From the NCBI GenBank assembly GCA_028289445.1, contig JANQPO010000020.1, positions 62,001 through 126,000 of the forward strand: a stretch of DNA of 64,000 nucleotides. Reading direction: 5' to 3'. Positions 1-64,000 of this stretch are shown piece by piece. Source of the DNA: Tepidamorphaceae bacterium. Lineage in GTDB: Bacteria > Pseudomonadota > Alphaproteobacteria > Rhizobiales > JAKSCL01. The position numbers and the translations under genes are program-made. The notes under the pieces were generated by a model. The model worked only from the letters and a program-made list of their open reading frames with translations. It had not been told where the DNA came from and ran no database searches. Position 1 is the first letter of the stretch; every line of letters starts with the position of its first letter.

Positions 1-113
1 GAAACCACGTAGTGCGACCCATCCGGCAGCGTCCAATAGCCATGCTCGGGCACGTGCTTGGCGCCGGCTAAAAACCGCAAACGTTCTGTGGTTTTCGAAG
101 TCGAGTAGTACAT
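1..113 (-). CDS. Hypothetical protein, N-terminal fragment (SOS-controlled)
   Basis: Only the first 37 codons lie in the window; the gene runs off the left edge. The ATG at 113 opens a frame reading MYYSTSKTTERLRFLAG and continuing without a stop. I do not recognise the family. The start is supported by a sigma70-like promoter and a LexA box immediately upstream (131-164), so it is probably a damage-inducible gene. There is no clear signal peptide in the visible part. Function is unknown. Confidence 0.55.
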   Translation of the reverse strand, partial: MYYSTSKTTERLRFLAGAKHVPEHGYWTLPDGSHYVV

Positions 114-130
114 GAGGTCTCCACAAACGT

Positions 131-164
131 GAACAAAAGTAGAACAAACTGATGAATTTGTCAA
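131..164 (-). promoter_or_regulatory. Promoter with overlapping LexA (SOS) box
   Basis: Read on the minus strand, TTGACA (164-159) is followed by a 17-base spacer and TACTTT (141-136). The direct repeat GAAC-N7-GAAC lies at 131-145 on the plus strand and covers the -10 element. GTTC-N7-GTTC is the established LexA operator of Alphaproteobacteria. The operator ends 17 bases upstream of the ATG at 113, a standard repressor position. Confidence 0.75.
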
Positions 165-243
165 TACTCGGCCCACCATCGTTCGATTTAGATGGAGTCC
201 CACATGGATTGTACTAGTGACCCTTGTCACACAATCGCGTGAA

Positions 244-1023
244 TCAAGCGGTTTGAGCGTCGGTCGCTGTACTGGGCAACATCGCGTTGCTCGCCGTCTC
301 GATGTCCGATTCAAGCCGCTGCATGAACGCGCGCCGGGCGAGGCCAGGCTCAATAGGCGGAAGGATGTGAACCTGGACGGTGCCAGGGTAGCGCAGCCAG
401 CTTCTCCGTGGCCAATAGAGGCCGGAGTTGAGCGCGATTGGCACACAGGGGCACGCGCAGGCCGCGTAGAGATTGGCGACGCCAGGCTTGTAATCGGGCG
501 CAGCACCCGGTGTGCGCCTCGTACCCTCCGGGAAGATCACGATCTGCCGGCCATCGTTGATCGCATCTTGCGCCTCGCGCGTGATCGCCTTCAACGCCTT
601 CATGCCGGCTGCGCGGTCGACAGAGATCATTCCGAATTTCATGAGGTACCAGCCGAACAGCGGGATGCGGGTGAGCTGCTTCTTCAAAATGAAGGTCGGA
701 TAGTCGAAGAGCGGCACAAGAGCCAACGTCTCCCAGGCCGATTGATGCTTCGAGGCGGCGAGATAGCCGCCCGCCGGCAGGTTCTCCAGACCGCGAATGT
801 TGAAGTCGATACCGACGATCAGTTTCGCAAGCCAGATCGTCGACCTGCACCAGGTCTTTACGACGACGAAGAGGGGTCGCGCGGGCAGCACAAACAACGG
901 GACGGACACCAGCAAGAAGAGCAGTGTGTTCACATAGAACGCGACGTTGAACACGGTCGAGCGAACGACCACGCCGATGCCTGCCCTTATCTCCAACTGG
1001 CCTTCGACCTCAACCCGTGTCAT
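244..1023 (-). CDS. plsC: 1-acyl-sn-glycerol-3-phosphate acyltransferase (PlsC family)
   Basis: Makes phosphatidic acid by acylating lysophosphatidic acid at the inner membrane. From the ATG at 1023 the protein has 259 residues. A hydrophobic stretch at about residues 16-55 anchors it. The acyltransferase HX4D/E block is HQSAWE at about 93-98, with Glu as the acidic residue, and the phosphate-binding FPEGTR block is at about 164-169. The frame is open further upstream to 1149, but that would lie wholly inside the preceding gene. The 1023 start overlaps that gene's stop by 14 bases, which suggests translational coupling. Confidence 0.85.
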   Translation of the reverse strand: MTRVEVEGQLEIRAGIGVVVRSTVFNVAFYVNTLLFLLVSVPLFVLPARPLFVVVKTWCRSTIWLAKLIVGIDFNIRGLENLPAGGYLAASKHQSAWETLALVPLFDYPTFILKKQLTRIPLFGWYLMKFGMISVDRAAGMKALKAITREAQDAINDGRQIVIFPEGTRRTPGAAPDYKPGVANLYAACACPCVPIALNSGLYWPRRSWLRYPGTVQVHILPPIEPGLARRAFMQRLESDIETASNAMLPSTATDAQTA

Positions 1024-1585
1024 TGACCCGGTTTCTGACCAGCGCGAAGACATATTTCGCATATTCGGAGAAATAAACACGACCGGCCTGGGGATTGCGC
1101 CACCAGACGTGGTCGCCGGATACGGGTACCGGATAGGCGACGAGGTCATATCCCTGCATCGCGCGCTCGAACTCCATTATGCTGCGCGGCATATGGTAGC
1201 TCGATGTCACGACGACCAGGCGTTGGAAGTCATTCTGCTCACTCCAGATGCGTGCTTGGACGGCATTTCCGATTGTGTCGAGCGCCTCACGATCGATATC
1301 CACACAGCATGAAAAGAGTTCGGCATCGCCGTTGACCACCGCAATGATATCCTCACGCGTCGTCGCCTCGAACACGCCGGTGATGAGCAAACGTTCGCCG
1401 CGACCGTGCTTGAGAAGATCGAGACCGACGGCGATACGGTCCGGTGCGCCGGTCAGAACGATGATGCCGTCGCCGGTGATCGTGTCGGTGGCGATACTCG
1501 CGGTCAGTTGCCGGGTGAAGTGCAAAAAACCACCGATATAGATCGCCACGCCAATCGCCGCGAGCACAAGAAACCGTCGAATCAT
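1010..1585 (-). CDS. YdcF-like DUF218 membrane-anchored protein
   Basis: A protein of about 191 residues with one N-terminal membrane anchor (MIRRFLVLAAIGVAIYIG) followed by a DUF218 (YdcF/SanA-like) domain. Typical family blocks are visible: IIVLTG near the domain start, the central RLLITGV strand and VTSSYHMPRS in the C-terminal half. The family is linked to envelope functions, but the reaction is not known in general. The ATG at 1585 is preferred over the one at 1603 because the anchor then begins at once. It sits between ftsX and plsC on the same strand. Confidence 0.8.
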   Translation of the reverse strand: MIRRFLVLAAIGVAIYIGGFLHFTRQLTASIATDTITGDGIIVLTGAPDRIAVGLDLLKHGRGERLLITGVFEATTREDIIAVVNGDAELFSCCVDIDREALDTIGNAVQARIWSEQNDFQRLVVVTSSYHMPRSIMEFERAMQGYDLVAYPVPVSGDHVWWRNPQAGRVYFSEYAKYVFALVRNRVNDTG

Positions 1586-1646
1586 GGATCGGTTTTCGCA
1601 CACTTACCATGCCCATTCAAAGCCCGGCGCCGACAGTGGCGCGGGG

Positions 1647-2654
1647 CTACTGAAGCGCGTGGAGGTACCGCAGCACCGTGGCGCGTGTCGTCAGTGCGGT
1701 GAGCGCCGTCACCAGACCGACGATCACCGCGATACCGATCAGCGTTATCGTGTCGATGCCGAAATCGCCGATCAGAATGCGGACCTCCGTCGCCTGCTGA
1801 ACGTCCAGCCAGCGTGCGAGCAACGTCGACAAGAAGGTGAGAACCCCGATTGCCGCCAGTCCACCCAATACGCCGGCGCGCAGACCGAGCACCAGGAAAT
1901 GCCTCTGAAACTCCGCGGCTATGAAGTGCTCCGGCGCGCCGACAAAGTGCAAAACCTCGATGACCTCGCGATTGCCGGACATGGTGCCGCGCGTCGCGAA
2001 GACAACGCTTGCGACCATCACCGACAGAACCAGCGCGAACAGCAAACCGCCGATGACCGCGACCGACCGGGCGCCGGTGCGCAAGCGATCGCGCCAGAAC
2101 CTGTGATCGTCGAGGATAGCATTGGGAACCTCGGTTCCCACGGCAATCGCCAAGGCGTCGAGATCGGGCGGATTGAATGGGTCGATGCCGACACGGATGA
2201 GCCGGGGGATCGGCAGTTCGTTGATATCCATGCCGTCGCCAAGCCAGGGCTTGAGCAGGCTTTCCAGATCATCGGCGCTGGTGTCGGTGACGTTTGTTAC
2301 GCCGTCCACACCGGCAGCGATGACAATGACCTGGCGCACCTGGGCATCGAGGTCTTTGGCCGGATCCGGTAGAACCTGAATGGTGACTTCGGTGGAGATG
2401 CGGTCCGTCCAGCGATCGGCCGTGCGCTGCGCCGAGATCATCGTTGCGAAAAACAGGCAGGCCAGAAAACACATGGCGGCAATGACGAATGTCAGCGCCC
2501 TCCCTGCCAGGCCGGTCGATGGAACGATCGGTGTCGCGCGCGCACTCGGAGCCGCAGCGAAATCCGCAGCACCATCCTCGGCCCGGTGAATATGCTGCCC
2601 GGGATGGGTAGCCATCGCCTGTTTGTCGTTCGCCTTGTCCCGCGCCATCGTCAT
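1647..2654 (-). CDS. ftsX: Cell division protein FtsX (ABC permease)
   Basis: Inner-membrane partner of FtsE. In other bacteria this complex links the divisome to peptidoglycan hydrolases. The 335 residues show the expected plan: a cytoplasmic, low-complexity N-terminus of about 50 residues, the first membrane segment (about 52-72), a periplasmic domain (about 75-190) and three further hydrophobic segments in the C-terminal half (FtsX/MacB fold). It starts 4 bases after the ftsE stop, so the pair is co-transcribed. The N-terminal start is not certain, because a second ATG lies two codons in. Confidence 0.9.
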   Translation of the reverse strand: MTMARDKANDKQAMATHPGQHIHRAEDGAADFAAAPSARATPIVPSTGLAGRALTFVIAAMCFLACLFFATMISAQRTADRWTDRISTEVTIQVLPDPAKDLDAQVRQVIVIAAGVDGVTNVTDTSADDLESLLKPWLGDGMDINELPIPRLIRVGIDPFNPPDLDALAIAVGTEVPNAILDDHRFWRDRLRTGARSVAVIGGLLFALVLSVMVASVVFATRGTMSGNREVIEVLHFVGAPEHFIAAEFQRHFLVLGLRAGVLGGLAAIGVLTFLSTLLARWLDVQQATEVRILIGDFGIDTITLIGIAVIVGLVTALTALTTRATVLRYLHALQ

Positions 2655-2658
2655 CGGC

Positions 2659-3327
2659 TTATTGGTAGATGTTCAAGCGCCGATCGTTCAGCACCATGCG
2701 CGGCGCTTCGAACTGATCCATCAGGCTGGTGTCGTGGGTTGCAACGACGATCGTCGTGCCGAGCTTGTTCAACTCCAGGAAGAGACGCATCAATCGGCGC
2801 GCCAATTGCGGATCGACATTGCCGGTCGGCTCGTCGGCTAATAGCAGTTCCGGCTGCCCAATCACGGCTCTGGCGATCGCCGCGCGCTGTTTCTCCCCGC
2901 CAGATAGAACCGGCGGCAGGATGTGCATGCGGTCGCCGAGCCCGACCCACTTCAAAAGCTCAACCACATCGTCACGGTACTCGCGGAACGGACGACCCGT
3001 CACGCGAAGCGGAAGTGCCACGTTCTCGAACGTCGACAAGTGATCGAGGAGCCGGAATTCTTGGAACACGATGCCGACACGGCCGCGCAAAAGCGCAAGA
3101 TCGCGGTTATGAAGCGACGATACATCCTCGTCAAAAATGGAAACCAGCCCACGGGTCGGGCGAATCGACATCAAAATCAGGCTCAAAAGAGACGTCTTGC
3201 CGGCACCAGACGGTCCGGTCAGGAAATGGAAGGAGCCGGGCTCGAGATCGAAGCTGATATCGCTTAGGATCTCCGGCCCTCCGCCGTAGCGCAATCCGAC
3301 GTTTTCAAAGCGTACCACGGGTGACAT
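2659..3327 (-). CDS. ftsE: Cell division ATP-binding protein FtsE
   Basis: ABC-type ATPase that pairs with FtsX. It carries Walker A GPSGAGKTS, the signature LSGGEKQR, Walker B LLLADEPTGN and the switch His in ATHD. FtsE proteins begin with a strand like VVRFENVGLRYG almost directly after Met, so the ATG at 3327 (MSPVVRFENV) is chosen over the upstream ATG at 3363. Length is 222 residues, normal for FtsE. It is divergent from the zinc-ribbon gene at 3511. Confidence 0.92.
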   Translation of the reverse strand: MSPVVRFENVGLRYGGGPEILSDISFDLEPGSFHFLTGPSGAGKTSLLSLILMSIRPTRGLVSIFDEDVSSLHNRDLALLRGRVGIVFQEFRLLDHLSTFENVALPLRVTGRPFREYRDDVVELLKWVGLGDRMHILPPVLSGGEKQRAAIARAVIGQPELLLADEPTGNVDPQLARRLMRLFLELNKLGTTIVVATHDTSLMDQFEAPRMVLNDRRLNIYQ

Positions 3328-3510
3328 CCGATTCGGTTGTCGACAGTGGCCGAACCTGGCCATCTCGCAACAAGGATACCATGACCGTCGTCATGCTTAA
3401 TGCGGGATTAACGGTCTAACTCAGACAAGCAAAGTTGCGGGATGCCGAGGTTTATAAGGCCTTAACCAAATTCACGCCACTGTCCGGCAAACGAGCCGAG
3501 GGTCTGCTGC

Positions 3511-4278
3511 GTGATTCTCAACTGCCCCGCCTGCGAGACCTCCTACGAGGTGCCCGATACTGCCATCGGTCCAGAAGGGCGCCATGTCGCCTGCGCGCGC
3601 TGCAATCATCGTTGGCGGGCGACCTTCGCACACACAACGCCGCAGGCTGACGAGCCGGTTCTCGACGACGAAGAGGACATTAGTCCGCCATCGCAATTGG
3701 TCGACGAGATCGACACGTTCGATCCGCCGATCGAGTTTCAGGATCTCGAGACCGCCGCGCGACACAACGATTTTGAGGATTCAGGGCTTAGCAGCCATCG
3801 CGTCATCGTCAAACGTAAGAAGCAAAAATCGCTCGTCTCGGGTCATGCCGTGTTCGTCGGGCTGGCGATTGGCCTGCTGGGCGCCGGCATTTGGCTGCGA
3901 GAGCCGATCGTGCGCGCCGTTCCGCAAACGGCGGCGCTGTTCGAATTGGTCGGTCTGGAAGTCAACCTGGTCGGGCTTGACTTCCAGGATCTCGCCTGGG
4001 AGCGCGAGGTCGAGAACGGAACGCCGGTTCTCATCATCTCCGGCCGCATCGTGAACGTCAGCGACGTGGGCGCTTATGTTCCGGCGGTAAAGCTGTCCCT
4101 GCTCACCGGCGAGAAGGACGAGTTGTTCTCCTGGGTGACCGAACCAGAGGCGCGGACGCTGGAAGCCGGCACGGCGGTCGACTTCGCCGCAAGACTTGCG
4201 TCACCGCCGGATGAAGCGACAAATGTTATGGTTCGCTTCACGCCACGCCAGCGCGTGACAATTGGGATGAATCAATGA
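3511..4278 (+). CDS. MJ0042-type zinc-ribbon / DUF3426-like membrane protein
   Basis: Starts with GTG. The N-terminus is a four-cysteine zinc ribbon (Cys5, Cys8, Cys28, Cys31) of the MJ0042 type, followed by an acidic linker, one membrane segment at about 111-129 and a C-terminal domain resembling DUF3426 (about 150-255) that would face the periplasm. Its role is unknown; a structural or sensing job linking cytoplasm and periplasm is a guess. It overlaps hpt by 4 bases (ATGA), and this zinc-ribbon/hpt/ftsEX neighbourhood recurs in Hyphomicrobiales. Confidence 0.8.
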   Translation: MILNCPACETSYEVPDTAIGPEGRHVACARCNHRWRATFAHTTPQADEPVLDDEEDISPPSQLVDEIDTFDPPIEFQDLETAARHNDFEDSGLSSHRVIVKRKKQKSLVSGHAVFVGLAIGLLGAGIWLREPIVRAVPQTAALFELVGLEVNLVGLDFQDLAWEREVENGTPVLIISGRIVNVSDVGAYVPAVKLSLLTGEKDELFSWVTEPEARTLEAGTAVDFAARLASPPDEATNVMVRFTPRQRVTIGMNQ

Positions 4279-4841
4279 GCCATCTCATGGCCTCAGGACA
4301 ACGCATCGAAATCCTGTTCGACGCCGAGACCATTACCGAGCGCAACCGGGCGCTTGCCCGCGACATCAAGGCGCTCGACCCAGAACGGCTTCTGGTCATT
4401 GCGGTCTTGAAGGGGAGCTTCATTTTCGCGGCCGATCTGGTGCGCGCCATGCATGAGATCGGACTGGCACCCGAGGTCGAGTTCATGCATCTGTCGAGCT
4501 ATCGCGAAAGCACGGTGTCGACCGGTCAGGTCGAAATCCTACGCGATGTCGAAAGCGATATTCGCGGCCGAGACGTAATCTTGATCGATGATATCCTGGA
4601 ATCCGGCCGCACTCTCGCGTTTGCCAAGGACTTGATGGTGGCGCGTGGTGCAAAGCGTGTGATGACTTGCGTTCTTTTGGAGAAACCGGGCAAACGAGCG
4701 ACGGATATCGATGCCGATCTTATCGGTTTTGAGTGTCCGGACCGATTTGTCGTTGGTTACGGTATGGACATGGCGCATTCCTTCCGCCAGCTGCCATTCG
4801 TTGGATATGTCGTGCGCCAGGACGGCGACGACAGCGCCTGA
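4275..4841 (+). CDS. hpt: Hypoxanthine phosphoribosyltransferase
   Basis: Purine salvage enzyme converting hypoxanthine (and guanine) plus PRPP to the nucleotide. The PRPP-binding loop VILIDDILESGRT is at about residues 101-113, with the substrate loop LKGSFIF at about 45-51 and the dinucleotide-like SSYRES loop at about 74-79. The length of 188 residues is normal. It is coupled to the upstream zinc-ribbon gene by a 4-base overlap and followed after 18 bases by the response-regulator gene. Confidence 0.92.
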   Translation: MSHLMASGQRIEILFDAETITERNRALARDIKALDPERLLVIAVLKGSFIFAADLVRAMHEIGLAPEVEFMHLSSYRESTVSTGQVEILRDVESDIRGRDVILIDDILESGRTLAFAKDLMVARGAKRVMTCVLLEKPGKRATDIDADLIGFECPDRFVVGYGMDMAHSFRQLPFVGYVVRQDGDDSA

Positions 4842-4859
4842 CTTAAGGCGTGACAGGGA

Positions 4860-5237
4860 ATGGCGCACATTCTGATCGCGGACGATGAGCCGGATGTTCG
4901 CGCCTTTGTCCGGCGCGGTCTCATGCTCGACGGTCACACAATCGAGGCCGTAGAGGACGGCGGGGCAGCACTTCAGGCGATCCGGCTGAGCAACCCACCG
5001 TTCGATCTCGTTCTCTCAGACATCAAGATGCCGATCATGGACGGCATTCAGCTGGCGCTCGCCATAGCGCAGGACTGGCCTGATCTGCCGATACTGCTGA
5101 TGACCGGATTCGCCGATCAACGCGAGCGGGCGCATGGGCTCGACGACCTCATCATCGATGTCTTGCAGAAACCGTTCACGCTCGACGTGCTACGCGGCAC
5201 GGTTGCGCGAGCGCTTGCCGGCTCAGCCGGTCAGTAA
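4860..5237 (+). CDS. CpdR-like single-domain response regulator
   Basis: A stand-alone receiver domain of 125 residues with no output domain. The acidic pocket is DDE (about 8-10), the phospho-acceptor is Asp54 in LSDIKMP, the switch Thr82 sits in MTGF and the conserved Lys104 in LQKPF. Size and sequence resemble CpdR, which in Caulobacter and rhizobia controls ClpXP-dependent proteolysis in the cell cycle. I leave the symbol out because orthology cannot be shown here. Its last 7 bases overlap the end of the convergent DUF4175 gene. Confidence 0.8.
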   Translation: MAHILIADDEPDVRAFVRRGLMLDGHTIEAVEDGGAALQAIRLSNPPFDLVLSDIKMPIMDGIQLALAIAQDWPDLPILLMTGFADQRERAHGLDDLIIDVLQKPFTLDVLRGTVARALAGSAGQ

Positions 5238-7753
5238 GGCGTAATCAGCCGCTCTAGATAGTCACGCTCGATCTTCGGGCGCTGCGGCTCGCTGAGCCGT
5301 CGGCGGAGTTCTTGAAGGATTTCGCGGGCGCGCTGGACATCGATCTCGTCGGGTACCTTAACCGTATTGCCGAGATCGGGTCCTTCGGTCCGTTGCGGCC
5401 GGCCCAGAGGATCGCGCTGGCTGAGCGGATTGCCGTTTTCACCGTCTTGACCTTCCGCTTCCATCATCGATTCCATCATGCTTTGGGTACCGGCGCGCAA
5501 GTTGGAAAGCGCCTCGCCCTGGTCGCCAACCGCCTGGCCCGGCTGTTCGCCGCGTAGATTGCCTTCAGCTCGGCCCATGGCCTCGCCCGCCTGACCAAGG
5601 CTTTCGTTATTGCCCATGCCCATCTCGCCGAGCTGGCGCATGAGCTCTTCAAGCTGTTCACGCAGCGCCTGTTGGCCCTGGCCGAGCTGATTCAGTTGAT
5701 CCTGAAGCGATTGTCCAAGCCCTTGACCGGGTTGTTGTTGCTGGCCGGGCTGACCTTGCTGAGGCTCACCGTTTTGCGGTCCCTGCTGATCGAGCCGGAA
5801 GGTCTGGTCCATCAGCTCCTGCTGTCGCTGGATCATCTCCTGCAACTGCTGGAGCGCTTCCGACATCTGGCCGTCGCCCTGCATGTTCTGAGGCATGCGT
5901 CGTGCATTACGCAGGTTCTCCATCATGCGCTGCATTTCCGCGAGCAGTTGCCTCGCGGCGTCTCGGGCGCCCGACCGCGCCATGTTTTCGATCTGATCGA
6001 GCATCCGGTCGAGATCCTGGCTCGACAGCATCTGCGAGGGATCCATGGGCGGCATTTCGGCGCCCTGAGGCATCTGCTCGGCATTTTCGGCCAGTTCCCG
6101 CAGGAAATCGGCCATCGCTTGGCGCAGTTCGGACATCAGACGTTCGATCTCAGCATCCGATGCGCCGTCCTCGAGCGCGTCCATGAGGGCCTGCTGGGCA
6201 TCTCTGAGCCGGCGTTCGGCAACCGAGAGATCGCCGTCCTCGATATAGAGCGCGATATCCCAGAGATAGCCGACCAGATCGCGCAACTCGTCGTCAGTGT
6301 CGGCATTTTGCAGCCGCCAATAGGCGGAGCGCAAAAGCAGATAATGATTGGTGTCGTCGAAGAACCGGTCGGCGCCGTAAGACAGAGCGTCGAGTGCCGT
6401 CGTGACGGGCACGATCGCATCGCCATTAAGCGCCAACACGCGACGTTGCTCGACGATCGCGCGGGCAAGCGGGTTGTGGAAGGTGCGCTCCGGCAGGGTC
6501 ATGAGGTGCTGTTCGGAACGCCCGATCTGCCCAGCCTCGTCCGTCGCCCTGAGGGTCAAACTTACCTGCGATCCAGCCCACGGGTGCGCTTGTAGATCGC
6601 GGGTCGTGCTGGCCTCGCCGTCGCGCACGCGGGCCTGCGGCAGCATCAGCGGAAGTTCCGGCGCCTCGAACAGTGGACGGCCAGCGTCGCCATTCGGCGC
6701 GATCTGCTCGATTTCGGCCTCGGCGGCGGTCACGCCATAGTCGTCGCGGAGAAAATAGGACAGGGTCAACGCACCGCTGATGGCCTGTTGCGGCGGCTCC
6801 AAGAAGGCGATCTCCGGCGGCGTATCCGGCACGATGTCGAAGGCCCAGGCGCGGATCTCCTGTCCCTCGGCCAAGAGCCGAAACGCCGTTGAAGTTTCGA
6901 CTTCGGTCTCAAACGTCGCCGGTGCGACAGCGTTCGCAGTTGCCGTCAGGCGCCCAGCCTCGATCTGGGTCACATCGCCCTGGTCGCCGCTGACCAGTTC
7001 GACGCCATCGCCGGGTGTGACACGGATCGTGAGAACACTATTTTGCGGGACCGAATATCGATGCGCCGACGCATCCAGCGTGTCTTCGTCACCCGCTTGC
7101 GATTGAGTCAGGAAAAGCGGCGGCTCGCCGGTGTAGACAGGCGGCGTGACCCAGGCATCGATGCGCTTGGCCTCCGACACAGGTGTCGCGAACCGCGGGT
7201 CGACCATCGCACGCAGCCGATCGCCGGCATCGCCCTGTGCGAAGAGCACCGCGATAAAGAGCAGCAGCGCCGGCACAATGCGGAGCGCCCAGGGATCGGA
7301 TCTAGCGATATTGGGTTCGAAACGGCCGGTTTTTGCGGCGCGGACAGCGTCGCGGGCGCGCTCTACATGCGCCGCCCACAGCCGCTTGCCTTCGACGTCG
7401 TTCGGATCGGCCGAGTGATGGTCGGCCAGCGTTTCAACCGGCCTGTGCACGAAACGCGAGCGCTCTTCGACCCGCCGGCGTGCTTCCGCATCGCTCGGCG
7501 CTCGATAATGACGCAGCGGGACAAGGCTAAAGAGCAGGCCGGCAGCGGCTAGAACAGTCGCACCGATAGCAATCGGTGCCGGCAGGACTTGCCACAAACC
7601 GAAGAGGGCGAGCGCGACGACGAAGGCCACCGCGGACAGGAATGGCGTGAGCACAACGGCCAAGCGCTCGACCGCCATGACCCGCCGCGCACGCGCAACG
7701 GTGCGGGAAAGCGCCGGCGTCATTCCGGTCGTGTCGTCCCGGGACTTGCTCAA
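5231..7753 (-). CDS. DUF4175 (TIGR02302) family membrane protein
   Basis: A large protein of 840 residues. The N-terminus has two or three closely spaced hydrophobic segments (about 35-85) and another at about 150-168, followed by a long extramembrane region. The C-terminal third (about 550-780) is very rich in Gln, Met, Glu and Gly, with runs such as GQPGQQQQPGQ and many predicted helical repeats. This matches the alphaproteobacterial TIGR02302/DUF4175 family, whose function is unknown. It lies downstream of lysA on the same strand, 111 bases away, a common neighbourhood for the family. Confidence 0.85.
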   Translation of the reverse strand: MSKSRDDTTGMTPALSRTVARARRVMAVERLAVVLTPFLSAVAFVVALALFGLWQVLPAPIAIGATVLAAAGLLFSLVPLRHYRAPSDAEARRRVEERSRFVHRPVETLADHHSADPNDVEGKRLWAAHVERARDAVRAAKTGRFEPNIARSDPWALRIVPALLLFIAVLFAQGDAGDRLRAMVDPRFATPVSEAKRIDAWVTPPVYTGEPPLFLTQSQAGDEDTLDASAHRYSVPQNSVLTIRVTPGDGVELVSGDQGDVTQIEAGRLTATANAVAPATFETEVETSTAFRLLAEGQEIRAWAFDIVPDTPPEIAFLEPPQQAISGALTLSYFLRDDYGVTAAEAEIEQIAPNGDAGRPLFEAPELPLMLPQARVRDGEASTTRDLQAHPWAGSQVSLTLRATDEAGQIGRSEQHLMTLPERTFHNPLARAIVEQRRVLALNGDAIVPVTTALDALSYGADRFFDDTNHYLLLRSAYWRLQNADTDDELRDLVGYLWDIALYIEDGDLSVAERRLRDAQQALMDALEDGASDAEIERLMSELRQAMADFLRELAENAEQMPQGAEMPPMDPSQMLSSQDLDRMLDQIENMARSGARDAARQLLAEMQRMMENLRNARRMPQNMQGDGQMSEALQQLQEMIQRQQELMDQTFRLDQQGPQNGEPQQGQPGQQQQPGQGLGQSLQDQLNQLGQGQQALREQLEELMRQLGEMGMGNNESLGQAGEAMGRAEGNLRGEQPGQAVGDQGEALSNLRAGTQSMMESMMEAEGQDGENGNPLSQRDPLGRPQRTEGPDLGNTVKVPDEIDVQRAREILQELRRRLSEPQRPKIERDYLERLITPY

Positions 7754-7864
7754 ATCGCGCCCTTCGGTTGCTCGCGCCTATCCTAACAGATGGGGCGTTT
7801 GGCGCCAGCGCCAAGAGCGTCGCACCAGCCAGCAGTCTAACACAATCGCGCGAGTAGGTCCTTG

Positions 7865-9133
7865 CTAGCCGAGCCAAGGGGGCATGGAATCGAGCCCGAT
7901 CAGTGCATCGTGGTCCTGTCGCGGCCGCACCGCGTGATAGGCCGAGCCGTTAACCAGAACCTCCGGGACGAGCAGCCGGCTGTTGTAGGTGCTTGATTGA
8001 ACGGCGCCATAAGCACCAGCCGACAGGACGGCGAGCAACGCGCCGCTTCTCGTTTCCGTCAGCGCCCGATCCTGAGCCAGGAAATCGCCCGATTCGCAAA
8101 CCGGTCCGACAATGTCCGCAACGATCTCGGCGGCGCCCGCTTCCGGCTGTGTCACCGGAATGATGTCGTGATGGGCATCGTAGAGCGTTGGCCGAATGAG
8201 GTCGTTCATGGCCGCGTCGACGATCACGAACGTCCGGTCGCCGGCTTCCTTCACGTAGAGCACCTCGGTGACGAGGATCCCGGCATTGCCGGCGATCAGC
8301 CGGCCCGGTTCGAACAGCACGGTGCAATCAAGCTGCTGGACGTGCCGCTTCACGACGTCAGCATAGGCGGCCGGCAAGGGCGGCGGTTCGCTGCCGCCGC
8401 CATAGGGGATACCGAGTCCGCCGCCCAAGTCGATATGTTTGATCGCGTGGCCGTCGGCCTTCAGCGACAGCACCAGGTCGGTCAGCCGGTCGAACGCCGC
8501 ATCGAACGGCGCCAGTTCGGTGATCTGGCTACCGATATGCATGTCGACGCCCACCGGCTCGATGCCCGGAAACGCTGCCGCCTTGGCATAGAGCCGCTTG
8601 GCGTCGGCAAACGGCACGCCGAACTTGTTGTGGGCGAGGCCGGTGGCGATCTTTTTGTGGGTCCGGGGATCGACATCCGGGTTGATGCGAAACGAAACCG
8701 GCGCGGTGCGCCCCATCTCGGTCGCGACCTCGGACAACAGTTCTAGTTCCGGCTCGGACTCAACGTTGATCGACAGGATGTCCGCCTCAACTGCTGCCTT
8801 AAGCTCCTGGCGCGACTTGCCAATGCCGGAAAAGACGATGCGCTTTGGTGAGATGCCGGCGGCAAGAGCGCGGCGAAGCTCGCCCTCCGAGACGACATCG
8901 GCGCCTGAGCCCAAATCGGCGAGCGTCCGCAATACTGCTTGGTTGGAATTCGCCTTCATGGCGTAGCAGATCAGGGTGTCGATACCCGCATAGGGCTCCT
9001 GAAACACCCGATAATGGCGCTCCAGCGTAGCCGTCGAATAGCAGTAGAACGGCGTGCCGACATCGGCCGCGATGTCGACCAGCGACACGTCTTCGGCGAA
9101 GAGCACGCCGTCGCGATAGGTGAAATGGTGCAT
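7865..9133 (-). CDS. lysA: Diaminopimelate decarboxylase
   Basis: Last step of lysine synthesis: PLP-dependent decarboxylation of meso-diaminopimelate. The 422 residues have the alanine-racemase-like barrel, with the PLP lysine at about Lys60 (YAMKANSN). The second domain carries the glycine-rich phosphate loop GGGLG, EPGR and the catalytic-site CESGD. The order argH - small lipoprotein - lysA on one strand is typical of Proteobacteria. It starts 18 bases after the lipoprotein stop. Confidence 0.95.
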   Translation of the reverse strand: MHHFTYRDGVLFAEDVSLVDIAADVGTPFYCYSTATLERHYRVFQEPYAGIDTLICYAMKANSNQAVLRTLADLGSGADVVSEGELRRALAAGISPKRIVFSGIGKSRQELKAAVEADILSINVESEPELELLSEVATEMGRTAPVSFRINPDVDPRTHKKIATGLAHNKFGVPFADAKRLYAKAAAFPGIEPVGVDMHIGSQITELAPFDAAFDRLTDLVLSLKADGHAIKHIDLGGGLGIPYGGGSEPPPLPAAYADVVKRHVQQLDCTVLFEPGRLIAGNAGILVTEVLYVKEAGDRTFVIVDAAMNDLIRPTLYDAHHDIIPVTQPEAGAAEIVADIVGPVCESGDFLAQDRALTETRSGALLAVLSAGAYGAVQSSTYNSRLLVPEVLVNGSAYHAVRPRQDHDALIGLDSMPPWLG

Positions 9134-9151
9134 GGCCGCCCCGGAAATCGC

Positions 9152-9355
9152 CTAGAGCAGACCGTCCAGGATGAAGGGGCGATCCGGGTTGACCGCCCTT
9201 GGTCCGGGCTTGACGACCTCGTTCTCGGCAATTGGCGGCGGCTTGGGTGCACCGGGCGGATGTTGTAGCGCACCTCGCCGTCCGCACGCGGACACCGCCA
9301 AGCACAACGCCAGCCCCAGCGCCACCATACGCAATCCTGGTCGCGTGTCTGCCAC
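9152..9355 (-). CDS. lptM: LptM-like small lipoprotein
   Basis: A 67-residue lipoprotein. The GTG at 9355 has a good ribosome site (GGAAAGGATG) just upstream. The signal peptide runs over VALGLALCLAVSA to lipobox VSAC, so Cys24 is the likely lipidated residue, followed by GRRGALQHPPGAP and a proline-rich tail. Such tiny lipoproteins beside lysA/argH or dapF are the YifL/LptM family, which in E. coli helps the LPS translocon LptD mature. The function here is by family and context only. Confidence 0.75.
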   Translation of the reverse strand: MADTRPGLRMVALGLALCLAVSACGRRGALQHPPGAPKPPPIAENEVVKPGPRAVNPDRPFILDGLL

Positions 9356-9441
9356 GGTACATCCTTTCCAGGCCGGCCCGACCGGTTCGGTTAGGCTTTG
9401 ACTATTACATGCCTCTGCGATGCCGCAAAACGCAGCGCGGA

Positions 9442-10842
9442 TCAACCCGCCGTCTTCGATTGACGCTCCAGCATCCGCAGCCAGCGACGCGCCTGTTTGC
9501 GCACATTGGTGGGCGCCGTGCCGCCATAGCTCGTTCTGGACCGGACCGAGGCTTGGACGGAGAGGACGGAGTAAACGGCATCGGTGATGCGCGCGTCCAC
9601 CGCCTGCATGTGGGCGAGGGGTAGCCGGTGCAACGGCATTCTGGCCGCCTCGGCCCGCGCGACAAGCGTGCCGGTGACGTGGTGCGCCTCGCGGAACGGC
9701 AGGCCGAGTTCGCGCACCAGCCAATCGGCGAGGTCGGTGGCCGTCGAATATCCCTCAGCGGCGGCCTTGCGCATCGCCTTTGCAACCGGTTCCATGTCGC
9801 GCACCATCCCCGTCATGGCCGCGACAGCCAATGCCAGTGTGTCCAATGCGTCGAAGACAGGCTCCTTGTCTTCCTGCATATCCTTCGAATAGGCGAGCGG
9901 CAGGCCCTTCATGACCGTCATCAAGGTATGAAGCGCGCCGATGATGCGGCCGGTCTTGGCGCGTATAAGCTCCGCAGCGTCCGGATTGCGCTTCTGCGGC
10001 ATGATCGACGAACCGGTGGTAAAGGCGTCGGAGAGCGTCACGAAGCCAAAGGGCGCCGAGGCCCAAACGACGATCTCCTCCGCAAAACGCGACAAATGCA
10101 CCGCCAGGATCGATGCTGTTGCCAGGGTCTCCAAAGCGAAATCCCGATCGGACACGGCATCGAGCGAGTTGGCGGCCGGCCTGTCGAAGCCGAGCGCCGT
10201 CGCCGTCATGTCCCGGTCGATCGGAAAGGCCGTGCCGGCAAGCGCGGCGGCGCCCAGCGGCGACTCGTTGAGCCGTTTGCGAGCGTCGGCGAACCGCCCC
10301 CGGTCGCGGCCGATCATCTCAACATAGGCGAGCAGATGATGGCCGAACGTGACAGGCTGCGCGGTCTGCAAATGCGTGAATCCCGGCATGATGACAGACG
10401 CATGGGCCAGAGCCTTTTCCGCCAAAGCCGTTTGCAGGTCCACCAGCCCGGCATCGATCCCGTCGATCGCGTCCCGCACGAAGAGCTTGAAATCCGTCGC
10501 CACCTGGTCGTTGCGCGACCGCGCAGTGTGCAGCCGGCCGGCAGCCGGTCCGATCAGTTCCGTAAGCCGCGCTTCGATGTTAAGATGGATATCTTCCAGT
10601 TCGGTCTTGAAATCGAACGTGCCCGCCTCGACTTCTGACAGGATCGTGTCTAGACCGGCATTGATTTTGTCCGCATCTTCGGCAGAGATGATTCCGGTCG
10701 CGGCGAGCATCGCCGCATGGGCTTTCGACCCCTGGATGTCTTGGGCATAAAGGCGCTTGTCAAAGCCGATGGAGGCGTTGATCTCTTCCATGATCGCACT
10801 TGGGCCGGCGGCAAACCGCCCACCCCACATTTGGTTGCTCAT
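9442..10842 (-). CDS. argH: Argininosuccinate lyase
   Basis: Splits argininosuccinate to arginine and fumarate. The family signature [11 protein letters not shown] and the N-terminal WGGRF block are both present, as is the [12 protein letters not shown] region. The ATG at 10842 ([10 protein letters not shown]) is preferred over the one at 10863, giving 466 residues, which is normal. It is divergent from the thioredoxin gene, with only 35 bases between the two starts, so both promoters must be compact or overlap neighbouring coding DNA. Confidence 0.95.
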
Positions 10843-10877
10843 GGCTATCCGGCCCCCTGTCACCTCATGAGGAATGG

Positions 10878-11522
10878 ATGATCATAACCCCGCGCAGTCG
10901 GGCACTTGGGCTGATCGCCATCGCTGCCGTCGCGGCCGGTGTCGTATACGGGATGATGGCGGCGGAAAGCAATCGCGACGTCGCCGGAGCCGCTTGCGCC
11001 GCCTCGGCCGACCGCCTTGCGGCAATGCAGCAAGCGGCGATTGGTGAACTGGCCGCGTTTCAAGTCGCAGAGCAAGCCTCGGCAATGCCGCCGCTGGCGT
11101 TTTTCGACGCCAACGGTGGCGAGACGACGCTGGCCGCTTGGTCAGGCAAGGTCGCTCTGGTCAATCTATGGGCGACCTGGTGCATCCCTTGCCGCGAGGA
11201 AATGCCGGATTTCGCGGCGCTGCAAGCCGACTATGGCGGCGAAGATTTCGAGATCGTCGCCATCAATCTCGATCGCGGCGACCGAAGCGGACCGGCAGCC
11301 TTCTTGAAGGAGGTCGGCGCCGATAATCTGGCGCTCAACACCGACGAGCGCTCCGACACGTTTCAGATTCTCAAGGGAGAAGGGCTCGCTTTCGGGCTGC
11401 CGAGCACCATCCTGGTCGACGAAGCGGGTTGCCGGATCGGTCATCTCACTGGCCCGGCGAAGTGGGACAGCGACGATGGGCGGGCGCTGATCGAGGCAGC
11501 CTTGGCGAAGCCGGTCGGCTAG
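10878..11522 (+). CDS. TlpA-family membrane-anchored thioredoxin
   Basis: Periplasmic thiol-disulfide oxidoreductase. The ATG at 10878 follows a GAGGA ribosome site, giving 214 residues. One N-terminal anchor at about 9-26 precedes a TlpA/ResA-like thioredoxin domain with the active site WCIPC (Cys102 and Cys105). The cis-Pro region is in FGLPST. Such proteins reduce apocytochrome c or copper chaperones, but the partner cannot be read here. The argH/TlpA pairing is common in Hyphomicrobiales. Confidence 0.88.
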
Positions 11523-11673
11523 GCGGGATCGACCGGAGCCAGCCCGAAGGTCGCCGCGAGAATCACCGGTCGCGGCAACGCAATTTGCGTCAATGCAGCC
11601 TTGCGCCTTACACTTCCAACGCCTGGTCGTGCCGCACGATCGTGACCGGCGCTTGCCGGGCGCGGTGAAACCC

Positions 11674-12360
11674 ATGGCTGAAGACACGACCCATCGGCCC
11701 TGGCCGAAACAAGATATCGATGCTGCTGTCTTGGGGGCGCTTGCGCACCTTTATCGCGGTGAAGTTTACCGCTCGACCCATTGGCGCACCCGCCTCGACA
11801 ACACAACCAATTGGGCAGTGGTGACGACGGGGATCGCCCTTTCCGCGACCTTCAGCAACACCAACGCCTCGCCGCTGCCGCTGGTGCTGGTTGGCTTCCT
11901 GGTCTCATTCTTTTTGATCTTCGAGGCACGGCGCTACCGCTACTACAACCTATTTCGCGCCCGCGCCCGGCTGCTTGAAACCGATCTCTACGCGCCGATG
12001 CTCAGCGGCGACAAGGTCGACGTTAACGGAGCCTGGCATGAGATGCTCGCCGATGACTACCGCACCCCGCACTATCACATCAGCTTCGTGCGTGCGGTCG
12101 GGCGGCGGCTTCGCAGCAACTATTCCTGGATATTGGTGATCCAAGCGGTCGCCTATTACGGCAAGATCGCCATCCACCCGGTGCCGCTCACCAGTCTTCA
12201 AGATGCTTATGCGCGCGCGGCGGTCGGGCCCATTTCTGGAGAGCTCGTGATCCTGGCGGGCATCGCTTTTCATCTCGGTTGGCTGATCTTCGCCCTCGTG
12301 ACGCGGCGATTAGACCATCTCTACCGGATGCAGCGAAGCTCACCGATGGAGCACAGATAG
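11674..12360 (+). CDS. DUF2270 family membrane protein
   Basis: From the ATG at 11674 (MAEDTTHRPW) the protein has 228 residues. The conserved N-terminal block LAHLYRGEVYRSTHWRTRLD is followed by two hydrophobic segments (about 47-85) and the charged EARRYRYYNLFRARARLLE block; two more membrane segments lie in the C-terminal half. This is the DUF2270 plan, and the function is unknown. The frame is open upstream to 11593, but that stretch lacks a ribosome site. The 151 bases before the start hold nothing else I recognise. Confidence 0.8.
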   Translation: MAEDTTHRPWPKQDIDAAVLGALAHLYRGEVYRSTHWRTRLDNTTNWAVVTTGIALSATFSNTNASPLPLVLVGFLVSFFLIFEARRYRYYNLFRARARLLETDLYAPMLSGDKVDVNGAWHEMLADDYRTPHYHISFVRAVGRRLRSNYSWILVIQAVAYYGKIAIHPVPLTSLQDAYARAAVGPISGELVILAGIAFHLGWLIFALVTRRLDHLYRMQRSSPMEHR

Positions 12361-12369
12361 CGCGACGTC

Positions 12370-13161
12370 TTAGAAGAGATCGAGCCTGAAGCGATAGGAC
12401 ATTCCGGCGCCGATCATGAACTGATCCTCGCGGCCAGCGCGGCCGATGATCGGTGAATCAGCGGCATCGCCGATCAGGCGATGCCAGCTCGCCCGTCCGA
12501 GAATCGCAACGTGATCGTTCACCTGATAACGCGAATTGGCGATCACGCCCGCGCTCTTGACGCCGCCGCTGGCGTTGAATTGGCGCAGGCCGGAGCGTGC
12601 CGCCTGGGCGGCAGAGACGCCGAAATACGTCTCCATATATTCATCGTCGGCGAAGGTGACTTCGGGACCGACGCTCAGCGTCAAGCGCGGAAGCGGCGTG
12701 ACGACGCCTTGAACCGATGCTTCTCCGACGAAGCCCTCATGGCCACCGAACCCGCGACGCACCCCAATCTCGGCTTTGATAAAGCGCTGGCGGAAGATGC
12801 CGGCAAGACCGAACTCGAACGCGGCGTCGACGTCGCCGAGACCCCTCAGATTGGCGTCATCGTTCTGATCGCGCTCGCCGCGAAAGCCGAAATCGGGACG
12901 AACCGATATGACCCGCTGCGGGCCACCACCAATCTGGAGCGGTCCGATCGACAAGAAGTTCAAGGAGATAATGGGGTAGGGCGACAGAAGGTAGTCTTCC
13001 GACCCCTCCCATTGAGGCTTGTACATGCCGCCCAAACCAATTTCGATATCGATATCGGTGCCCGGCGCGCGGTCGCTTGACTGGTAGGCCGCATCCGACG
13101 CCCAGCCTAACGCAGGGGTCAGTGCCAGCAGGGTCGCGAGTCCAAGAGCTTTGACTGTCAT
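12370..13161 (-). CDS. MipA/OmpV family outer-membrane protein
   Basis: A Sec signal peptide (about 1-22, cut near GWAS-D) precedes a beta-rich domain of alternating polar and hydrophobic residues that ends in phenylalanine (YRFRLDLF), as outer-membrane barrels do. The overall pattern, including GGMYKPQWEGSEDYLLSPYP near the N-terminus, fits the MipA/OmpV family. In E. coli MipA binds murein-synthesising proteins; in many alphaproteobacteria the role is not established. It is convergent with DUF2270, 9 bases apart. The 183 bases upstream hold no other gene. Confidence 0.85.
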   Translation of the reverse strand: MTVKALGLATLLALTPALGWASDAAYQSSDRAPGTDIDIEIGLGGMYKPQWEGSEDYLLSPYPIISLNFLSIGPLQIGGGPQRVISVRPDFGFRGERDQNDDANLRGLGDVDAAFEFGLAGIFRQRFIKAEIGVRRGFGGHEGFVGEASVQGVVTPLPRLTLSVGPEVTFADDEYMETYFGVSAAQAARSGLRQFNASGGVKSAGVIANSRYQVNDHVAILGRASWHRLIGDAADSPIIGRAGREDQFMIGAGMSYRFRLDLF

Positions 13162-13344
13162 GTCCTACCCAATCTGAATGGTGTCATCCCACCAGCATAC
13201 GCGCTATTGCGGTCACTTGGACCATTCTCAAGCCTACGATCCCCCGGTTTATCGAGGGTTACGGCCAACGTCCAATCTGGACTGCACCGATGCGCCGATT
13301 GGTCGCGGCGAGATGGCGGCGGATCGATCTCTCTGTGTTTCGCG

Positions 13345-14220
13345 TCAGCGTGTGGGAACCGGCTCTTCGCCGCGATAATCGTAGAAGCCGCGCTGAGTCT
13401 TGCGGCCCAGCCATCCCGCCTCGACATACTTCACCAAGAGCGGGCACGGGCGATACTTCGAGTCGGCCAGCCCCTCATAAAGCACGTGCATGACCGATAG
13501 ACAGATATCGAGGCCGATGAAATCGGCCAGTTGCAGCGGTCCCATGGGATGGTTGGCCCCGAGCCGCATCGCCGTGTCGATCGCCTCGACCGAGCCGACG
13601 CCCTCATAGAGCGTGTAGATCGCCTCGTTGATCATCGGCAAAAGGATGCGGTTGACAATGAAGGCCGGGAAATCCTCGGATACCGACATCGTCTTGTCGA
13701 GGCTTGAGACGAACCCTTTAGCCGCCTCGAACGTGTCGTCCTCCGTGGCGATGCCGCGAATGAGCTCGACCAACTCCATGACCGGAACCGGATTCATGAA
13801 ATGAATGCCGATGAAACGCTCCGGCCGGTCCGTGACGGAGGCAAGCCGGGTGATCGAGATCGATGACGTGTTCGACGCGACGATCGCGTTTTCCTTCAGG
13901 AACGGACAGAGCTGGGTGAAAATCTCCCGCTTGACGGCCTCGTTCTCCGACGCCGCCTCAATCACCAAGTCGGCCGGCCCCATGTCCACCAGACCGTCGG
14001 CGATCGCGATGCGGTCGAGCGCGGCCTTGCGGTCGTCTTCGGTGATCTTTCCAGAGCCGATCTGCCGGACCATGTTGCCGTTGATCGTCGCCAGGGCGGC
14101 CTCGACCTTGTCGGTCGATACGTCGCCTAAGAGAATGTCATATCCCGCGAGGGCGCAAACATGCGCGATGCCGCTACCCATCTGACCGGCACCGATTACG
14201 CCGACCTTTTCAAATTTCAT
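13345..14220 (-). CDS. 3-hydroxybutyryl-CoA / 3-hydroxyacyl-CoA dehydrogenase
   Basis: NAD-dependent oxidation or reduction of (S)-3-hydroxyacyl-CoA in butyrate, poly-hydroxybutyrate or fatty-acid metabolism. The N-terminal Rossmann motif GAGQMGSG is at about 10-17. The catalytic His lies in IGIHFMNP and the C-terminal helical domain starts around FIVNRIL. The length of 291 residues fits single-domain (HBD-type) enzymes rather than the multifunctional FadB type. Gene order etfB-etfA-hbd on one strand suggests coupling to acyl-CoA oxidation. Confidence 0.92.
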   Translation of the reverse strand: MKFEKVGVIGAGQMGSGIAHVCALAGYDILLGDVSTDKVEAALATINGNMVRQIGSGKITEDDRKAALDRIAIADGLVDMGPADLVIEAASENEAVKREIFTQLCPFLKENAIVASNTSSISITRLASVTDRPERFIGIHFMNPVPVMELVELIRGIATEDDTFEAAKGFVSSLDKTMSVSEDFPAFIVNRILLPMINEAIYTLYEGVGSVEAIDTAMRLGANHPMGPLQLADFIGLDICLSVMHVLYEGLADSKYRPCPLLVKYVEAGWLGRKTQRGFYDYRGEEPVPTR

Positions 14221-14344
14221 ACCACTCCGCCCCCTTGGCGGTTGAACTCAGCCACGCAACAGATTGGATCGCTACCACGTCGGCGGCAAGGGGTGAAGTG
14301 CGGTCAGCCGGCAATACGGCGCACCGCACACCGGGATATGTGCC

Positions 14345-15289
14345 CTATTTGGCGATTTTATCAAGCTCGGCATCAAGCTCTGGCATCACGTCGAAGAGAT
14401 CGGCGACGAGGCCATAATCGGCGACCTGGAAAATCGGCGCCTCTTCGTCCTTGTTGATCGCCACGATGACCTTGGAATCCTTCATGCCGGCCAGATGCTG
14501 AATGGCGCCGGAAATGCCGACGGCCATGTAGAGGTCAGGCGCCACCACCTTGCCGGTCTGGCCGACCTGGTAATCGTTCGGCATATAGCCAGCGTCGACC
14601 GCGGCACGCGACGCGCCGACCGCGGCGCCGAGCTTGTCGGCGATCGGCTCGATGTACTTCTGGAAATTCTCGTTGGAGCCGAGCGCCCGGCCGCCGGACA
14701 CGACGATCTTGGCGGATGTCAGTTCCGGCCGATCCGACTTCGACAGCTCCGCGCCGACATAGGTTGAAAGGCCCGGATCGGCTGCCGCGGAAACGTCCTC
14801 GACCGGGGCGGAGCCGCCCTCGCCGGCGGCCGCGAAACCGGCCGTGCGCACCGTCACGACGCGCTTTGCATCGGTCGACTGAACAGTCTGAATGGCGTTG
14901 CCGGCGTAGATCGGCCGCTCGAAAGTGTCGGCGCCCTTGACCGCGATGATGTCGGACACCTGCGCCACGTCCAACAGTGCGGCCGCGCGCGGCATGTAGT
15001 TCTTGCCGTTGGTGGTGGCGGGCGCGATCAGCGTGTCATAGCCGTCGGCAAGCGAAACGATCAGTGCCGCCATCGGTTCGGCCAATTGATGCTCCAGCGC
15101 ATCGTCCTCAGCGACGAGCACCTTCGAGACGCCGTCGAGCTTGGCGGCCTGATCCGCCGCCGCGCGGCAGTTTTTGCCAGCGACCAGGACGTGTATGTCG
15201 CCACCGATCTCGGCTGCGGCCGTCAGTGTTTTGTGGGTGGTGTCCTTCAGGCTTTCGTTGTCGTGCTCGGCGATTAGAAGCGTTGCCAT
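14345..15289 (-). CDS. etfA: Electron transfer flavoprotein alpha subunit
   Basis: Carries FAD and passes electrons from acyl-CoA and related dehydrogenases to ETF-ubiquinone oxidoreductase. The C-terminal FAD-binding domain is clear: VSGGRALGS, the VGQTGK loop and [10 protein letters not shown]. From the ATG at 15289 it has 314 residues, normal for EtfA. It follows etfB by 26 bases and forms the usual etfBA operon, with hbd 124 bases further on. Confidence 0.95.
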
Positions 15290-15315
15290 CGTCATTCGTC
15301 CCTACATACGCGGCG

Positions 15316-16065
15316 TCAGATGACGCCGGCCTCGTTCTTCAGCTTGTCGATCAGTTCTGCAACCGATTCGACCTTTACGCCGGCTTCGCGCTTCGGCGGC
15401 TCGACAGTCGACACAACAGTCAGGCGCGGCGCCGTATCGATGCCGTAGTCGCCAGGGGTCTTCTCGTCGAGTGGCTTTTTCTTCGCCTTCATGATGTTGG
15501 GCAGCGAGGCATAGCGTGGCTCGTTGAGGCGCAGATCGGTGGTGACGATTGCCGGCAGGGTGATGGAGACCGTCTGAAGGCCGCCGTCGACTTCGCGGGT
15601 GACAGCGAGACGGCCGTCATTGACCTCGACCTCTGACGCGAACGTGCCCTGCGACCAGCCAAGCAGCGCCGCCAGCATCTGACCGGTCTGATTGGAGTCG
15701 TCGTCGATCGCCTGTTTACCGAGAATGACGATGTCCGGCCCTTCAGCCTCGACCACGCCTTTGAGGATCTTAGCGACCGCCAAGGGCTCGACCAGATCGT
15801 CGGTCTTGACCAGAATGCCCCGGTCGGCGCCCATGGCGAGCGCCGTGCGGATCGTCTCCTGCGCCTGCTGCGGACCGATGGACACCGCGATCACTTCTTC
15901 GGCCTTACCGGCTTCACGCAGCCGCAAAGCCTCTTCAACGGCGATCTCGTCGAACGGGTTCATCGACATTTTGACATTGGCGAGTTCGACGCCCGATCCA
16001 TCGGCCTTAACCCGGATCTTGACGTTGTAGTCGACCACGCGTTTGACGGGAACGAGAACCTTCAT
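15316..16065 (-). CDS. etfB: Electron transfer flavoprotein beta subunit
   Basis: AMP-binding partner of EtfA. The start [14 protein letters not shown] is typical of EtfB. The AMP-binding region [14 protein letters not shown] and the signature loop [20 protein letters not shown], which docks to dehydrogenases, are both present. The length of 249 residues is normal. The 145 bases upstream, up to the rhomboid stop, must hold the promoter of the etf operon, but I see no convincing -35/-10 pair. Confidence 0.95.
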
Positions 16066-16210
16066 AGTTTGGCCTTTTCAATCGGTCGCGGCACGGCGCG
16101 CTGTGTGGAAAAACGTCGCCTCAACCCGCCGGATTATAACGGTAATGGGTCGGAATGCGGCGACCTATACGGTTCCCGGCCTCCATGTCAATGACCCGAT
16201 TGCCGGGCGA

Positions 16211-16900
16211 TCAACCAAGGTCGCGATCAAACAACGCCACCCCTGGACGCCGAAGCACCACCACCAGAACTGCGCCCGCCAGAAAACCACCGATATGACC
16301 CCACCAGGCAACGTTCGATTCCGTGTCATAGACCACCGAGAAGACCTGCATTGCGCCCCAAAACCCAAGGACCCAAAGGGCCTTAAGGCGTAGCGGGATG
16401 CGGCCCAGAAACAGCACCCAGACGCGCACGCGCGGATGCAGAATCAAATAGGCGGCGATGATGCCCGCGACGGCGCCGGATGCCCCGACGAGCGGGATGT
16501 CGGAATAAGGGGTGACGAACACATGGGCGAGCGCACCGGCGATCCCGCACAGCAGGTAGAAGACGAGGTATCGGACATGGCCGAGGGCATCCTCGATATT
16601 GTCACCGAAGACCCACAGAAACAGCATGTTGGAGAAAAGGTGCATCCAACCACCATGCAGGAACATGTAGGTCACGAGCGTGCCGCTCTCTGGCATGCCG
16701 AAGGGCCCGGTGGGCGGCGCGATCCCCGCCAACTCCGTCGGGACAACGCCATAACCCAGCACGCTCGCTTCCATGGCGGGAAATACCATCCCGCTCTGGA
16801 ACAGGAAGAACACGGCAACGTTGGCGGCGATCAGTCCAAGCGTGACGTAATGATGTTCGATGTGAACGATCGGATTGTCGTCGCTGAGGGGAACGAACAT
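16211..16900 (-). CDS. Rhomboid family intramembrane serine protease
   Basis: Intramembrane protease with about six membrane segments in 229 residues. The catalytic serine is about Ser141 in GASGAVAG and the catalytic histidine about His202 in WWGHIGGFLAG. The HLFSNMLFLWVFG block holds the oxyanion-site Asn (about Asn91). Substrates are unknown. The ATG at 16900 lies 5 bases after the cobalamin adenosyltransferase stop; an upstream ATG at 16930 would overlap that gene. Confidence 0.88.
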   Translation of the reverse strand: MFVPLSDDNPIVHIEHHYVTLGLIAANVAVFFLFQSGMVFPAMEASVLGYGVVPTELAGIAPPTGPFGMPESGTLVTYMFLHGGWMHLFSNMLFLWVFGDNIEDALGHVRYLVFYLLCGIAGALAHVFVTPYSDIPLVGASGAVAGIIAAYLILHPRVRVWVLFLGRIPLRLKALWVLGFWGAMQVFSVVYDTESNVAWWGHIGGFLAGAVLVVVLRRPGVALFDRDLG

Positions 16901-16905
16901 CAGCG

Positions 16906-17490
16906 CTAGCGATTCTGGCCGGGCACCCACAAAACGTCGCCGTTCGCTTTGGCGTTCGCATAGCGGCTGGCGACGAACAGGAAATCCGACAGTCGGTTGA
17001 TGTATTTCAGCGCCGGCTGGCTCACCGTCTCGCCGTCTTGGGTCGAAAGCTCGGTGATGAGACGTTCCGCCCGGCGACTGACCGTGCGCCCTTGATGCAG
17101 ATAGGCGGCCGCCGGCGTGCCGCCCGGCAAGACAAAAGACCTAAGCGGTTGAAGATCAGCGTTCAGCCGATCGATTTCGCTTTCCAGCCAGTCGACCTGG
17201 GCGCCCGTGACCCGCAACGGCTCATAGCCGAGATCCTCGCCGGTCTCAGGCGTACAGAGGTCCGCGCCGAGGTCGAACAGATCATTCTGGATGCGCCCGA
17301 GCGCCGCATCGAGATCTCCGAGCTCTTGGTCCTGCGTTTGCAAGCGGACAAGACCGATCACCGCATTGGTTTCATCGACCGTGCCATAGGCGGCGATCCG
17401 CAGATCGTGCTTCGGCCGCCGTTCGCCTGTGCCCAGCGCCGTGGTGCCGTCGTCGCCGGTGCGGGTATAGATCTTGTTGAGAACGACCAT
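16906..17490 (-). CDS. Cob(I)yrinic acid a,c-diamide adenosyltransferase (PduO type)
   Basis: Transfers the adenosyl group of ATP to cob(I)alamin to make coenzyme B12. The N-terminal ATP loop YTRTGDDGTTALGTGER, the VDETNAVIG helix and the C-terminal SRRAER and YINRLSDFLF blocks are those of the PduO-type ATP:corrinoid adenosyltransferases. The length of 194 residues is normal. It lies 3 bases after a HIG1 protein and 5 bases before the rhomboid gene, so the three are probably one transcript. No cobalamin-riboswitch-like leader is visible. Confidence 0.92.
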   Translation of the reverse strand: MVVLNKIYTRTGDDGTTALGTGERRPKHDLRIAAYGTVDETNAVIGLVRLQTQDQELGDLDAALGRIQNDLFDLGADLCTPETGEDLGYEPLRVTGAQVDWLESEIDRLNADLQPLRSFVLPGGTPAAAYLHQGRTVSRRAERLITELSTQDGETVSQPALKYINRLSDFLFVASRYANAKANGDVLWVPGQNR

Positions 17491-17493
17491 CGG

Positions 17494-17673
17494 TCACCGC
17501 CCCATGAAATAGATCGAGATCATGATAATCACGATGGCGCCGAACTGGAGGATAACGCGCCATCGCATGAGCTTTTGCGACAGGTTCGCGGAACCGCCGC
17601 GCATCATGTTCCAAAGCCCAGCGAACAGAACCAGGGCCACGGCAGCAAGTGCAAGACCGATTAAGATGTTCAT
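17494..17673 (-). CDS. HIG1-domain twin transmembrane protein
   Basis: A 59-residue membrane protein starting at the ATG at 17673. Two hydrophobic helices (about 3-22 and 41-57) flank a basic loop, NLSQKLMRWRVILQ, which is the hypoxia-induced gene 1 (HIG_1_N) pattern. In mitochondria and bacteria such proteins associate with respiratory oxidases. Whether this one does is inference. Its neighbour is the cobalamin adenosyltransferase, an association often seen in Alphaproteobacteria. Confidence 0.8.
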   Translation of the reverse strand: MNILIGLALAAVALVLFAGLWNMMRGGSANLSQKLMRWRVILQFGAIVIIMISIYFMGR

Positions 17674-17803
17674 GGCGCCCCTGGAACTGGTTGGCTGCCA
17701 AACGTTTGGCTTTAGGGAATCCGGCGGCTTTCGCCGACAGACAGTTGACGTTGAGCCAATACACCTAGGCGACAATGCCAGGGCCGGCAAGCCGGCGACG
17801 GAC

Positions 17804-18664
17804 TCACACCACGGATCGGCACAGCCGGTCGAGAAGCCGGCGCGGTAGCACGCGGCGCGCGGTCTCCATCAAATAGGCCGGTGTCGTCACGAAATAGCGC
17901 GGCTTTGGATTGCTGCTTTCGACAGCGTGACTCAGCTTGGCCAGAACCGCTTCGGGACCCAAGCGCCACCGCGCGTTCGGATCGCGCCGACGGCCCGTTT
18001 GATCGCCATCCAGATGAGCGCGATAGCGGGCGGCAAAGCGTGAGGCATCGATGTCGATGGTTTTGCGCAGCATGGCACGCGCGTTTTGGTCGAACTTGGC
18101 CGCAATCGGCCCCGGCTCGATCACGCTGACATGCACGCCCGTCCCGTGAAGCTCCTGGCGCAACGATTGCGACAATGCCTCAAGCGCGAACTTGGATGCC
18201 GCGTAAGGCCCGCGAAACGGAACGGCGACAAAGCCAAGCAAGGACGAGCATTGGACAATTCGACCGCGTCCATTGGCGATCATCGTTGGCAGCAACCGAT
18301 GGACAAGGTCGTGGTAGCCAAACACATTGGCCTCGAACTGGGCGCGCAGGACATCGGTGCGGATATCTTCCACCGCCCCGCCCTGGCCGTAAGCACCGTT
18401 GTTGAAGAGTGCGAACAGCCGCCCGTCGGTTTGTTCCAATACGGCCTCAGTCGCCGCGGCGATCGATTCCGGTTCGGTGTAGTCGAGGTAGAAGGCTTCG
18501 AAGCCCTCGTCCTTGAGCCGGGCGATATCGTCCGGCTTGCGCGCCGTCGTAAAAACCCACCAACCGCGGTCCTTTAAGCCCTTTGCGCAACACGCACCGA
18601 TGCCGGATGAGCATCCGGTGATGAGGATTGATTTTTCGGTGGTCACCCGGCCGCACACCCCCAA
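17804..18664 (-). CDS. Short-chain dehydrogenase/reductase
   Basis: Classical SDR with the cofactor motif TGCSSGIG (about 16-23), the NNGAYG block, the catalytic Ser in CSSLLG and the YAASK catalytic pair. The length of 286 residues with a long basic C-terminus resembles the 17-beta-hydroxysteroid-dehydrogenase-like group. Substrate unknown. A GTG at 18646 (VTTEKS) is an equally plausible start. It is divergent from the polyol island and may or may not belong to it. Confidence 0.85.
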   Translation of the reverse strand: MGVCGRVTTEKSILITGCSSGIGACCAKGLKDRGWWVFTTARKPDDIARLKDEGFEAFYLDYTEPESIAAATEAVLEQTDGRLFALFNNGAYGQGGAVEDIRTDVLRAQFEANVFGYHDLVHRLLPTMIANGRGRIVQCSSLLGFVAVPFRGPYAASKFALEALSQSLRQELHGTGVHVSVIEPGPIAAKFDQNARAMLRKTIDIDASRFAARYRAHLDGDQTGRRRDPNARWRLGPEAVLAKLSHAVESSNPKPRYFVTTPAYLMETARRVLPRRLLDRLCRSVV

Positions 18665-18746
18665 TTGGACGGGCGCATGGTAGGGATCGCCGTCAGCCGG
18701 TCAACAACGCCATTTCGCTGTCGACGAAAAAGCGGTCTGTCGTGGA

Positions 18747-18772
18747 CGGATTTGAACACGACCGCAAATCGG
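18747..18772. promoter_or_regulatory. Inverted repeat upstream of the polyol island
   Basis: CGGATTTG (18747-18754), ten bases, then CAAATCGG (18765-18772) form an 8-base inverted repeat with one mismatch. It lies about 30 bases before the first gene of the island, in the 136-base gap that also serves the divergent SDR. It could be an operator for the SorC-type regulator at 30819. The evidence is position and symmetry only. Confidence 0.3.
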
Positions 18773-18800
18773 TTAGGAGAAGCGGAGCATGGAGGAGAGC

Positions 18801-20126
18801 ATGAACGGCGCATTGATCGCGGACCTGGCACGACGGACGGATGACAAAGGACCGGTCACGATCGGGCTGGCGGGCGCCGGTCAGATGGGGACCGATATCG
18901 TCGTCCAAGTCGCTCAGATGCAAGGATTGCGCGTCGGTGCCATCGGCGAAATCGATCTGGAGGCGGCTCGATCCGCCGCCCGTCTCGCCGGATATGCGGA
19001 CGATGATGTCGTTGAGTGTAGCGCCCCCGACCGCATCGATGCGGCGATCGAAGCCAGCAAAGTCGCGCTCACCAGCGATCTGAATGCGCTGGCCGCCGCT
19101 GGGCGGATCGACGCGGTGATCGACGCTACCGGCAATCCGAATGTCGGCGCCGTCTTCGCGCGTTCGGCCATCCAAAACGGCAAGCATCTCGTCATGCTGA
19201 ATGTCGAAGCGGACATCTGCATTGGCCGCATGTTGAAGGCCGAGGCGGCGGTTGCGGGGGTCGTCTATTCGCTGGCCGCCGGCGACGAACCAGCCTGCAC
19301 GATGGAGATCGTTAACTTCGCATGCAGCCTCGGCCTCGATATCGTCGCCGCCGGCAAGGGTAAGAACAATCCGCTGAAGTTCGATGCCGCCCCCGCCGAC
19401 TATGCCGAGGAAGCGGCCCGACGCGACATGAACCCGCGCATGTTGGTCGAGTTCGTCGACGGCTCCAAGACGATGATCGAAATGGTGGCGCTCGCCAACG
19501 CCACGGGCCTCGTTCCCGACAAGCCTGGTATGCACGGACCCACGGCCGGGCTCGATGACTTGGCCTCCGTGTTGTGCCCGGTCGCCGATGGCGGCGTGCT
19601 GTCGCAAAAGGGCTGTGTCGATTATTCCATCGGCGCCGGCGTTGCGCCTGGCGTCTTCTGTATCGTCGAGGCGCGCCACCCCCGCGTGCTGGAGCGGTTG
19701 GTCGATCTTAAAGTGGGCAAAGGCCCTTATTTCACCCTTTACCGTCCCTATCATCTCACCAGTCTGGAGGTGCCGCTGACGGCGGCCCGCGCCGTACTCT
19801 ACGGGCGCGCCGACATGCAGCCGCTCGACGAACCGGTCGCCGAGGCGGTGGCCGTTGCCAAACGCGACCTTGCCGTAGGCGACACGCTCGGCATGATCGG
19901 CGAGACGGACTACCGCGGCTGGGCGATGACGGCATCCGATGCGGCCAGCGCGGATGCTCTGCCGCTCGGCCTGGCGGAACGCGCGAAAATCACGCGCCCG
20001 GTCAAAGCCGGGACCGCGCTGACTTACGCCGATTGCGTACCCGACGAGAACCTGGTCATCACACAATTGCGCGCCGAGCTGGACGCCCGTGACGTCGCGA
20101 AAGGCTTTCGGACGGCGGCGGAATAG
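18801..20126 (+). CDS. SAF-domain Rossmann oxidoreductase (homoserine-dehydrogenase-like)
   Basis: An NAD(P)-binding N-terminus (GLAGAGQMGTD, about 22-32) is followed by a central catalytic region and a C-terminal SAF-like domain (about 340-430, KRDLAVGDTLGMIGETDY). This family is usually annotated as homoserine-dehydrogenase-like or SAF-domain oxidoreductase and sits in sugar and polyol clusters. The exact substrate is not known to me. The ATG at 18801 has GGAGGA five bases upstream; an ATG at 18789 with AGGAGA is also possible. The FGGY kinase follows after 5 bases, so it opens the operon. Confidence 0.75.
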   Translation: MNGALIADLARRTDDKGPVTIGLAGAGQMGTDIVVQVAQMQGLRVGAIGEIDLEAARSAARLAGYADDDVVECSAPDRIDAAIEASKVALTSDLNALAAAGRIDAVIDATGNPNVGAVFARSAIQNGKHLVMLNVEADICIGRMLKAEAAVAGVVYSLAAGDEPACTMEIVNFACSLGLDIVAAGKGKNNPLKFDAAPADYAEEAARRDMNPRMLVEFVDGSKTMIEMVALANATGLVPDKPGMHGPTAGLDDLASVLCPVADGGVLSQKGCVDYSIGAGVAPGVFCIVEARHPRVLERLVDLKVGKGPYFTLYRPYHLTSLEVPLTAARAVLYGRADMQPLDEPVAEAVAVAKRDLAVGDTLGMIGETDYRGWAMTASDAASADALPLGLAERAKITRPVKAGTALTYADCVPDENLVITQLRAELDARDVAKGFRTAAE

Positions 20127-20131
20127 CGGTC

Positions 20132-21637
20132 GTGGCATCATCGGACCTGGTGCTCGGCATCGATGCCTCGACGACGGCCGTTAAGGCCATCGCCTTCGAT
20201 GAGACCGGAACGCCCCAGGCCCAGGCGCGCGCAACCTATCCCCTCCACACACCTGCGCCAGGGTTCTTCGAACAGGATGCCGAGGACTGGTGGACGGCGT
20301 TCCAGGACGCTGTGTCCACTGTCTGCAGCGGAATCGGCGGCGACCGCGTTCGCGCATTAGCAATCGGCGTACAACGCGAGACCTTCGTCCCGCTCGCTAC
20401 CGATGGACAACCCACACACCGCGCCATTCTCTGGCTCGACGAGCGCGCCCGCGCGGAAGTCGCCGAGTTGGGCGCTGAAATCGGCGCCGATCGCATCCAC
20501 GAGATTACCGGCAAACCGCCGGACCCGACGCCGTCCCTTTACGCCATGGCGTGGCTGAAGAAGCATCGGCCGGACGCGCTCAGCAACGCCGCCATGGTTG
20601 TGGATGTCCACGGATACCTTGTCCACAAGCTCACCGGTCAATGGACGACGTCCCTACCCGCCGCCGATCCGCTCGGTATTGTCGACGTAAAGGCCGGCGC
20701 ATTCGATGCCGATCTTGTTGCGGCGGCCGGACTGCGGCTCGACCAGTTGCCAGGTCTTGTACCGGGCGGCGAGAAGATCGGATCGCTTCTGCCTGATCAC
20801 GCCAGGGCGCTCGGTCTTCGTGACGATGTCCTCGTCATCGCCGGTGCGGGAGATGGCCAGGTGACCGGTCTCGGACTAGGCGCAATCGGGGGCGATAACG
20901 CCTATCTGTCGATTGGATCGGGGATCGTCACAGGCATGCTGTCCGACAGCTATCGGATCGACAGGGCGTTCCGCACTCTCGCCAGCTCCATCGGCGACGG
21001 GTTCATGCTGGAAACAGTCATCCGATCCGGCATGCAGTTTGTGGACTGGGTTGTGAACACGACTGGACAGTCCATCGAGGCGCTTGAGGATGCAGCGCTT
21101 GAGATAGACCCAGGCTCCGACGGGCTCCTAGCCGTCCCCTATTTCGCCGGCGTGATGAACCCCTATTGGGACCCGGCGGCGCGGGGCACGTTCACCGGAC
21201 TGTCGCTGGCCCATACTTCCGGCCATCTGTTCCGTGCCGTGCTTGAGGGTCTGGCTTTGGAACAGGCCGTCGCAACCGAGGCGATGGAAAAGAGCGTCGG
21301 TCGACGGGCGCAGCGGTTTGTCGCCTGCGGTGGTGGTTTGAAATCGCGCATCCTGCCCAAGGTGATGGCGGCAACCCTGAAGCGGCCAATCGCCGCTTCT
21401 CCGGTCGAAGAAGGTGTAGCGCTCGGCGCTGCCATCCTCGCAGCGCGCGGTGCCGGCTGGTTCGACGGCGTTGGGCCGGCCATTGAGGCCATGGTCACGC
21501 CGCCCGATCGGATTCACGCACCGGACCCCGCACTGACGGCCATCTATGAGCCTCTGGTTACGATCTATCGCGACCTCCACCCAAGCGTTGCGCCGCTTCA
21601 AGCGCGTTTGAGCGCGCGCGATACCGGCGTCTATTGA
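20132..21637 (+). CDS. FGGY-family carbohydrate kinase (first paralogue)
   Basis: ATP-dependent kinase of a small sugar or polyol, 501 residues from a GTG start. The N-terminal phosphate-1 motif is LGIDASTTAVKA. The catalytic base region is WLDERA and the C-terminal FGGY nucleotide site includes ACGGGLKS and EGVALGAAI. It is closely similar along its length to the kinase at 25291, so the two are paralogues in one island. The family covers glycerol, xylulose, ribulose and erythritol kinases; the island context favours a short polyol or ketose. Confidence 0.85.
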   Translation: MASSDLVLGIDASTTAVKAIAFDETGTPQAQARATYPLHTPAPGFFEQDAEDWWTAFQDAVSTVCSGIGGDRVRALAIGVQRETFVPLATDGQPTHRAILWLDERARAEVAELGAEIGADRIHEITGKPPDPTPSLYAMAWLKKHRPDALSNAAMVVDVHGYLVHKLTGQWTTSLPAADPLGIVDVKAGAFDADLVAAAGLRLDQLPGLVPGGEKIGSLLPDHARALGLRDDVLVIAGAGDGQVTGLGLGAIGGDNAYLSIGSGIVTGMLSDSYRIDRAFRTLASSIGDGFMLETVIRSGMQFVDWVVNTTGQSIEALEDAALEIDPGSDGLLAVPYFAGVMNPYWDPAARGTFTGLSLAHTSGHLFRAVLEGLALEQAVATEAMEKSVGRRAQRFVACGGGLKSRILPKVMAATLKRPIAASPVEEGVALGAAILAARGAGWFDGVGPAIEAMVTPPDRIHAPDPALTAIYEPLVTIYRDLHPSVAPLQARLSARDTGVY

Positions 21638-21676
21638 CAAGCCGCACCGCCTCCGCAAGGTTATGAACAAATGAAA

Positions 21677-21703
21677 CGTTGATGTAACAATTGTACATCG
21701 ACG
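21677..21703. promoter_or_regulatory. Palindromic operator candidate before the ABC genes
   Basis: The sequence reads as CGTTGATGTA, then ACAATTG, then TACATCGACG: an inverted repeat of about ten bases per arm around CAATTG, with one mismatch and one extra base. It lies in the 136-base gap between the first kinase and the first permease, just upstream of the GGGAGG ribosome site. A SorC/EryD-type repressor site is the natural reading, but it is not proven. The arms differ from the repeat at 18747. Confidence 0.45.
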
Positions 21704-21773
21704 CATAACCGGGAGGATGCGGGTTGACCGAAACCCGTGTGCGGCAACGCCGCTTGAACGAGCGGGCCAGTCA

Positions 21774-22691
21774 GTGAGCGACATCGCGACCGTGGCGGCG
21801 GCAACGGAGCGGCGCTTTCGCATGCCGCGTTTCCTGTCGTCGGAACACCCGTTTCCCTGGCTTTTACCGCTGATCTCGATGTTGATCGTCTTCGGCATCT
21901 ATCCCCTTCTTTACGCCTTTTGGATGTCGCTGCATCAGCGCAACCGCATCAAACGGGTCGACGAGTTCGTTTGGTTCAAAAACTGGGGAACGGCTTTCGG
22001 CGACGATCGCGTCTGGAACGCATTTCAGGTGACGATGACCTACACGCTGTCGGCGCTGGTCATTCAACTCGCGCTCGGTCTGGCGATCGCCATGTTGTTG
22101 GACTCCGACCGCAAGGGTTACGGCATCCTACGCGGACTGATGACGCTCCCGCTCGTCGTGCCACCGGCGGTCGCCGGTATGATGTTCCTTCTGATGGAAG
22201 ACGGCTCGTTCGGCGTCTTGAGCCACTATCTCTATGCCTTCGGTTTGCTGTCGCCGGAGCGGCCGATCCTTGCCACCGGCTCGACGGCGCTTATGGGCGT
22301 CCTTCTCGCCGATATCTGGCAATGGACGCCGTTCATGGTGCTGATCATGCTGGCAGGGCTGCGCGCCTTGCCCAAGGAACCGTTCGAGGCGGCGGCCATC
22401 GACGGCGCCAATTCCTGGCAGATGTTCCGGCGGCTGACCTTGCCGATGCTGTCGAAGGTCATCGCCGTTGCCGTTCTGATCCGCGGCGTCGATCTCTTCC
22501 GCATCTTCGACTACGTCTACGTCATGACCTCTGGCGGACCCGGAACGGTCACGGAGACGATGTCCGCCTATGCCGGCCGTATCTTCATGACCGGCAACTT
22601 CCCCTACGCGGCGACACTGGCGCTGTTGACGCTGCTGATCATCTTCGTCGTCGCCAACATCTTCATCCAGGTTTTCAAGGTGCGCTTCTGA
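21774..22691 (+). CDS. ABC sugar permease (UgpA/MalF type)
   Basis: Six-helix inner-membrane permease of a carbohydrate ABC importer. The cytoplasmic EAA loop FEAAAIDGANSWQMFRRLTLP is visible at about 60% of the length. The start is unclear: the frame opens at ATG 21717, but GGGAGG abuts that ATG with no spacing, so I prefer GTG 21774. That GTG overlaps the stop of a 17-codon upstream frame (21724-21777), which would explain translation by coupling. Homologues often begin still later, near MPRFLSSEHP (21822). The second permease follows with a 1-base overlap. Confidence 0.85.
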   Translation: MSDIATVAAATERRFRMPRFLSSEHPFPWLLPLISMLIVFGIYPLLYAFWMSLHQRNRIKRVDEFVWFKNWGTAFGDDRVWNAFQVTMTYTLSALVIQLALGLAIAMLLDSDRKGYGILRGLMTLPLVVPPAVAGMMFLLMEDGSFGVLSHYLYAFGLLSPERPILATGSTALMGVLLADIWQWTPFMVLIMLAGLRALPKEPFEAAAIDGANSWQMFRRLTLPMLSKVIAVAVLIRGVDLFRIFDYVYVMTSGGPGTVTETMSAYAGRIFMTGNFPYAATLALLTLLIIFVVANIFIQVFKVRF

Positions 22692-23584
22692 TGGAGCCGT
22701 CGCACGCATCGCGCACCCTTCGCGACATTGTCGCCGTCCTGGTGGTGGCAATCTTCATGTTCCCGATCCTGTGGTGGGGGCTGAATTCCATCAAGCCTTA
22801 CTCGGCGATCTTCGACAAGGACGGGCCGGTCTACCTCGACTTCGAGCCGACGCTCGACAATTACCGGGTCACGATGATGGGCGTGTCGCGCGTCGAACTG
22901 GCGATCCAGGACGGCGGCGGCACCTACGGCGCCGGCGGCGCATCGTCCTACGATTCACGCCAGACCATCCTCGACTCCATCATCGTTTCCGTCGGCTCGA
23001 CGATCATCTCGGTTTTCTTGGCAACGCTTGCCGCCTATGCCCTTTCGCGCATGGCCATGCGCGGCAAACAGCATTTTATCTTCTGGGTGTTGTCGCAGCG
23101 CTTCATGCCGCCGATCGCCATCGTCATTCCGCTTCTGTTCATGTTTCGCGACATGGGGCTCAGAGACACCCATTTCGGGCTGATCCTAGCGCATGTGCTG
23201 ATCAACCTGCCGCTCGCGGTCTTGCTGTTGAAGTCGTTCTTCGACGACGTGCCGAAGGATGTCGACGAGGCGGCGATGATCGACGGCGCGACCCGTTGGC
23301 AGAGCTTCCGGCGCGTCGTTCTGCCCATGGTGCGCGGCGGCGTCGCGGCGACGGCGGTGCTCTGTTTCATCTTCTCGTGGACCGAGTTCATGCTGTCGCT
23401 CTATCTGACGACCTCGATCCGCACATTGCCCGTCAAGATCACGACATTCGTAACGTCGACCGGCACCGAATGGGGTTTCATCACCGCGCTCGGCACCACC
23501 GCCATTCTGCCGGCCTTCGTGTTCATCCTTCTCGTCCAGCGCCATCTGGTCCGTGGGCTCACCCTCGGCTCGCTCAAAGAGTGA
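22691..23584 (+). CDS. ABC sugar permease (UgpE/MalG type)
   Basis: Second permease of the importer, 297 residues, with its start overlapping the previous stop (TGATG). The EAA loop DEAAMIDGATRWQSFRRVVLP is present, as is the typical C-terminal RHLVRGLTLGSLKE. It carries an insertion with many Gly and Ser residues at about 75-90 (GGGTYGAGGASSYDS), in the region between the first membrane segment and the core. Between its stop and the binding-protein gene lie 57 bases with an AGGGAGGA ribosome site. Confidence 0.9.
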   Translation: MEPSHASRTLRDIVAVLVVAIFMFPILWWGLNSIKPYSAIFDKDGPVYLDFEPTLDNYRVTMMGVSRVELAIQDGGGTYGAGGASSYDSRQTILDSIIVSVGSTIISVFLATLAAYALSRMAMRGKQHFIFWVLSQRFMPPIAIVIPLLFMFRDMGLRDTHFGLILAHVLINLPLAVLLLKSFFDDVPKDVDEAAMIDGATRWQSFRRVVLPMVRGGVAATAVLCFIFSWTEFMLSLYLTTSIRTLPVKITTFVTSTGTEWGFITALGTTAILPAFVFILLVQRHLVRGLTLGSLKE

Positions 23585-23641
23585 CCATGGCCTGGACGGG
23601 ATCCAATCAGTGAGTCTCAAACCAAGGGAGGAAACCCAAGA

Positions 23642-25180
23642 ATGAGTTTCAAAGATCACGACAAGCGAACTTTCGTCGTCGATGCCTGCAACGACTTCAC
23701 AGCGCGGCGCATCACCAAACGCGACTTCTTGAGAAAGATGGCGCTGGCCGGAGTCGGGTTCTCGACATTCTCTGCCGGCATGCTCGGTGGGCGCCGTCCC
23801 TTCAACGGCCTGACCGGTCTCGGCACGCCCGAGGCGCGCGCTGCAGGCCACACCGATGTCGAGAAGTGGCTGAAGGAAGTCGGCGGCAAGTACTCCGGCA
23901 CCAAGATCCGCTATTCGACGGAAGCTACGCCGCCCTCAATCGTCGCCAACCAGTTGGCGCAGGAAGAGTTCACCAAGCTCACCGGCATTGAGGTGGAAGT
24001 CGAGATCGTGCCGCTTGAGCAGGTGCTCGCAAAGGCCACGCAGGACGTGCAGGGCCAGCTCGGCACCTACGACCTCTACTATCTCGATCAATCCTGGATG
24101 GCGACCTTCGCGCCGGACACGATCGATCCGACGGAGTACTACGCCTCGGATTCAGAACTCGCGATGCCGGACTTCGACTGGGACGACTTTTCCAAGCCGC
24201 TGGTCGATGGCATTGCCATGTACGAAGGCAAGATGGTCGGCATTCCGTTCGACATCCCGATCGCGATCCTGATGTACCGCAAGGACCTCTTCGACAAGTA
24301 CTCCATCGAGGTGCCGGCGACGATGGAAGCCTATATGGAGGCCGCCCGCATCATCACCGAGGGCGAAAAGGACAACAACGTCTACGGCAACGCGTTCCAG
24401 GCCCGGTCCGGCCACTATTCGCTCGAATGCGACTGGACCATCTTCCTGTGGGGCCATGGCGGCTCGATCTTCAATGCCGATAACCTGTTCTCCGGCAATG
24501 ACGATTTCGGCATCCAAGGTCTTGAGTACTATCAAAAGATGCTGGCCGACTATACGCCGCCGGCGGCGACCACCTGGACCTGGGACGGCCAGTTCCAGGC
24601 GATGCAGCAGGGCCAATCGGCGATGTGCATTTCCTGGGGCGAGTTCTTCCCGGGCATGGACGCCAACGAGTCGAAGGTTCAGGGCCTCATGGAGCACGCC
24701 CGTCCGCCGGTCGAAACGAACGGGCGCCGCCCGGTCGAGCAGGCCGGCTTCGGCGAAATCCCGGCCGTCGGCCACCAAGGCGGCTCGGTGATCGGGCTTT
24801 CGGCCTACTCGAAGAACAAGGAAGCCGCCTGGATCTTCATGCAATGGGCGTGCTCTAAGGACGTCATGGCCCGCGTTTCGACGCTGGGCGGCGGCGCCTC
24901 GCCGATGCGGCTGTCTTCGTTCGAGGACCCGCGCGTCAAGGAAAAGGCCGTCGTCGGTCCAGGCACGACGCGGCACTTCGACACCATCAACTGGACGATC
25001 AACAACGCCATGGGCTCAGAGCCGGACATGCCGTTGTGGGCGGAACTTGCCAACAACGACATCCCGGTCACGCTCGGCAAGCTTTTGACCGGCCAGGACT
25101 ATGACGGGTCCGCGAAAGCGGCAATGGACGAGCTGGCCCAGGTCGTCGACCAAAAGGTTGCCGACGCGGGTCTGCGCTAG
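23642..25180 (+). CDS. ABC sugar-binding protein (extracellular family 1), Tat-like signal
   Basis: Periplasmic ligand receptor of the importer, 512 residues. The N-terminus ITKRDFLRKMALAGVGF resembles a twin-arginine signal (K-R-D-F-L-R) followed by a hydrophobic stretch, and cleavage is likely after PEARAAG near residue 69. The mature part shows the family-1 pattern: EEFTKLTGIEVEVEIVP near the start and QGQSAMCISWGEF in the hinge region. The length and Tat-like signal are typical of alphaproteobacterial polyol and oligosaccharide receptors. A strong hairpin follows the stop. Confidence 0.88.
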   Translation: MSFKDHDKRTFVVDACNDFTARRITKRDFLRKMALAGVGFSTFSAGMLGGRRPFNGLTGLGTPEARAAGHTDVEKWLKEVGGKYSGTKIRYSTEATPPSIVANQLAQEEFTKLTGIEVEVEIVPLEQVLAKATQDVQGQLGTYDLYYLDQSWMATFAPDTIDPTEYYASDSELAMPDFDWDDFSKPLVDGIAMYEGKMVGIPFDIPIAILMYRKDLFDKYSIEVPATMEAYMEAARIITEGEKDNNVYGNAFQARSGHYSLECDWTIFLWGHGGSIFNADNLFSGNDDFGIQGLEYYQKMLADYTPPAATTWTWDGQFQAMQQGQSAMCISWGEFFPGMDANESKVQGLMEHARPPVETNGRRPVEQAGFGEIPAVGHQGGSVIGLSAYSKNKEAAWIFMQWACSKDVMARVSTLGGGASPMRLSSFEDPRVKEKAVVGPGTTRHFDTINWTINNAMGSEPDMPLWAELANNDIPVTLGKLLTGQDYDGSAKAAMDELAQVVDQKVADAGLR

Positions 25181-25191
25181 GCTACAAGCAT

Positions 25192-25221
25192 TCAGCGGGC
25201 CGGTTCGCACCGGCCCGCTGA
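25192..25221 (+). terminator. Perfect 13-bp hairpin after the binding-protein gene
   Basis: TCAGCGGGCCGGT, loop TCGC, then the exact complement. There is no U-run, so this is more likely an mRNA-stabilising or attenuating stem that raises binding-protein expression over the downstream kinase than a full terminator. It begins 11 bases after the stop codon. Confidence 0.7.
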
Positions 25222-25290
25222 GCGTTACAATGATTGCGCTTGCGGCCTGCCGTTGGCGCCAAGAACGATGAATAGAAGCCATCGATTGTC

Positions 25291-26820
25291 ATGCCCGACC
25301 GCGATCTTGTCATCGGAATCGACTCATCTACCTCCGCCACCAAAGCGATTGCCTTCGACGCGGCCGGGCGATCTGTGGCGGAAGGCCGGGCGCCGATTGA
25401 ACTCGCCAATCCGGCGCCCGGCTGGTTCGAACAAGACCCCGCCGATTGGTGGGGCTCGACGGTTAGCGCGCTGCAAACCGTTAGAGGGGCCGTCGATCCG
25501 GCGCGAATTGCTGGCGTCGCGATTTCCAATCAGCGCGAGACTTTCGGCCTATTCGACGAAAAGGGAGCGGCGCTGCGTCCGGGCATGGTGTGGCTCGACG
25601 AACGGGCGAAGGCCGAAATGCGGTCGTTCGCCGATGCTTTCGGTCCGGACCGGCTGCATGCGATCTCCGGCAAGCCGATGGATATCACGCCGGGCTTACC
25701 CCTTTTCGTTTGGCTGAAGGCGCACGAACCCGATGTCTGGAGCCGCTTCGCCAAGGCGGCCGACGTGAATGCGTATTTGACCTTCCACCTGACCGGAGAA
25801 TGGGCAACGCCGATGGCGTCCGCCGATCCTTCGGGCATGACCGACATCGCCAATGATAGCTGGTCGTCGGACCTTCTTTCGGCCGTCGATCTTCAATCGC
25901 ATCGCCTCTCTCGCATCGTTACGCCCGGCAATGTCATGGGAACGGTTCATGACGACGGCGCACAGGCGACAGGCCTGCCGGCCGGCACGCCGGTGATCGC
26001 CGGTGGCGGTGACGGTCAGTGCGCCGGTACGGGTACCAATGTCTTGGGGTCCACGGCCGCCTATTTGAACCTTGGAACCGCGATGGTCTCAGGCTGCTAC
26101 AGCCCTGCCTACGCGCACGACCGGGCCTTTCGTACCATGCGGGCGGTCGCCGAGACCGGCTTCATTCTGGAGAGCTGCTTGAGGACCGGCACCTATCTTG
26201 TCGACTGGATCGTTTCAAACCTGTTCGGCTTCGACAAGGACAACGCTCCAAACGTCTTGAGCGACCTGGAAGCGGAAGCGACCAGCTCGCCGGTCGGCGC
26301 CAACGGTCTGATGCTCGTGCCCTATTGGTCGGGGTCCATGACGCCCCACTGGGACATGGATGCACGCGGTGTCTTTGCCGGCTTTAACGCGTTTCATACC
26401 CGCGGCGACATGTATCGCGCCGTGTTGGAGGGGATGGCGCTCGACCAGGCTCTTGTGACTGCCGACGCCGAACGGGCGATGGGGCGACCGATCGATCGCT
26501 ATATCGCGATCGGCGGCGGTGCCGCGTCCGATCTCTGGTGCCAGATCTTCGCCGATGCTAGCGGTCGGCCGGTGGATCGCTCGACGACGATCGAGGCCTC
26601 CGCGCTTGGCGCCGCGATGGCTGCCGCGACGGGCGCCGGCTGGTTCGCAACGGTTGCAGAGGCGGCTGCGGCCATGTCCGGTCCGATCGTAACGCGTTTC
26701 GAGCCGCAAGCCGACAGCCGCGATCGCTACCGGGACTTGCTGGACCTCTACCGCGATTTGTGGCCGCGCCTTTCAGAGTGGAACACGCGGCTCGCCCGGT
26801 TCGCGGAGGCAAGGCCGTGA
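25291..26820 (+). CDS. FGGY-family carbohydrate kinase (second paralogue)
   Basis: A 509-residue kinase with the motif VIGIDSSTSATKAIAFD at the N-terminus, WLDERA in the substrate site and AIGGGAASDLWCQ / EASALGAAM in the nucleotide-binding half. It resembles the kinase at 20132 throughout, including the unusual PAPGWFEQDPADWW block (PAPGFFEQDAEDWW in the other). Two such paralogues in one island suggest two related substrates or two successive phosphorylations. Its end overlaps the next gene by 4 bases (GTGA). Confidence 0.85.
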   Translation: MPDRDLVIGIDSSTSATKAIAFDAAGRSVAEGRAPIELANPAPGWFEQDPADWWGSTVSALQTVRGAVDPARIAGVAISNQRETFGLFDEKGAALRPGMVWLDERAKAEMRSFADAFGPDRLHAISGKPMDITPGLPLFVWLKAHEPDVWSRFAKAADVNAYLTFHLTGEWATPMASADPSGMTDIANDSWSSDLLSAVDLQSHRLSRIVTPGNVMGTVHDDGAQATGLPAGTPVIAGGGDGQCAGTGTNVLGSTAAYLNLGTAMVSGCYSPAYAHDRAFRTMRAVAETGFILESCLRTGTYLVDWIVSNLFGFDKDNAPNVLSDLEAEATSSPVGANGLMLVPYWSGSMTPHWDMDARGVFAGFNAFHTRGDMYRAVLEGMALDQALVTADAERAMGRPIDRYIAIGGGAASDLWCQIFADASGRPVDRSTTIEASALGAAMAAATGAGWFATVAEAAAAMSGPIVTRFEPQADSRDRYRDLLDLYRDLWPRLSEWNTRLARFAEARP

Positions 26821-28157
26821 CCGCCGCCTCCCAAGCCGCCACGAACAACTTGAACGCGTTGATCGAGGATGTCGTCACCGGCCGCTGGATCGACCCCGAA
26901 ACCGGACGGCCCGGCCAGGTGCCCTGCCGCATGATCGAACTAGCCGACTCACTTGACGGCGGCGAGGCCGACTACGTGGCGACGATGGACATCGGGCCGG
27001 CACCCGTTGTCGTGTCGGACGAGAACACCCATGAGGCGATGGGACGGCGCGTGGCGCGCGCGCTGAAGGCGATCCACTCCGAGATCGTGCTGCCGGGCGA
27101 TACACACCCGGACGAGGCGACGGTTGCCGACCTTCGCCGCCGGCTCGCGGCTGCATCGGGCGTGGTCGCCGTCGGATCCGGCTCGTTGACCGATTGCTGC
27201 AAGTACGCCGCCCATCTCGATGGCAAACCACTGGTCACCTTCGGGACGGCGGCCTCCATGAACGGCTACGCCGCCGAGACCGCGTCCATCATGCTGTCCT
27301 CGGGCTTGAAGGCTTCGCTGCCGGCCACTGCGCCGCGTGGGCTTTTCCTCGATCTGACTGTCTCGGCCGAGGCACCGGCCTGGCTTTCAGCGGCAGGTCT
27401 GGGCGACAGTCTCTGCCGCTCCACCGCGCAGATCGACTGGTGGACATCGCACCGCCTCTTCGGCTCGTCCTACTCCGTCACGCCTTACGCGCTTCAGGCT
27501 GAAAGCGAGGCGGAGATGATGAAGACCGCCGGTGGTCTGGGCATCGGCGACCTCACCGCGGTGGGCCATCTGCAACGCGTCCTGACGCTGTGCGGACTTG
27601 GCGTCTGTTTCACCGGGTCGTCGCATCATGGGTCCATGGGCGAGCATCTGATTTCGCATTGGATCGATATGTTTGCCGGAGACCGGCATCCGGGAACCAG
27701 CCACGGCCAGCAGGTGGGCATCGCGTCGCTTGCCATGGCCCGCCTGCAGCAGGATATCCTGTCACGCGAAACACCGCCGCACGTGATGCCGACTCGTATC
27801 GACCAAGCCGATCTGGATCGCCGCTATGGTGCGGAGTTGGGCGGGCTTTGCGCGGTGGAAATGCAGAAAAAGGCGCTCGATCAGGCGGCTGCCGACGCCT
27901 TGAACGCCAAACTGGGTGACATGTGGCCCTCGCTGCGCCGGGAAACACAGGCGTTTGCCGTTTCGGTCGCCGAAATGGAGCGGACACTGAGCGCGGCAGG
28001 CGGCCCGACGACGGCTGCCGAACTTGGCCTGGCGAGAGACATCTGGGCGGATGCAATTCGCTACGCGCGGGAAATCCGCGGGCGTTGGTCGTTTCTCGAC
28101 CTTGCGGCCGATGCCGATTTGCTGGACGGTTTTGTGGCGCACGAGATAGCGCGTTGA
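26817..28157 (+). CDS. sn-glycerol-1-phosphate dehydrogenase-like (AraM/EgsA family)
   Basis: Iron- or zinc-type alcohol dehydrogenase fold, 446 residues from the GTG at 26817 inside the kinase stop. The NAD-binding block VAVGSGSLTDCCKYAA and the FGTAASMNGYAA loop are typical of AraM-type glycerol-1-phosphate dehydrogenases. Metal ligands are expected at the Asp of GLGDSLCR and the His residues of GSSHHGSMGEH and GTSHGQQVG. AraM interconverts dihydroxyacetone phosphate and sn-glycerol-1-phosphate, so a polyol-phosphate oxidation after the kinase step is likely. Confidence 0.8.
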   Translation: MTAASQAATNNLNALIEDVVTGRWIDPETGRPGQVPCRMIELADSLDGGEADYVATMDIGPAPVVVSDENTHEAMGRRVARALKAIHSEIVLPGDTHPDEATVADLRRRLAAASGVVAVGSGSLTDCCKYAAHLDGKPLVTFGTAASMNGYAAETASIMLSSGLKASLPATAPRGLFLDLTVSAEAPAWLSAAGLGDSLCRSTAQIDWWTSHRLFGSSYSVTPYALQAESEAEMMKTAGGLGIGDLTAVGHLQRVLTLCGLGVCFTGSSHHGSMGEHLISHWIDMFAGDRHPGTSHGQQVGIASLAMARLQQDILSRETPPHVMPTRIDQADLDRRYGAELGGLCAVEMQKKALDQAAADALNAKLGDMWPSLRRETQAFAVSVAEMERTLSAAGGPTTAAELGLARDIWADAIRYAREIRGRWSFLDLAADADLLDGFVAHEIAR

Positions 28158-28182
28158 CGGGGACAATGAGGGGCAAGCCGGA

Positions 28183-29262
28183 ATGGCGAGTGTAACGATC
28201 AGCGACGTGAGTAAGTCTTTCGGGACCGTGGAGGTCATCCACGGCCTGTCGCTCGACATCCCCGATGGAAAGTTCGTCGTTCTCCTTGGCCCGTCCGGCT
28301 GCGGCAAGTCGACTCTCCTGCGGATGATCGCTGGGCTGGAGACCGCAACCAAGGGCGACATCGCGATCGCCGACACCGTGGTCAATACCGTCCACCCAAA
28401 AGACAGGAACATCGCCATGGTGTTCCAGAACTACGCGCTCTACGCCCACATGACCGTCTTTGACAACATGGCGTTTTCGATGGACCTGCGCGGCACGCCC
28501 AAAGCCGAGATGAAGGAAAAAGTGGATTGGGCCGCCTCGATCCTGAACCTGACCGACTATCTCGACCGCTATCCCCGCCAGCTTTCCGGCGGCCAGCGCC
28601 AGCGCGTCGCCATGGGACGCGCCATCGTTCGCGACCCGGCGGTTTTCCTCTTCGATGAGCCGCTGTCCAATCTAGACGCCAAGCTGCGCGTCCAGATGCG
28701 CACCGAGATCAAAGAGCTGCACCAAAAGCTGAAAACCACGACGGTCTACGTCACCCACGACCAGATCGAAGCAATGACCATGGCCGATCACATCGTCATC
28801 ATGCGCGATGGGGTGATCGAGCAGGAGGGACGGCCGCTCGACATTTACGACGGCCCGGACAATCTCTTCGTGGCCGGCTTCATCGGGTCTCCGGGCATGA
28901 ACATGCTGAATGGCACCGTCGAACGCATGGATGGCACACCGATTGTGCGGATGACCGATGAGATCGCGTTGCCGCTGCCCGAGAACGCCGGGGCCAAGGA
29001 CGGGCAAGCCGTCGTCTACGGCATCCGGCCGGAACATCTGGAACCGCGACCGGATACGGGGACGCTCGCCGCCACGACCCAGGTGGTCGAGCCGACGGGT
29101 CCGGAGAATCATGTTTACGCCAGCTTGGGTGGCGTGGAGGTATGCGCCATCACGCGCGATCGGATCGAATTCAAGCCCGAGGCGCCGGTCCGCCTGACGC
29201 CCGATCTCGAGCGCGTTCACCTGTTCGATGCCGACACGGGCATGGTGATCCGGCATGGCTAG
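28183..29262 (+). CDS. ABC transporter ATPase (UgpC/MalK type)
   Basis: ATP-hydrolysing subunit of the island's importer, 359 residues. Walker A is GPSGCGKST (about 38-46), the signature is LSGGQRQRVA and Walker B is VFLFDEPLSNLD. The Q-loop lies in VFQNYALYAHMTV and the switch His in VTHD. A C-terminal TOBE-like domain (about 235-359) is present, as in MalK/UgpC. It overlaps the next gene by 8 bases. Confidence 0.93.
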   Translation: MASVTISDVSKSFGTVEVIHGLSLDIPDGKFVVLLGPSGCGKSTLLRMIAGLETATKGDIAIADTVVNTVHPKDRNIAMVFQNYALYAHMTVFDNMAFSMDLRGTPKAEMKEKVDWAASILNLTDYLDRYPRQLSGGQRQRVAMGRAIVRDPAVFLFDEPLSNLDAKLRVQMRTEIKELHQKLKTTTVYVTHDQIEAMTMADHIVIMRDGVIEQEGRPLDIYDGPDNLFVAGFIGSPGMNMLNGTVERMDGTPIVRMTDEIALPLPENAGAKDGQAVVYGIRPEHLEPRPDTGTLAATTQVVEPTGPENHVYASLGGVEVCAITRDRIEFKPEAPVRLTPDLERVHLFDADTGMVIRHG

Positions 29263-30310
29263 GATCGTCGTCCTCGGCGCCGGTGTCATGGGATCGGCGA
29301 TGTCGGTGCCGGCCGACGCGCGCGGCCATGACATCCGGCTTGTCGGAACGCATTTGGATACGCAAATCGTCGAAGCGATTATGGCGACACGTGTCCATCC
29401 GACCCTCGGCATGACCCTGCCGGACTCCGTCAGAGCCTATCAATGGACCGAGTTTGGCGCGATCTTGGACGAAGGCGCCGACCTGATCATCATCGGGGTA
29501 TCATCGGCGGGTGTCGAATGGGCGATCGACAGATTGGTCGTTGCACTGTCCGCGCCGGTACCAATTCTCATGGTGACGAAGGGTCTGGCCATCGAGGACA
29601 CAACGCTGTCATCCCTCCCGGCTCATGTGTCGAATGCTCTGGAAGAGCGGCTTGGCTTTGCGGTTCCCATAGTGGCCGTCGCCGGGCCGGCCATTGCCGG
29701 AGAGCAGGCAGCCCGACGCGACACATCGGTTGTCTTCACCGGAGTGGATGACGATGCGATCGATCATGCCATGGCGATGCTGCGGACACCGTTCTATCAT
29801 GTTCGACGCTCCATGGATGTCGTCGGCGTGGAGTTCTGTGCGGCGTTCAAGAATTTCTTCGCACTGGGCATTGGAACGGCCAGCGGACGCTGCGAGGCGT
29901 CGATACCCGTCGAGAACGGTGCCAAGATGCACAATGTTGCGGCGGGTTTGTTTGCCCAGGCGCTTTCGGAGATGCGGCTCCTGGTGACGGCTCATGGCGG
30001 CGAGGCGGAGACCGTCGGCGGCCTCGCTGGAACCGGCGATCTCTATGTGACTTGCATGGCGGGGCGCAACACCAAGATGGGCCGATTGCTTGGAACCGGA
30101 CTGACGTATTCGCAAGCCAAGACCGAGCACATGACCGATGACACGGTGGAGGGCGCCGATCTGGCACTGTCGGTCGGACCGGCATTGAATCGCATGTTCT
30201 CGACCGGCCAGCTCGACCGCGACGCCATGCCTATGACAACGGCGATTATCGATGCGGTGTGCGATGACCGGGTATTCGCGGCGGATTGGACGCGCTTTCA
30301 CGCCGCTTGA
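29255..30310 (+). CDS. NAD(P)-dependent glycerol-3-phosphate dehydrogenase-like protein
   Basis: A GpsA-like enzyme of 351 residues. The N-terminal dinucleotide motif is GAGVMGSA (about 8-15), and the catalytic Lys region is CAAFKNFFALGIG, matching the conserved LKN block of GpsA. It is divergent from canonical GpsA and embedded in the polyol island, so it probably acts on a polyol or ketose phosphate here rather than in lipid synthesis. With the AraM-like enzyme it gives the island two phosphate dehydrogenases whose family substrates are mirror images (G1P and G3P). Confidence 0.8.
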   Translation: MARIVVLGAGVMGSAMSVPADARGHDIRLVGTHLDTQIVEAIMATRVHPTLGMTLPDSVRAYQWTEFGAILDEGADLIIIGVSSAGVEWAIDRLVVALSAPVPILMVTKGLAIEDTTLSSLPAHVSNALEERLGFAVPIVAVAGPAIAGEQAARRDTSVVFTGVDDDAIDHAMAMLRTPFYHVRRSMDVVGVEFCAAFKNFFALGIGTASGRCEASIPVENGAKMHNVAAGLFAQALSEMRLLVTAHGGEAETVGGLAGTGDLYVTCMAGRNTKMGRLLGTGLTYSQAKTEHMTDDTVEGADLALSVGPALNRMFSTGQLDRDAMPMTTAIIDAVCDDRVFAADWTRFHAA

Positions 30311-30337
30311 CGGACTGATGGATTGGGAGACGAAACG

Positions 30338-30811
30338 ATGAACGACAGCGATAAACCAAAGCTGGTGATCGGCGCCGACAATCTCGGCATCGACCTGAAA
30401 ACGGCGATCCGTGGCCATTTGGAAGAGCAGGGTTTCGCCGTTGACGACATCGGCGTCGATAGCCGCGATCCGGTCGACTATCCAGATATCGGTGCGGCTC
30501 TGGCGCGTAAGGTCGCCGATGGCGCTTACGATCGCGGCATCCTGATTTGCGGCACAGGCGCCGGCATGGCGATCACGGCAAACAAGGTTCCGGGCGTGCG
30601 CGCGGTTTGCGTGCAGGATCCCTACACGGCCGAGCGGGCGATTGCATCGAACAATGCGCAGGTCATCACGCTCGGCCAGTTGATCACCGGCCCGGCTGTG
30701 GCGACAATGTTGGTGGATATCTGGTTGGCAAACGAATTCCAGGGCGGGCGCTCGGCGCCGAAGGTGGCGAAGATGGACGCTCTTGACGATCAGTATCGCT
30801 CAACGGACTAG
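30338..30811 (+). CDS. RpiB/LacA/LacB family sugar-phosphate isomerase, atypical active site
   Basis: An aldose-ketose isomerase of 157 residues, started at the ATG at 30338 behind GGGAGA. The base cysteine is kept (Cys71 in LICGTGAGM). Compared with E. coli RpiB, the phosphate-site His of the GxDH block is Asn (IGADNLG, Asn15), and the ring-opening His before the conserved Asn is Ser (IASNNAQV, Ser105). Loss of the ring-opening base fits an open-chain tetrulose or tetrose phosphate, as in EryI/DerI enzymes of tetritol pathways. That last point is inference. Confidence 0.8.
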   Translation: MNDSDKPKLVIGADNLGIDLKTAIRGHLEEQGFAVDDIGVDSRDPVDYPDIGAALARKVADGAYDRGILICGTGAGMAITANKVPGVRAVCVQDPYTAERAIASNNAQVITLGQLITGPAVATMLVDIWLANEFQGGRSAPKVAKMDALDDQYRSTD

Positions 30812-30818
30812 TAACCTG

Positions 30819-31793
30819 ATGAAGAGCACCGCGCAGGCGACACCGACGACACTGCCGACGGCCGCTGCGCCCGACGAGGACCTGCTCGTGCGTGCCGCCT
30901 GGGCCTATTATGTCGAGGGACTGACCCAAGGCGAGGTCGCCGCGCGGCTCGGACTCAACCGGGTTCGCGTCAACCGAATGTTGGCGCAGGCCCGCGAAAG
31001 CGGTCTCGTTCAAATTCGCATCAACACCAGCCATCCCATCGCCGCTGCGCGCGCGCTAGAGAACCGCTACGGCCTCGATCGCGCCGTCATCGTTCCCACG
31101 CCCGATGATCCCTACCGTACGCCCAACGCGATCGCTGTGGCGGCGGGCGCGGAACTGTCGCGACGGATCGTCGACAATATGTCGGTCGGCGTTGGATGGG
31201 GCCGGACCCTGCAATTGTCGCTACAGTCCATGGAGCGCCGAATGGTCTCCAATCTGTCCGTCGTCTCGTTGCTCGGCGGCCTAACGCGCGGATCGGTCAT
31301 GAATGCCTACGAGACGGCCAGCCGGCTTGCCGGGATCTATGGCGCAACCTGTCTCTACATTGCCGGTCCGGCGTTTGCCGATACACCGGAAACGCAGCGC
31401 ATTCTTCTACAGCAATCGATCGTGCGCGATGCCCTCGATCAGGCACGGTCTGTCGATATCGCGCTGATCTCGGTCGGGTCCACCACGGTCGACGCGTCCA
31501 TGGCGGAACTCGGCATTATCTCAGACACCGATCGTCTGGCTCTGGTGAAGGCGGGCGCCGTCGGCGACATCTGCGCCCATTGGATCGACGCCGAAGGCCG
31601 CACCATCGATCATCCGCTGAACCATCGCGTCATCGCGCTCAATCCGGATGAGCTTGCGGGGATCGGAACCGTCATTCTGGCATCGGGCGGCAGCGATAAG
31701 ATCCCGGTTCTTCGCGCGGCCATGCGACGGGGTGGGATCAACGTTCTCGTGACCGACGAAAAGACCGCCGAGGCGCTTGACTCGGACGACTGA
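30819..31793 (+). CDS. SorC/DeoR-type sugar-binding transcriptional regulator
   Basis: 324 residues from the ATG at 30819. The N-terminal helix-turn-helix is at about 30-65 (YVEGLTQGEVAARLGLNRVRVNRMLAQARESG), followed by a sugar-phosphate-binding domain of the SorC C-terminal type with VGVGWGRTL and the GSTTVDAS region. EryD, the erythritol repressor of Brucella and rhizobia, belongs to this family. It closes the island and lies 7 bases after the isomerase gene, so it is probably the local, metabolite-sensing regulator. Confidence 0.88.
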   Translation: MKSTAQATPTTLPTAAAPDEDLLVRAAWAYYVEGLTQGEVAARLGLNRVRVNRMLAQARESGLVQIRINTSHPIAAARALENRYGLDRAVIVPTPDDPYRTPNAIAVAAGAELSRRIVDNMSVGVGWGRTLQLSLQSMERRMVSNLSVVSLLGGLTRGSVMNAYETASRLAGIYGATCLYIAGPAFADTPETQRILLQQSIVRDALDQARSVDIALISVGSTTVDASMAELGIISDTDRLALVKAGAVGDICAHWIDAEGRTIDHPLNHRVIALNPDELAGIGTVILASGGSDKIPVLRAAMRRGGINVLVTDEKTAEALDSDD

Positions 31794-31857
31794 GCTTTGG
31801 GGCCATCTGTGAGCAGGGCCGATAGGTTACTAGAGTCAGCTTGCCCAGTGCAGATTC

Positions 31858-33255
31858 TTACTCCTGCCGCCAGGCGAGCTTGCCGTTCAGATAAAGCGGT
31901 TCGGAAAGCGGTAGGATCCAGTCGGCACGGGCGAAGGTCCAATTTTCCTCGGTCAGATCGCGACCTCGATCGATTAGGGGCGCGTCCCGCCTCCCGTTGA
32001 GTGACGCCGACGCGATGACCCGGACCACCGGGTCAACGACGCCATGGCGAGCCCGCCACATGTCTTCGAGATGATGGGCATAACGCAGGATCATCTCCGG
32101 ATTGCCGGACATCTTGTGGATCTGCCTCGGCGTTAGAAAATCGCGATTATCGACGGTCCAACGGCGGTCGGTTGCGGGGTCGGTCACGTAAAAGATCGTC
32201 GATCCCACCTTGCGGCGCAGCATCATCTGCCAGGCATAGCGGTGTCCTTCCTCAGTCCAGCTCGGCCGGCCGGGATAGGCGAAATGGCGAAGCGGCAGAG
32301 CGATTTGCACGGCGATCCAGACCGCAAGACCGACAACCGCGGCATTCCGCAGCCATGGACCGACGGGTTTCAGTTCACCGGCTCCCTGCACGGTCGCGGC
32401 AGCGGCGCGCCCGATCAGCGGGATACGCCGCATCACCTGGCGTGGCCAATCTGGATCGAAGAAAATCAGCGTCGCGGCAATCGTCAGCCACGGGAAAATG
32501 CCGATGGTGAACATGAAATGGTTCATCACATGGAAGCCGCAATAGGCGGCAAAGGCATAAATCCGCGTGCGCTTCCACAGCAGGAGTGGGGCGCCGACCA
32601 GATGAACGAGGATGGCGCTGTAGGCGGCGATCGCCACGACCCAGGTCTCGGTGAACAGGTGGCCGATGAACGGAAAGCTGGCGCGATCGGCCAGCCAGAT
32701 CTGCAACGGCTGTAGCCTCAGCCAGTCCGGGTTGAGCTTCACCAGACCGGCGAAGATCAACATGACCTCCATTTGAGCCTTGAGCGTCCACATGGCGATC
32801 GCTGGAACGGTCTGGCTCTTGAGGGACGGCCGTAGCCAGGCATCGATCGCCCAGGTCCTGTTGGCCGGCAGGAAGATCATCAAGAAGCCGAGCAGGAGGA
32901 CGAAATAGAAGTGGTTCAGATAGCGCGCCTGGTCGAGCAGGAAGACGTAAGCGAATCCGAAGAAGAAAACGACGGTGGCGATCCGGTAGAACGCGCCGAA
33001 GGCAATGCACAGCGCCGCAACGCCCAAGATCGCGAAGTGCCAATACAGACCTTCGCCCGGCCAGGGCTGGACCCAGCCAAATCCGAAATATGTGAACAGG
33101 AAGTCCGGCGCCAGATAATGGTGATGGATCCAGTCCTTTTCGAAGAACCGCCAGACTTCGATCGCCATGATCAGTCCGAACGCGATCCGAAAGACGGCCA
33201 GGGACGCACCGTCCACCGGCGCGAACGCGGAACCGAAACGGTTCAATACCCGCAT
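31858..33255 (-). CDS. HTTM / vitamin K-dependent gamma-carboxylase-like membrane protein
   Basis: A polytopic membrane protein of 465 residues from the ATG at 33255 (MRVLNRFGSAFAPVDGASLAVFR). The N-terminal two-thirds hold about eight hydrophobic segments in the HTTM pattern shared with vitamin K-dependent gamma-glutamyl carboxylase, including WRFFEKDWIHHHYL and LNHFYFVLLLGFLMIFLPANR. The last 130 residues form a soluble domain. What bacterial members do is mostly unknown. A DCC-family thiol protein lies just upstream on the same strand, an association seen elsewhere. Confidence 0.8.
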   Translation of the reverse strand: MRVLNRFGSAFAPVDGASLAVFRIAFGLIMAIEVWRFFEKDWIHHHYLAPDFLFTYFGFGWVQPWPGEGLYWHFAILGVAALCIAFGAFYRIATVVFFFGFAYVFLLDQARYLNHFYFVLLLGFLMIFLPANRTWAIDAWLRPSLKSQTVPAIAMWTLKAQMEVMLIFAGLVKLNPDWLRLQPLQIWLADRASFPFIGHLFTETWVVAIAAYSAILVHLVGAPLLLWKRTRIYAFAAYCGFHVMNHFMFTIGIFPWLTIAATLIFFDPDWPRQVMRRIPLIGRAAAATVQGAGELKPVGPWLRNAAVVGLAVWIAVQIALPLRHFAYPGRPSWTEEGHRYAWQMMLRRKVGSTIFYVTDPATDRRWTVDNRDFLTPRQIHKMSGNPEMILRYAHHLEDMWRARHGVVDPVVRVIASASLNGRRDAPLIDRGRDLTEENWTFARADWILPLSEPLYLNGKLAWRQE

Positions 33256-33353
33256 TTTTCGATAACCCTTGCACCCGGATCGCACGATCGCGGCCATGGT
33301 GCACAACGGGTTTTAAGGATGAGCTAAGACGGGCGGCTGCGGAAAACGACTGG

Positions 33354-33376
33354 TCATGCCCGGACTTGATCCGGGG
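33354..33376. repeat. REP-like palindrome
   Basis: CCCGGA-CTTGA-TCCGGG at 33359-33375, preceded by TCATG. This short palindrome resembles dispersed intergenic repeats common in Hyphomicrobiales. It sits in the 225-base gap between the HTTM gene and the DCC gene; the rest of the gap is GC-rich and shows no gene or clear promoter. Confidence 0.5.
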
Positions 33377-33480
33377 CCTCGTCTAAAGTGGCCCTGGCGA
33401 GGTCCCCGACTCTTCGCTCCGCTCCGGCCGGGACGGCGGCGCTTTTCCCCACCGCCGAACCTAACCGCATTGCGCGACGA

Positions 33481-33855
33481 TCAGGCGCTCAGCGGTGGCC
33501 GGCCAAGCACTTTGAGCGTGGCGTTGCGCCCCATGCGCAGCAGCGGATAAGCGAAGCGGGCGAGCTGCGGGTGCTTGAAAAGAAACACGTTCACGCTGTT
33601 GAAGGTGTCGGACCGGGAACTCATCAGCGCCAAACGGTTGAGACACGCGGCGCCGTGATAGAACTCGCCACCGATCCGCAAGACCATGCCGGCATTGATG
33701 TCGAGGCCCTTGTCGCGCACCCAATCGATCTCCGGTCCGCCGCGCCTCGCGTCGATGAGCCGGAGGTCACCGAGCGCGCGACGCAGTCGCACATAGCGTG
33801 CGTACCGGCTGCAAAACGGGCATTCGCCGTCATAGATAAGTGTGGCTGCGGACAT
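33481..33855 (-). CDS. DCC family thiol-disulfide oxidoreductase (DUF393)
   Basis: 124 residues from the ATG at 33855. The defining block YDGECPFCSRYARYVR gives Asp-Gly-x-Cys-x-x-Cys near the N-terminus (about 8-24), and the predicted fold is thioredoxin-like. These proteins are often paired with HTTM/gamma-carboxylase-like membrane proteins, as here. The upstream start at 33888 is less likely because the family begins near ATLIYDG. Function is inferred only at family level. Confidence 0.82.
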   Translation of the reverse strand: MSAATLIYDGECPFCSRYARYVRLRRALGDLRLIDARRGGPEIDWVRDKGLDINAGMVLRIGGEFYHGAACLNRLALMSSRSDTFNSVNVFLFKHPQLARFAYPLLRMGRNATLKVLGRPPLSA

Positions 33856-34034
33856 GGTACACCAACTCTTTCCCCTGCCGCTGGACAACGTCCATGCGAT
33901 CCCATGATGGCCGCCACATCATTTCGGCAAGATTAAGACAATGCATTGCCGATTGTCACGCAAGTTGAAACATCAGATACAATCTATGCGTGTATAGTAT
34001 AAATGCAGTAACTCATAGTAGAATAATACACGTT

Positions 34035-34087
34035 CCCTACAATTGTTCCGGGTTCATTCCCTGAATCTTAACCCGATTACTGTAGGG
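34035..34087. other. Nested inverted repeat in the leader of the TadG-like gene
   Basis: CCCTACA (34035-34041) pairs with TGTAGGG (34081-34087), and inside it CGGGTT (34049-34054) pairs with AACCCG (34070-34075). The 263 bases from 33856 to 34118 are clearly more AT-rich than the neighbours. The structure lies 30-80 bases upstream of the vWA gene, so it could be a 5' UTR stem, an operator or the terminator of an unseen transcript. No small gene is visible in this gap. Confidence 0.5.
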
Positions 34088-34118
34088 ACTCCCATACCTC
34101 AATGCGCACTGCTCGCAT

Positions 34119-35579
34119 TTGAATCGATTTGGCCAAGAGAAAGGCAGCGTCGTGCTTCTCAGGTTCTTGCGTCGGAGCGAATCCGGCAATGTTGCGGTCA
34201 TCTTTGCTCTTACGCTCGTTCCGGTTCTCGGGCTGATCGGCGCCGCCGTTGACTATTCCATGGTGACAAAGTCGAGAAGCGATCTGCAAGCCGTTGCCGA
34301 TGCTGCTGCCCTCGCCGGAGCGGCGCTTCCCAACGCCACCGACGACGAGCGGATTGCCGAAGTTCACAAGTTTCTCGATTCAAACGAGGCGGCCGATTTC
34401 GACACACCGAGTGTCTCCATTGAGGGCGATCGCGTGGTCGTCACGCTGGGACAGGAACTGCCGACCAGCCTCATGCACTTGCTCGACGTCGACACATTCA
34501 ACGTCAGCGCCAACTCTGAAGCCTTGATCCCAGGCGCGCTCACTGCAGAAATCGCGCTCGTTCTCGACTATTCGGGATCGATGAACGGCAGCAACAAGTA
34601 TCAGACGATGCGCGATGCGACGATCGATCTGATCAACGGGCTTGACGATGCCTCCAGTGCCAACACGATCAAGTTCGGGCTCGTTCCGTTCTCCGAGTAT
34701 GTCTACACGGATATGACCACGGACTATATCCGCGACATTCATTCATCCTATTTCGGATCAACCGTGCGGGCGTGCCTCGACAGCCGCCGCTATCCGTATG
34801 CGGTCCAATCGTCGACGCCGAACTCCTCCGTCAATGCATCGCGTTGGCCGGCCCCCGGCATGCCCAATGCGTTGGAGTATCCAGGCAGCACACTGCCCTC
34901 CGGTGATTATCTCAACGATCTGGTCTCGACAGTCGATTGCACGCCGCCGCCCTCGGGCGATGACGATGACGATGGCGGCGGCACCTATGTGCCGAACGAT
35001 TACTGCCTGCGGACGTATACGAGCGGCGAGGAATCGAGCCAGCAGGGCGAGATCGTGGTCAGCGACTTCGCGTCGGTCGATCCGCAATGTGCTAACTACC
35101 GCGATAAGGACGTCCGGGTGCGGCCTTTGACGACCGACTATGCCAGCCTGATCGGTCAGCTTGAATTCATGACGCCGATTCAACTCACCAACATCGCGCT
35201 CGGCCTTGAGTTCGGATGGCACATCCTGACGCCTAATGCCCCCTATATGGAGGGCGAAGTGCCAGATGACGATGTGATCAAAGCCATCGTGCTACTCACC
35301 GATGGCCGACAAACCGTCGGCGGCTTCGGTCCCTCGGACAGTTTCAATATCGGCCGTGCGGATCAAAACACCGAAGCACTGTGCGCATCGATCAAGGATG
35401 ACGACATCCTACTGATTACCGTAGCCTTCGACCTCAACCATGTTGGGACACGCGATCGGTTGCGCGATTGCGCCAGTGAGACGGAGTTCTTCTTCGAAGC
35501 CGATACGAATTCCGAGCTGGTCAGCGTGTTCCATACCATCATGGACATGTTCCTGACGCCGGTTCGCCTGGTGAAGTAA
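34119..35579 (+). CDS. TadE/TadG-like protein with von Willebrand A domain
   Basis: 486 residues. An N-terminal hydrophobic segment (about 23-45, GNVAVIFALTLVPVLGLIGAAVDYSM) has the Flp-pilus TadE/TadG pattern, followed by a surface domain with the metal-ion-dependent adhesion site DYSGSMNGS (about 149-157) and the LLTDGRQTVGG region. A Pro/Ser/Asp/Gly linker (about 273-290) interrupts the vWA domain. No other tad genes are present, so it is an orphan. A GTG at 34152 with GAAAGG upstream is another possible start. Confidence 0.8.
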   Translation: MNRFGQEKGSVVLLRFLRRSESGNVAVIFALTLVPVLGLIGAAVDYSMVTKSRSDLQAVADAAALAGAALPNATDDERIAEVHKFLDSNEAADFDTPSVSIEGDRVVVTLGQELPTSLMHLLDVDTFNVSANSEALIPGALTAEIALVLDYSGSMNGSNKYQTMRDATIDLINGLDDASSANTIKFGLVPFSEYVYTDMTTDYIRDIHSSYFGSTVRACLDSRRYPYAVQSSTPNSSVNASRWPAPGMPNALEYPGSTLPSGDYLNDLVSTVDCTPPPSGDDDDDGGGTYVPNDYCLRTYTSGEESSQQGEIVVSDFASVDPQCANYRDKDVRVRPLTTDYASLIGQLEFMTPIQLTNIALGLEFGWHILTPNAPYMEGEVPDDDVIKAIVLLTDGRQTVGGFGPSDSFNIGRADQNTEALCASIKDDDILLITVAFDLNHVGTRDRLRDCASETEFFFEADTNSELVSVFHTIMDMFLTPVRLVK

Positions 35580-35706
35580 AATCGACCCGCTGGTCTGACG
35601 TTTGCACGTTTCCGATTGCTCCGCCGCCTAGCTAATTTGCGCCCGGGGGCCAGCCACGGTACATTCGCCGGTGCGCATGCATTTCATTCGCGCCGGCGAG
35701 GCCGCG

Positions 35707-36312
35707 ATGAATATCAACGATGCCTTTTCGTTCCTGGACACCTTGAAGAAGCGCCCAGTTCAGGCGGTTCTCGCAGTCATCGTTCTGTGTGCCGTCGTCG
35801 CGGCCATATCGTTCTCAAATGAAATCGGTGGCAGTCTGGCGAACTGGCGCACCGCCAATTCAACTTCACCGGAATCTAGAACCGTTTCGTTCTTTGCAGA
35901 CAACTTCACCAACAACGCCAATTTGACTCTCGACAAGTTCAACAAGGAAACGTTTGAATCCTTCGCCCGTGCGGCGCGTGATGGCGATCTCATCGGGTTC
36001 TTGAACCGCATTGATCCGCGCCATTTTCGCGGCCAGCTGTTCGAGATCGGCGATTTCGGACGTGAGGCCGGCGACTGGGATATCGGCGCCGCGCTCGAAC
36101 AATATGTCTGCGAATTCCTGACGATGTGCCATATCGGCGAATCGCGGACGTTCTCCGATCTCAAGGCGTTACAGTTCCTTAGCATCGATCGGCGCCCGGA
36201 AGACGCGCTGATCACCGTTCGCGTGTTGTTGACGTTCACTTCGGGCGAGACGGCGACCACTGAAATCTACTACGATCCGGGCATTCTCCGGTTTTCGGCG
36301 GACGTCGGCTAA
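35707..36312 (+). CDS. Hypothetical protein with one membrane segment
   Basis: From the ATG at 35707 (MNINDAFSFLD) there are 201 residues: a short cytoplasmic start, one membrane helix (about 20-37, AVLAVIVLCAVVAAISF) and a soluble domain that would face the periplasm. I do not recognise it. An upstream ATG at 35671 is possible. It follows the vWA gene on the same strand with 127 bases between, and precedes uvrB by 85 bases. Confidence 0.6.
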   Translation: MNINDAFSFLDTLKKRPVQAVLAVIVLCAVVAAISFSNEIGGSLANWRTANSTSPESRTVSFFADNFTNNANLTLDKFNKETFESFARAARDGDLIGFLNRIDPRHFRGQLFEIGDFGREAGDWDIGAALEQYVCEFLTMCHIGESRTFSDLKALQFLSIDRRPEDALITVRVLLTFTSGETATTEIYYDPGILRFSADVG

Positions 36313-36397
36313 CCTCCTGACATTTCCTGTCAGTTGAGCGGCGATTTTCGTTGCTCACCCTCTCGCCTTTGGCGGCGTTACCGCCCATATTGGCGCC

Positions 36398-39076
36398 ATG
36401 CCGAAATCGCCGAAAAAACCCGCAGGGTTCGAGGAAGCGCCGCAGGCCGACTATCAGGCCGTTGACTTGGCCGAAACGCCGGAGTGGGTGCGTCTTCTAG
36501 AGCAGAAGGACGGGTCCAAGGCGCCCGGCACACCTGGGTCGTCCAAACGGACGCCGAAAGGCAGGGCAAAGGAGCGCGCGCGCCATGGCGGCGACGAGAG
36601 CATCGCCGCCGACGTGCAGGACGCCAAGGGCGGCAAGACTCCGCCGAAGGCGAAACGGCCAGGCCGCAAAGACCAGAAACCGCTTAAGACGGCGCGCGGC
36701 ACGTCGATGGGCGGGCCGGCCTCGGCCAAGGATCGCGCAGCGTCAGGGCTGATGCCCGTCGCCGGGCTGGACGTCACGCTGGAAGAGGCCAAGGCACTGC
36801 CCAAATCCGGCGCGACGGCCACCGTCGAGGCACTGTCGAAACTGATCGAACACGGCAATCCCAATCTCGGCGAAGACGCCTGGGTGCCGCACCGGCCGGA
36901 ACGCCCGGAAAAATCGGAAGGCGGCGTCGCCTTTGAAAGCGTATCGGAGTTCGATCCGAAAGGGGATCAGCCCGATGCAATCGCCGAACTGGTCGGCGGG
37001 GTCAACGAGCACGAGCGCGACCAGGTGCTCCTCGGCGTCACGGGTTCCGGCAAGACCTTCACCATGGCGAAGGTGATCGAGGCGACCCAGCGCCCGGCCC
37101 TCATCCTGGCGCCCAACAAGACGCTGGCCGCCCAGCTCTATGGTGAGATGAAGGCGTTCTTCCCCGAGAACGCGGTGGAGTATTTCGTCTCCTATTACGA
37201 CTACTACCAGCCGGAGGCCTATGTGCCCCGGACCGACACCTATATCGAGAAGGAATCGTCGATCAACGAGCAGATCGACCGGATGCGCCACTCCGCCACC
37301 CGCGCGCTGCTTGAACGCGACGACGTGGTGATCGTCGCGTCGGTCTCCTGCATCTACGGCATCGGCTCGGTCGAGACCTATACGGCGATGACGTTTGCGG
37401 TTGAGCTTGGCGACCGGCTCGATCAGCGGCAGCTGTTGGCCGATCTGGTGGCGCTGCAATACAAGCGCGCCGACGTCATGGGGCGCGGCACGTTCCGGGT
37501 GCGCGGCGACACGATCGAACTGTGGCCGGCGCACCTTGAAGATCGCTGCTGGCGCTTCTCGCTCTTCGGCGACGAGGTCGAGGGGATCCTCGAATTCGAT
37601 CCGCTGACCGGCAAGAAGACCGGCGATTTCAAGTCGGTGAAGATCTACGCCAACTCCCACTACGTGACCCCGCGCCCGACGCTGACCCAGGCGATGAAGG
37701 GCATCAAGGACGAGTTGCGCGCCCGCCTCGACGAGCTGAATCATGCCGGCCGGCTGTTGGAGGCACAGCGCCTGGAACAGCGCACCATTTTCGACCTGGA
37801 GATGATGGAGGCGACCGGCTCCTGCGCCGGGATCGAGAACTATTCCCGCTATCTGACCGGCCGCAAGCCGGGCGAGCCACCGCCGACGCTGTTCGAATAT
37901 CTGCCGGACAACGCCCTCGTCTTCGTCGACGAGAGCCATGTCACCATCGGCCAACTCGGGGGCATGTATCGCGGCGACTTCCGGCGCAAGGCGACGCTTG
38001 CGGAATACGGCTTCCGCCTCCCGTCCTGCATGGACAACCGGCCGCTGCGGTTCGAGGAATGGGACGCCATGCGCCCGCAAACGGTGTGCGTCTCGGCGAC
38101 GCCCGGCGGGTGGGAGCTGAACCAGACCGGCGGCGTCTTCGCCGAACAGGTCATCCGGCCGACGGGGCTGACCGACCCGCCCGTGGAGGTGCGCCCGGCG
38201 ACCAGCCAGGTCGACGACCTGCTCGACACGGTGCGCCAGGTGGCGGCCGACGGCTATCGCGCGCTGGTGACGGTGCTCACCAAGCGGATGGCGGAGGACC
38301 TGACCGAATATCTGCACGAACAAGGCGTGCGCGTGCGCTACATGCACTCCGACATCGACACGCTGGAGCGGATCGAGATCATCCGCGATCTCCGGCTCGG
38401 CGCCTTCGACGTTCTGGTCGGCATCAACCTGTTGCGCGAGGGGCTGGATATTCCCGAATGCGCGCTGGTGGCGATTCTCGACGCCGACAAGGAAGGATTC
38501 CTGAGGTCGGAGACCTCGCTGGTCCAGACCATCGGCCGCGCGGCCAGGAATGTCGACGGCCGGGTGATCCTTTACGCCGACACGGTCACCGGCTCGATGG
38601 AGCGGGCGATCGGCGAGACCAACCGAAGGCGCGAGAAGCAGGTCGCTTACAACGATGCGAATGGCATCACGCCGGAGTCGGTGAAGAAGAATATCGGCGA
38701 CATCCTCTCATCGGTCTATGAGGGCGACCATGTGAAGGTGCCGACCGGCATGGCCGAAGAGGGCGCGCTGATCGGGCATAACCTGAAGGCCCATATCGCC
38801 GATCTTGAGACGAAGATGCGCGACGCCGCCGCCAATCTGGAGTTCGAGGAGGCGGCCCGCCTGCGCGACGAAATCAAGCGGCTTCAAGAGGCCGAACTGG
38901 CCGTCGCCGACGATCCCCTGGCGCGGTTGACGGAAGCGGAGGCCAAGGCGGCGCGGTCAGGTGAGCGGAATAGGGGTAGAGGTGGGAAGGGGAATTCGGG
39001 CGGCTCAGGCAGGGTCAGGAAGAACACACTCGACGAAATGACTGTACGACGCACCGAGATACCGAAAGGGCGATGA
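36398..39076 (+). CDS. uvrB: Excinuclease ABC subunit B, with N-terminal extension
   Basis: Damage-verification helicase of nucleotide excision repair. It is 892 residues long, against about 670 in E. coli; the first 185 or so are a basic, low-complexity extension seen in rhizobial UvrB. Core motifs: Walker A GVTGSGKT (about 211-218), the beta-hairpin region [15 protein letters not shown], helicase motif VDESHVT, GRAARN, and a C-terminal UVR domain ([27 protein letters not shown]). After a Gly/Ser/Arg-rich linker it ends with [19 protein letters not shown]. The same terminal peptide is encoded again at 39223-39282 in another frame. Confidence 0.95.
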
Positions 39077-39144
39077 AACCGCGCATAGCGTGGCGAGCGC
39101 GAACGCGCGTCGGCCGGTCAGGCCGCGCCTGCGCAGGCCAGTGA

Positions 39145-39282
39145 GCAAAGCGAACGTACGGCCGTGAGCGAGAAGAAAGAAGCGAGGAGTGCGAAGGCAC
39201 GACCGGGACGAAAAAGAGCCGCGTGAGAAAAAATACGCTGGATGAGATGACGGTGCGAAGAACGGAGATTCCGAGGGGGTAA
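39145..39282 (+). pseudogene. Second, detached uvrB 3' end
   Basis: An open stretch with no start of its own ends in [19 protein letters not shown] and a TAA at 39280-39282, preceded by GTKKSR. The last 18 residues match the end of the intact UvrB except Lys to Arg, yet almost every codon differs in the third base. It is in a different frame (+2) from uvrB and separated by 146 bases of GC-rich sequence with short inverted repeats. It looks like the displaced old 3' terminus of uvrB, or one brought in with foreign DNA. Confidence 0.7.
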
Positions 39283-39377
39283 ACTGCCCAATCAGGTAGT
39301 TTTCCACGACGGTGAGTGTCCAATGATATCGGAGCAGTCAAAATAAGACTATAGACATGGCATTTCTGTGATTCTCG

Positions 39378-40736
39378 ATGTTCCAGATGCCCAAGCCTCA
39401 AAGATTACGTGATCCGGTTCATGATCTTATTGAGTTTGATGATGGCGAGTTTGAGTCAGCCATTTGGAAGATTATCGACACCTCCGAGTTTCAACGCCTT
39501 CGCAGAATAAAGCAGCTGGGTTTTTCGGAATTTGTCTATCCTGGTGCAACTCATACGCGCTTCGCACATAGCGTAGGGGTGTTCAATACGGCTAGACAAC
39601 TGTGTCGCGTGGTTTCAAGCCAGCGACCCGATCAATCTAATGTTGATTCGATACGAACAGCATCAGTAGCGGCCCTGGTCCACGATCTTGGTCACGGCCC
39701 ATTTAGTCACGCTTTCGAAGAAGCGATGAAGGCGCTGAAGAAGAAGAAGAAGCATGAACATTGGACTGTTGACATCATCAATGAGTCGACCGAATTGGGC
39801 AATTTGATTGCCGATCTTTTCGATAACGAATTTAGAAAAAAAGTATCGGATATACTTACCAGTGAAATTCCAGAGAACGTTTTCGGGGCAATCGTCTCAA
39901 GCCAGTTTGACGCGGATCGTCTAGATTACATTCGGCGTGATCGGCTTATGACAGGTGCCGATTACGGCAAGTTTGACTATTCGTGGGTACTCGCGAACTT
40001 GGAGGTGGCCGACGTACCAATCACGGTCGATGACACTGATCTCAAGTCAGTTTCAACGTTGATCCTCGGCCCAAAGGCGCTTCAGGCTGCGGAAGCTTAT
40101 GTTCTTGGTTTGTTCCAGCTCTATTTCTGTGTATATTTCCACAAGGCGACCCGTTCGGCGGAGGTAATGCTAACCGCCATTTTGACTCGCCTCGGTGAGC
40201 TGGTTGTCGACGAAAAGGTCGAGATTTCAGGTCTCTATCCTGAGAACCTTATTTGTCGATTTCTGGCTAGAAACGATTTGGAAACTTATTTGCGCCTAGA
40301 CGACTATGCGGTTTGGAGCACTGTTAATATGCTTCGTGATTCGCCGGATGACATCCTAAGGGAGCTTTCGAGTCGCTTGCTCGATAGGCAACTGTATAAG
40401 GTTGTCGATGTTGCGGACAGTTTTCGAGGCGACCAAGCCAAGGTCATGCAATTTCGGATGGAGTTCAGCGAGCGACTGCAGGATGGCGCGATTTTGCAAT
40501 CTGACGCAATTCTGGACATGCCGTTTCGCGATCCATATGAGCGCCGGCAATTCGGTTCCGCCGGCGGATTGAAGACGATCTACATCAAGCCCTCCAAATA
40601 CGCTCTACCAAGTGATCTTAAGGACGAGTCGGATGTCGTGTCGGCTTTGCAAAGTCGACAACTCGTTCGCGTCCATGTTCGAAATTCAGAAACTGAAGAA
40701 CAAATCAAATCTCTCATCCAGGAGATTCAATCATGA
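39378..40736 (+). CDS. SAMHD1-like HD-domain phosphohydrolase (YwfO-like)
   Basis: 452 residues. The HD metal site is His64 (RFAHSVG), His102-Asp103 (VHDLGHGPFSH) and Asp178 in SQFDADRLDY, the same layout as SAMHD1 and the Bacillus YwfO protein, which hydrolyse deoxynucleoside triphosphates. Base composition is clearly more AT-rich than the chromosome around it, with many rare-looking codons, which suggests transfer. It overlaps the next gene by 4 bases (ATGA). A dNTPase acting in nucleotide control or phage defence is inferred, not shown. Confidence 0.85.
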   Translation: MFQMPKPQRLRDPVHDLIEFDDGEFESAIWKIIDTSEFQRLRRIKQLGFSEFVYPGATHTRFAHSVGVFNTARQLCRVVSSQRPDQSNVDSIRTASVAALVHDLGHGPFSHAFEEAMKALKKKKKHEHWTVDIINESTELGNLIADLFDNEFRKKVSDILTSEIPENVFGAIVSSQFDADRLDYIRRDRLMTGADYGKFDYSWVLANLEVADVPITVDDTDLKSVSTLILGPKALQAAEAYVLGLFQLYFCVYFHKATRSAEVMLTAILTRLGELVVDEKVEISGLYPENLICRFLARNDLETYLRLDDYAVWSTVNMLRDSPDDILRELSSRLLDRQLYKVVDVADSFRGDQAKVMQFRMEFSERLQDGAILQSDAILDMPFRDPYERRQFGSAGGLKTIYIKPSKYALPSDLKDESDVVSALQSRQLVRVHVRNSETEEQIKSLIQEIQS

Positions 40737-41227
40737 ACTATGACCCGAACGCCGCAGCTCACATCGTTCGCTTGAATGGTGGTTCTCTCGTTGGAAACAC
40801 GCGGTTCCAAAAGACGACTTATTTCCTGGAGGCGTTGGACGTAGGATTTGGCTTTGATTTTGACTATCATTACTATGGACCTTATTGCGATGATCTGAAA
40901 ATATCGATTGAAGACTCTGTCTTTCTGGGACTAATCAGCAGTGAATTAGGGACCACGAATTCAGGAAATGAGTACTCTCGATATGACTTGATAGACGATC
41001 CAATTACGGATGACGCTTCCGATCAAAAAAGAGAAATAATATTGGAGATATTGAGAAATTACGATTCTGTTAGCTTGGAAATTGCGGCGACAGCGGATTT
41101 TCTGAAAAATAACGGCTCAGAGCAAGATTTTTGGGAAGAAACTAAGAAGCGCAAAGCGTCAAAATGTACAGAATTTTATTTGGAAAGGGCTGAAAAAATT
41201 TTGGAAGCTTTGGAGCAAATTTCCTAA
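40733..41227 (+). CDS. YwgA-like partner protein of the HD hydrolase
   Basis: 164 residues, AT-rich like its neighbour. The N-terminal third carries FQKTTYFLEALDVGFGF and DYHYYGPYCDDL, a pattern shared with YwgA of Bacillus, which is next to the HD gene ywfO, and distantly with Panacea-type (DUF4065) proteins. The remainder is charged and probably helical, ending in a coiled-coil-like helix. Translation is coupled to the HD gene. Role unknown; a regulator or antitoxin-like partner of the hydrolase is one option. Confidence 0.65.
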   Translation: MNYDPNAAAHIVRLNGGSLVGNTRFQKTTYFLEALDVGFGFDFDYHYYGPYCDDLKISIEDSVFLGLISSELGTTNSGNEYSRYDLIDDPITDDASDQKREIILEILRNYDSVSLEIAATADFLKNNGSEQDFWEETKKRKASKCTEFYLERAEKILEALEQIS

Positions 41228-41261
41228 AGCTCATAAGCTTTTTGTTTCACCAGCAAAAACC

Positions 41262-42110
41262 CTACCGAAACACCACCTTCTCCACACCACCGGTCCGCGT
41301 CGGATAGCGAATCGTGACACCAGTGCTGGTGGCCTCCGCCGATAGATCGCCGCCGACGCCGCCAGGCGCCTCTTCACGGGCGATTTCGACCCACGCGCCA
41401 TCTCGATAGGTCACGGCGACCAGCGTCCGCCGTGCCGCGTCCGGCAGGACCAGATCGGCCACGCCGTCGCCCGTCATCTCCACCACCGCCGAGAGGCCGA
41501 GCGCGCGCGAGCCGATGGCGTGGTTGGAGAACCCGAACGCCGACGCCGCTTTGGTCAACGCTTTGCCGTTAAATGACCAAAGCTCCAGCGTGCCGCCGAT
41601 ATGCGGCGTCTTCACCACCGCGACGTCCAACCGGCCATCGCCGGTGAAGTCAGCGATCCCGGCGACGTTCAGCCAGCGATTGGGCCGGCCGATTGGCGGG
41701 ACTTGCGCCACCGATTGGAGCGCCTTGCCGTCCGCCCCATCGCGCAGCCCGAAGAGCGCCAGCGCACCGCCGCCGCTTTGGGTGGACAAGAGCGTGACGA
41801 CCTCCGTCCGGCCGTCGCCATCCAGATCGGCCAGGCGCGGCGTGATGTCCTCGAACACCGCGTCCCTGGGCAACTCTAGCGTCAGCGTCGCGCCGTCCGC
41901 CGTCTTGACCGCCAGCCCCGCCGCCTCGATGGCGTCGCCCAGAACCGCGTGGGCGTAGCGCTCCGTCGGCCCCACATACCAGGCCGCGCGGATATCGCCG
42001 GTGCCGGTCGCCGTGCCGCCATCGGGGAGCCGTGCGTTCAGATCAGCGGCATCGGCCAAGCCCGGCGCGGACAGCATGGCGGCGAAGACAAAGACAGCAC
42101 ATCGGATCAC
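41262..42110 (-). CDS. Secreted FG-GAP/VCBS-repeat protein
   Basis: The GTG at 42110 follows GGGGAGG by five bases and opens a Sec signal peptide (VIRCAVFVFAAMLSAPGLADA), giving 282 residues. The mature part has calcium-type FG-GAP/VCBS loops: LADLDGDGRTEVV, IADFTGDGRLDVAV and VVEMTGDGVADLVL, spaced as blades of a small propeller. Such proteins are exported and may bind partners; no enzyme motif is seen. It is convergent with the AT-rich cassette and divergent from the DUF6665-like gene. Confidence 0.82.
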   Translation of the reverse strand: MIRCAVFVFAAMLSAPGLADAADLNARLPDGGTATGTGDIRAAWYVGPTERYAHAVLGDAIEAAGLAVKTADGATLTLELPRDAVFEDITPRLADLDGDGRTEVVTLLSTQSGGGALALFGLRDGADGKALQSVAQVPPIGRPNRWLNVAGIADFTGDGRLDVAVVKTPHIGGTLELWSFNGKALTKAASAFGFSNHAIGSRALGLSAVVEMTGDGVADLVLPDAARRTLVAVTYRDGAWVEIAREEAPGGVGGDLSAEATSTGVTIRYPTRTGGVEKVVFR

Positions 42111-42222
42111 GGACACCTCCCCTGTTAGCGATTGCTTCTGCCCCACCTAACCCGATCCCCCAAGCGCGAACGGCGCCCCTCACCGTCTTTTGAAGGACGC
42201 AGCAACGCGTTATATGCGGGCG

Positions 42223-42549
42223 ATGTCCGTTCGTCCGCCCCGCCAGTTTCAGCGCACCGCGCCAAAGGACCCGCTGTCGGCCGCGCTCGACCATGAACTT
42301 CGGGCGGAAGCGGCGACCACCCATGGCCGGTTGCTGAAGAAACTGGAGCGCGCGCTTGAGCGCCTGGCCGCCGCCGATGCTGAGACAGACCGCCGCGCGC
42401 GGCTTGTCGCGGAGGCCGGCACCGCGCTGTGGTATCTCATGATCCAGCGCGACCTGATGGGGTTTCGTAATCGGGCGCAGTTCCTTAAAGAGATGAAGGT
42501 GCCGCCGGAGGTGATCCTGCGCATGGGGGTCATCACTCGTGGCCCATAA
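42223..42549 (+). CDS. DUF6665-like small protein
   Basis: 108 residues from the ATG at 42223 (MSVRPPRQFQ), mostly helical and charged, with the block RLVAEAGTALWYLMIQRDLMGFRN typical of an uncharacterised Hyphomicrobiales family (DUF6665 by my recollection). The last codons and the stop (GGC CCA TAA) lie inside the first copy of the repeat array, so the repeat has supplied or replaced the original C-terminus. Function unknown. ATGs at 42190 and 42214 are other possible starts. Confidence 0.65.
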   Translation: MSVRPPRQFQRTAPKDPLSAALDHELRAEAATTHGRLLKKLERALERLAAADAETDRRARLVAEAGTALWYLMIQRDLMGFRNRAQFLKEMKVPPEVILRMGVITRGP

Positions 42550-43009
42550 TCCTGATCCGCCTCGCTTCGCTCGCCGGGGTTATGGGCTAGGTGACGTGAT
42601 ACGGAACCCGAGCGCAGCGAGGCAAGGCCGAATGGCCGTCGCGCTTGTGGCGCGCGCCCGCGCAGGCCCGCGTCGTAGGCGCGGAGTAGCCGTGAGCGAA
42701 CTTTTCTCTTGGCCCATAATCCTGATCCTCGTCGCCTTCGGCTCCTCGGGGTTATGGGCTAGGTGACGTGATACGGAACCCGAGCGCAGCGAGGCAAGGC
42801 CGAATGGCCATCGCGCTTGTGGCGCGCGCCCGCGCAGGCCCGCGTCGTAGGCGCGGAGTAGCCGTGAGCGAAACTTTTCTCTTGGCCCATAATCCTGATC
42901 TGCTCCGGGCTTCGCCCTTCGCAGGGTTATGGTTTTTTCTTGGCCCATAATCCTAATCCGCCTCGCTCCGCTCGTCGGGGTTATGGGCTGGGTGACGTGA
43001 TACGGAAAA
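42540..43009. repeat. Tandem array of palindrome-headed repeats
   Basis: The header GGCCCATAATCC starts at 42541, 42711, 42884 and 42942, each time closing on GGGTTATGG some 35-40 bases later to form a hairpin. The first two units (about 170 and 173 bases) are nearly identical and include a GC-rich body from GTGACGTGATACGG to CCGTGAGCGAA and CTTTTCTCTT. The third lacks the body and the fourth is cut off after GTGACGTGATACGG. With the palindrome at 43057 this fills the 670-base gap between 42550 and 43220; no gene is seen there. Confidence 0.85.
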
Positions 43010-43056
43010 CATTCAGCGTAACGGGTATCGGACAATCGCAGTCGTGTAATGGTGAT

Positions 43057-43106
43057 GGCGCATAACCCCGAAAAGTTGCAGACTTTTCGGACAAGGATTA
43101 TGCGCC
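43057..43106. repeat. Imperfect palindrome of a rhizobial intergenic type
   Basis: GGCGCATAA and CGAAAAGT on the left pair with ACTTTTCG and TTATGCGCC on the right around a short loop (TGCAG). It resembles the dispersed rhizobial element that reads GCATGATC..CGAAAA..GATCATGC, which I recall from many Hyphomicrobiales genomes. It could act as an mRNA end structure or a protein-binding site. Confidence 0.6.
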
Positions 43107-43220
43107 CGGTAAAAACTGACCGAAATACCACCTCCCCCTTCCCCGCCTATTGAAGGGCGCGCCGCCGCGCTATACGGATGACGGCGGATCGCCGCCGGGC
43201 CATTTCACCAGGAGATCAAG

Positions 43221-44135
43221 TTGTTCAACGGAATCATGACGCCGGTGGTGACACCGCTTTCACAAGACGGGGCGATCGACCACCCGGCCTATCTCGCGCA
43301 CAGCCAATGGGTGCTGGCCGAGGGCTCGCACTTCGTCACGCCGTTCGGCACGAATGGCGAGGCGGCGAGTTTCGGCATGCGCCAGAGGATGGCGGCGGTC
43401 GAGGCGCTGGTGGCCGGCGGCATCGATCCGGCTAACCTCATGCCGGGGACCGGACTGACGGCACTTGAGGACACCGTCACGCTGACGCACCACGCGCTTG
43501 AACTGGGCTGCGCCGCGGCGATGGTGCTGCCGCCGTTTTTCTTCAGGGGCGCCAGCGACGAGGGGCTTTACGCCTATTTCGCCCGGCTGGTGGAGACGCT
43601 GGCGCCGGTCGGCCCGAAATTGTGCCTCTACCACATTCCGCCGGTCGCCGGCATCGGCTTCAGTGCCGAGCTGGTTGCGCGGCTGAAGCGGGCATTTCCC
43701 GAGGCGATCGTGGCGATCAAGGACAGTTCGGGCGACTGGTCCAACACGCAGGCTTATCTCGATGCCACCTCGGACCTCGCCGTCTTTCCAGGGTCGGAGG
43801 CATTTCTGCTCCAGGGTCTGCGCGCCGGAGCGGTCGGATGCATTTCGGGTACCTGCAACATCAATGCAGCGGCCATCCGGGCGGTTTACGACAAGGCCAG
43901 CGAGCCGGGCGTCGAGGCGCTCAACGATGAGATGCTGCGTGTGCGCGGCATTGTTCAAGACGCGGGTCTGATGCCGGCCTGCAAATGGCTGCTCGCCGAG
44001 GCTACGGGCGAACCGGCCTATGGACGCGTCAGTCCGCCACTGTTGCCTCTTTCCGACGACAAGGCCGCCGCGCTGAAGACAGCACTGGGGCCATCGTTCA
44101 ACGGACTGGCAAGCCTGTCGCAACTCGCCGCCTAG
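43221..44135 (+). CDS. Dihydrodipicolinate synthase/N-acetylneuraminate lyase family protein
   Basis: Class I aldolase of the DapA family, 304 residues from a TTG start behind AGGAGA. The Schiff-base lysine is Lys167 in IKDSSGD, and the catalytic Tyr is Tyr137 in CLYHIPP. The substrate loop reads TNGEAASFG in place of the TTGE of true DapA. Lysine-pathway DapA is usually elsewhere, and the divergent loop suggests another 2-keto acid or sugar acid. Its stop shares CTAG with the convergent acyltransferase. Confidence 0.85.
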   Translation: MFNGIMTPVVTPLSQDGAIDHPAYLAHSQWVLAEGSHFVTPFGTNGEAASFGMRQRMAAVEALVAGGIDPANLMPGTGLTALEDTVTLTHHALELGCAAAMVLPPFFFRGASDEGLYAYFARLVETLAPVGPKLCLYHIPPVAGIGFSAELVARLKRAFPEAIVAIKDSSGDWSNTQAYLDATSDLAVFPGSEAFLLQGLRAGAVGCISGTCNINAAAIRAVYDKASEPGVEALNDEMLRVRGIVQDAGLMPACKWLLAEATGEPAYGRVSPPLLPLSDDKAAALKTALGPSFNGLASLSQLAA

Positions 44136-45220
44136 ATCTCGGATCGCTTCCGCCTAAGCGAGACGGATCGAACCAAATCCGCGACGGCACCGCGCCGCGC
44201 CAGGCTGGGCTTCTCGATGAGATGCCAGGAGCAATAGGCGACCGGAAGCGTCGCAAGCACCGACACAGCGAACAAGCTCAGCGGCTGAAGTTCTGGCACA
44301 AGCATGAAGAACGTTTGCTGGATCGGAAAGGTGAAGATGTAGAGCCCGTAGGAGACATCGCCGTACCGGCTCCAATCCGTCGACCGGGTAGGCGTCATGA
44401 ACGCAAGCCAAAGCAAACCATAGCCGATGAAGATTTTTTCGCTGACCTCATAAAATGCCGTTCCGCTCGACGCATACGTCGCGGCGAACAGCAGGATCGC
44501 GATGACCGGGGTTAGCGGCAGCCGGCGCCTCAGTACATAAGCCGACGCGCCGATCAAGAAACTCAGGTTCAGGTGTAGCGCATTGCTGACAAAGGACTCC
44601 GTTTCCGGCCACGGGAATACGATGCGGCCGGCGAGGTACGCAAGAGCGAGACCGATTAGCGCGATCGGAAGCATGATCCGGCCGGACGAAAAGCTGACCG
44701 CCGCAAGGCCAGTCAACAGGACGTAAGCGGCCAGCTCGTATTTGAGCGTCCATAGCGGCAGATTGACGACGCCACTTACCGGCAAGTTTGTGAACACGCC
44801 CGGAAGCGATCCATCGACGGCGAGCGTCGACGTGGCGCCAAAAAGGTATCTCCACGTTGCCGGATTGCCGAAATAGTCAACGGGCGCGTGCGTGGACACC
44901 AACGGGCCGAGCACGAATACGGTCGCCAGAACGGCGACGAACAGGGCGGGGAATACGCGCAGCACCCGAGACACGGCAAAGCGAACCAGGTCTTTGTCAC
45001 GCAAGAGGCTCTGCGTGACGACGAAACCGCTCAGAATGAAGAAGATATCGACCGCATAGTGGCCAATCGAGCGGCCGAGCTGTGCCACGAGGGGTTCGGA
45101 GGCATACTGGCCCGTGACGATCGAATAGCTGTGGGTCAGGACGACCGCCAGCGCCGCCAGATGTCGGATCAGATGAAAATTGTTGTCGCGACCATCGCGC
45201 GCGTAGACCACGTGGTTCAT
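44132..45220 (-). CDS. Acyltransferase 3 family membrane protein (OafA-like)
   Basis: A polytopic acyltransferase of 362 residues with about ten hydrophobic segments, starting at the ATG at 45220. The family blocks are NNFHLIRHLAALAVVLTHSY at the N-terminus, where the His is part of the RxxA/H active site, and DIFFILSGFVVTQSLL. Members acetylate or succinylate cell-surface glycans. No glycan genes lie nearby, so the target cannot be inferred. The 135 bases to the kinase gene show nothing. Confidence 0.88.
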   Translation of the reverse strand: MNHVVYARDGRDNNFHLIRHLAALAVVLTHSYSIVTGQYASEPLVAQLGRSIGHYAVDIFFILSGFVVTQSLLRDKDLVRFAVSRVLRVFPALFVAVLATVFVLGPLVSTHAPVDYFGNPATWRYLFGATSTLAVDGSLPGVFTNLPVSGVVNLPLWTLKYELAAYVLLTGLAAVSFSSGRIMLPIALIGLALAYLAGRIVFPWPETESFVSNALHLNLSFLIGASAYVLRRRLPLTPVIAILLFAATYASSGTAFYEVSEKIFIGYGLLWLAFMTPTRSTDWSRYGDVSYGLYIFTFPIQQTFFMLVPELQPLSLFAVSVLATLPVAYCSWHLIEKPSLARRGAVADLVRSVSLRRKRSEI

Positions 45221-45355
45221 GTATGACTCTTGGCTGGCTTCGGTTCGCTCAACTGATGAACTTCGGCGCAGTTGGAGCAAATCCTATGCCAGGAAACGAG
45301 CGCGAGACGTCCAGAGCCGCTTTCAATGAATTAGGATTACCAAATCGTTGCGATC

Positions 45356-46642
45356 TTAGGTTCGCGACCCTTGGCTGTGCCGGATCAGTGGGATCATGGC
45401 GGCGCCGATCGCGGCTTCGGTCCGTGACGCCGGTTCCGGCATCTGGCCCAGATGGCGTGCGCGGATGCGGGTGAATACGGGGTTCTTCGCGCTGCCTCCG
45501 ACGGAGAGAATTCGCTCCGGGCGATTACCACCAAAGTCGCTGATGACCTGATAGCATCGTGCCTCGATCCGGGCGATTCCGTCGAAGATGCCATGCAGGA
45601 ACTCTGCATCGTCGGAAGGTCGCGGCGACAGGCGCGGCTTAAGCGTCGGATCGTTCGTCGGAAAGCGCTCGCCGGGTTCAACGAGCGGATAATAATCGAG
45701 CGGTGTATCGTGTTCCGAGTCTATTTTTTCGCTCAGCGCGGCAAGCTCTTCGTCGGAAAAGTAGTGGCGCAGCACCCGCCCACCGGTGTTGGAGGCGCCG
45801 CCGACCAGCCAGACATCGCCGACCCTGTGCGAATAAAGACCCATGTTCGGCACATCGATACGCTTCTCGCTCAGGAGCTTTATGGCGAGCGTCGATCCGA
45901 GAGAGGTCACGGCCACGCCATTCTCCAGTGGCGCGGCTGCCAGGAACGCGGCGATGCTGTCCGTCGTTCCCGCGTGAACCATTACGCTTCCAGGAAGCTT
46001 GAACCGCGTCGCGATCTCACCTGAGATTTCCCCCAAGCACGTTCCAATTGAATGCGCTTGCGGCAACAGCCGTTCGGGGAGCAGCGATCCGATCCAGTCC
46101 GGCCAATGCCCGGTGTCCGGCTCAACGCCCGTCTTCAAGGCGTTCATGACATCGGAGTTTCCACCGCGCCCGATGAGTTTTGCCGCGACGAAATCCGCCT
46201 GATGGAGGAGATGCGCGGCGCGGTGATCGGTGTCCTCTTCGACCAGCCGAAGCGCGCGCGCCAGCGCGGAACCCGAGCCCCGGGTCATGTGCGGGTCCGG
46301 CGCGTGGCGCGCGATGCGCGCCGCCTCGGCATCGAAGCCCTTGGAGTCATACATGAGCGCGCGCGTGACCGGATTCAGATCGGCATCGGTCAGAACCATC
46401 GTGCCGGAGGTTCCGTCGATCGCTATGCGGCCGATATCGTCGCGGCCATATCCGTCGCTTTCAAGTTTTTGAAGCTGTGCGTCGAGGCAGGTGCCGACAG
46501 CATCCCACCACAGGGTCGCATCGATCCTGCCATCGGACTGCTGAAGGTGGTCGGCGCGGGCGAAGGACACGACATCGCCGCTGTCGTCGACGGCGGCGGT
46601 GCGAACTCCGGAGGTTCCGATGTCGATGCCCAGAGACAACAT
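45356..46642 (-). CDS. FGGY-family carbohydrate kinase (third, short)
   Basis: 428 residues, shorter than the 490-510 of most FGGY kinases. It keeps the N-terminal ATPase motif LGIDIGTSGVRTAAVDDSG, FAIDGTSGT-like GTSGTMVLTD in the substrate site and the C-terminal LSVGGSAKNPVFTRIR nucleotide block. It is the last gene of the minus-strand arm of the second catabolic island, 4 bases after the class II aldolase. Together they suggest phosphorylation followed by aldol cleavage of a ketose phosphate. Substrate unknown. Confidence 0.82.
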   Translation of the reverse strand: MLSLGIDIGTSGVRTAAVDDSGDVVSFARADHLQQSDGRIDATLWWDAVGTCLDAQLQKLESDGYGRDDIGRIAIDGTSGTMVLTDADLNPVTRALMYDSKGFDAEAARIARHAPDPHMTRGSGSALARALRLVEEDTDHRAAHLLHQADFVAAKLIGRGGNSDVMNALKTGVEPDTGHWPDWIGSLLPERLLPQAHSIGTCLGEISGEIATRFKLPGSVMVHAGTTDSIAAFLAAAPLENGVAVTSLGSTLAIKLLSEKRIDVPNMGLYSHRVGDVWLVGGASNTGGRVLRHYFSDEELAALSEKIDSEHDTPLDYYPLVEPGERFPTNDPTLKPRLSPRPSDDAEFLHGIFDGIARIEARCYQVISDFGGNRPERILSVGGSAKNPVFTRIRARHLGQMPEPASRTEAAIGAAMIPLIRHSQGSRT

Positions 46643-46646
46643 GAAA

Positions 46647-47615
46647 CTAGGTTCGATCCGCCAGGGCCTGGCGGTATTTTTCGGCGTCCCAGTTCAACAA
46701 TTCCGCCTCGGCCTCGGGACCGATCGGAATGGGCTGCCACTCGGGCTTAATCCGTCGCATCACGTCCGACAGGCATTTGAGCATCGCGCGCTGCGCCGGC
46801 GTCGCATCGGTTCGGATTTGAATGCCCGTGCCCCGAACGAGATGGGCCGGCGAAACTTCAGCGCCGGCACTTTGTCTGATCCCCGGCCCCAGAAACACGA
46901 CATGATCCGGATAATAGGAGCCGCTCTCGATCAGGCCGCACACCCGATCGTCCCGCGCCATCCAGCCTTCCTCGACGGCCCACTCGCAGCCCTCCAGCGG
47001 CGGCTCATCGGGAGTTGAAACGTCGATGTCGGCAGCGCCAAGCGTCAGTCGCTCTTCGACTGAAAGCATGATCGCTTCCGTATCGGCGACCGTTTCTCCG
47101 CAACAGATCAGACCGTGGTTTTCGAGCAGGATGACACGCGTCCTGTCATCGATCCGCTCAAGGATCGCGCCGGTCAGCGGCACGCCTGGCTTTTCATAGG
47201 GAACGAACACAGGACTCATATCGGCGAGCTTGTCGGCCGCGCCTTTGCGCCCCTCGATAGACGTGACATGCACAATCGTCGCGACCGAATGGCTGTGGGC
47301 GACGACGGGCCAGTTCAACGCAGCATGGAAGGTTGTCTCAATCGATGGCCGCAGCGAGATAGCGGGGTCTATCACCGTGGCCTTGCACGTTCCGTCGCCG
47401 GCCCCATGAGCCTCGGCCCGCGCGGCGTTGAGGTCAACCGCGACGAAGATGTCGTCGGTCTGCGCATCCGCCAGTTCCATGCCCGATGCTTTGATCCACA
47501 TGACCGCATCGTCTTTGATCGAAGTGTTGCCGCCGGGTCCCTGGATCATCAGGGGATCCTTTCCGATCCGGGCGGAGAAGGCGCGAAAGTCGTTGGAAAG
47601 AAGGTCCGTCGTCAT
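46647..47615 (-). CDS. Class II aldolase/adducin family protein
   Basis: 322 residues with zinc-aldolase blocks: GPGGNTSIK near the N-terminus, HSHS (about 110) and ENHGLICCG. It resembles the aldolase half of the bifunctional rhamnulose-1-phosphate aldolase/alcohol dehydrogenase proteins, but the dehydrogenase half is absent. Likely role: retro-aldol cleavage of a ketose-1-phosphate made by the adjacent kinase. It lies 2 bases after the HAD gene and 4 bases before the kinase gene, in one operon. Confidence 0.82.
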   Translation of the reverse strand: MTTDLLSNDFRAFSARIGKDPLMIQGPGGNTSIKDDAVMWIKASGMELADAQTDDIFVAVDLNAARAEAHGAGDGTCKATVIDPAISLRPSIETTFHAALNWPVVAHSHSVATIVHVTSIEGRKGAADKLADMSPVFVPYEKPGVPLTGAILERIDDRTRVILLENHGLICCGETVADTEAIMLSVEERLTLGAADIDVSTPDEPPLEGCEWAVEEGWMARDDRVCGLIESGSYYPDHVVFLGPGIRQSAGAEVSPAHLVRGTGIQIRTDATPAQRAMLKCLSDVMRRIKPEWQPIPIGPEAEAELLNWDAEKYRQALADRT

Positions 47616-47617
47616 GC

Positions 47618-48463
47618 CTATTTCAGAAGCTCCAGGGTGTAGTCGGGCAACGGTGCATTCTCTGACCGGGCCAGCGCCGCGAGATTGCCGGAGATGTCGC
47701 CCGCAGCAAAGACAGCGCGATGCAAGCCGCCTCGGACAAATGCCGTCTTCCAGCCCGCGTTCGACGCACCGGCGATGTCGTGTTCGAGGCTGTCCCCGAC
47801 CATCAATATTCGGTCCGGGGCGAGGCTGAGCGCAATCTCGACGGCCTTGAAAACGGGAAGGTACGGTTTGCCATAGAACTGCACCGTGCCGCCTTTGGAC
47901 GCATAATCGTGCGCGAGCGCGCCGGGCGAGATGACCTGTGCGCCATCGGCGCGCGGCGAGGCGCGATCCGGGTTAGAGCACAGAACCGGGAGGTCACGAT
48001 CCAACGCCATCGAAAGCGCATGATCGAAAACGGCGGGGTCGGCGTCATCCGGCAGCCCCATGAGGAGAACCGCCTCGGCCTCCCCTACCCCGTCGAACAC
48101 GGTATCCAGGCCATCCGCCCAAACCTCGGCGTCGCCGGGTGCGCGGGTGATCGGATAAAGCGATGAGACCGTCAGGCGTTTCGACTTGATATCCCGCCAC
48201 AGCGCCTCGCCCGAGGTCATGACGCATTCGAATAGACTTGGATCGAACCCCATGTTCGCGATCCGCCGGGCGTTGGGCTCAGACCGCTTGCCCGAATTCG
48301 ACAAGACGGCCATGCGCTTACCGAGACCTTTAAGCGCGCGCAGCGCTTCGACAGCATACGGATAGGGCGTGCTGCCGTCATGCAAAACGCCCCATTGGTC
48401 GAAAACGAAGGCGTCAACATCGCTCGCGACGACAGCGAGCGTGTCGATGTCCTTAGGCGTCAT
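47618..48463 (-). CDS. HAD-superfamily subfamily IIA hydrolase (TIGR01459-like)
   Basis: 281 residues. The first HAD motif reads FDQWGVLHDG, the variant with Trp in place of the second Asp that marks this subgroup. Motif II is in AVLSNSGKRS and the C-terminal motif IV is MVGDSLEHDIAGA. Subfamily IIA enzymes include NagD- and phosphoglycolate-phosphatase-like proteins. In this operon it could remove phosphate from a pathway by-product. It overlaps the end of the upstream lactonase-like gene by 11 bases. Confidence 0.85.
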   Translation of the reverse strand: MTPKDIDTLAVVASDVDAFVFDQWGVLHDGSTPYPYAVEALRALKGLGKRMAVLSNSGKRSEPNARRIANMGFDPSLFECVMTSGEALWRDIKSKRLTVSSLYPITRAPGDAEVWADGLDTVFDGVGEAEAVLLMGLPDDADPAVFDHALSMALDRDLPVLCSNPDRASPRADGAQVISPGALAHDYASKGGTVQFYGKPYLPVFKAVEIALSLAPDRILMVGDSLEHDIAGASNAGWKTAFVRGGLHRAVFAAGDISGNLAALARSENAPLPDYTLELLK

Positions 48464-49382
48464 CGGGTTTTGGCGGCTCCAAGGATGCGAGATAGGCGTC
48501 GACGTCTTCTGCCTTCATCGCGGGTGCGGCCTTTTCGGCCGTGCCTGGCGGCATGTCGCCGAAATAGAACTGGAACCCTGGAATGAACTGGCGGCGCTTG
48601 CGCAGTTTCATGCCCTCATAGGGATAAACGTCGGAACGATCGTTAGCTTTGTCATGGCACGCCAGCACGTAGTCGGCCCGCTTGTCGATCTCTTCGACCG
48701 ACTTCCACCCTTCATAGGCGTTCACAAATCGTGCGGGCACCCAATAGCGCCACTTCTCGTCTGCGTTCGGTTCCAGATTGCGCTCGTTGAAGATGGCGTC
48801 GCCGCAGATCACGATGTCTCCCATCGACGTTGTCACGGTGACGGCCATGTGGCCGACCGAATGACCCGGCGTGTGGAACATGGTGATGCCTGGAAAGATC
48901 TCGCACTCATCCTCAACCGCCTCGAAGACACAGCCGGCATAGGCCGGTTCGATGCCCAGAATACCGCACTCATAGGTCCGGTAGTAGAGCGGTAGCGGGT
49001 TGTAGGCCATCTCGATCTCGGCCTTGGGCGCGATATATCGGGCGTTCGGAAATTCCTTCATGTTCTGCACATGATCCCAGTGCAGGTGGGTGAAAATGAT
49101 GGCGTCGATTTCAGCCGGATCGATGCCCATCTTTTGCTTCAGATGTTCATGGACCTGCAGGCAGCCGCGCTTCTGGCACTTATGATGGTACTTGGTCGCG
49201 CGCTCCTCGTCGCACAGGCCCGTATCGATGAGCAGCTTGTGTTCCCCGGTGTCGACATAGTGGCAGTAGACCGGCTGCCACATCTTCTTCCCGGCCGGCC
49301 CTTTCCAGAAAATATAGGTGCCGAGATCGCCTTCCAGCCAGCCCGTGTTGATCGGATAGATTTTCGTCTCGTTCACGCCCAT
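48453..49382 (-). CDS. Metallo-beta-lactamase fold hydrolase, N-acyl homoserine lactonase-like
   Basis: 309 residues from the ATG at 49382 (MGVNETKIYPI). The metal motif HLHWDH is at about 98-103, with the further His in TPGHSVGH and the Asp in CGDAIFNE, the ligand set of AttM/AiiA-type lactonases. In a sugar operon such an enzyme would more likely open a sugar or hydroxy-acid lactone than quench quorum signals; that is inference. It is the first gene after gntR on this strand, 89 bases away. Confidence 0.82.
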   Translation of the reverse strand: MGVNETKIYPINTGWLEGDLGTYIFWKGPAGKKMWQPVYCHYVDTGEHKLLIDTGLCDEERATKYHHKCQKRGCLQVHEHLKQKMGIDPAEIDAIIFTHLHWDHVQNMKEFPNARYIAPKAEIEMAYNPLPLYYRTYECGILGIEPAYAGCVFEAVEDECEIFPGITMFHTPGHSVGHMAVTVTTSMGDIVICGDAIFNERNLEPNADEKWRYWVPARFVNAYEGWKSVEEIDKRADYVLACHDKANDRSDVYPYEGMKLRKRRQFIPGFQFYFGDMPPGTAEKAAPAMKAEDVDAYLASLEPPKPDDA

Positions 49383-49471
49383 GTCGACCTCCAGCTGAAA
49401 CACCGCTCAATGGATACGACGACTTTTTAATGTATGCAAGATGGGAAATCGAGCGCTTGGCGGCGCTTCAA

Positions 49472-50137
49472 TCAGTTAGCCTCCAGGACCTGAAGGAAGC
49501 TGGTGGCCATATGTTTGCGCATTCCCGCCGCTGCGGTCTGCGAATCGGCCGAGAAAATGTTGTGCAGGAGTTCTTCGTGAGACTTCGCCGATTCGATGAG
49601 ATCCTCTTTGGTCTGTAGCTTCTTTGCACGAAAGGGTCCGGTCCGCCGCCGAAACTCCGAGGCGAGCTCCTGCATGTACTTGTTACCGGTCGCCTTGTAG
49701 ATGGCGGCATGCAGCTTTTCGTTGGCGCGCATATACTCGATCTTGTCGCCGGCTTGGGCCGCTTTCATGCATTCGCCCTGCGCCGCGACGATCTCGGAGC
49801 GGGCGAGAAATGTCAGCCTTTGAGCGGCCATTCCCGCGCACACGGATTCGATTTCATACATTACTTCAAAGATTTGCGAGAGTTCCTCGCGCGTATACTC
49901 GGTCACGCGAACGCCGCGTCCGCTGCTGTTCATCAGGATGCGCTGGGCAACCAATTGATGGAAGGCTTCGCGCACGGGGGTCCGCGACACGCCGAGCCGT
50001 TCAGCTACGCGAACTTCATCCAATCGCTCGCCGGGCTTCAAAACACCGGCGGCAATCTCATCCGTCAGCATACGGGTCACGCGGACTGCTGCCGACTCGC
50101 GTTGCGCTTCTCCGTTTTCGTTCCGGGCGCGCTTCAT
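49472..50137 (-). CDS. GntR-family regulator (FCD type)
   Basis: 221 residues from the ATG at 50137 (MKRARNENGEAQ). The winged helix is at about 18-82 (VRVTRMLTDEIAAGVLKPGERL, SRTPVREAFHQL), followed by an all-helical FCD ligand domain. The FCD metal-binding His residues are in the ANEKLHAAIY and SHEELLHNI regions. It diverges from the ABC operon at 50262, and the gap has palindromes suited to this family. It probably represses both arms and is released by a pathway acid or phosphate. Confidence 0.88.
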   Translation of the reverse strand: MKRARNENGEAQRESAAVRVTRMLTDEIAAGVLKPGERLDEVRVAERLGVSRTPVREAFHQLVAQRILMNSSGRGVRVTEYTREELSQIFEVMYEIESVCAGMAAQRLTFLARSEIVAAQGECMKAAQAGDKIEYMRANEKLHAAIYKATGNKYMQELASEFRRRTGPFRAKKLQTKEDLIESAKSHEELLHNIFSADSQTAAAGMRKHMATSFLQVLEAN

Positions 50138-50200
50138 TCCATCGTCCAGTGAGCTTGCTCGAAATGACTCCAAGTATACGAAAAATCGCCAAGACCGCAA

Positions 50201-50237
50201 ATTTGTATGTTTACAAATATTTTTGTATACATATGAT
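50201..50237 (+). promoter_or_regulatory. Promoter of the ABC operon with GntR-type palindromes
   Basis: A -35 box TTTACA (50210-50215), a 16-base spacer and a -10 box TATGAT (50232-50237). ATTTGTA-TGTT-TACAAAT (50201-50218) covers the -35, and TGTATACA (50224-50231) fills the end of the spacer. A further GTATAC core lies at 50174-50179 towards gntR. GntR/FadR-type proteins typically bind short palindromes with a GT-N2-3-AC core, and the placement would block RNA polymerase. Confidence 0.65.
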
Positions 50238-50261
50238 GGTAACAGGCCGAGGGAGGAGCTC

Positions 50262-51344
50262 ATGCCAGATATCCGGCTTGAGAGGCTTGTAAAACGCTAC
50301 GGCACCGTTGAAGTGCTGCATGGCATCGATTTGTCGATGGACGACAACGAGTTCACAGTGCTCGTCGGTCCGTCGGGATGCGGCAAGTCGACGACGCTTC
50401 GCATGCTTGCCGGATTGGAGAGTGTCTCCGACGGCGAAATCTATATTGGCGATCGTCCGGTCAGCCATCTCGACCCGAAGGACCGGGACTTGGCGATGGT
50501 CTTCCAGGACTATGCGCTTTACCCGCACATGAACGTCGCGCGGAATATCTCGTTCGCCTTGCGGCTGCAGAAAAGACCGCAGGCCGAGATCGACGCGAAG
50601 GTCAAGGAAGTCGCCGACATCGTCGGGCTGACGCAATTCCTGCATCGCAAGCCCGGAGAGCTGTCGGGCGGGCAGCGCCAAAGGGTGGCGATGGCGCGGG
50701 CGCTTGCCAAGGACAGTAGCATCTTTCTCTTCGACGAACCGTTGTCAAACCTGGACGCCAAGCTGCGCGGCCAGATGAGGGCCGAACTCGCGATCATGCG
50801 TCAGCGGGTTCAAAAAAACATGGTCTACGTGACCCATGACCAGATCGAGGCGATGACGCTGGCCGACCGCATCGTCGTCATGCATGGCGGTCATATTCAG
50901 CAACAAGGCACGCCCGAAGAGTTGTTCAAGCGACCGGCAAACAAGTTCGTTGCCGGGTTTTTGGGTAGCCCACCTATGAACTTTCTCGACGTGACGCTGG
51001 TGGAGGAAAGCGGTGCGCTCTTCGCGAGCGGCGACGGTATCCGTATCGCCGTTCCAGCCGAACTCGGCGCGCGCGTCGAAAAAGAGCGTGAGGTGACCCT
51101 CGGCATCCGGCCGTCGGATCTGGAATACGCCGCCGATGCCCCGGACGCCCAATCGCTCGATCTCAACGTCGCGGTGTCGGAATATGTCGGCGCACAATCG
51201 GTTCTGATCTGTGAGTGCGGTGGCGCGTCCGTGACCGTCGAGGTCAAGTCGGAGACGCCGATCGCGCTTGGGGAAACGCTGCGGTTCGCGGCGCGTCCGG
51301 AAGGCATTCATCTCTTCGACCGGACGACTGAGGCAGCGCTCTAG
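50262..51344 (+). CDS. ABC transporter ATPase (UgpC/MalK type)
   Basis: 360 residues from the ATG at 50262, which has GGAGG upstream. Walker A GPSGCGKST, Q-loop VFQDYALYPHMNV, signature LSGGQRQRVA, Walker B FLFDEPLSNLD and switch VTHD are intact. The C-terminal MOI/TOBE domain (about 240-360) contains TLGIRPSDLE. It powers the importer made by the next three genes; the ATPase-first gene order differs from the first island. Confidence 0.93.
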   Translation: MPDIRLERLVKRYGTVEVLHGIDLSMDDNEFTVLVGPSGCGKSTTLRMLAGLESVSDGEIYIGDRPVSHLDPKDRDLAMVFQDYALYPHMNVARNISFALRLQKRPQAEIDAKVKEVADIVGLTQFLHRKPGELSGGQRQRVAMARALAKDSSIFLFDEPLSNLDAKLRGQMRAELAIMRQRVQKNMVYVTHDQIEAMTLADRIVVMHGGHIQQQGTPEELFKRPANKFVAGFLGSPPMNFLDVTLVEESGALFASGDGIRIAVPAELGARVEKEREVTLGIRPSDLEYAADAPDAQSLDLNVAVSEYVGAQSVLICECGGASVTVEVKSETPIALGETLRFAARPEGIHLFDRTTEAAL

Positions 51345-51382
51345 GGAGCGCCAAGAGACCAAAACTGGAACTGGAGGAGCAC

Positions 51383-52714
51383 ATGCTCAAGAGACTGACG
51401 AAGACGGCCGTGGCAGGCGCAGCGATGCTGTCCCTGTCGGCAATGGCGGCCTTGGCCAATCCTTACGAGGAGTACGCAGGAACGACGCTGATCGTGAACT
51501 TCCCAGCGCACCCGCACTACAACGCCGTGGTCAAGGTGCTGCCCGAGTTCACCAAGGAAACCGGCATTGAGGTCGAAGTGGACATGCTCCCCTACCTCAA
51601 AATGCGCGAGCGCCAGACGCTTGAACTGACGCAGGAAGAAGGCGCCTATGACCTGATCGCCTATGTCGTGTTCTCAAAGGCCGATTATGTCTTTGCCGAT
51701 CAGTTGGAGAACCTTGCTCGGTTCTTCATGAACCCGAAATTGGCCGATCCGACCTATGACGCCGCGGATCTGATCGACGGTTACGTTCAGAACATCGGCG
51801 TGGCCGGCGGCTTCAAAGGCTATCTGCCGGGTCCGACCGGATCGCTCTTCGGTCTGCCGCAGGGCTCTGAGACTTCGGTCCTGATCTATCGGAAAGACAT
51901 CTTTGAGAAGCACGGGCTCAAAGTCCCGGAGACCTATGACGAGCTTCTCGATGTCACCTGTAAAATTCCCGAGCTTGAGCCGGGAATGGGCGGCATGGCG
52001 TCGCGCGCTGCCTCCGGCCACCAGGCGAGTCACGCCTTTCTGCTGCACCTCGCACCGCTAGGCGGACGAGTATTCGACGACGTCTGGAATCCGATCATCA
52101 ACAATGAAGCCGGCGTGGCGGCAGCCAATGCGCTGAAGACCATTGTCGATTGCGGCCCAGAGGGGTCGAGCGCCTTTGGTCCGGCTGAAGCGGCCAACGC
52201 ATTCTCGACGGGACAGGCGGCCATGTTCCTGGACTCCATCGCCTTCGCGCCGGGTTTTGAGGATCCGCAGAAGAGCCAGGTGGCCGGTAACGTCGGTTAC
52301 GCGCTGCATCCAGAGGGCGTGCGCCGCGGTAGCCAGACCGGCGGCTTCGGCATTGCGATCCCTAAGAATGCGGTGAACAAGGAAGCCGCGTTCCTACTGG
52401 CGCAATGGCTGACATCTAAGCATGGCGACAAGCTCGTTGCGATGGCCGGCGGCAACCCCTCGCGGTTCTCGACCTATGCGGACCCCGAGGTGCAGGCGAA
52501 GTTCCCGTTCGCCAAAGCCTTCGGCGAGGCCTTGAAGCACGCCGATCCCGACTGGCGGCCGATCATCCCGGCTTGGGGTAAGATCAACGCCGATATCGGA
52601 ACCACGATGTCAAAGGTCCTCACTGAAGACCTGGATCCGCAGGAAGCGCTTGACGGCGTGGCCGAGCGCGCTCGCGCGATCATGGACGAAGAAGGCTACT
52701 ACATCTGGCAGTAG
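51383..52714 (+). CDS. ABC sugar-binding protein (extracellular family 1)
   Basis: 443 residues with a Sec signal peptide (MLKRLTKTAVAGAAMLSLSAMAALA) cut near ALA-N. The mature start NPYEEYAGTTLIVNFPAHPHYN, FTKETGIEVEVDML and the C-terminal EDLDPQEALDGVAERA block are typical of solute-binding proteins of the UgpB/MalE class. Ligand unknown. Two hairpins follow the stop before the permease genes, as is usual for an abundant receptor. Confidence 0.9.
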   Translation: MLKRLTKTAVAGAAMLSLSAMAALANPYEEYAGTTLIVNFPAHPHYNAVVKVLPEFTKETGIEVEVDMLPYLKMRERQTLELTQEEGAYDLIAYVVFSKADYVFADQLENLARFFMNPKLADPTYDAADLIDGYVQNIGVAGGFKGYLPGPTGSLFGLPQGSETSVLIYRKDIFEKHGLKVPETYDELLDVTCKIPELEPGMGGMASRAASGHQASHAFLLHLAPLGGRVFDDVWNPIINNEAGVAAANALKTIVDCGPEGSSAFGPAEAANAFSTGQAAMFLDSIAFAPGFEDPQKSQVAGNVGYALHPEGVRRGSQTGGFGIAIPKNAVNKEAAFLLAQWLTSKHGDKLVAMAGGNPSRFSTYADPEVQAKFPFAKAFGEALKHADPDWRPIIPAWGKINADIGTTMSKVLTEDLDPQEALDGVAERARAIMDEEGYYIWQ

Positions 52715-52724
52715 CGCCGATCCA

Positions 52725-52786
52725 GCGGTTTCCCCGAACTCCCCGGGGGAACCGCACCTTAGCTGGGCGGTCGCGGTGCCGCCCAG
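52725..52786 (+). terminator. Two tandem hairpins after the binding-protein gene
   Basis: GCGGTTTCCCC (52725-52735) pairs with GGGGAACCGC (52746-52755) with one bulge, and CTGGGCGG (52763-52770) pairs exactly with CCGCCCAG (52779-52786). There is no long U-run. They probably protect the upstream mRNA or attenuate transcription into the permease genes. Confidence 0.6.
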
Positions 52787-52824
52787 CGATCGCCGTCTCG
52801 AACAGTCGATAGGAACCAACGTTC

Positions 52825-53736
52825 GTGAACAGACATCATCTCAACAGGATGACGCCCTATCTTTTCATGGGGCCTGCCACGATCATCATGGCCATCGCGC
52901 TGTTCTATCCCCTACTCTACATGGTGTATGGCAGTTTCCGGGCCTGGGACCCGAGCCAGGCGATCTCGGAGACCGAGTTCGTCGGGCTTGCAAACTACAC
53001 GAAACTTCTCGGAGACGCGGCTTTTTGGGAGAGCGTCTCGGTTACGCTGACGTTCGCCTTCGCGGTGGTTTCTTTCGAAATGCTGATCGGCGTCGGCCTG
53101 GCATTGATCCTGGATCGTAATATCCGCGGCATGTCGGTTTTGCGGACGCTTTTCATTCTGCCGATGATGATCGCGCCGGTGGTCGTCGGGCTGATGTGGC
53201 GTTTCATGTACCACCCGACGGACGGCACGTTTAACAGGTGGTTTGAAGCCATCGGTCTGCCACGCGTCGATTGGCTTGGCGACCATGCGCTTCTCTCGGT
53301 GATCATCGCCGACATCTGGCAGTGGTCGCCTTTCATCTTCATTTTGTCGCTGGCAGCACTCCAATCGTTGCCGAGATCGGCGCTGGAAGCAGCACGGATC
53401 GATGGGGCGACGGGCTGGCAGCAGATCATACACATCAAGCTGCCGCTCATGATGCCGGTGCTGATCGTGACCATGCTTCTACGTCTGATCGATGCCTTCA
53501 AGGTGCTCGAAGTCATCCTGGTGATGACGGAAGGCGGGCCTGGACTGTCCACCGAAATCCTGGCGCTCAGGATCGCGCGAACCGCGCAGGAGTTCCGCGA
53601 GTTGGGCGAGGCCGCGGCGATGTCGAACTATCTGCTGCTGCTCCTGCTGATGCTGACGCTTGGCATGTTCGCCTTCACCCGCTGGCAGGAAGCGCGCGCG
53701 CGCCGTCTCACAATCAGAGTCGAGGAAGAGGGCTAA
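52825..53736 (+). CDS. ABC sugar permease (UgpA/MalF type)
   Basis: 303 residues from a GTG start, six hydrophobic segments, and the EAA loop LEAARIDGATGWQQIIHIKLPLM. It pairs with the following permease. The C-terminus is basic (RWQEARARRLTIRVEEEG). It begins 110 bases after the receptor gene and is followed after 3 bases by the next gene, the first of a run of very tightly packed genes. Confidence 0.92.
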   Translation: MNRHHLNRMTPYLFMGPATIIMAIALFYPLLYMVYGSFRAWDPSQAISETEFVGLANYTKLLGDAAFWESVSVTLTFAFAVVSFEMLIGVGLALILDRNIRGMSVLRTLFILPMMIAPVVVGLMWRFMYHPTDGTFNRWFEAIGLPRVDWLGDHALLSVIIADIWQWSPFIFILSLAALQSLPRSALEAARIDGATGWQQIIHIKLPLMMPVLIVTMLLRLIDAFKVLEVILVMTEGGPGLSTEILALRIARTAQEFRELGEAAAMSNYLLLLLLMLTLGMFAFTRWQEARARRLTIRVEEEG

Positions 53737-53739
53737 GCC

Positions 53740-54678
53740 GTGGCCGATACGACTTACGAAAAGCAGAACCCGGCTTTCTATGCCTTGATCGCGGCGCTGA
53801 TCTTCATGTCGGTCGGTCCGGTCGTCCTGATGTTCTCGAATTCCTTCAAACTCGACATCGACATCATATCGGGCGCCGGCGGTTTGTTGTTCTTGCCGAC
53901 GATCCAGAACTATGAGACCGCGCTTTGCGACATTCTTTGGTACGAGCCCGAACACCTTGAATTCTGCGCGATCCGTTTCGGCGGCGCGTTCATCAACTCA
54001 ATCATCATCGCGCTGATTTCGACGTTTCTGACGTTGGTCATCGGCTGCATGGCCGCCTATGCGTTGGTCCGCTTCAAGTTCATGGGCCGGGATACCGTTT
54101 CGTTCTCGACCCTTGCCGTGCGCATGGTTCCGCCGGCGGTGCTCCTGGTGCCGGTGTTCGGCTTGTGGAACAACGCTTTTTGCTTGGATCGCAGTTCGAT
54201 GCTCGGCGAATTGATCCGCGATACGTTCGGCGGACGCGGCGATGTGTGTTTGGCCGGGACCCACTCAGGCATCATCCTGATCTACGTTGCGATGAATCTC
54301 CCATTCGTGATCTGGATCTTGCAGAGCTTTATCGTGCAGGTGCCGCAATCGTTGGAGGAAGCGGCACGCGTGGACGGCGCGGGACCGTTTCAGGTCTTCT
54401 TCATGGTGGTATTGCCGTTGATCAAGCCGGGCCTGGCGGCGGCCGCAATCTTCACTTTCCGTATTGCCTGGAATGAGTATCTTTTGGCATCCGCGCTGGC
54501 CGATCGGGATACGATGACCGTTCCGATCCTGATCGTGAACAACACCAGTGAAGTCAGTATCGAATGGGGAGTGATCATGGCGACGGGCATGCTTTTGGCG
54601 ATACCGCCGATCATCTTCACGCTCTTCGCGTCGCGCCAGATCATCACCGGCATGACCGCAGGTGCCGTTAAAGGCTAA
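53740..54678 (+). CDS. ABC sugar permease (UgpE/MalG type)
   Basis: 312 residues from a GTG start, with the EAA loop LEEAARVDGAGPFQVFFMVVLPL and C-terminal RQIITGMTAGAVKG. Unusually, two insertions rich in Cys, Glu and Asp lie in periplasmic loops (about 67-85, CDILWYEPEHLEFCAIRF, and about 148-175, containing CLDRSS and GDVCLAG). The cysteines could form disulfides. The 3-base gaps on both sides indicate one transcript with the transporter and enzymes. Confidence 0.9.
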   Translation: MADTTYEKQNPAFYALIAALIFMSVGPVVLMFSNSFKLDIDIISGAGGLLFLPTIQNYETALCDILWYEPEHLEFCAIRFGGAFINSIIIALISTFLTLVIGCMAAYALVRFKFMGRDTVSFSTLAVRMVPPAVLLVPVFGLWNNAFCLDRSSMLGELIRDTFGGRGDVCLAGTHSGIILIYVAMNLPFVIWILQSFIVQVPQSLEEAARVDGAGPFQVFFMVVLPLIKPGLAAAAIFTFRIAWNEYLLASALADRDTMTVPILIVNNTSEVSIEWGVIMATGMLLAIPPIIFTLFASRQIITGMTAGAVKG

Positions 54679-54681
54679 ACA

Positions 54682-55812
54682 ATGCCAGCACTGATTGCTC
54701 TCCTCGGGACGTTCGAGACGAAGTCCGAAGAGCTCACGGCCCTGTCCGATCTCCTCAAAGCCAAGGGCTTGGAGGTTTTGAAGATCGACCTGTCGCTTGC
54801 GGCGGGCGGCTCGACATTGCCGGGTGACGAGAAAGTGCGACGGATGATCGAAATCGCCAAGGAGGCGACGGAGAAGATCGTCGCGGCGAACCCGACGGCC
54901 GCGGTTGCAATCGGCGGCGGGACGGGTAGCGAGATGGCGATGCGCGCCATGCAGCCCTTACCCGTCGCCATGCCCAAATTCATGATCACCACGCTGCCGT
55001 TCGATCCGCGAAACGCCGTCGCGGACAATGCCATCACCCTGATCCCAACCCTCTGCGACATCCAGGGCATGAACGCGGTTCTGCGCAGCGCTTTCGCGCG
55101 CACCGCCGCGATGGTGGCCGGTGCAGCCAACGAGATCGTCGAGCCTGAGGCGGGCGCGCTAAGTGTAGCGGTTACACTCTTGGGCGTGACCCAAAAGGCC
55201 GGAGACGAATTGCTGCGACAACTGCGCGCCAATGGGTATGAAACATCGGCCTTCCATGCCGCGGGCTATGGCGGCGCCGCGCTGACGCGTTTCGCCGAAG
55301 AGGGCTTGTTTTGCGGTATGATCGACATGACCGTGCACGAAATCGTGCGCATGCACGTGGCCGGATCGCATGTGCCCATGCCTGGCCGTTTCACCTCCAC
55401 GGCACACTTGCCCAGGGTCGTTCTGCCCGGTGCGATGAATTTCTTCGATGCCGGTCCCTATGACGGAATGCCACCCGAGTTTCGGGATCGCGCGAATTAT
55501 CGTCACTCCAGCTATTTCACGCATGTGAAGCTACGTCGCGACGAGATTGTCCGCGCGGCCCAGGCTTTGGCCGCGGATCTCAATCAGTCCACCGCGCCTT
55601 GCGAAGTGCTTGTCCCAATGGGCGGGTTTAGCAGCGAGGATCGCATCGGCGGCGCCATCGAAGACTTGGAGCTTCGCGAATGCGCTGCGGAGATTTTCGA
55701 GACAGAAGCGCGCGCCTATGCCGCCACCCGCCTCCCTTTTCACATCAACGACCCCGAGACGGCGACCGAAGCGGTCTCCCGCCTCATGCCACATCTCACA
55801 GCAGAGACCTGA
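54682..55812 (+). CDS. Tm-1-like ATP-binding domain protein (UPF0261)
   Basis: 376 residues. The N-terminus ALIALLGTFETKSEEL and the glycine-rich VAIGGGTGSEMA block mark the UPF0261/Tm-1-like family, named for the tomato mosaic virus resistance protein. Bacterial members sit in sugar-acid and aldolase operons, and their reaction is not established. The C-terminal half (GAMNFFDAGPYDGMPPEF, VPMGGFSSED) is conserved in the family. It is slightly shorter than the usual 400 or so residues. Part of the ABC operon. Confidence 0.82.
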   Translation: MPALIALLGTFETKSEELTALSDLLKAKGLEVLKIDLSLAAGGSTLPGDEKVRRMIEIAKEATEKIVAANPTAAVAIGGGTGSEMAMRAMQPLPVAMPKFMITTLPFDPRNAVADNAITLIPTLCDIQGMNAVLRSAFARTAAMVAGAANEIVEPEAGALSVAVTLLGVTQKAGDELLRQLRANGYETSAFHAAGYGGAALTRFAEEGLFCGMIDMTVHEIVRMHVAGSHVPMPGRFTSTAHLPRVVLPGAMNFFDAGPYDGMPPEFRDRANYRHSSYFTHVKLRRDEIVRAAQALAADLNQSTAPCEVLVPMGGFSSEDRIGGAIEDLELRECAAEIFETEARAYAATRLPFHINDPETATEAVSRLMPHLTAET

Positions 55813-55815
55813 TCC

Positions 55816-56499
55816 ATGTCCGACAATCTCGATTTCCACGATATCCTTGCCAAGAAGGACGATCTGATCGCCACGGCGAAGCGCTGTTTCGATCTTCGGC
55901 TGCAGACCAATGCGGGCGGGAACCTTTCGGTCTGTCTGGCGTCGCGCGAAGCGATCGTGATCAAGCCGTCCGGTGTGGGCTATAACGAGTGCACACGCGA
56001 GAACCTGCAGATCGTTCTGCTCGACGGGACGGTGCTGCCGTCGGAGCTGCCGCTCAAGCCCTCGAAGGACCTTGAGTTTCATCTCGAAATCTACCGGCGG
56101 CGGGACGACATTGACGCAATTGTCCACTGCCACAGTCCATGGGCGACAGGGTACGCCAGCGCTGGACTGGAAGTCCCCTGCTTGACGGTTCAAACGGTCG
56201 AGAAGATTGGCCGCATGCCGCTCATTCCGCTCAATGACGATCTCGGTCCGCAATCGGCGGAGATGATCGGCCCCTACTTCGATGACCCCAATATCCGGGC
56301 TGCGGTCATGGCGAACCACGGGACGATTGGCACCGGCAAGACGCTTCTGGCCGCGCAATATCTGGTCGAGATCATCGAGGAGACCGCGCATATCGCCTTC
56401 GTGCGGGATGCCATGGTGGCGGCCCATGGGCTCCAGGCGCCGCCGATGCCGCGCTTCGGTACGCTCAAGGATCAAGAAGCCGCGCTCGCTGGGGGCTGA
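55816..56499 (+). CDS. Class II aldolase (fuculose-1-phosphate aldolase-like)
   Basis: 227 residues. Zinc ligands are expected at His104 and His106 (HCHSPWATGYA) and the His of NHGTIGTG, with the acid/base Glu in EFHLEIY (about 87) and the phosphate loop in NAGGNLSV / KPSGVGYNE (33-58). The size and motifs fit fuculose- or ribulose-phosphate aldolases and epimerases (FucA/AraD). It is the second class II aldolase of the island, so two aldol steps or an aldolase plus an AraD-like epimerase are possible. Confidence 0.85.
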   Translation: MSDNLDFHDILAKKDDLIATAKRCFDLRLQTNAGGNLSVCLASREAIVIKPSGVGYNECTRENLQIVLLDGTVLPSELPLKPSKDLEFHLEIYRRRDDIDAIVHCHSPWATGYASAGLEVPCLTVQTVEKIGRMPLIPLNDDLGPQSAEMIGPYFDDPNIRAAVMANHGTIGTGKTLLAAQYLVEIIEETAHIAFVRDAMVAAHGLQAPPMPRFGTLKDQEAALAGG

Positions 56500-56505
56500 C
56501 GCGGT

Positions 56506-57438
56506 ATGCCGCTAACGCTCTCGCTCAACACAAACCCGCTCGTAAACCGGTTTGCTGAGCCGAGCGATCTGATAAAAACTGTCGCGCGCGACATGAAAAT
56601 TCGCGATCTTCAGTTGACCCATGAGTTCATCAATCCGAGCTGGCCGGCATCCGTTCTTCGCCGGCTGATCGGCGACATGAACCAGGCGCTACGAGCGACC
56701 GGCGTGCGCATCACCTCCGGCATGACTGGACCGTATGGACGGCTCAACCATTTCGGCCATCCGGATCGTGATGTGCGGCGCTATTACGTGGATTGGTTCA
56801 AGACGTTTGCCGATATCATCGTAGATCTTGGAGGCAGTGCGGTCGGCACCCAGTTTGCGATTTTCACCTATCGCGACTTTGATGACCCTAAGCGTCGTGA
56901 AGACCTGATTCAGAGTGCCATCGATTGCTGGTCACAGGTCGCCGAGCATGGGCGCACGGCGGGATTGGACTATGTTTTTTGGGAACCCATGAGCGTCGGC
57001 CGCGAGTTCGGTCCGACGATCGCCGAGACCATGGCGCTACAGGAGCGACTGACCAAAGCGCAAATGGCGATCCCGATGTGGATGATGGCGGACATCGACC
57101 ACGGCGATCCGACTTCACCCAATCCTGAGGACTCCGACCCTTATGCATGGGCGCGCGCGGTGCCAAAGGTGTCGCCGATCATTCACATCAAACAGTCGAT
57201 GATGGACAAGTCCGGCCATCGGCCGTTCACGGCGGAACATAACGCAAAGGGCGCGATCCAACCGGAGCCCTTGCTGGCGGCTTTTGCCGAGGGCGAGGCC
57301 AAGGACAATGAGATCTGCCTTGAGCTGTCTTTCAAGGAGCGCGAGCCTCACGACCGTCGCGTGATTGCCGATATTGCCGAAAGCGTGGCTTTTTGGGCGC
57401 CGTACATCGACACCGGAGCCGCTGACCTCAAAGTCTGA
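56506..57438 (+). CDS. EryC-family sugar-phosphate epimerase (TIM barrel)
   Basis: 310 residues with a xylose-isomerase-like TIM barrel. The start LSLNTNPLVNRFAEP and the blocks LQLTHEFINPSWPA, MTGPYGRLNHFGHPD, YVFWEPMS and MMADIDHGD match, from memory, the EryC proteins of erythritol catabolism (D-erythrulose-1-phosphate 3-epimerase). Metal ligands are likely the Glu of WEPMS, the Asp/His of DIDHGD and a Glu of ICLELSF. This points to a C4 ketose phosphate in the pathway. It is the last gene of the operon. The exact reaction is inferred. Confidence 0.75.
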   Translation: MPLTLSLNTNPLVNRFAEPSDLIKTVARDMKIRDLQLTHEFINPSWPASVLRRLIGDMNQALRATGVRITSGMTGPYGRLNHFGHPDRDVRRYYVDWFKTFADIIVDLGGSAVGTQFAIFTYRDFDDPKRREDLIQSAIDCWSQVAEHGRTAGLDYVFWEPMSVGREFGPTIAETMALQERLTKAQMAIPMWMMADIDHGDPTSPNPEDSDPYAWARAVPKVSPIIHIKQSMMDKSGHRPFTAEHNAKGAIQPEPLLAAFAEGEAKDNEICLELSFKEREPHDRRVIADIAESVAFWAPYIDTGAADLKV

Positions 57439-57568
57439 TTTGGGCGAGGTTCGAGGCATTCATTCGGCGCCAAAGCGTCCAAATTCCTAGCTTCGCAGGA
57501 GTTTTGCAGCGCACCGGTGCAGGTGGAGCTAGATCGGAATTAATTTGGTCCGCTCACCTCACGTGCCT

Positions 57569-57719
57569 TCCCGGACGCGCTGCGGCATAATATGCCGCTG
57601 CGCTGATCCGGGATCGTTCGAGGTTTGGAACCTGCGTCGTTGACAACGCGATTCCGGTTCTGCGGTGCACCGCGCCCGGGATGACGAGAGAGGGGAATGA
57701 CTCCATTTGAACGCATTCC
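57569..57719. repeat. Mosaic intergenic repeat with strong hairpins
   Basis: TCCCGGA / TCCGGGA (57569-57613) enclose GCGCTGCGGCAT-AAT-ATGCCGCTGCGC, a 12-base stem with one mismatch. GATCCGGGATC and GCGCCCGGGATGACGAGAG further on complete an element like those dispersed in Bradyrhizobium and relatives. Next to it GGAATG (57694) and CATTCC (57714) form another inverted repeat just beyond the stop of the minus-strand gene. This fills most of the 284-base gap 57439-57722, which holds no gene. Confidence 0.6.
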
Positions 57720-57722
57720 GCT

Positions 57723-58541
57723 CTAGTGCGACATGAAAACCGGGACTTTAGCGAGCTTCATCACGTCGGTCGTCACGCCGCCCACCAGGTCATGGGCGAA
57801 CTTGCTGTGCTCGAACGCGCCCATGATGATGATCTCAGCGGAAAGGTCTTCCGCAGCCGCCAGGATCGTTTGGCCCGTTCCGGTTTTGCGCGGACGAACC
57901 TGAAGATCGGCCCGGATGCCATGACGCTCAAGATTGGTCATCAAACGATCGGTTCCCGGCAGCTCAGTCTTGCCAATGGTCAAAACCGTGACCTTTGGCT
58001 TTTCTTCGAGAACCGGCATCGCATCGCCAAGCGCGCGCGCTGCGGAACGTTTTCCGTCCCAGGCAATCAGGGCGTGATCGGACAGCTTCGTTGACTCGAA
58101 ATCCTCCGGCACGATGAGCACCGGCCGCCCACTTTGCAACGCGATTTTATCCGGGCTCGCGGCTAGATGCGCATCTTCCGGTCGCTCGGTCGGGTTGGTC
58201 AATACAACCAGGTCGAACACGCGCGCATAGGTCGAGACATCCGCGACGCCGGCCGCCTTCAGATCAACGAACTCTGCGCGCTCCGGTTTCCCGAACTCCG
58301 TCATCACGGTGTCGAAGCGGGCTTGGATTTCGGCAAGCCGTTCCGCATCCAGCCTGCGAAGCTCCGTCCTGACGACGCTGTTCAGTCGAGCGCCGTACTG
58401 TTTTTCGATCGTCGAGGGTCCGTGGCTGACAATTCCGGTGATCCAGGCATCGTTGTGTTCCGCGATGCGGATGGCGTGCCGCAGCGCGCTGCCGGTTTTC
58501 GTCCACCCGCTATAAGCAGCAAGAATATTCTTTAGAGACAT
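57723..58541 (-). CDS. Tandem universal stress protein
   Basis: 272 residues from the ATG at 58541 (MSLKNILAAYSGW). Two UspA-like halves are visible; the second has the cleaner block HALIAWDGKRSAARAL and ends with the ATP-loop-like region IIMGAFEHSKFAHDLVGGVTTDVMKLAKVPVFMSH. An open frame extends upstream to 58754, but it runs into the next gene and has no family similarity. Role in stress is known only at family level. Confidence 0.82.
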   Translation of the reverse strand: MSLKNILAAYSGWTKTGSALRHAIRIAEHNDAWITGIVSHGPSTIEKQYGARLNSVVRTELRRLDAERLAEIQARFDTVMTEFGKPERAEFVDLKAAGVADVSTYARVFDLVVLTNPTERPEDAHLAASPDKIALQSGRPVLIVPEDFESTKLSDHALIAWDGKRSAARALGDAMPVLEEKPKVTVLTIGKTELPGTDRLMTNLERHGIRADLQVRPRKTGTGQTILAAAEDLSAEIIIMGAFEHSKFAHDLVGGVTTDVMKLAKVPVFMSH

Positions 58542-58563
58542 CGGCACACTTTGTTCTTGGACA

Positions 58564-59412
58564 TCAGACCTCGAAGCACTGGAGATCCTCGACGATCCCG
58601 AACGGGCCATCGAAATGGTCTTTGAGATCAGCAAGGGCGCTTCGGTGCCCATCCTCGCTGTCCATGTGGATGCGGAAGTGGCTGAGCAGTAGGCGCTTGA
58701 CGCCCGCCCGTGTCGCCATCTGGGCGATTTGAGGCGGTGTCGGCGACATCTCAATCAGCGCCGGATGTACATCCTCGCCCGAGAGACGATAGCACCAGTG
58801 GAGCAACAGGTCGGCGTCATGGCTCAACCGTTCCAATTCGTCACACAGTGCGGCGTCGCCCGAATAGACAAACTTCCTGTCTCCGTTCTCCACAGAGAAC
58901 GCCATGCAATCGAAGGCCGGCTGGGCGTGCGGAACCTCGCATGATTTCAGCTCCCAGCCGTTGCCCTTGTGCGAGAACCCAGGCTTGATCTCGACAACGT
59001 TCGGGCTCGGCCAGGGGCGCGGCAGGGTTCCACCGCGCGCCAGCCAAACCTCTTGGCTAGGACGAAGCTCGGTGCGGGCGTAGAGATCGGCGGAAAGCAC
59101 ACCGTCCTTGCCGAAATATCCTTCCGTGATTTTCGCGATCGGCGTCGGACCCCAAACGTTGAGAGGTGCCGCGCCTTCGTCCCATGCGGCGTGCACAATC
59201 CGCGCATAATCCATCATGTGGTCGGTATGGAGATGGCTAAGAAAGAGGTGCGTGATATCCGACGGTAGGCGACCCGATCGAACCAGATTGTCGAAGACGC
59301 CGCCGCCGCAATCGAACAAGATGCGATCGTCGCCGATCTCCAGCAGATAGCCTGACGACGCGCGCCGGTCATACGCTTCCGGCGAACCGGAGCCCAGGAT
59401 CGTCAGCTTCAT
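58564..59412 (-). CDS. Metallo-beta-lactamase fold hydrolase (RNase Z/ELAC-like group)
   Basis: 282 residues. The metal motif HLFLSHLHTDHMMDYAR gives HxHxDH at about 61-66, with a further Asp in YSGDAALCDE and His in LLLSHFRIH near the C-terminus. The fold group includes RNase Z-like, arylsulfatase AtsA-like and lactonase enzymes. Translational overlap with the sulfatase gene (4 bases, ATGA) suggests the two act on the same compound. Substrate unknown. Confidence 0.82.
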   Translation of the reverse strand: MKLTILGSGSPEAYDRRASSGYLLEIGDDRILFDCGGGVFDNLVRSGRLPSDITHLFLSHLHTDHMMDYARIVHAAWDEGAAPLNVWGPTPIAKITEGYFGKDGVLSADLYARTELRPSQEVWLARGGTLPRPWPSPNVVEIKPGFSHKGNGWELKSCEVPHAQPAFDCMAFSVENGDRKFVYSGDAALCDELERLSHDADLLLHWCYRLSGEDVHPALIEMSPTPPQIAQMATRAGVKRLLLSHFRIHMDSEDGHRSALADLKDHFDGPFGIVEDLQCFEV

Positions 59413-60848
59413 GCCATCACCTGTGGGGCCGGCGTGGCGCCGGGTGCACCAAGCTTCAGCGCTGCCTCGCGGCCGCCGAATTTCTGGATCAGCCGCGCCT
59501 GGTCGGCGAACGCTTGTGTGTCGACGGCCTCGGGATCGCAGATCGCGCGCAATGCTCGTTCCATCGACTCCAAGACGTCGCGATGTGTTGCGTCGCCGGC
59601 AAGGTTGAAGAGCTCTTCCGGGTCGGACTCAAGATCGAAGAGTTCCGGCGGGAAGCCGATATAGTGATTGTACTTCCACCGGCCTTTTTTCAGCATGAAC
59701 GCGCCCGAGACCGCGCCGGCCGCGTGGTATTCACTGAAGACAACGCGTTCTGGATCGTCCACACCCCTGGCAATATCCGTCAACGAACGGATACCCTCGG
59801 CGCCGTCGAGCGGGGCGCCGAAATGGTCGGTAATCGTTTTTGACAGGTCGAGAAGGCTGATCGCCGTTTCGCATGTACCGATTGGGACATCCGGTCCCGC
59901 CACGATCATCGGGACGGCCACGCTTTCCTGATAGAGATTCGACTTCCCCCAAAGGCCGCGCGCGCCGACGTTGTCGCCGTGGTCGGACGTGTAGACAATC
60001 GTCGTCTTGTCGAGCGCTCCTGATGCGTCCAGCGCGCCGACGATTTCGCCGACATTGTGGTCGAGCCATGAGCACAGCCCGTAATAGGCCGACATCGCGC
60101 GCAGCCGTTCATCCTCGCTTTCGAACTTGGATTCAGAATCCATGAATGCGTTCTGCTTTTCGACCCAGGGATGGCGCGCGTGGCCGTCGCGTGGATGCAG
60201 CTTGGCGCGCGGGTGGATGTCGGGCGGATAGAGATCGAAGAACGCTTCGGGTGCGACCAGCGGGAAATGTGGCGCGACAAGGCCGACATAGAGGCACCAG
60301 GGGCGTGCGTCGCCGGACGAGGCCCGGTCGGCAATCCACTGCGTCGCGTGTTGCGTGACCGACGCGTCGTACTCGATGTAAGTGCTTTCGCCCGGCCCGA
60401 TGTATTCGCCCAGCATGCGGCCCTTACCGTGAACCCGTTCCTCTTCCTTGCGGATTGAGGCCCAGACCATGCCGATGCCGCCGGCCACCATCATCGGAAT
60501 GTGCTCGACATCGAACCCGGCCGGGTCCTCCTCGGCGCGATAGTGCAGCTTGCCGATCGACTCGACCGGCACGCCCTTGTCTTGCAACGCATGACCCCAG
60601 CCGGGAATGGACCCGTCATAGGGCATCGCGTTGTCCCACATACGGGTCTGGTGGACGTATTTGCCGGTGGCAAAACTTGCCCGCGCCGGCACGCAGATCG
60701 GACACGGCGTGTAGGCGTCGGTGAACAGCGTGCCGCGTGCCGCCAGCGCATCGAGGTGCGGCGTCTTTACGAACGGATGCCCGGCGCAGCCCATCGCGCG
60801 AGCTTGATGCTCGTCGGACATGATGATGAGCAGATTGGATACGCTCAT
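59409..60848 (-). CDS. Sulfatase-family hydrolase (type I, cysteine formylglycine)
   Basis: 479 residues. The sulfatase signature CVPARASFATGK holds CxPxR with Cys52, the residue oxidised to formylglycine; the metal Asp/His set is MSDEH near the N-terminus and YTSDHGDNVG. It resembles choline-sulfatase-like enzymes and alkaline-phosphatase-fold phosphonate hydrolases, so a sulfate or phosphonate ester are both possible. No signal peptide is seen, so it works in the cytoplasm after uptake. It overlaps both neighbours by 4 bases. Confidence 0.85.
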   Translation of the reverse strand: MSVSNLLIIMSDEHQARAMGCAGHPFVKTPHLDALAARGTLFTDAYTPCPICVPARASFATGKYVHQTRMWDNAMPYDGSIPGWGHALQDKGVPVESIGKLHYRAEEDPAGFDVEHIPMMVAGGIGMVWASIRKEEERVHGKGRMLGEYIGPGESTYIEYDASVTQHATQWIADRASSGDARPWCLYVGLVAPHFPLVAPEAFFDLYPPDIHPRAKLHPRDGHARHPWVEKQNAFMDSESKFESEDERLRAMSAYYGLCSWLDHNVGEIVGALDASGALDKTTIVYTSDHGDNVGARGLWGKSNLYQESVAVPMIVAGPDVPIGTCETAISLLDLSKTITDHFGAPLDGAEGIRSLTDIARGVDDPERVVFSEYHAAGAVSGAFMLKKGRWKYNHYIGFPPELFDLESDPEELFNLAGDATHRDVLESMERALRAICDPEAVDTQAFADQARLIQKFGGREAALKLGAPGATPAPQVMA

Positions 60849-61324
60849 ACCGAAAACACGCGGGCTTCTGCGGCCAGTTCGAGTTTTTCGAGCGCGGAGA
60901 AAATGGACTTCGTTTCAGTCTTCGATAGTCCTGCCATCAAAAACCTTTGCCGCTGGCGCATCTTTGGCAATGTCTTCCCGAAAATCCGTCGCCCCTTGGC
61001 GGTCAGCGAAAGCCGTTGCTGGCGTTGATCGGTGTCGTCTCCCCGCGTGGCAACTAGACCATCCTCGACCATACCCTTCAGGCAACGGCTCAATTGTCCT
61101 TTGTCCATCATCGTGGTTCGTCTGATGCCCGAATGGGTCGTCGATCCCGAAGGGCCGATAGCCAACATGATCCGCCAATAGGCCAGCGGAATGCCCGAAT
61201 TCTCTTCCAGAAATCTGGCGGCCTGCACGTTCAGCTTGGAATGGACGATATGGAGTCGCCAGGTCAACACATCCTGTAGCGGGGCGTCGTCATTGAATTC
61301 GGACGGATACTTCGCGATTGTCAT
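60845..61324 (-). CDS. MarR-family transcriptional regulator
   Basis: 159 residues with the winged-helix core at about 45-105, including the DNA-reading region MMDKGQLSRCLKGMVEDGLV and the wing DDTDQRQQRLSLTAKGRRIF. It is the first gene of the minus-strand arm (marR-sulfatase-MBL) and is divergent from the TctCBA transporter. Two mirror-image palindromes lie between them, so it probably represses both directions and itself. Confidence 0.9.
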   Translation of the reverse strand: MTIAKYPSEFNDDAPLQDVLTWRLHIVHSKLNVQAARFLEENSGIPLAYWRIMLAIGPSGSTTHSGIRRTTMMDKGQLSRCLKGMVEDGLVATRGDDTDQRQQRLSLTAKGRRIFGKTLPKMRQRQRFLMAGLSKTETKSIFSALEKLELAAEARVFSV

Positions 61325-61358
61325 ACCTGCCTCGTCATTTAAAGCAGGGTATCAGGAT

Positions 61359-61396
61359 TAGTTGACAAGTCAACTTTTTCGTTGACTTGTCAACTA
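61359..61396. promoter_or_regulatory. Divergent promoter with two mirror-image MarR boxes
   Basis: GTTGACAAGTCAAC (61361-61374) and GTTGACTTGTCAAC (61381-61394) are each palindromic and are reverse complements of each other. With two flanking bases they form a perfect 16-base inverted repeat around TTTTTC. For tctC, TTGACT (61382-61387), 16 bases and TAAAGT make a promoter; for marR, TTGACT on the other strand, 16 bases and TACCCT do the same. Both -35 boxes lie inside operator arms. Confidence 0.75.
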
Positions 61397-61436
61397 ATTT
61401 GACTAAAGTCCAAGTCAAGAAATTGGGAGGAACACG

Positions 61437-62387
61437 ATGGCCAGAACTATCTCGAAGCTTTTCGCCTGCGCCTGCGCGACCTTATTTGCGACCGGTGCGT
61501 TGGCGGCCGATTGGACCCCACCCGGTCCGATCAAACTGATGATCGGCTTCCGCGCGGGCGGTGGCGCCGACACGCAGGCCCGCCTCATCGCCGAAGCGCT
61601 TGAGGAAAATAAGGGATGGAAATTCATCCCCGAACAGGTGACCGGCAAGGGTGGCATCAACCTAGCGGCAGCGCTCAAGGATCAGCCCAATGACGGCACC
61701 GCAATCGGCATGGTCGTCACCGAAACGCTCGGCTACAACATGGCCGCGTCCAATTCCGGTCTGACGCCACAGGACTTCACCGGCCTGACAACGACCGCCG
61801 GGTTCCAAATGGGCGTGGTCGCGCTTTCGTCGAAAGGCTGGAAATCCTTCGACGATGTCGTGGCGGCGGCAAAAGGCGGTGCCGAACTTCGTTTCGGCGC
61901 CATGAGCCCAAGGCTGGCCGATCTCGCCTATCTGGTCGGCAAGGCCCAAGGCGTGGATTTCAATATCGTCTCGGTGAGGGGCGGAAAGGGCGTCATGGAC
62001 GGCGTCAATGCCGGCGATCTCGACCTCGGCTTCATGGCCGGCATCCAGGCCAAGGGCGTTGCAGCAGGCGATCTTGTGAACCTCGCTTCGGCGCTCTCGA
62101 CACCGCTCGTGCAGACTCCGGATGCACCGACCTTCAAGGACCTTGGCGTCGAATTCAATGCCGATGGTTATTTCGTCTTTATCGGGCCGGCCGGCATGCC
62201 CGCGGAGGCGCGCGACGCGCTGGCATCGGCGATAGCCGAAATCGTGGCGGACGAAAACTCCAAGGCGGGTGGCATCGTCAAGAAGGCGTTCGGCGGTGCC
62301 GCGACAATCAGCGGTGACGAGCTTACGGCGCTTCTCGACGGCGATTTCGCGAACGCCGGGAAGCTGCTTGAGGCCGCCTCTGAGTAA
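61437..62387 (+). CDS. TctC-type tripartite tricarboxylate transporter substrate-binding protein
   Basis: 316 residues with a Sec signal peptide (ending ATGALA-AD). The mature start WTPPGPIKLMIGFRAGGGADTQARLIAEAL has the family's typical PGG-like ligand loop and is followed by QVTGKGGINLAAAL. It delivers the ligand to TctAB. The ribosome site is GGGAGGA, 7 bases before the ATG. The neighbouring sulfatase suggests a sulfated or otherwise anionic ligand, but the TTT family covers many carboxylates. Confidence 0.9.
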   Translation: MARTISKLFACACATLFATGALAADWTPPGPIKLMIGFRAGGGADTQARLIAEALEENKGWKFIPEQVTGKGGINLAAALKDQPNDGTAIGMVVTETLGYNMAASNSGLTPQDFTGLTTTAGFQMGVVALSSKGWKSFDDVVAAAKGGAELRFGAMSPRLADLAYLVGKAQGVDFNIVSVRGGKGVMDGVNAGDLDLGFMAGIQAKGVAAGDLVNLASALSTPLVQTPDAPTFKDLGVEFNADGYFVFIGPAGMPAEARDALASAIAEIVADENSKAGGIVKKAFGGAATISGDELTALLDGDFANAGKLLEAASE

Positions 62388-62395
62388 ACCCGACC

Positions 62396-62421
62396 AGGGG
62401 CCGTGCGGACACGGCCCCTTT
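62396..62421 (+). terminator. Hairpin after the tctC gene
   Basis: AGGGGCCGTG (62396-62405), loop CGGA and the exact complement CACGGCCCCT (62410-62419), then TT. It starts 8 bases after the tctC stop. As with the two ABC receptors in this window, it probably sets a high receptor-to-membrane-subunit ratio. Confidence 0.65.
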
Positions 62422-62443
62422 CCGTCGGGAAGGAGGTTCGATT

Positions 62444-63007
62444 GTGGGCGCATCCAGAAGCAACCTCATTCTCGGTCTGCTCATCGTCGCCTTTTCGCTG
62501 CTCCTCCTCTTTGTCTGGGTGCCGTTGGACACGGAGACCGGTCTGATCGAAAAGGTCCGGCGTCAGGTCACCATCGGCGACGCCTTGGCGCCAACCGTCG
62601 CCGGACTATTCTTGCTGATCGGCGGCACAATCCTGGTTCTGTTCGAGCGCAAGGCGCCCCAACAGCCGACCGTCGGTCTCAGTAGCCTCGGCTTCATCGG
62701 CGCCGTTGCGCTTGTTCTCATCGTGAGCCTGTTTGCGATGCGCTATGCTGGACCGGCATTGGTGGCGATTGCCAACTTGGCATCGGACACGCCACAGGAG
62801 TATCGCCTGCTACGCGACGCGATCCCCTGGAAGTATACTGGCTATTTTCTTGGCGGATCCGCCATGTTGGTTGGATTGATTTCGCTCGTGGAGGGGCGCA
62901 TCCGCGCCGTGACGGTTGCCGTCGCCATCGCAGCGGTCGTCGTTTTGATTATCCTTTATGACCTACCGTTCGACGATCTCTTGTTGCCGCCCAACGGAGA
63001 CGTCTAG
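62444..63007 (+). CDS. TctB-type small membrane subunit
   Basis: 187 residues from a GTG start with GGGAAGGAGG upstream. Four hydrophobic segments (about 7-24, 50-67, 80-100 and 125-165, the last a double) fit TctB, the small, poorly conserved membrane subunit of tripartite tricarboxylate transporters. Its stop TAG overlaps the GTG start of tctA by one base. Confidence 0.82.
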   Translation: MGASRSNLILGLLIVAFSLLLLFVWVPLDTETGLIEKVRRQVTIGDALAPTVAGLFLLIGGTILVLFERKAPQQPTVGLSSLGFIGAVALVLIVSLFAMRYAGPALVAIANLASDTPQEYRLLRDAIPWKYTGYFLGGSAMLVGLISLVEGRIRAVTVAVAIAAVVVLIILYDLPFDDLLLPPNGDV

Positions 63008-64000
63008 TGGGCACGCTCGATTACGTGTGGCTCGGTGTGCAGGCCGTGTTCCAGGGGCCTGAGGCCTTCTCGGTTCTAGGCCTCGGCATATCCATAACGC
63101 TCGTCATGATCCTCTCCGGCTTCTTGCTCGGTATCGCCGTCGGCGCGACGCCTGGCTTGGCCGGTCCGATCGCCATGGCAATCGCGCTACCGATCCTGAT
63201 CTCGACATTCGGCTACACACCGGACGCGCTGCTGCCGGTCATGGGCTTCCTCATCGGCGTCATGAAGGGGGCAACGGTTGGCGGCGCCGTGCCGGCGATC
63301 CTGTTCAACACGCCAGGCACACCCGATGCGTTCATGACAACGCTGGACGGCTACCCGATGACCAAGAAAGGGCAGGCCAAGAAGGCGCTGCGCGTCGCTC
63401 ATTTCTCCTCCGTCAGCGGCGACACGTTCTCCGACATCGTGCTGTTCGTCTGCGCGCCGTTTCTGGCCCTGCTGGTGGAGAGCTATCTCGATCTGCCGGA
63501 GAAGACGGCCCTGTTGATCCTGTCGCTGTCGTTCATCGCTGCGGTCATCGGTGGGTCGCCGGCGAAAGGCTTGATCTCGGTCGGGCTCGGCCTGCTTGCG
63601 GTGTTTATCGGTACCGGCGAGGATTTCTATCCGAGGCTTTCCATGGGAACGCCCCAGCTCTCCCAAGGCTTCCCGATCGCGACCGCCATTCTCGGCATCT
63701 TGATCGTCAGCGCCGTCTTCAAGGAACTCGAAGACTTGTGGGTGGAGAAACGCCGCAGCGGCAAAATCGAATTGACATCGCAGAGCGGCGATCAGCGTCT
63801 TCACATGGCCGACATTCGCCGCCTGTTTCCCTATATCGCCAGGTCATCGGTCATTGGCACGGCTATCGGTGCATTGCCGGGGATCGGTTCAACGCTTGCG
63901 GCGACGCTCGGCTACACAATCGGCCGCGGCCGCTACGAGAAGCGGAAGGGTGCCGACGATCCGGACTTCGGCGAAGGTGCACCGGAGGGCGTCGCCTCGA
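63007..64000 (+). CDS. TctA-type large membrane subunit, 3' end outside the window
   Basis: The GTG at 63007 (MGTLDYVWLGVQ) opens a frame that reaches the right edge without a stop: 331 codons out of about 500 usual for TctA. The family motifs are present: LLGIAVGATPGLAGPIAMAIALP near the N-terminus, FLIGVMKGATVGGAVPAILFNTPGTP, and the second, inverted copy GTAIGALPGIGSTLAATLGY near the end of the visible part. It is the main channel of the transporter with TctB and TctC. Confidence 0.9.
   Translation, partial: MGTLDYVWLGVQAVFQGPEAFSVLGLGISITLVMILSGFLLGIAVGATPGLAGPIAMAIALPILISTFGYTPDALLPVMGFLIGVMKGATVGGAVPAILFNTPGTPDAFMTTLDGYPMTKKGQAKKALRVAHFSSVSGDTFSDIVLFVCAPFLALLVESYLDLPEKTALLILSLSFIAAVIGGSPAKGLISVGLGLLAVFIGTGEDFYPRLSMGTPQLSQGFPIATAILGILIVSAVFKELEDLWVEKRRSGKIELTSQSGDQRLHMADIRRLFPYIARSSVIGTAIGALPGIGSTLAATLGYTIGRGRYEKRKGADDPDFGEGAPEGVAS

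Follow-up and report, generated by a model that had tools for sequence, protein, structure and literature searches.

The window, which is the whole 64,000-nucleotide stretch of DNA analysed from a Tepidamorphaceae bacterium, has a cassette of two genes (Table 1). The first encodes an HD-domain protein and the second a small partner protein. In the window open reading frames, the stop codon of the HD gene and the start codon of the partner gene share the sequence ATGA. Judging from its relatives, the translation start of the HD protein may be at Met4 (39387). The G+C content of the cassette is 0.463, compared to a window mean of 0.612 and a minimum of 0.562 for any other 1850-base stretch in the window. 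The preliminary description of this DNA had called the two genes coupled and AT-rich, and the reading frames, the ATGA overlap and the 46.3% G+C bear this out. The promoter scan at the cassette did not find a sigma-70-like site, and terminator-like sites at the cassette were at no more than chance level. The FG-GAP/uvrB neighbourhood of the cassette is not conserved among genomes of the order.

Table 1. The cassette and its immediate flanks, in window positions
Feature	Position	Strand	Description
Complete uvrB, upstream neighbour, outside the cassette	36398..39076	+	892 aa; UvrB_inter, UvrB, Helicase_C and UVR domains
Diverged second copy of the uvrB 3' end	39224..39280	+	Between uvrB and the cassette; from the uvrB search and a peptide scan
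HD-domain dNTPase gene (predicted)	39378..40736	+	452 aa; EF1143/YwfO/SAMHD1 branch; Pfam HD and HD_assoc_2
YwgA / DarG-CTD-like partner gene	40733..41227	+	164 aa
FG-GAP repeat gene, convergent downstream neighbour, outside the cassette	41262..42146	-	Pfam FG-GAP_3

The cassette had also been described as lying beside a disturbed end of uvrB, and this disturbance is real, with a slight difference from that description. The uvrB gene itself is complete, with all of its domains; what is disturbed is its flank, where the 3' end of the gene is duplicated. The second copy was revealed by a uvrB search match at G000:C10:101175-101279. The peptide encoded by this copy is identical to that of the true uvrB end ([18 protein letters not shown]), but most of its codons are synonymously different. 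Therefore, it is not a recent tandem duplication, and it looks like an acquisition scar. No att-type direct repeat was found around the cassette, where the only repeat is this diverged copy. There was no other species of the same genus among the relatives searched, and uvrB is fragmented in the one family relative searched. A Mangrovicella cassette (L091:8550-14244), which is distant from that of the window, also lies near a uvrB 3' end with a short open reading frame between them. The uvrB 3' flank may be a recurrent insertion site, but two cases do not suffice to decide this. In another genome of the order, a Panacea antitoxin gene (G034:C2:494983-495297, L207) is located approximately 1.1 kb upstream of uvrB.

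The HD protein exceeds the cut-offs of both of its Pfam models. Its metal site (H64, H102-D103 and D180) and HE dyad (H126-E127) are invariant in 73 homologues, and these residues align with those of SAMHD1 and EF1143. The alignment gave no sign of a degraded metal site, so the earlier assignment as a SAMHD1-like HD protein with an intact H..HD..D motif stands. When 60 homologues were combined into a profile, it matched Enterococcus faecalis EF1143 along the whole chain (E 2.3e-101) and SAMHD1 at about 1e-45 to 1e-52. The AlphaFold model (pLDDT 94.7) gives a Z score of 42.2 over 417 residues with 3irh (EF1143 with dGTP/dATP) and 33.6 with 4bzc; the alignments for this and the other structure model were built from window and fetched-locus proteins only. 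In contrast, the scores of the protein are far under the cut-offs for the anti-phage dGTPase family NF041026 (27.3 bits against 400) and the dGTPase family TIGR01353 (45.6 bits against 152.35); therefore, it is placed in the EF1143/YwfO/SAMHD1 branch. Among the homologues, conservation of Q39 and R42 is 90% or more, and the window protein also has D34. These three residues are presumed to map to the guanine-nucleotide allosteric site of SAMHD1. The conserved residues and the fold suggest that the protein very probably has dNTPase activity.

The partner protein does not match any Pfam family, including Panacea (PF13274). The DarG model of PADLOC matches it only in the C-terminal part of DarG (E 3.6e-8), and the score of 21.3 bits misses the DarG cut-off of 250. 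In a search with a profile built from 79 homologues, chain B of 7yk3, which is the DarG domain of the Mycobacterium DarTG complex, was matched with an E value of 8e-6. The structure model (pLDDT 95.4) agrees with 7yk3 over 155 residues at a Z score of 12.2, where the next match has a Z score of 6.0. Profile comparison with hhalign gives 95.6% for the DarG C-terminal domain (DarG-CTD) and 99.9% (E 2e-33) for the Priestia/Bacillota YwgA group, which includes a Priestia gene that adjoins an HD gene. The resemblance of the second gene to YwgA, noted from the start, is confirmed by this last match. The net charge is -15 in the window protein and has a median of -1 in the family, so that charge-based mimicry of ssDNA is not supported as a family trait.

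A 154-aa Acidobacteriota protein (L237:1387-1851, minus strand), whose gene overlaps a 248-aa gene of unknown family, links the partner to Panacea. It matches the partner profile with an E value of 2e-10 (search space 100,000) and Pfam Panacea at 3.6e-16, which is over the cut-off. In hhalign, the comparison of the Panacea profile with the partner rises from 15% to 94% once this protein is added, although the direct comparison of the partner profile with local alphaproteobacterial Panacea proteins gives 3% and is not significant. As far as profile comparison can tell, this protein bridges YwgA and DarG-CTD to Panacea, and the three probably belong to a single superfamily as remote branches.

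Other proteins also resemble the partner. A 666-aa protein with a type I restriction specificity domain (Methylase_S; L242:103-2103, plus strand) is followed by an HsdR gene. Residues 467-586 of this protein weakly resemble YwgA/DarG-CTD (E 2.4e-6), and the partner fold may here be fused to a restriction system. At L061:9953-10465 (plus strand) there is a YwgA-like gene without an HD neighbour, and the next large open reading frame (10644-12191, opposite strand) has the Schlafen domain AlbA_2. Two small proteins of Sulfolobus viruses (BFVD A0A2H4RBN9 and A0A3Q8Q497) resemble the partner fold with a best Foldseek E value of 2.3e-4, and are perhaps viral inhibitors of the same kind.

The pairing of the two genes is conserved. 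When the partner protein alone was used as the query over 84,980 genomes, 79 loci were found, and an HD gene lies directly upstream on the same strand in 74 of them, mostly overlapping the partner gene. Since these loci were found by the partner alone, chance pairing is excluded. The loci come from about ten phyla, most of them from Alphaproteobacteria. Other proteobacterial and desulfobacterial loci are from Beta- and 'Lambda'-proteobacteria, Desulfovibrio and Desulfobacteraceae, and the remaining loci are from Acidobacteria, myxobacteria, Verrucomicrobia, Bacteroidota, Chloroherpetonaceae, Spirochaetaceae, Rhodothermales and Bacillota. In a sample of 199 genomes drawn from the phylum to which the Bacillota locus belongs, 42 have a partner match, some of which are DarG, and the HD gene adjoins the partner in 23 of 25 fetched Bacillota loci. 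A separate, independent search used the HD protein as the query and gave approximately 14 strong homologues in 199 genomes of the same order, nearly all with the partner alongside; in one of them (L016) the gene order is reversed. The suggestion of a conserved module in distant phyla is therefore upheld, with co-occurrence that is near-universal and extends beyond Bacillus and this genome. The pairwise distances of the HD and partner proteins are also closely correlated (Mantel r 0.92 for 60 pairs, with a maximum of 0.30 in 2000 permutations). The enzyme and its partner co-evolve, and the partner protein is likely to be a direct partner that binds the enzyme.

The pair is mobile and most likely laterally transferred. 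Its distribution within the order is patchy (about 14 of 199 genomes), and in this order it is not a vertically inherited core locus. The G+C content of the cassette is more than 3 points lower than that of its flanks in 56 of 60 loci, with a mean difference of -10.7 points, and is richer in none. Orders are mixed in the HD tree, where Desulfovibrio, Betaproteobacteria and Rhodothermales fall within largely alphaproteobacterial groups. The cassette adjoins an integrase in one locus (L102) and a terminase in another (L106), and three viral contigs (L103, L107 and L108) carry further copies. All of this agrees with the mobile-looking unit that was first proposed.

Genes of defence systems are found near the cassettes. 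The three nearest genes on each side matched 70 PADLOC families (124 genes) and 150 (130 genes), compared to 7 families among 133 control genes from cassette-bearing relatives; these figures count families matched, with many redundant models on one protein, and not systems. The dGTPase match in the control is due to a control region that held a core dgt gene. The cassette neighbours include type I and type II restriction-modification genes, reverse-transcriptase systems and MzaA-, DpdJ- and BrxH-like genes. From this genomic company and by analogy, we infer that the pair may serve in phage defence.

One locus (L063:9808-10495, plus strand) has an intact YwgA-like gene flanked by mod and res of a type III restriction system, and upstream of these there are more restriction genes. 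This was considered as a case of a partner adopted by type III restriction, and was rejected when a stop-to-stop scan showed that an HD gene remnant, consisting of its first 33 codons, lies directly upstream of the YwgA-like gene. The locus is a decayed cassette within a restriction/defence island.

The main rival to a defence role is housekeeping dNTP homeostasis, since the pair looks like a stable core locus in Bacillus-type genomes. The pair would adjust dNTP pools during normal growth or under stress, the partner having a regulatory role, and would have spread by transfer although it is not a defence system. In Priestia the pair is found among core Bacillus genes, next to ywhD and near pta; in Priestia megaterium the HD gene is followed by the YwgA-like gene after a 23-base gap. 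EF1143-type enzymes are self-regulated dNTPases (PMC12042053), which also agrees with housekeeping. Many genomes have a further HD dNTPase, of the Dgt type, that serves homeostasis, and this has been counted towards it as well. Against it, the copies outside Bacillota are patchy, A+T-rich, mobile, phage-borne and in defence islands, and housekeeping is judged unlikely overall. From genomic company and analogy, a defence or toxin-antitoxin role rather than housekeeping seems fairly likely in this lineage. Housekeeping in Bacillota and defence in the mobile copies may both be true.

Some relatives of the HD enzyme do not have the partner. Staphylococcus has kept the HD gene without a YwgA-like gene. 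Rhizobiales plasmids, from Sinorhizobium and Roseibium (L115:3622-7407, L118:3626-7413 and L114:267-3886) carry an operon of a radical SAM protein, a DEDDh exonuclease, an AAA_28 ATPase and an HD protein, in that order. The radical SAM protein does not have a PADLOC or Pfam match at E 1e-5. The plasmid HD proteins nest within the HD tree of the cassettes on a long branch. Shedu genes (L115) and CBASS-like genes (L118) adjoin the plasmid operon, and this company supports a defence use of the enzyme, not of the partner. Since such orphan HD relatives exist, the enzyme does not always need a YwgA antidote.

The partner had been left as a sensor, inhibitor or activator of the hydrolase. DarG-CTD blocks DarT through mimicry of ssDNA (PMC11481870), and Panacea antitoxins neutralise diverse toxins by complex formation (PMC8832971). 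The kinship of the partner to these inhibitory antitoxin domains favours an inhibitor, and the partner leans towards acting as an inhibitor rather than an activator. If it were instead an activator or an infection sensor that turns the dNTPase on, HD relatives without the partner would be expected, as an enzyme that is silent alone can be kept, and the defence-island setting would fit a sensor. This is improbable, since DarG-CTD and Panacea, the two relatives of the fold that have been characterised, each bind directly to their partners and thereby neutralise them. In addition, eight loci (L010, L063, L070, L084, L086, L186, L189 and L201) have a broken HD gene with an intact partner and none have the reverse, a count that is suggestive only, weak and biased, since a ratio of 2.75:1 is expected from gene length and the partner gene was the query that led to most of the loci. 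It is very improbable that the partner is a winged-helix transcriptional regulator of the operon, since the PadR/MarR-type chains that are its next structural matches reach Z scores of about 5-6 over about 80 residues, which is the background level of the tool, whereas DarG-CTD is matched over the whole length, and tight co-evolution with the enzyme would be unexpected for a simple repressor.

Conservation of the pair, an intact catalytic site, the two folds, co-evolution, mobility and defence-island company were observed here, and the reading preferred for them is a laterally transferred effector/inhibitor module, defence- or toxin-antitoxin-like, in which a nucleotide-depleting dNTPase is restrained by a DarG-CTD-like protein. 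The probability of this reading is estimated at about 0.5. The partner, translated in step with the enzyme, would bind it and keep it inactive. It would most likely fill a nucleotide- or oligonucleotide-binding allosteric or oligomer interface, as DarG-CTD fills the ssDNA groove of DarT. Infection would lift this restraint. The enzyme, once released and allosterically activated, would cleave dNTPs to deoxynucleosides and triphosphate, and the loss of dNTPs could starve DNA replication and harm the infecting phage or the cell. SAMHD1 allosteric sites can accept oligonucleotides (PMC7854603). Speculatively, the partner could be a protein stand-in for an oligonucleotide at the allosteric site of the dNTPase, although the average charge of the family does not demand this.

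In animals, dNTPases of the SAMHD1 type act against viruses, and in bacteria dNTPases are known as defence effectors. To our knowledge, the regulation of the bacterial defence dNTPases was largely open before Clover. The pair is absent from PADLOC-DB 2.0.0, where its parts match only as weak dGTPase and DarG. The literature searched, which covered few of the subscription papers, did not contain a description of the HD-YwgA pair or of the function of the YwfO-YwgA pair. The HD-YwgA pair probably represents an anti-phage or toxin-antitoxin-like unit that has not been described before. If so, it would be a second, protein-based means of restraining a nucleotide-depleting effector besides Clover, and would suggest a function for the YwfO-YwgA pair. 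On the more tentative reading that the partner plugs the allosteric site of the dNTPase, the DarG-CTD/YwgA/Panacea fold would be a general plug-in inhibitor of unrelated effectors, namely DarT, dNTPases, Panacea toxins and perhaps, through fusion, type I HsdS.

One of the closest known systems is the YwfO-YwgA pair of Bacillus-type genomes, which has the same two families in the same order and partner profiles that are 99.9% related. The Bacillus-type pair lies in a core neighbourhood, with a gap between the genes in Priestia, whereas the window pair is mobile, A+T-rich and overlapping. The EF1143/SAMHD1-type dNTPases share whole-chain homology, fold and catalytic residues with the window HD protein; their solved structures are without a YwgA-like partner, and regulation there is by (d)NTPs. 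The anti-phage dGTPase (SpdGTPase; NF041026 and PADLOC dGTPase) has an HD effector and the idea of nucleotide depletion in common with the cassette. However, it belongs to another branch of the HD superfamily, under whose cut-off of 400 bits the window protein falls at 27, and it is a single-gene system.

On the side of the partner, the comparison is with DarTG and Panacea. In its fold, the window partner corresponds to DarG-CTD, with which DarG blocks DarT, and the order of effector then inhibitor is the same. The cassette differs in that it does not have a macrodomain or DarT, and its effector is the HD dNTPase. The Panacea proteins (PanA/SocA) are likewise small partners with remote homology to the window protein through the Acidobacteriota bridge, but the window protein does not match PF13274 and its direct profile comparison with local Panacea proteins fails.

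Clover, a close functional precedent for a toxic dNTPase restrained by a partner, is also a two-gene system of a dNTPase effector (CloA) and a partner, the nucleotidyltransferase CloB (PMC12265719). Without its partner, CloA is toxic. CloB synthesises the thymidine dinucleotide triphosphate p3diT, which blocks CloA by binding to a site on the enzyme (PMC12265719). The window cassette does not have a nucleotidyltransferase, and is flanked by uvrB and the FG-GAP gene. Its enzyme is of the EF1143/SAMHD1 branch and its partner is a predicted protein inhibitor. A tentative extension of the comparison is that HD-YwgA would be an anti-phage or toxin-antitoxin system present in many phyla. Its partner, as a member of the DarG-CTD/Panacea superfamily, would plug the nucleotide- or oligonucleotide-binding allosteric site of the SAMHD1-type dNTPase and would thus be a protein counterpart of p3diT in Clover.
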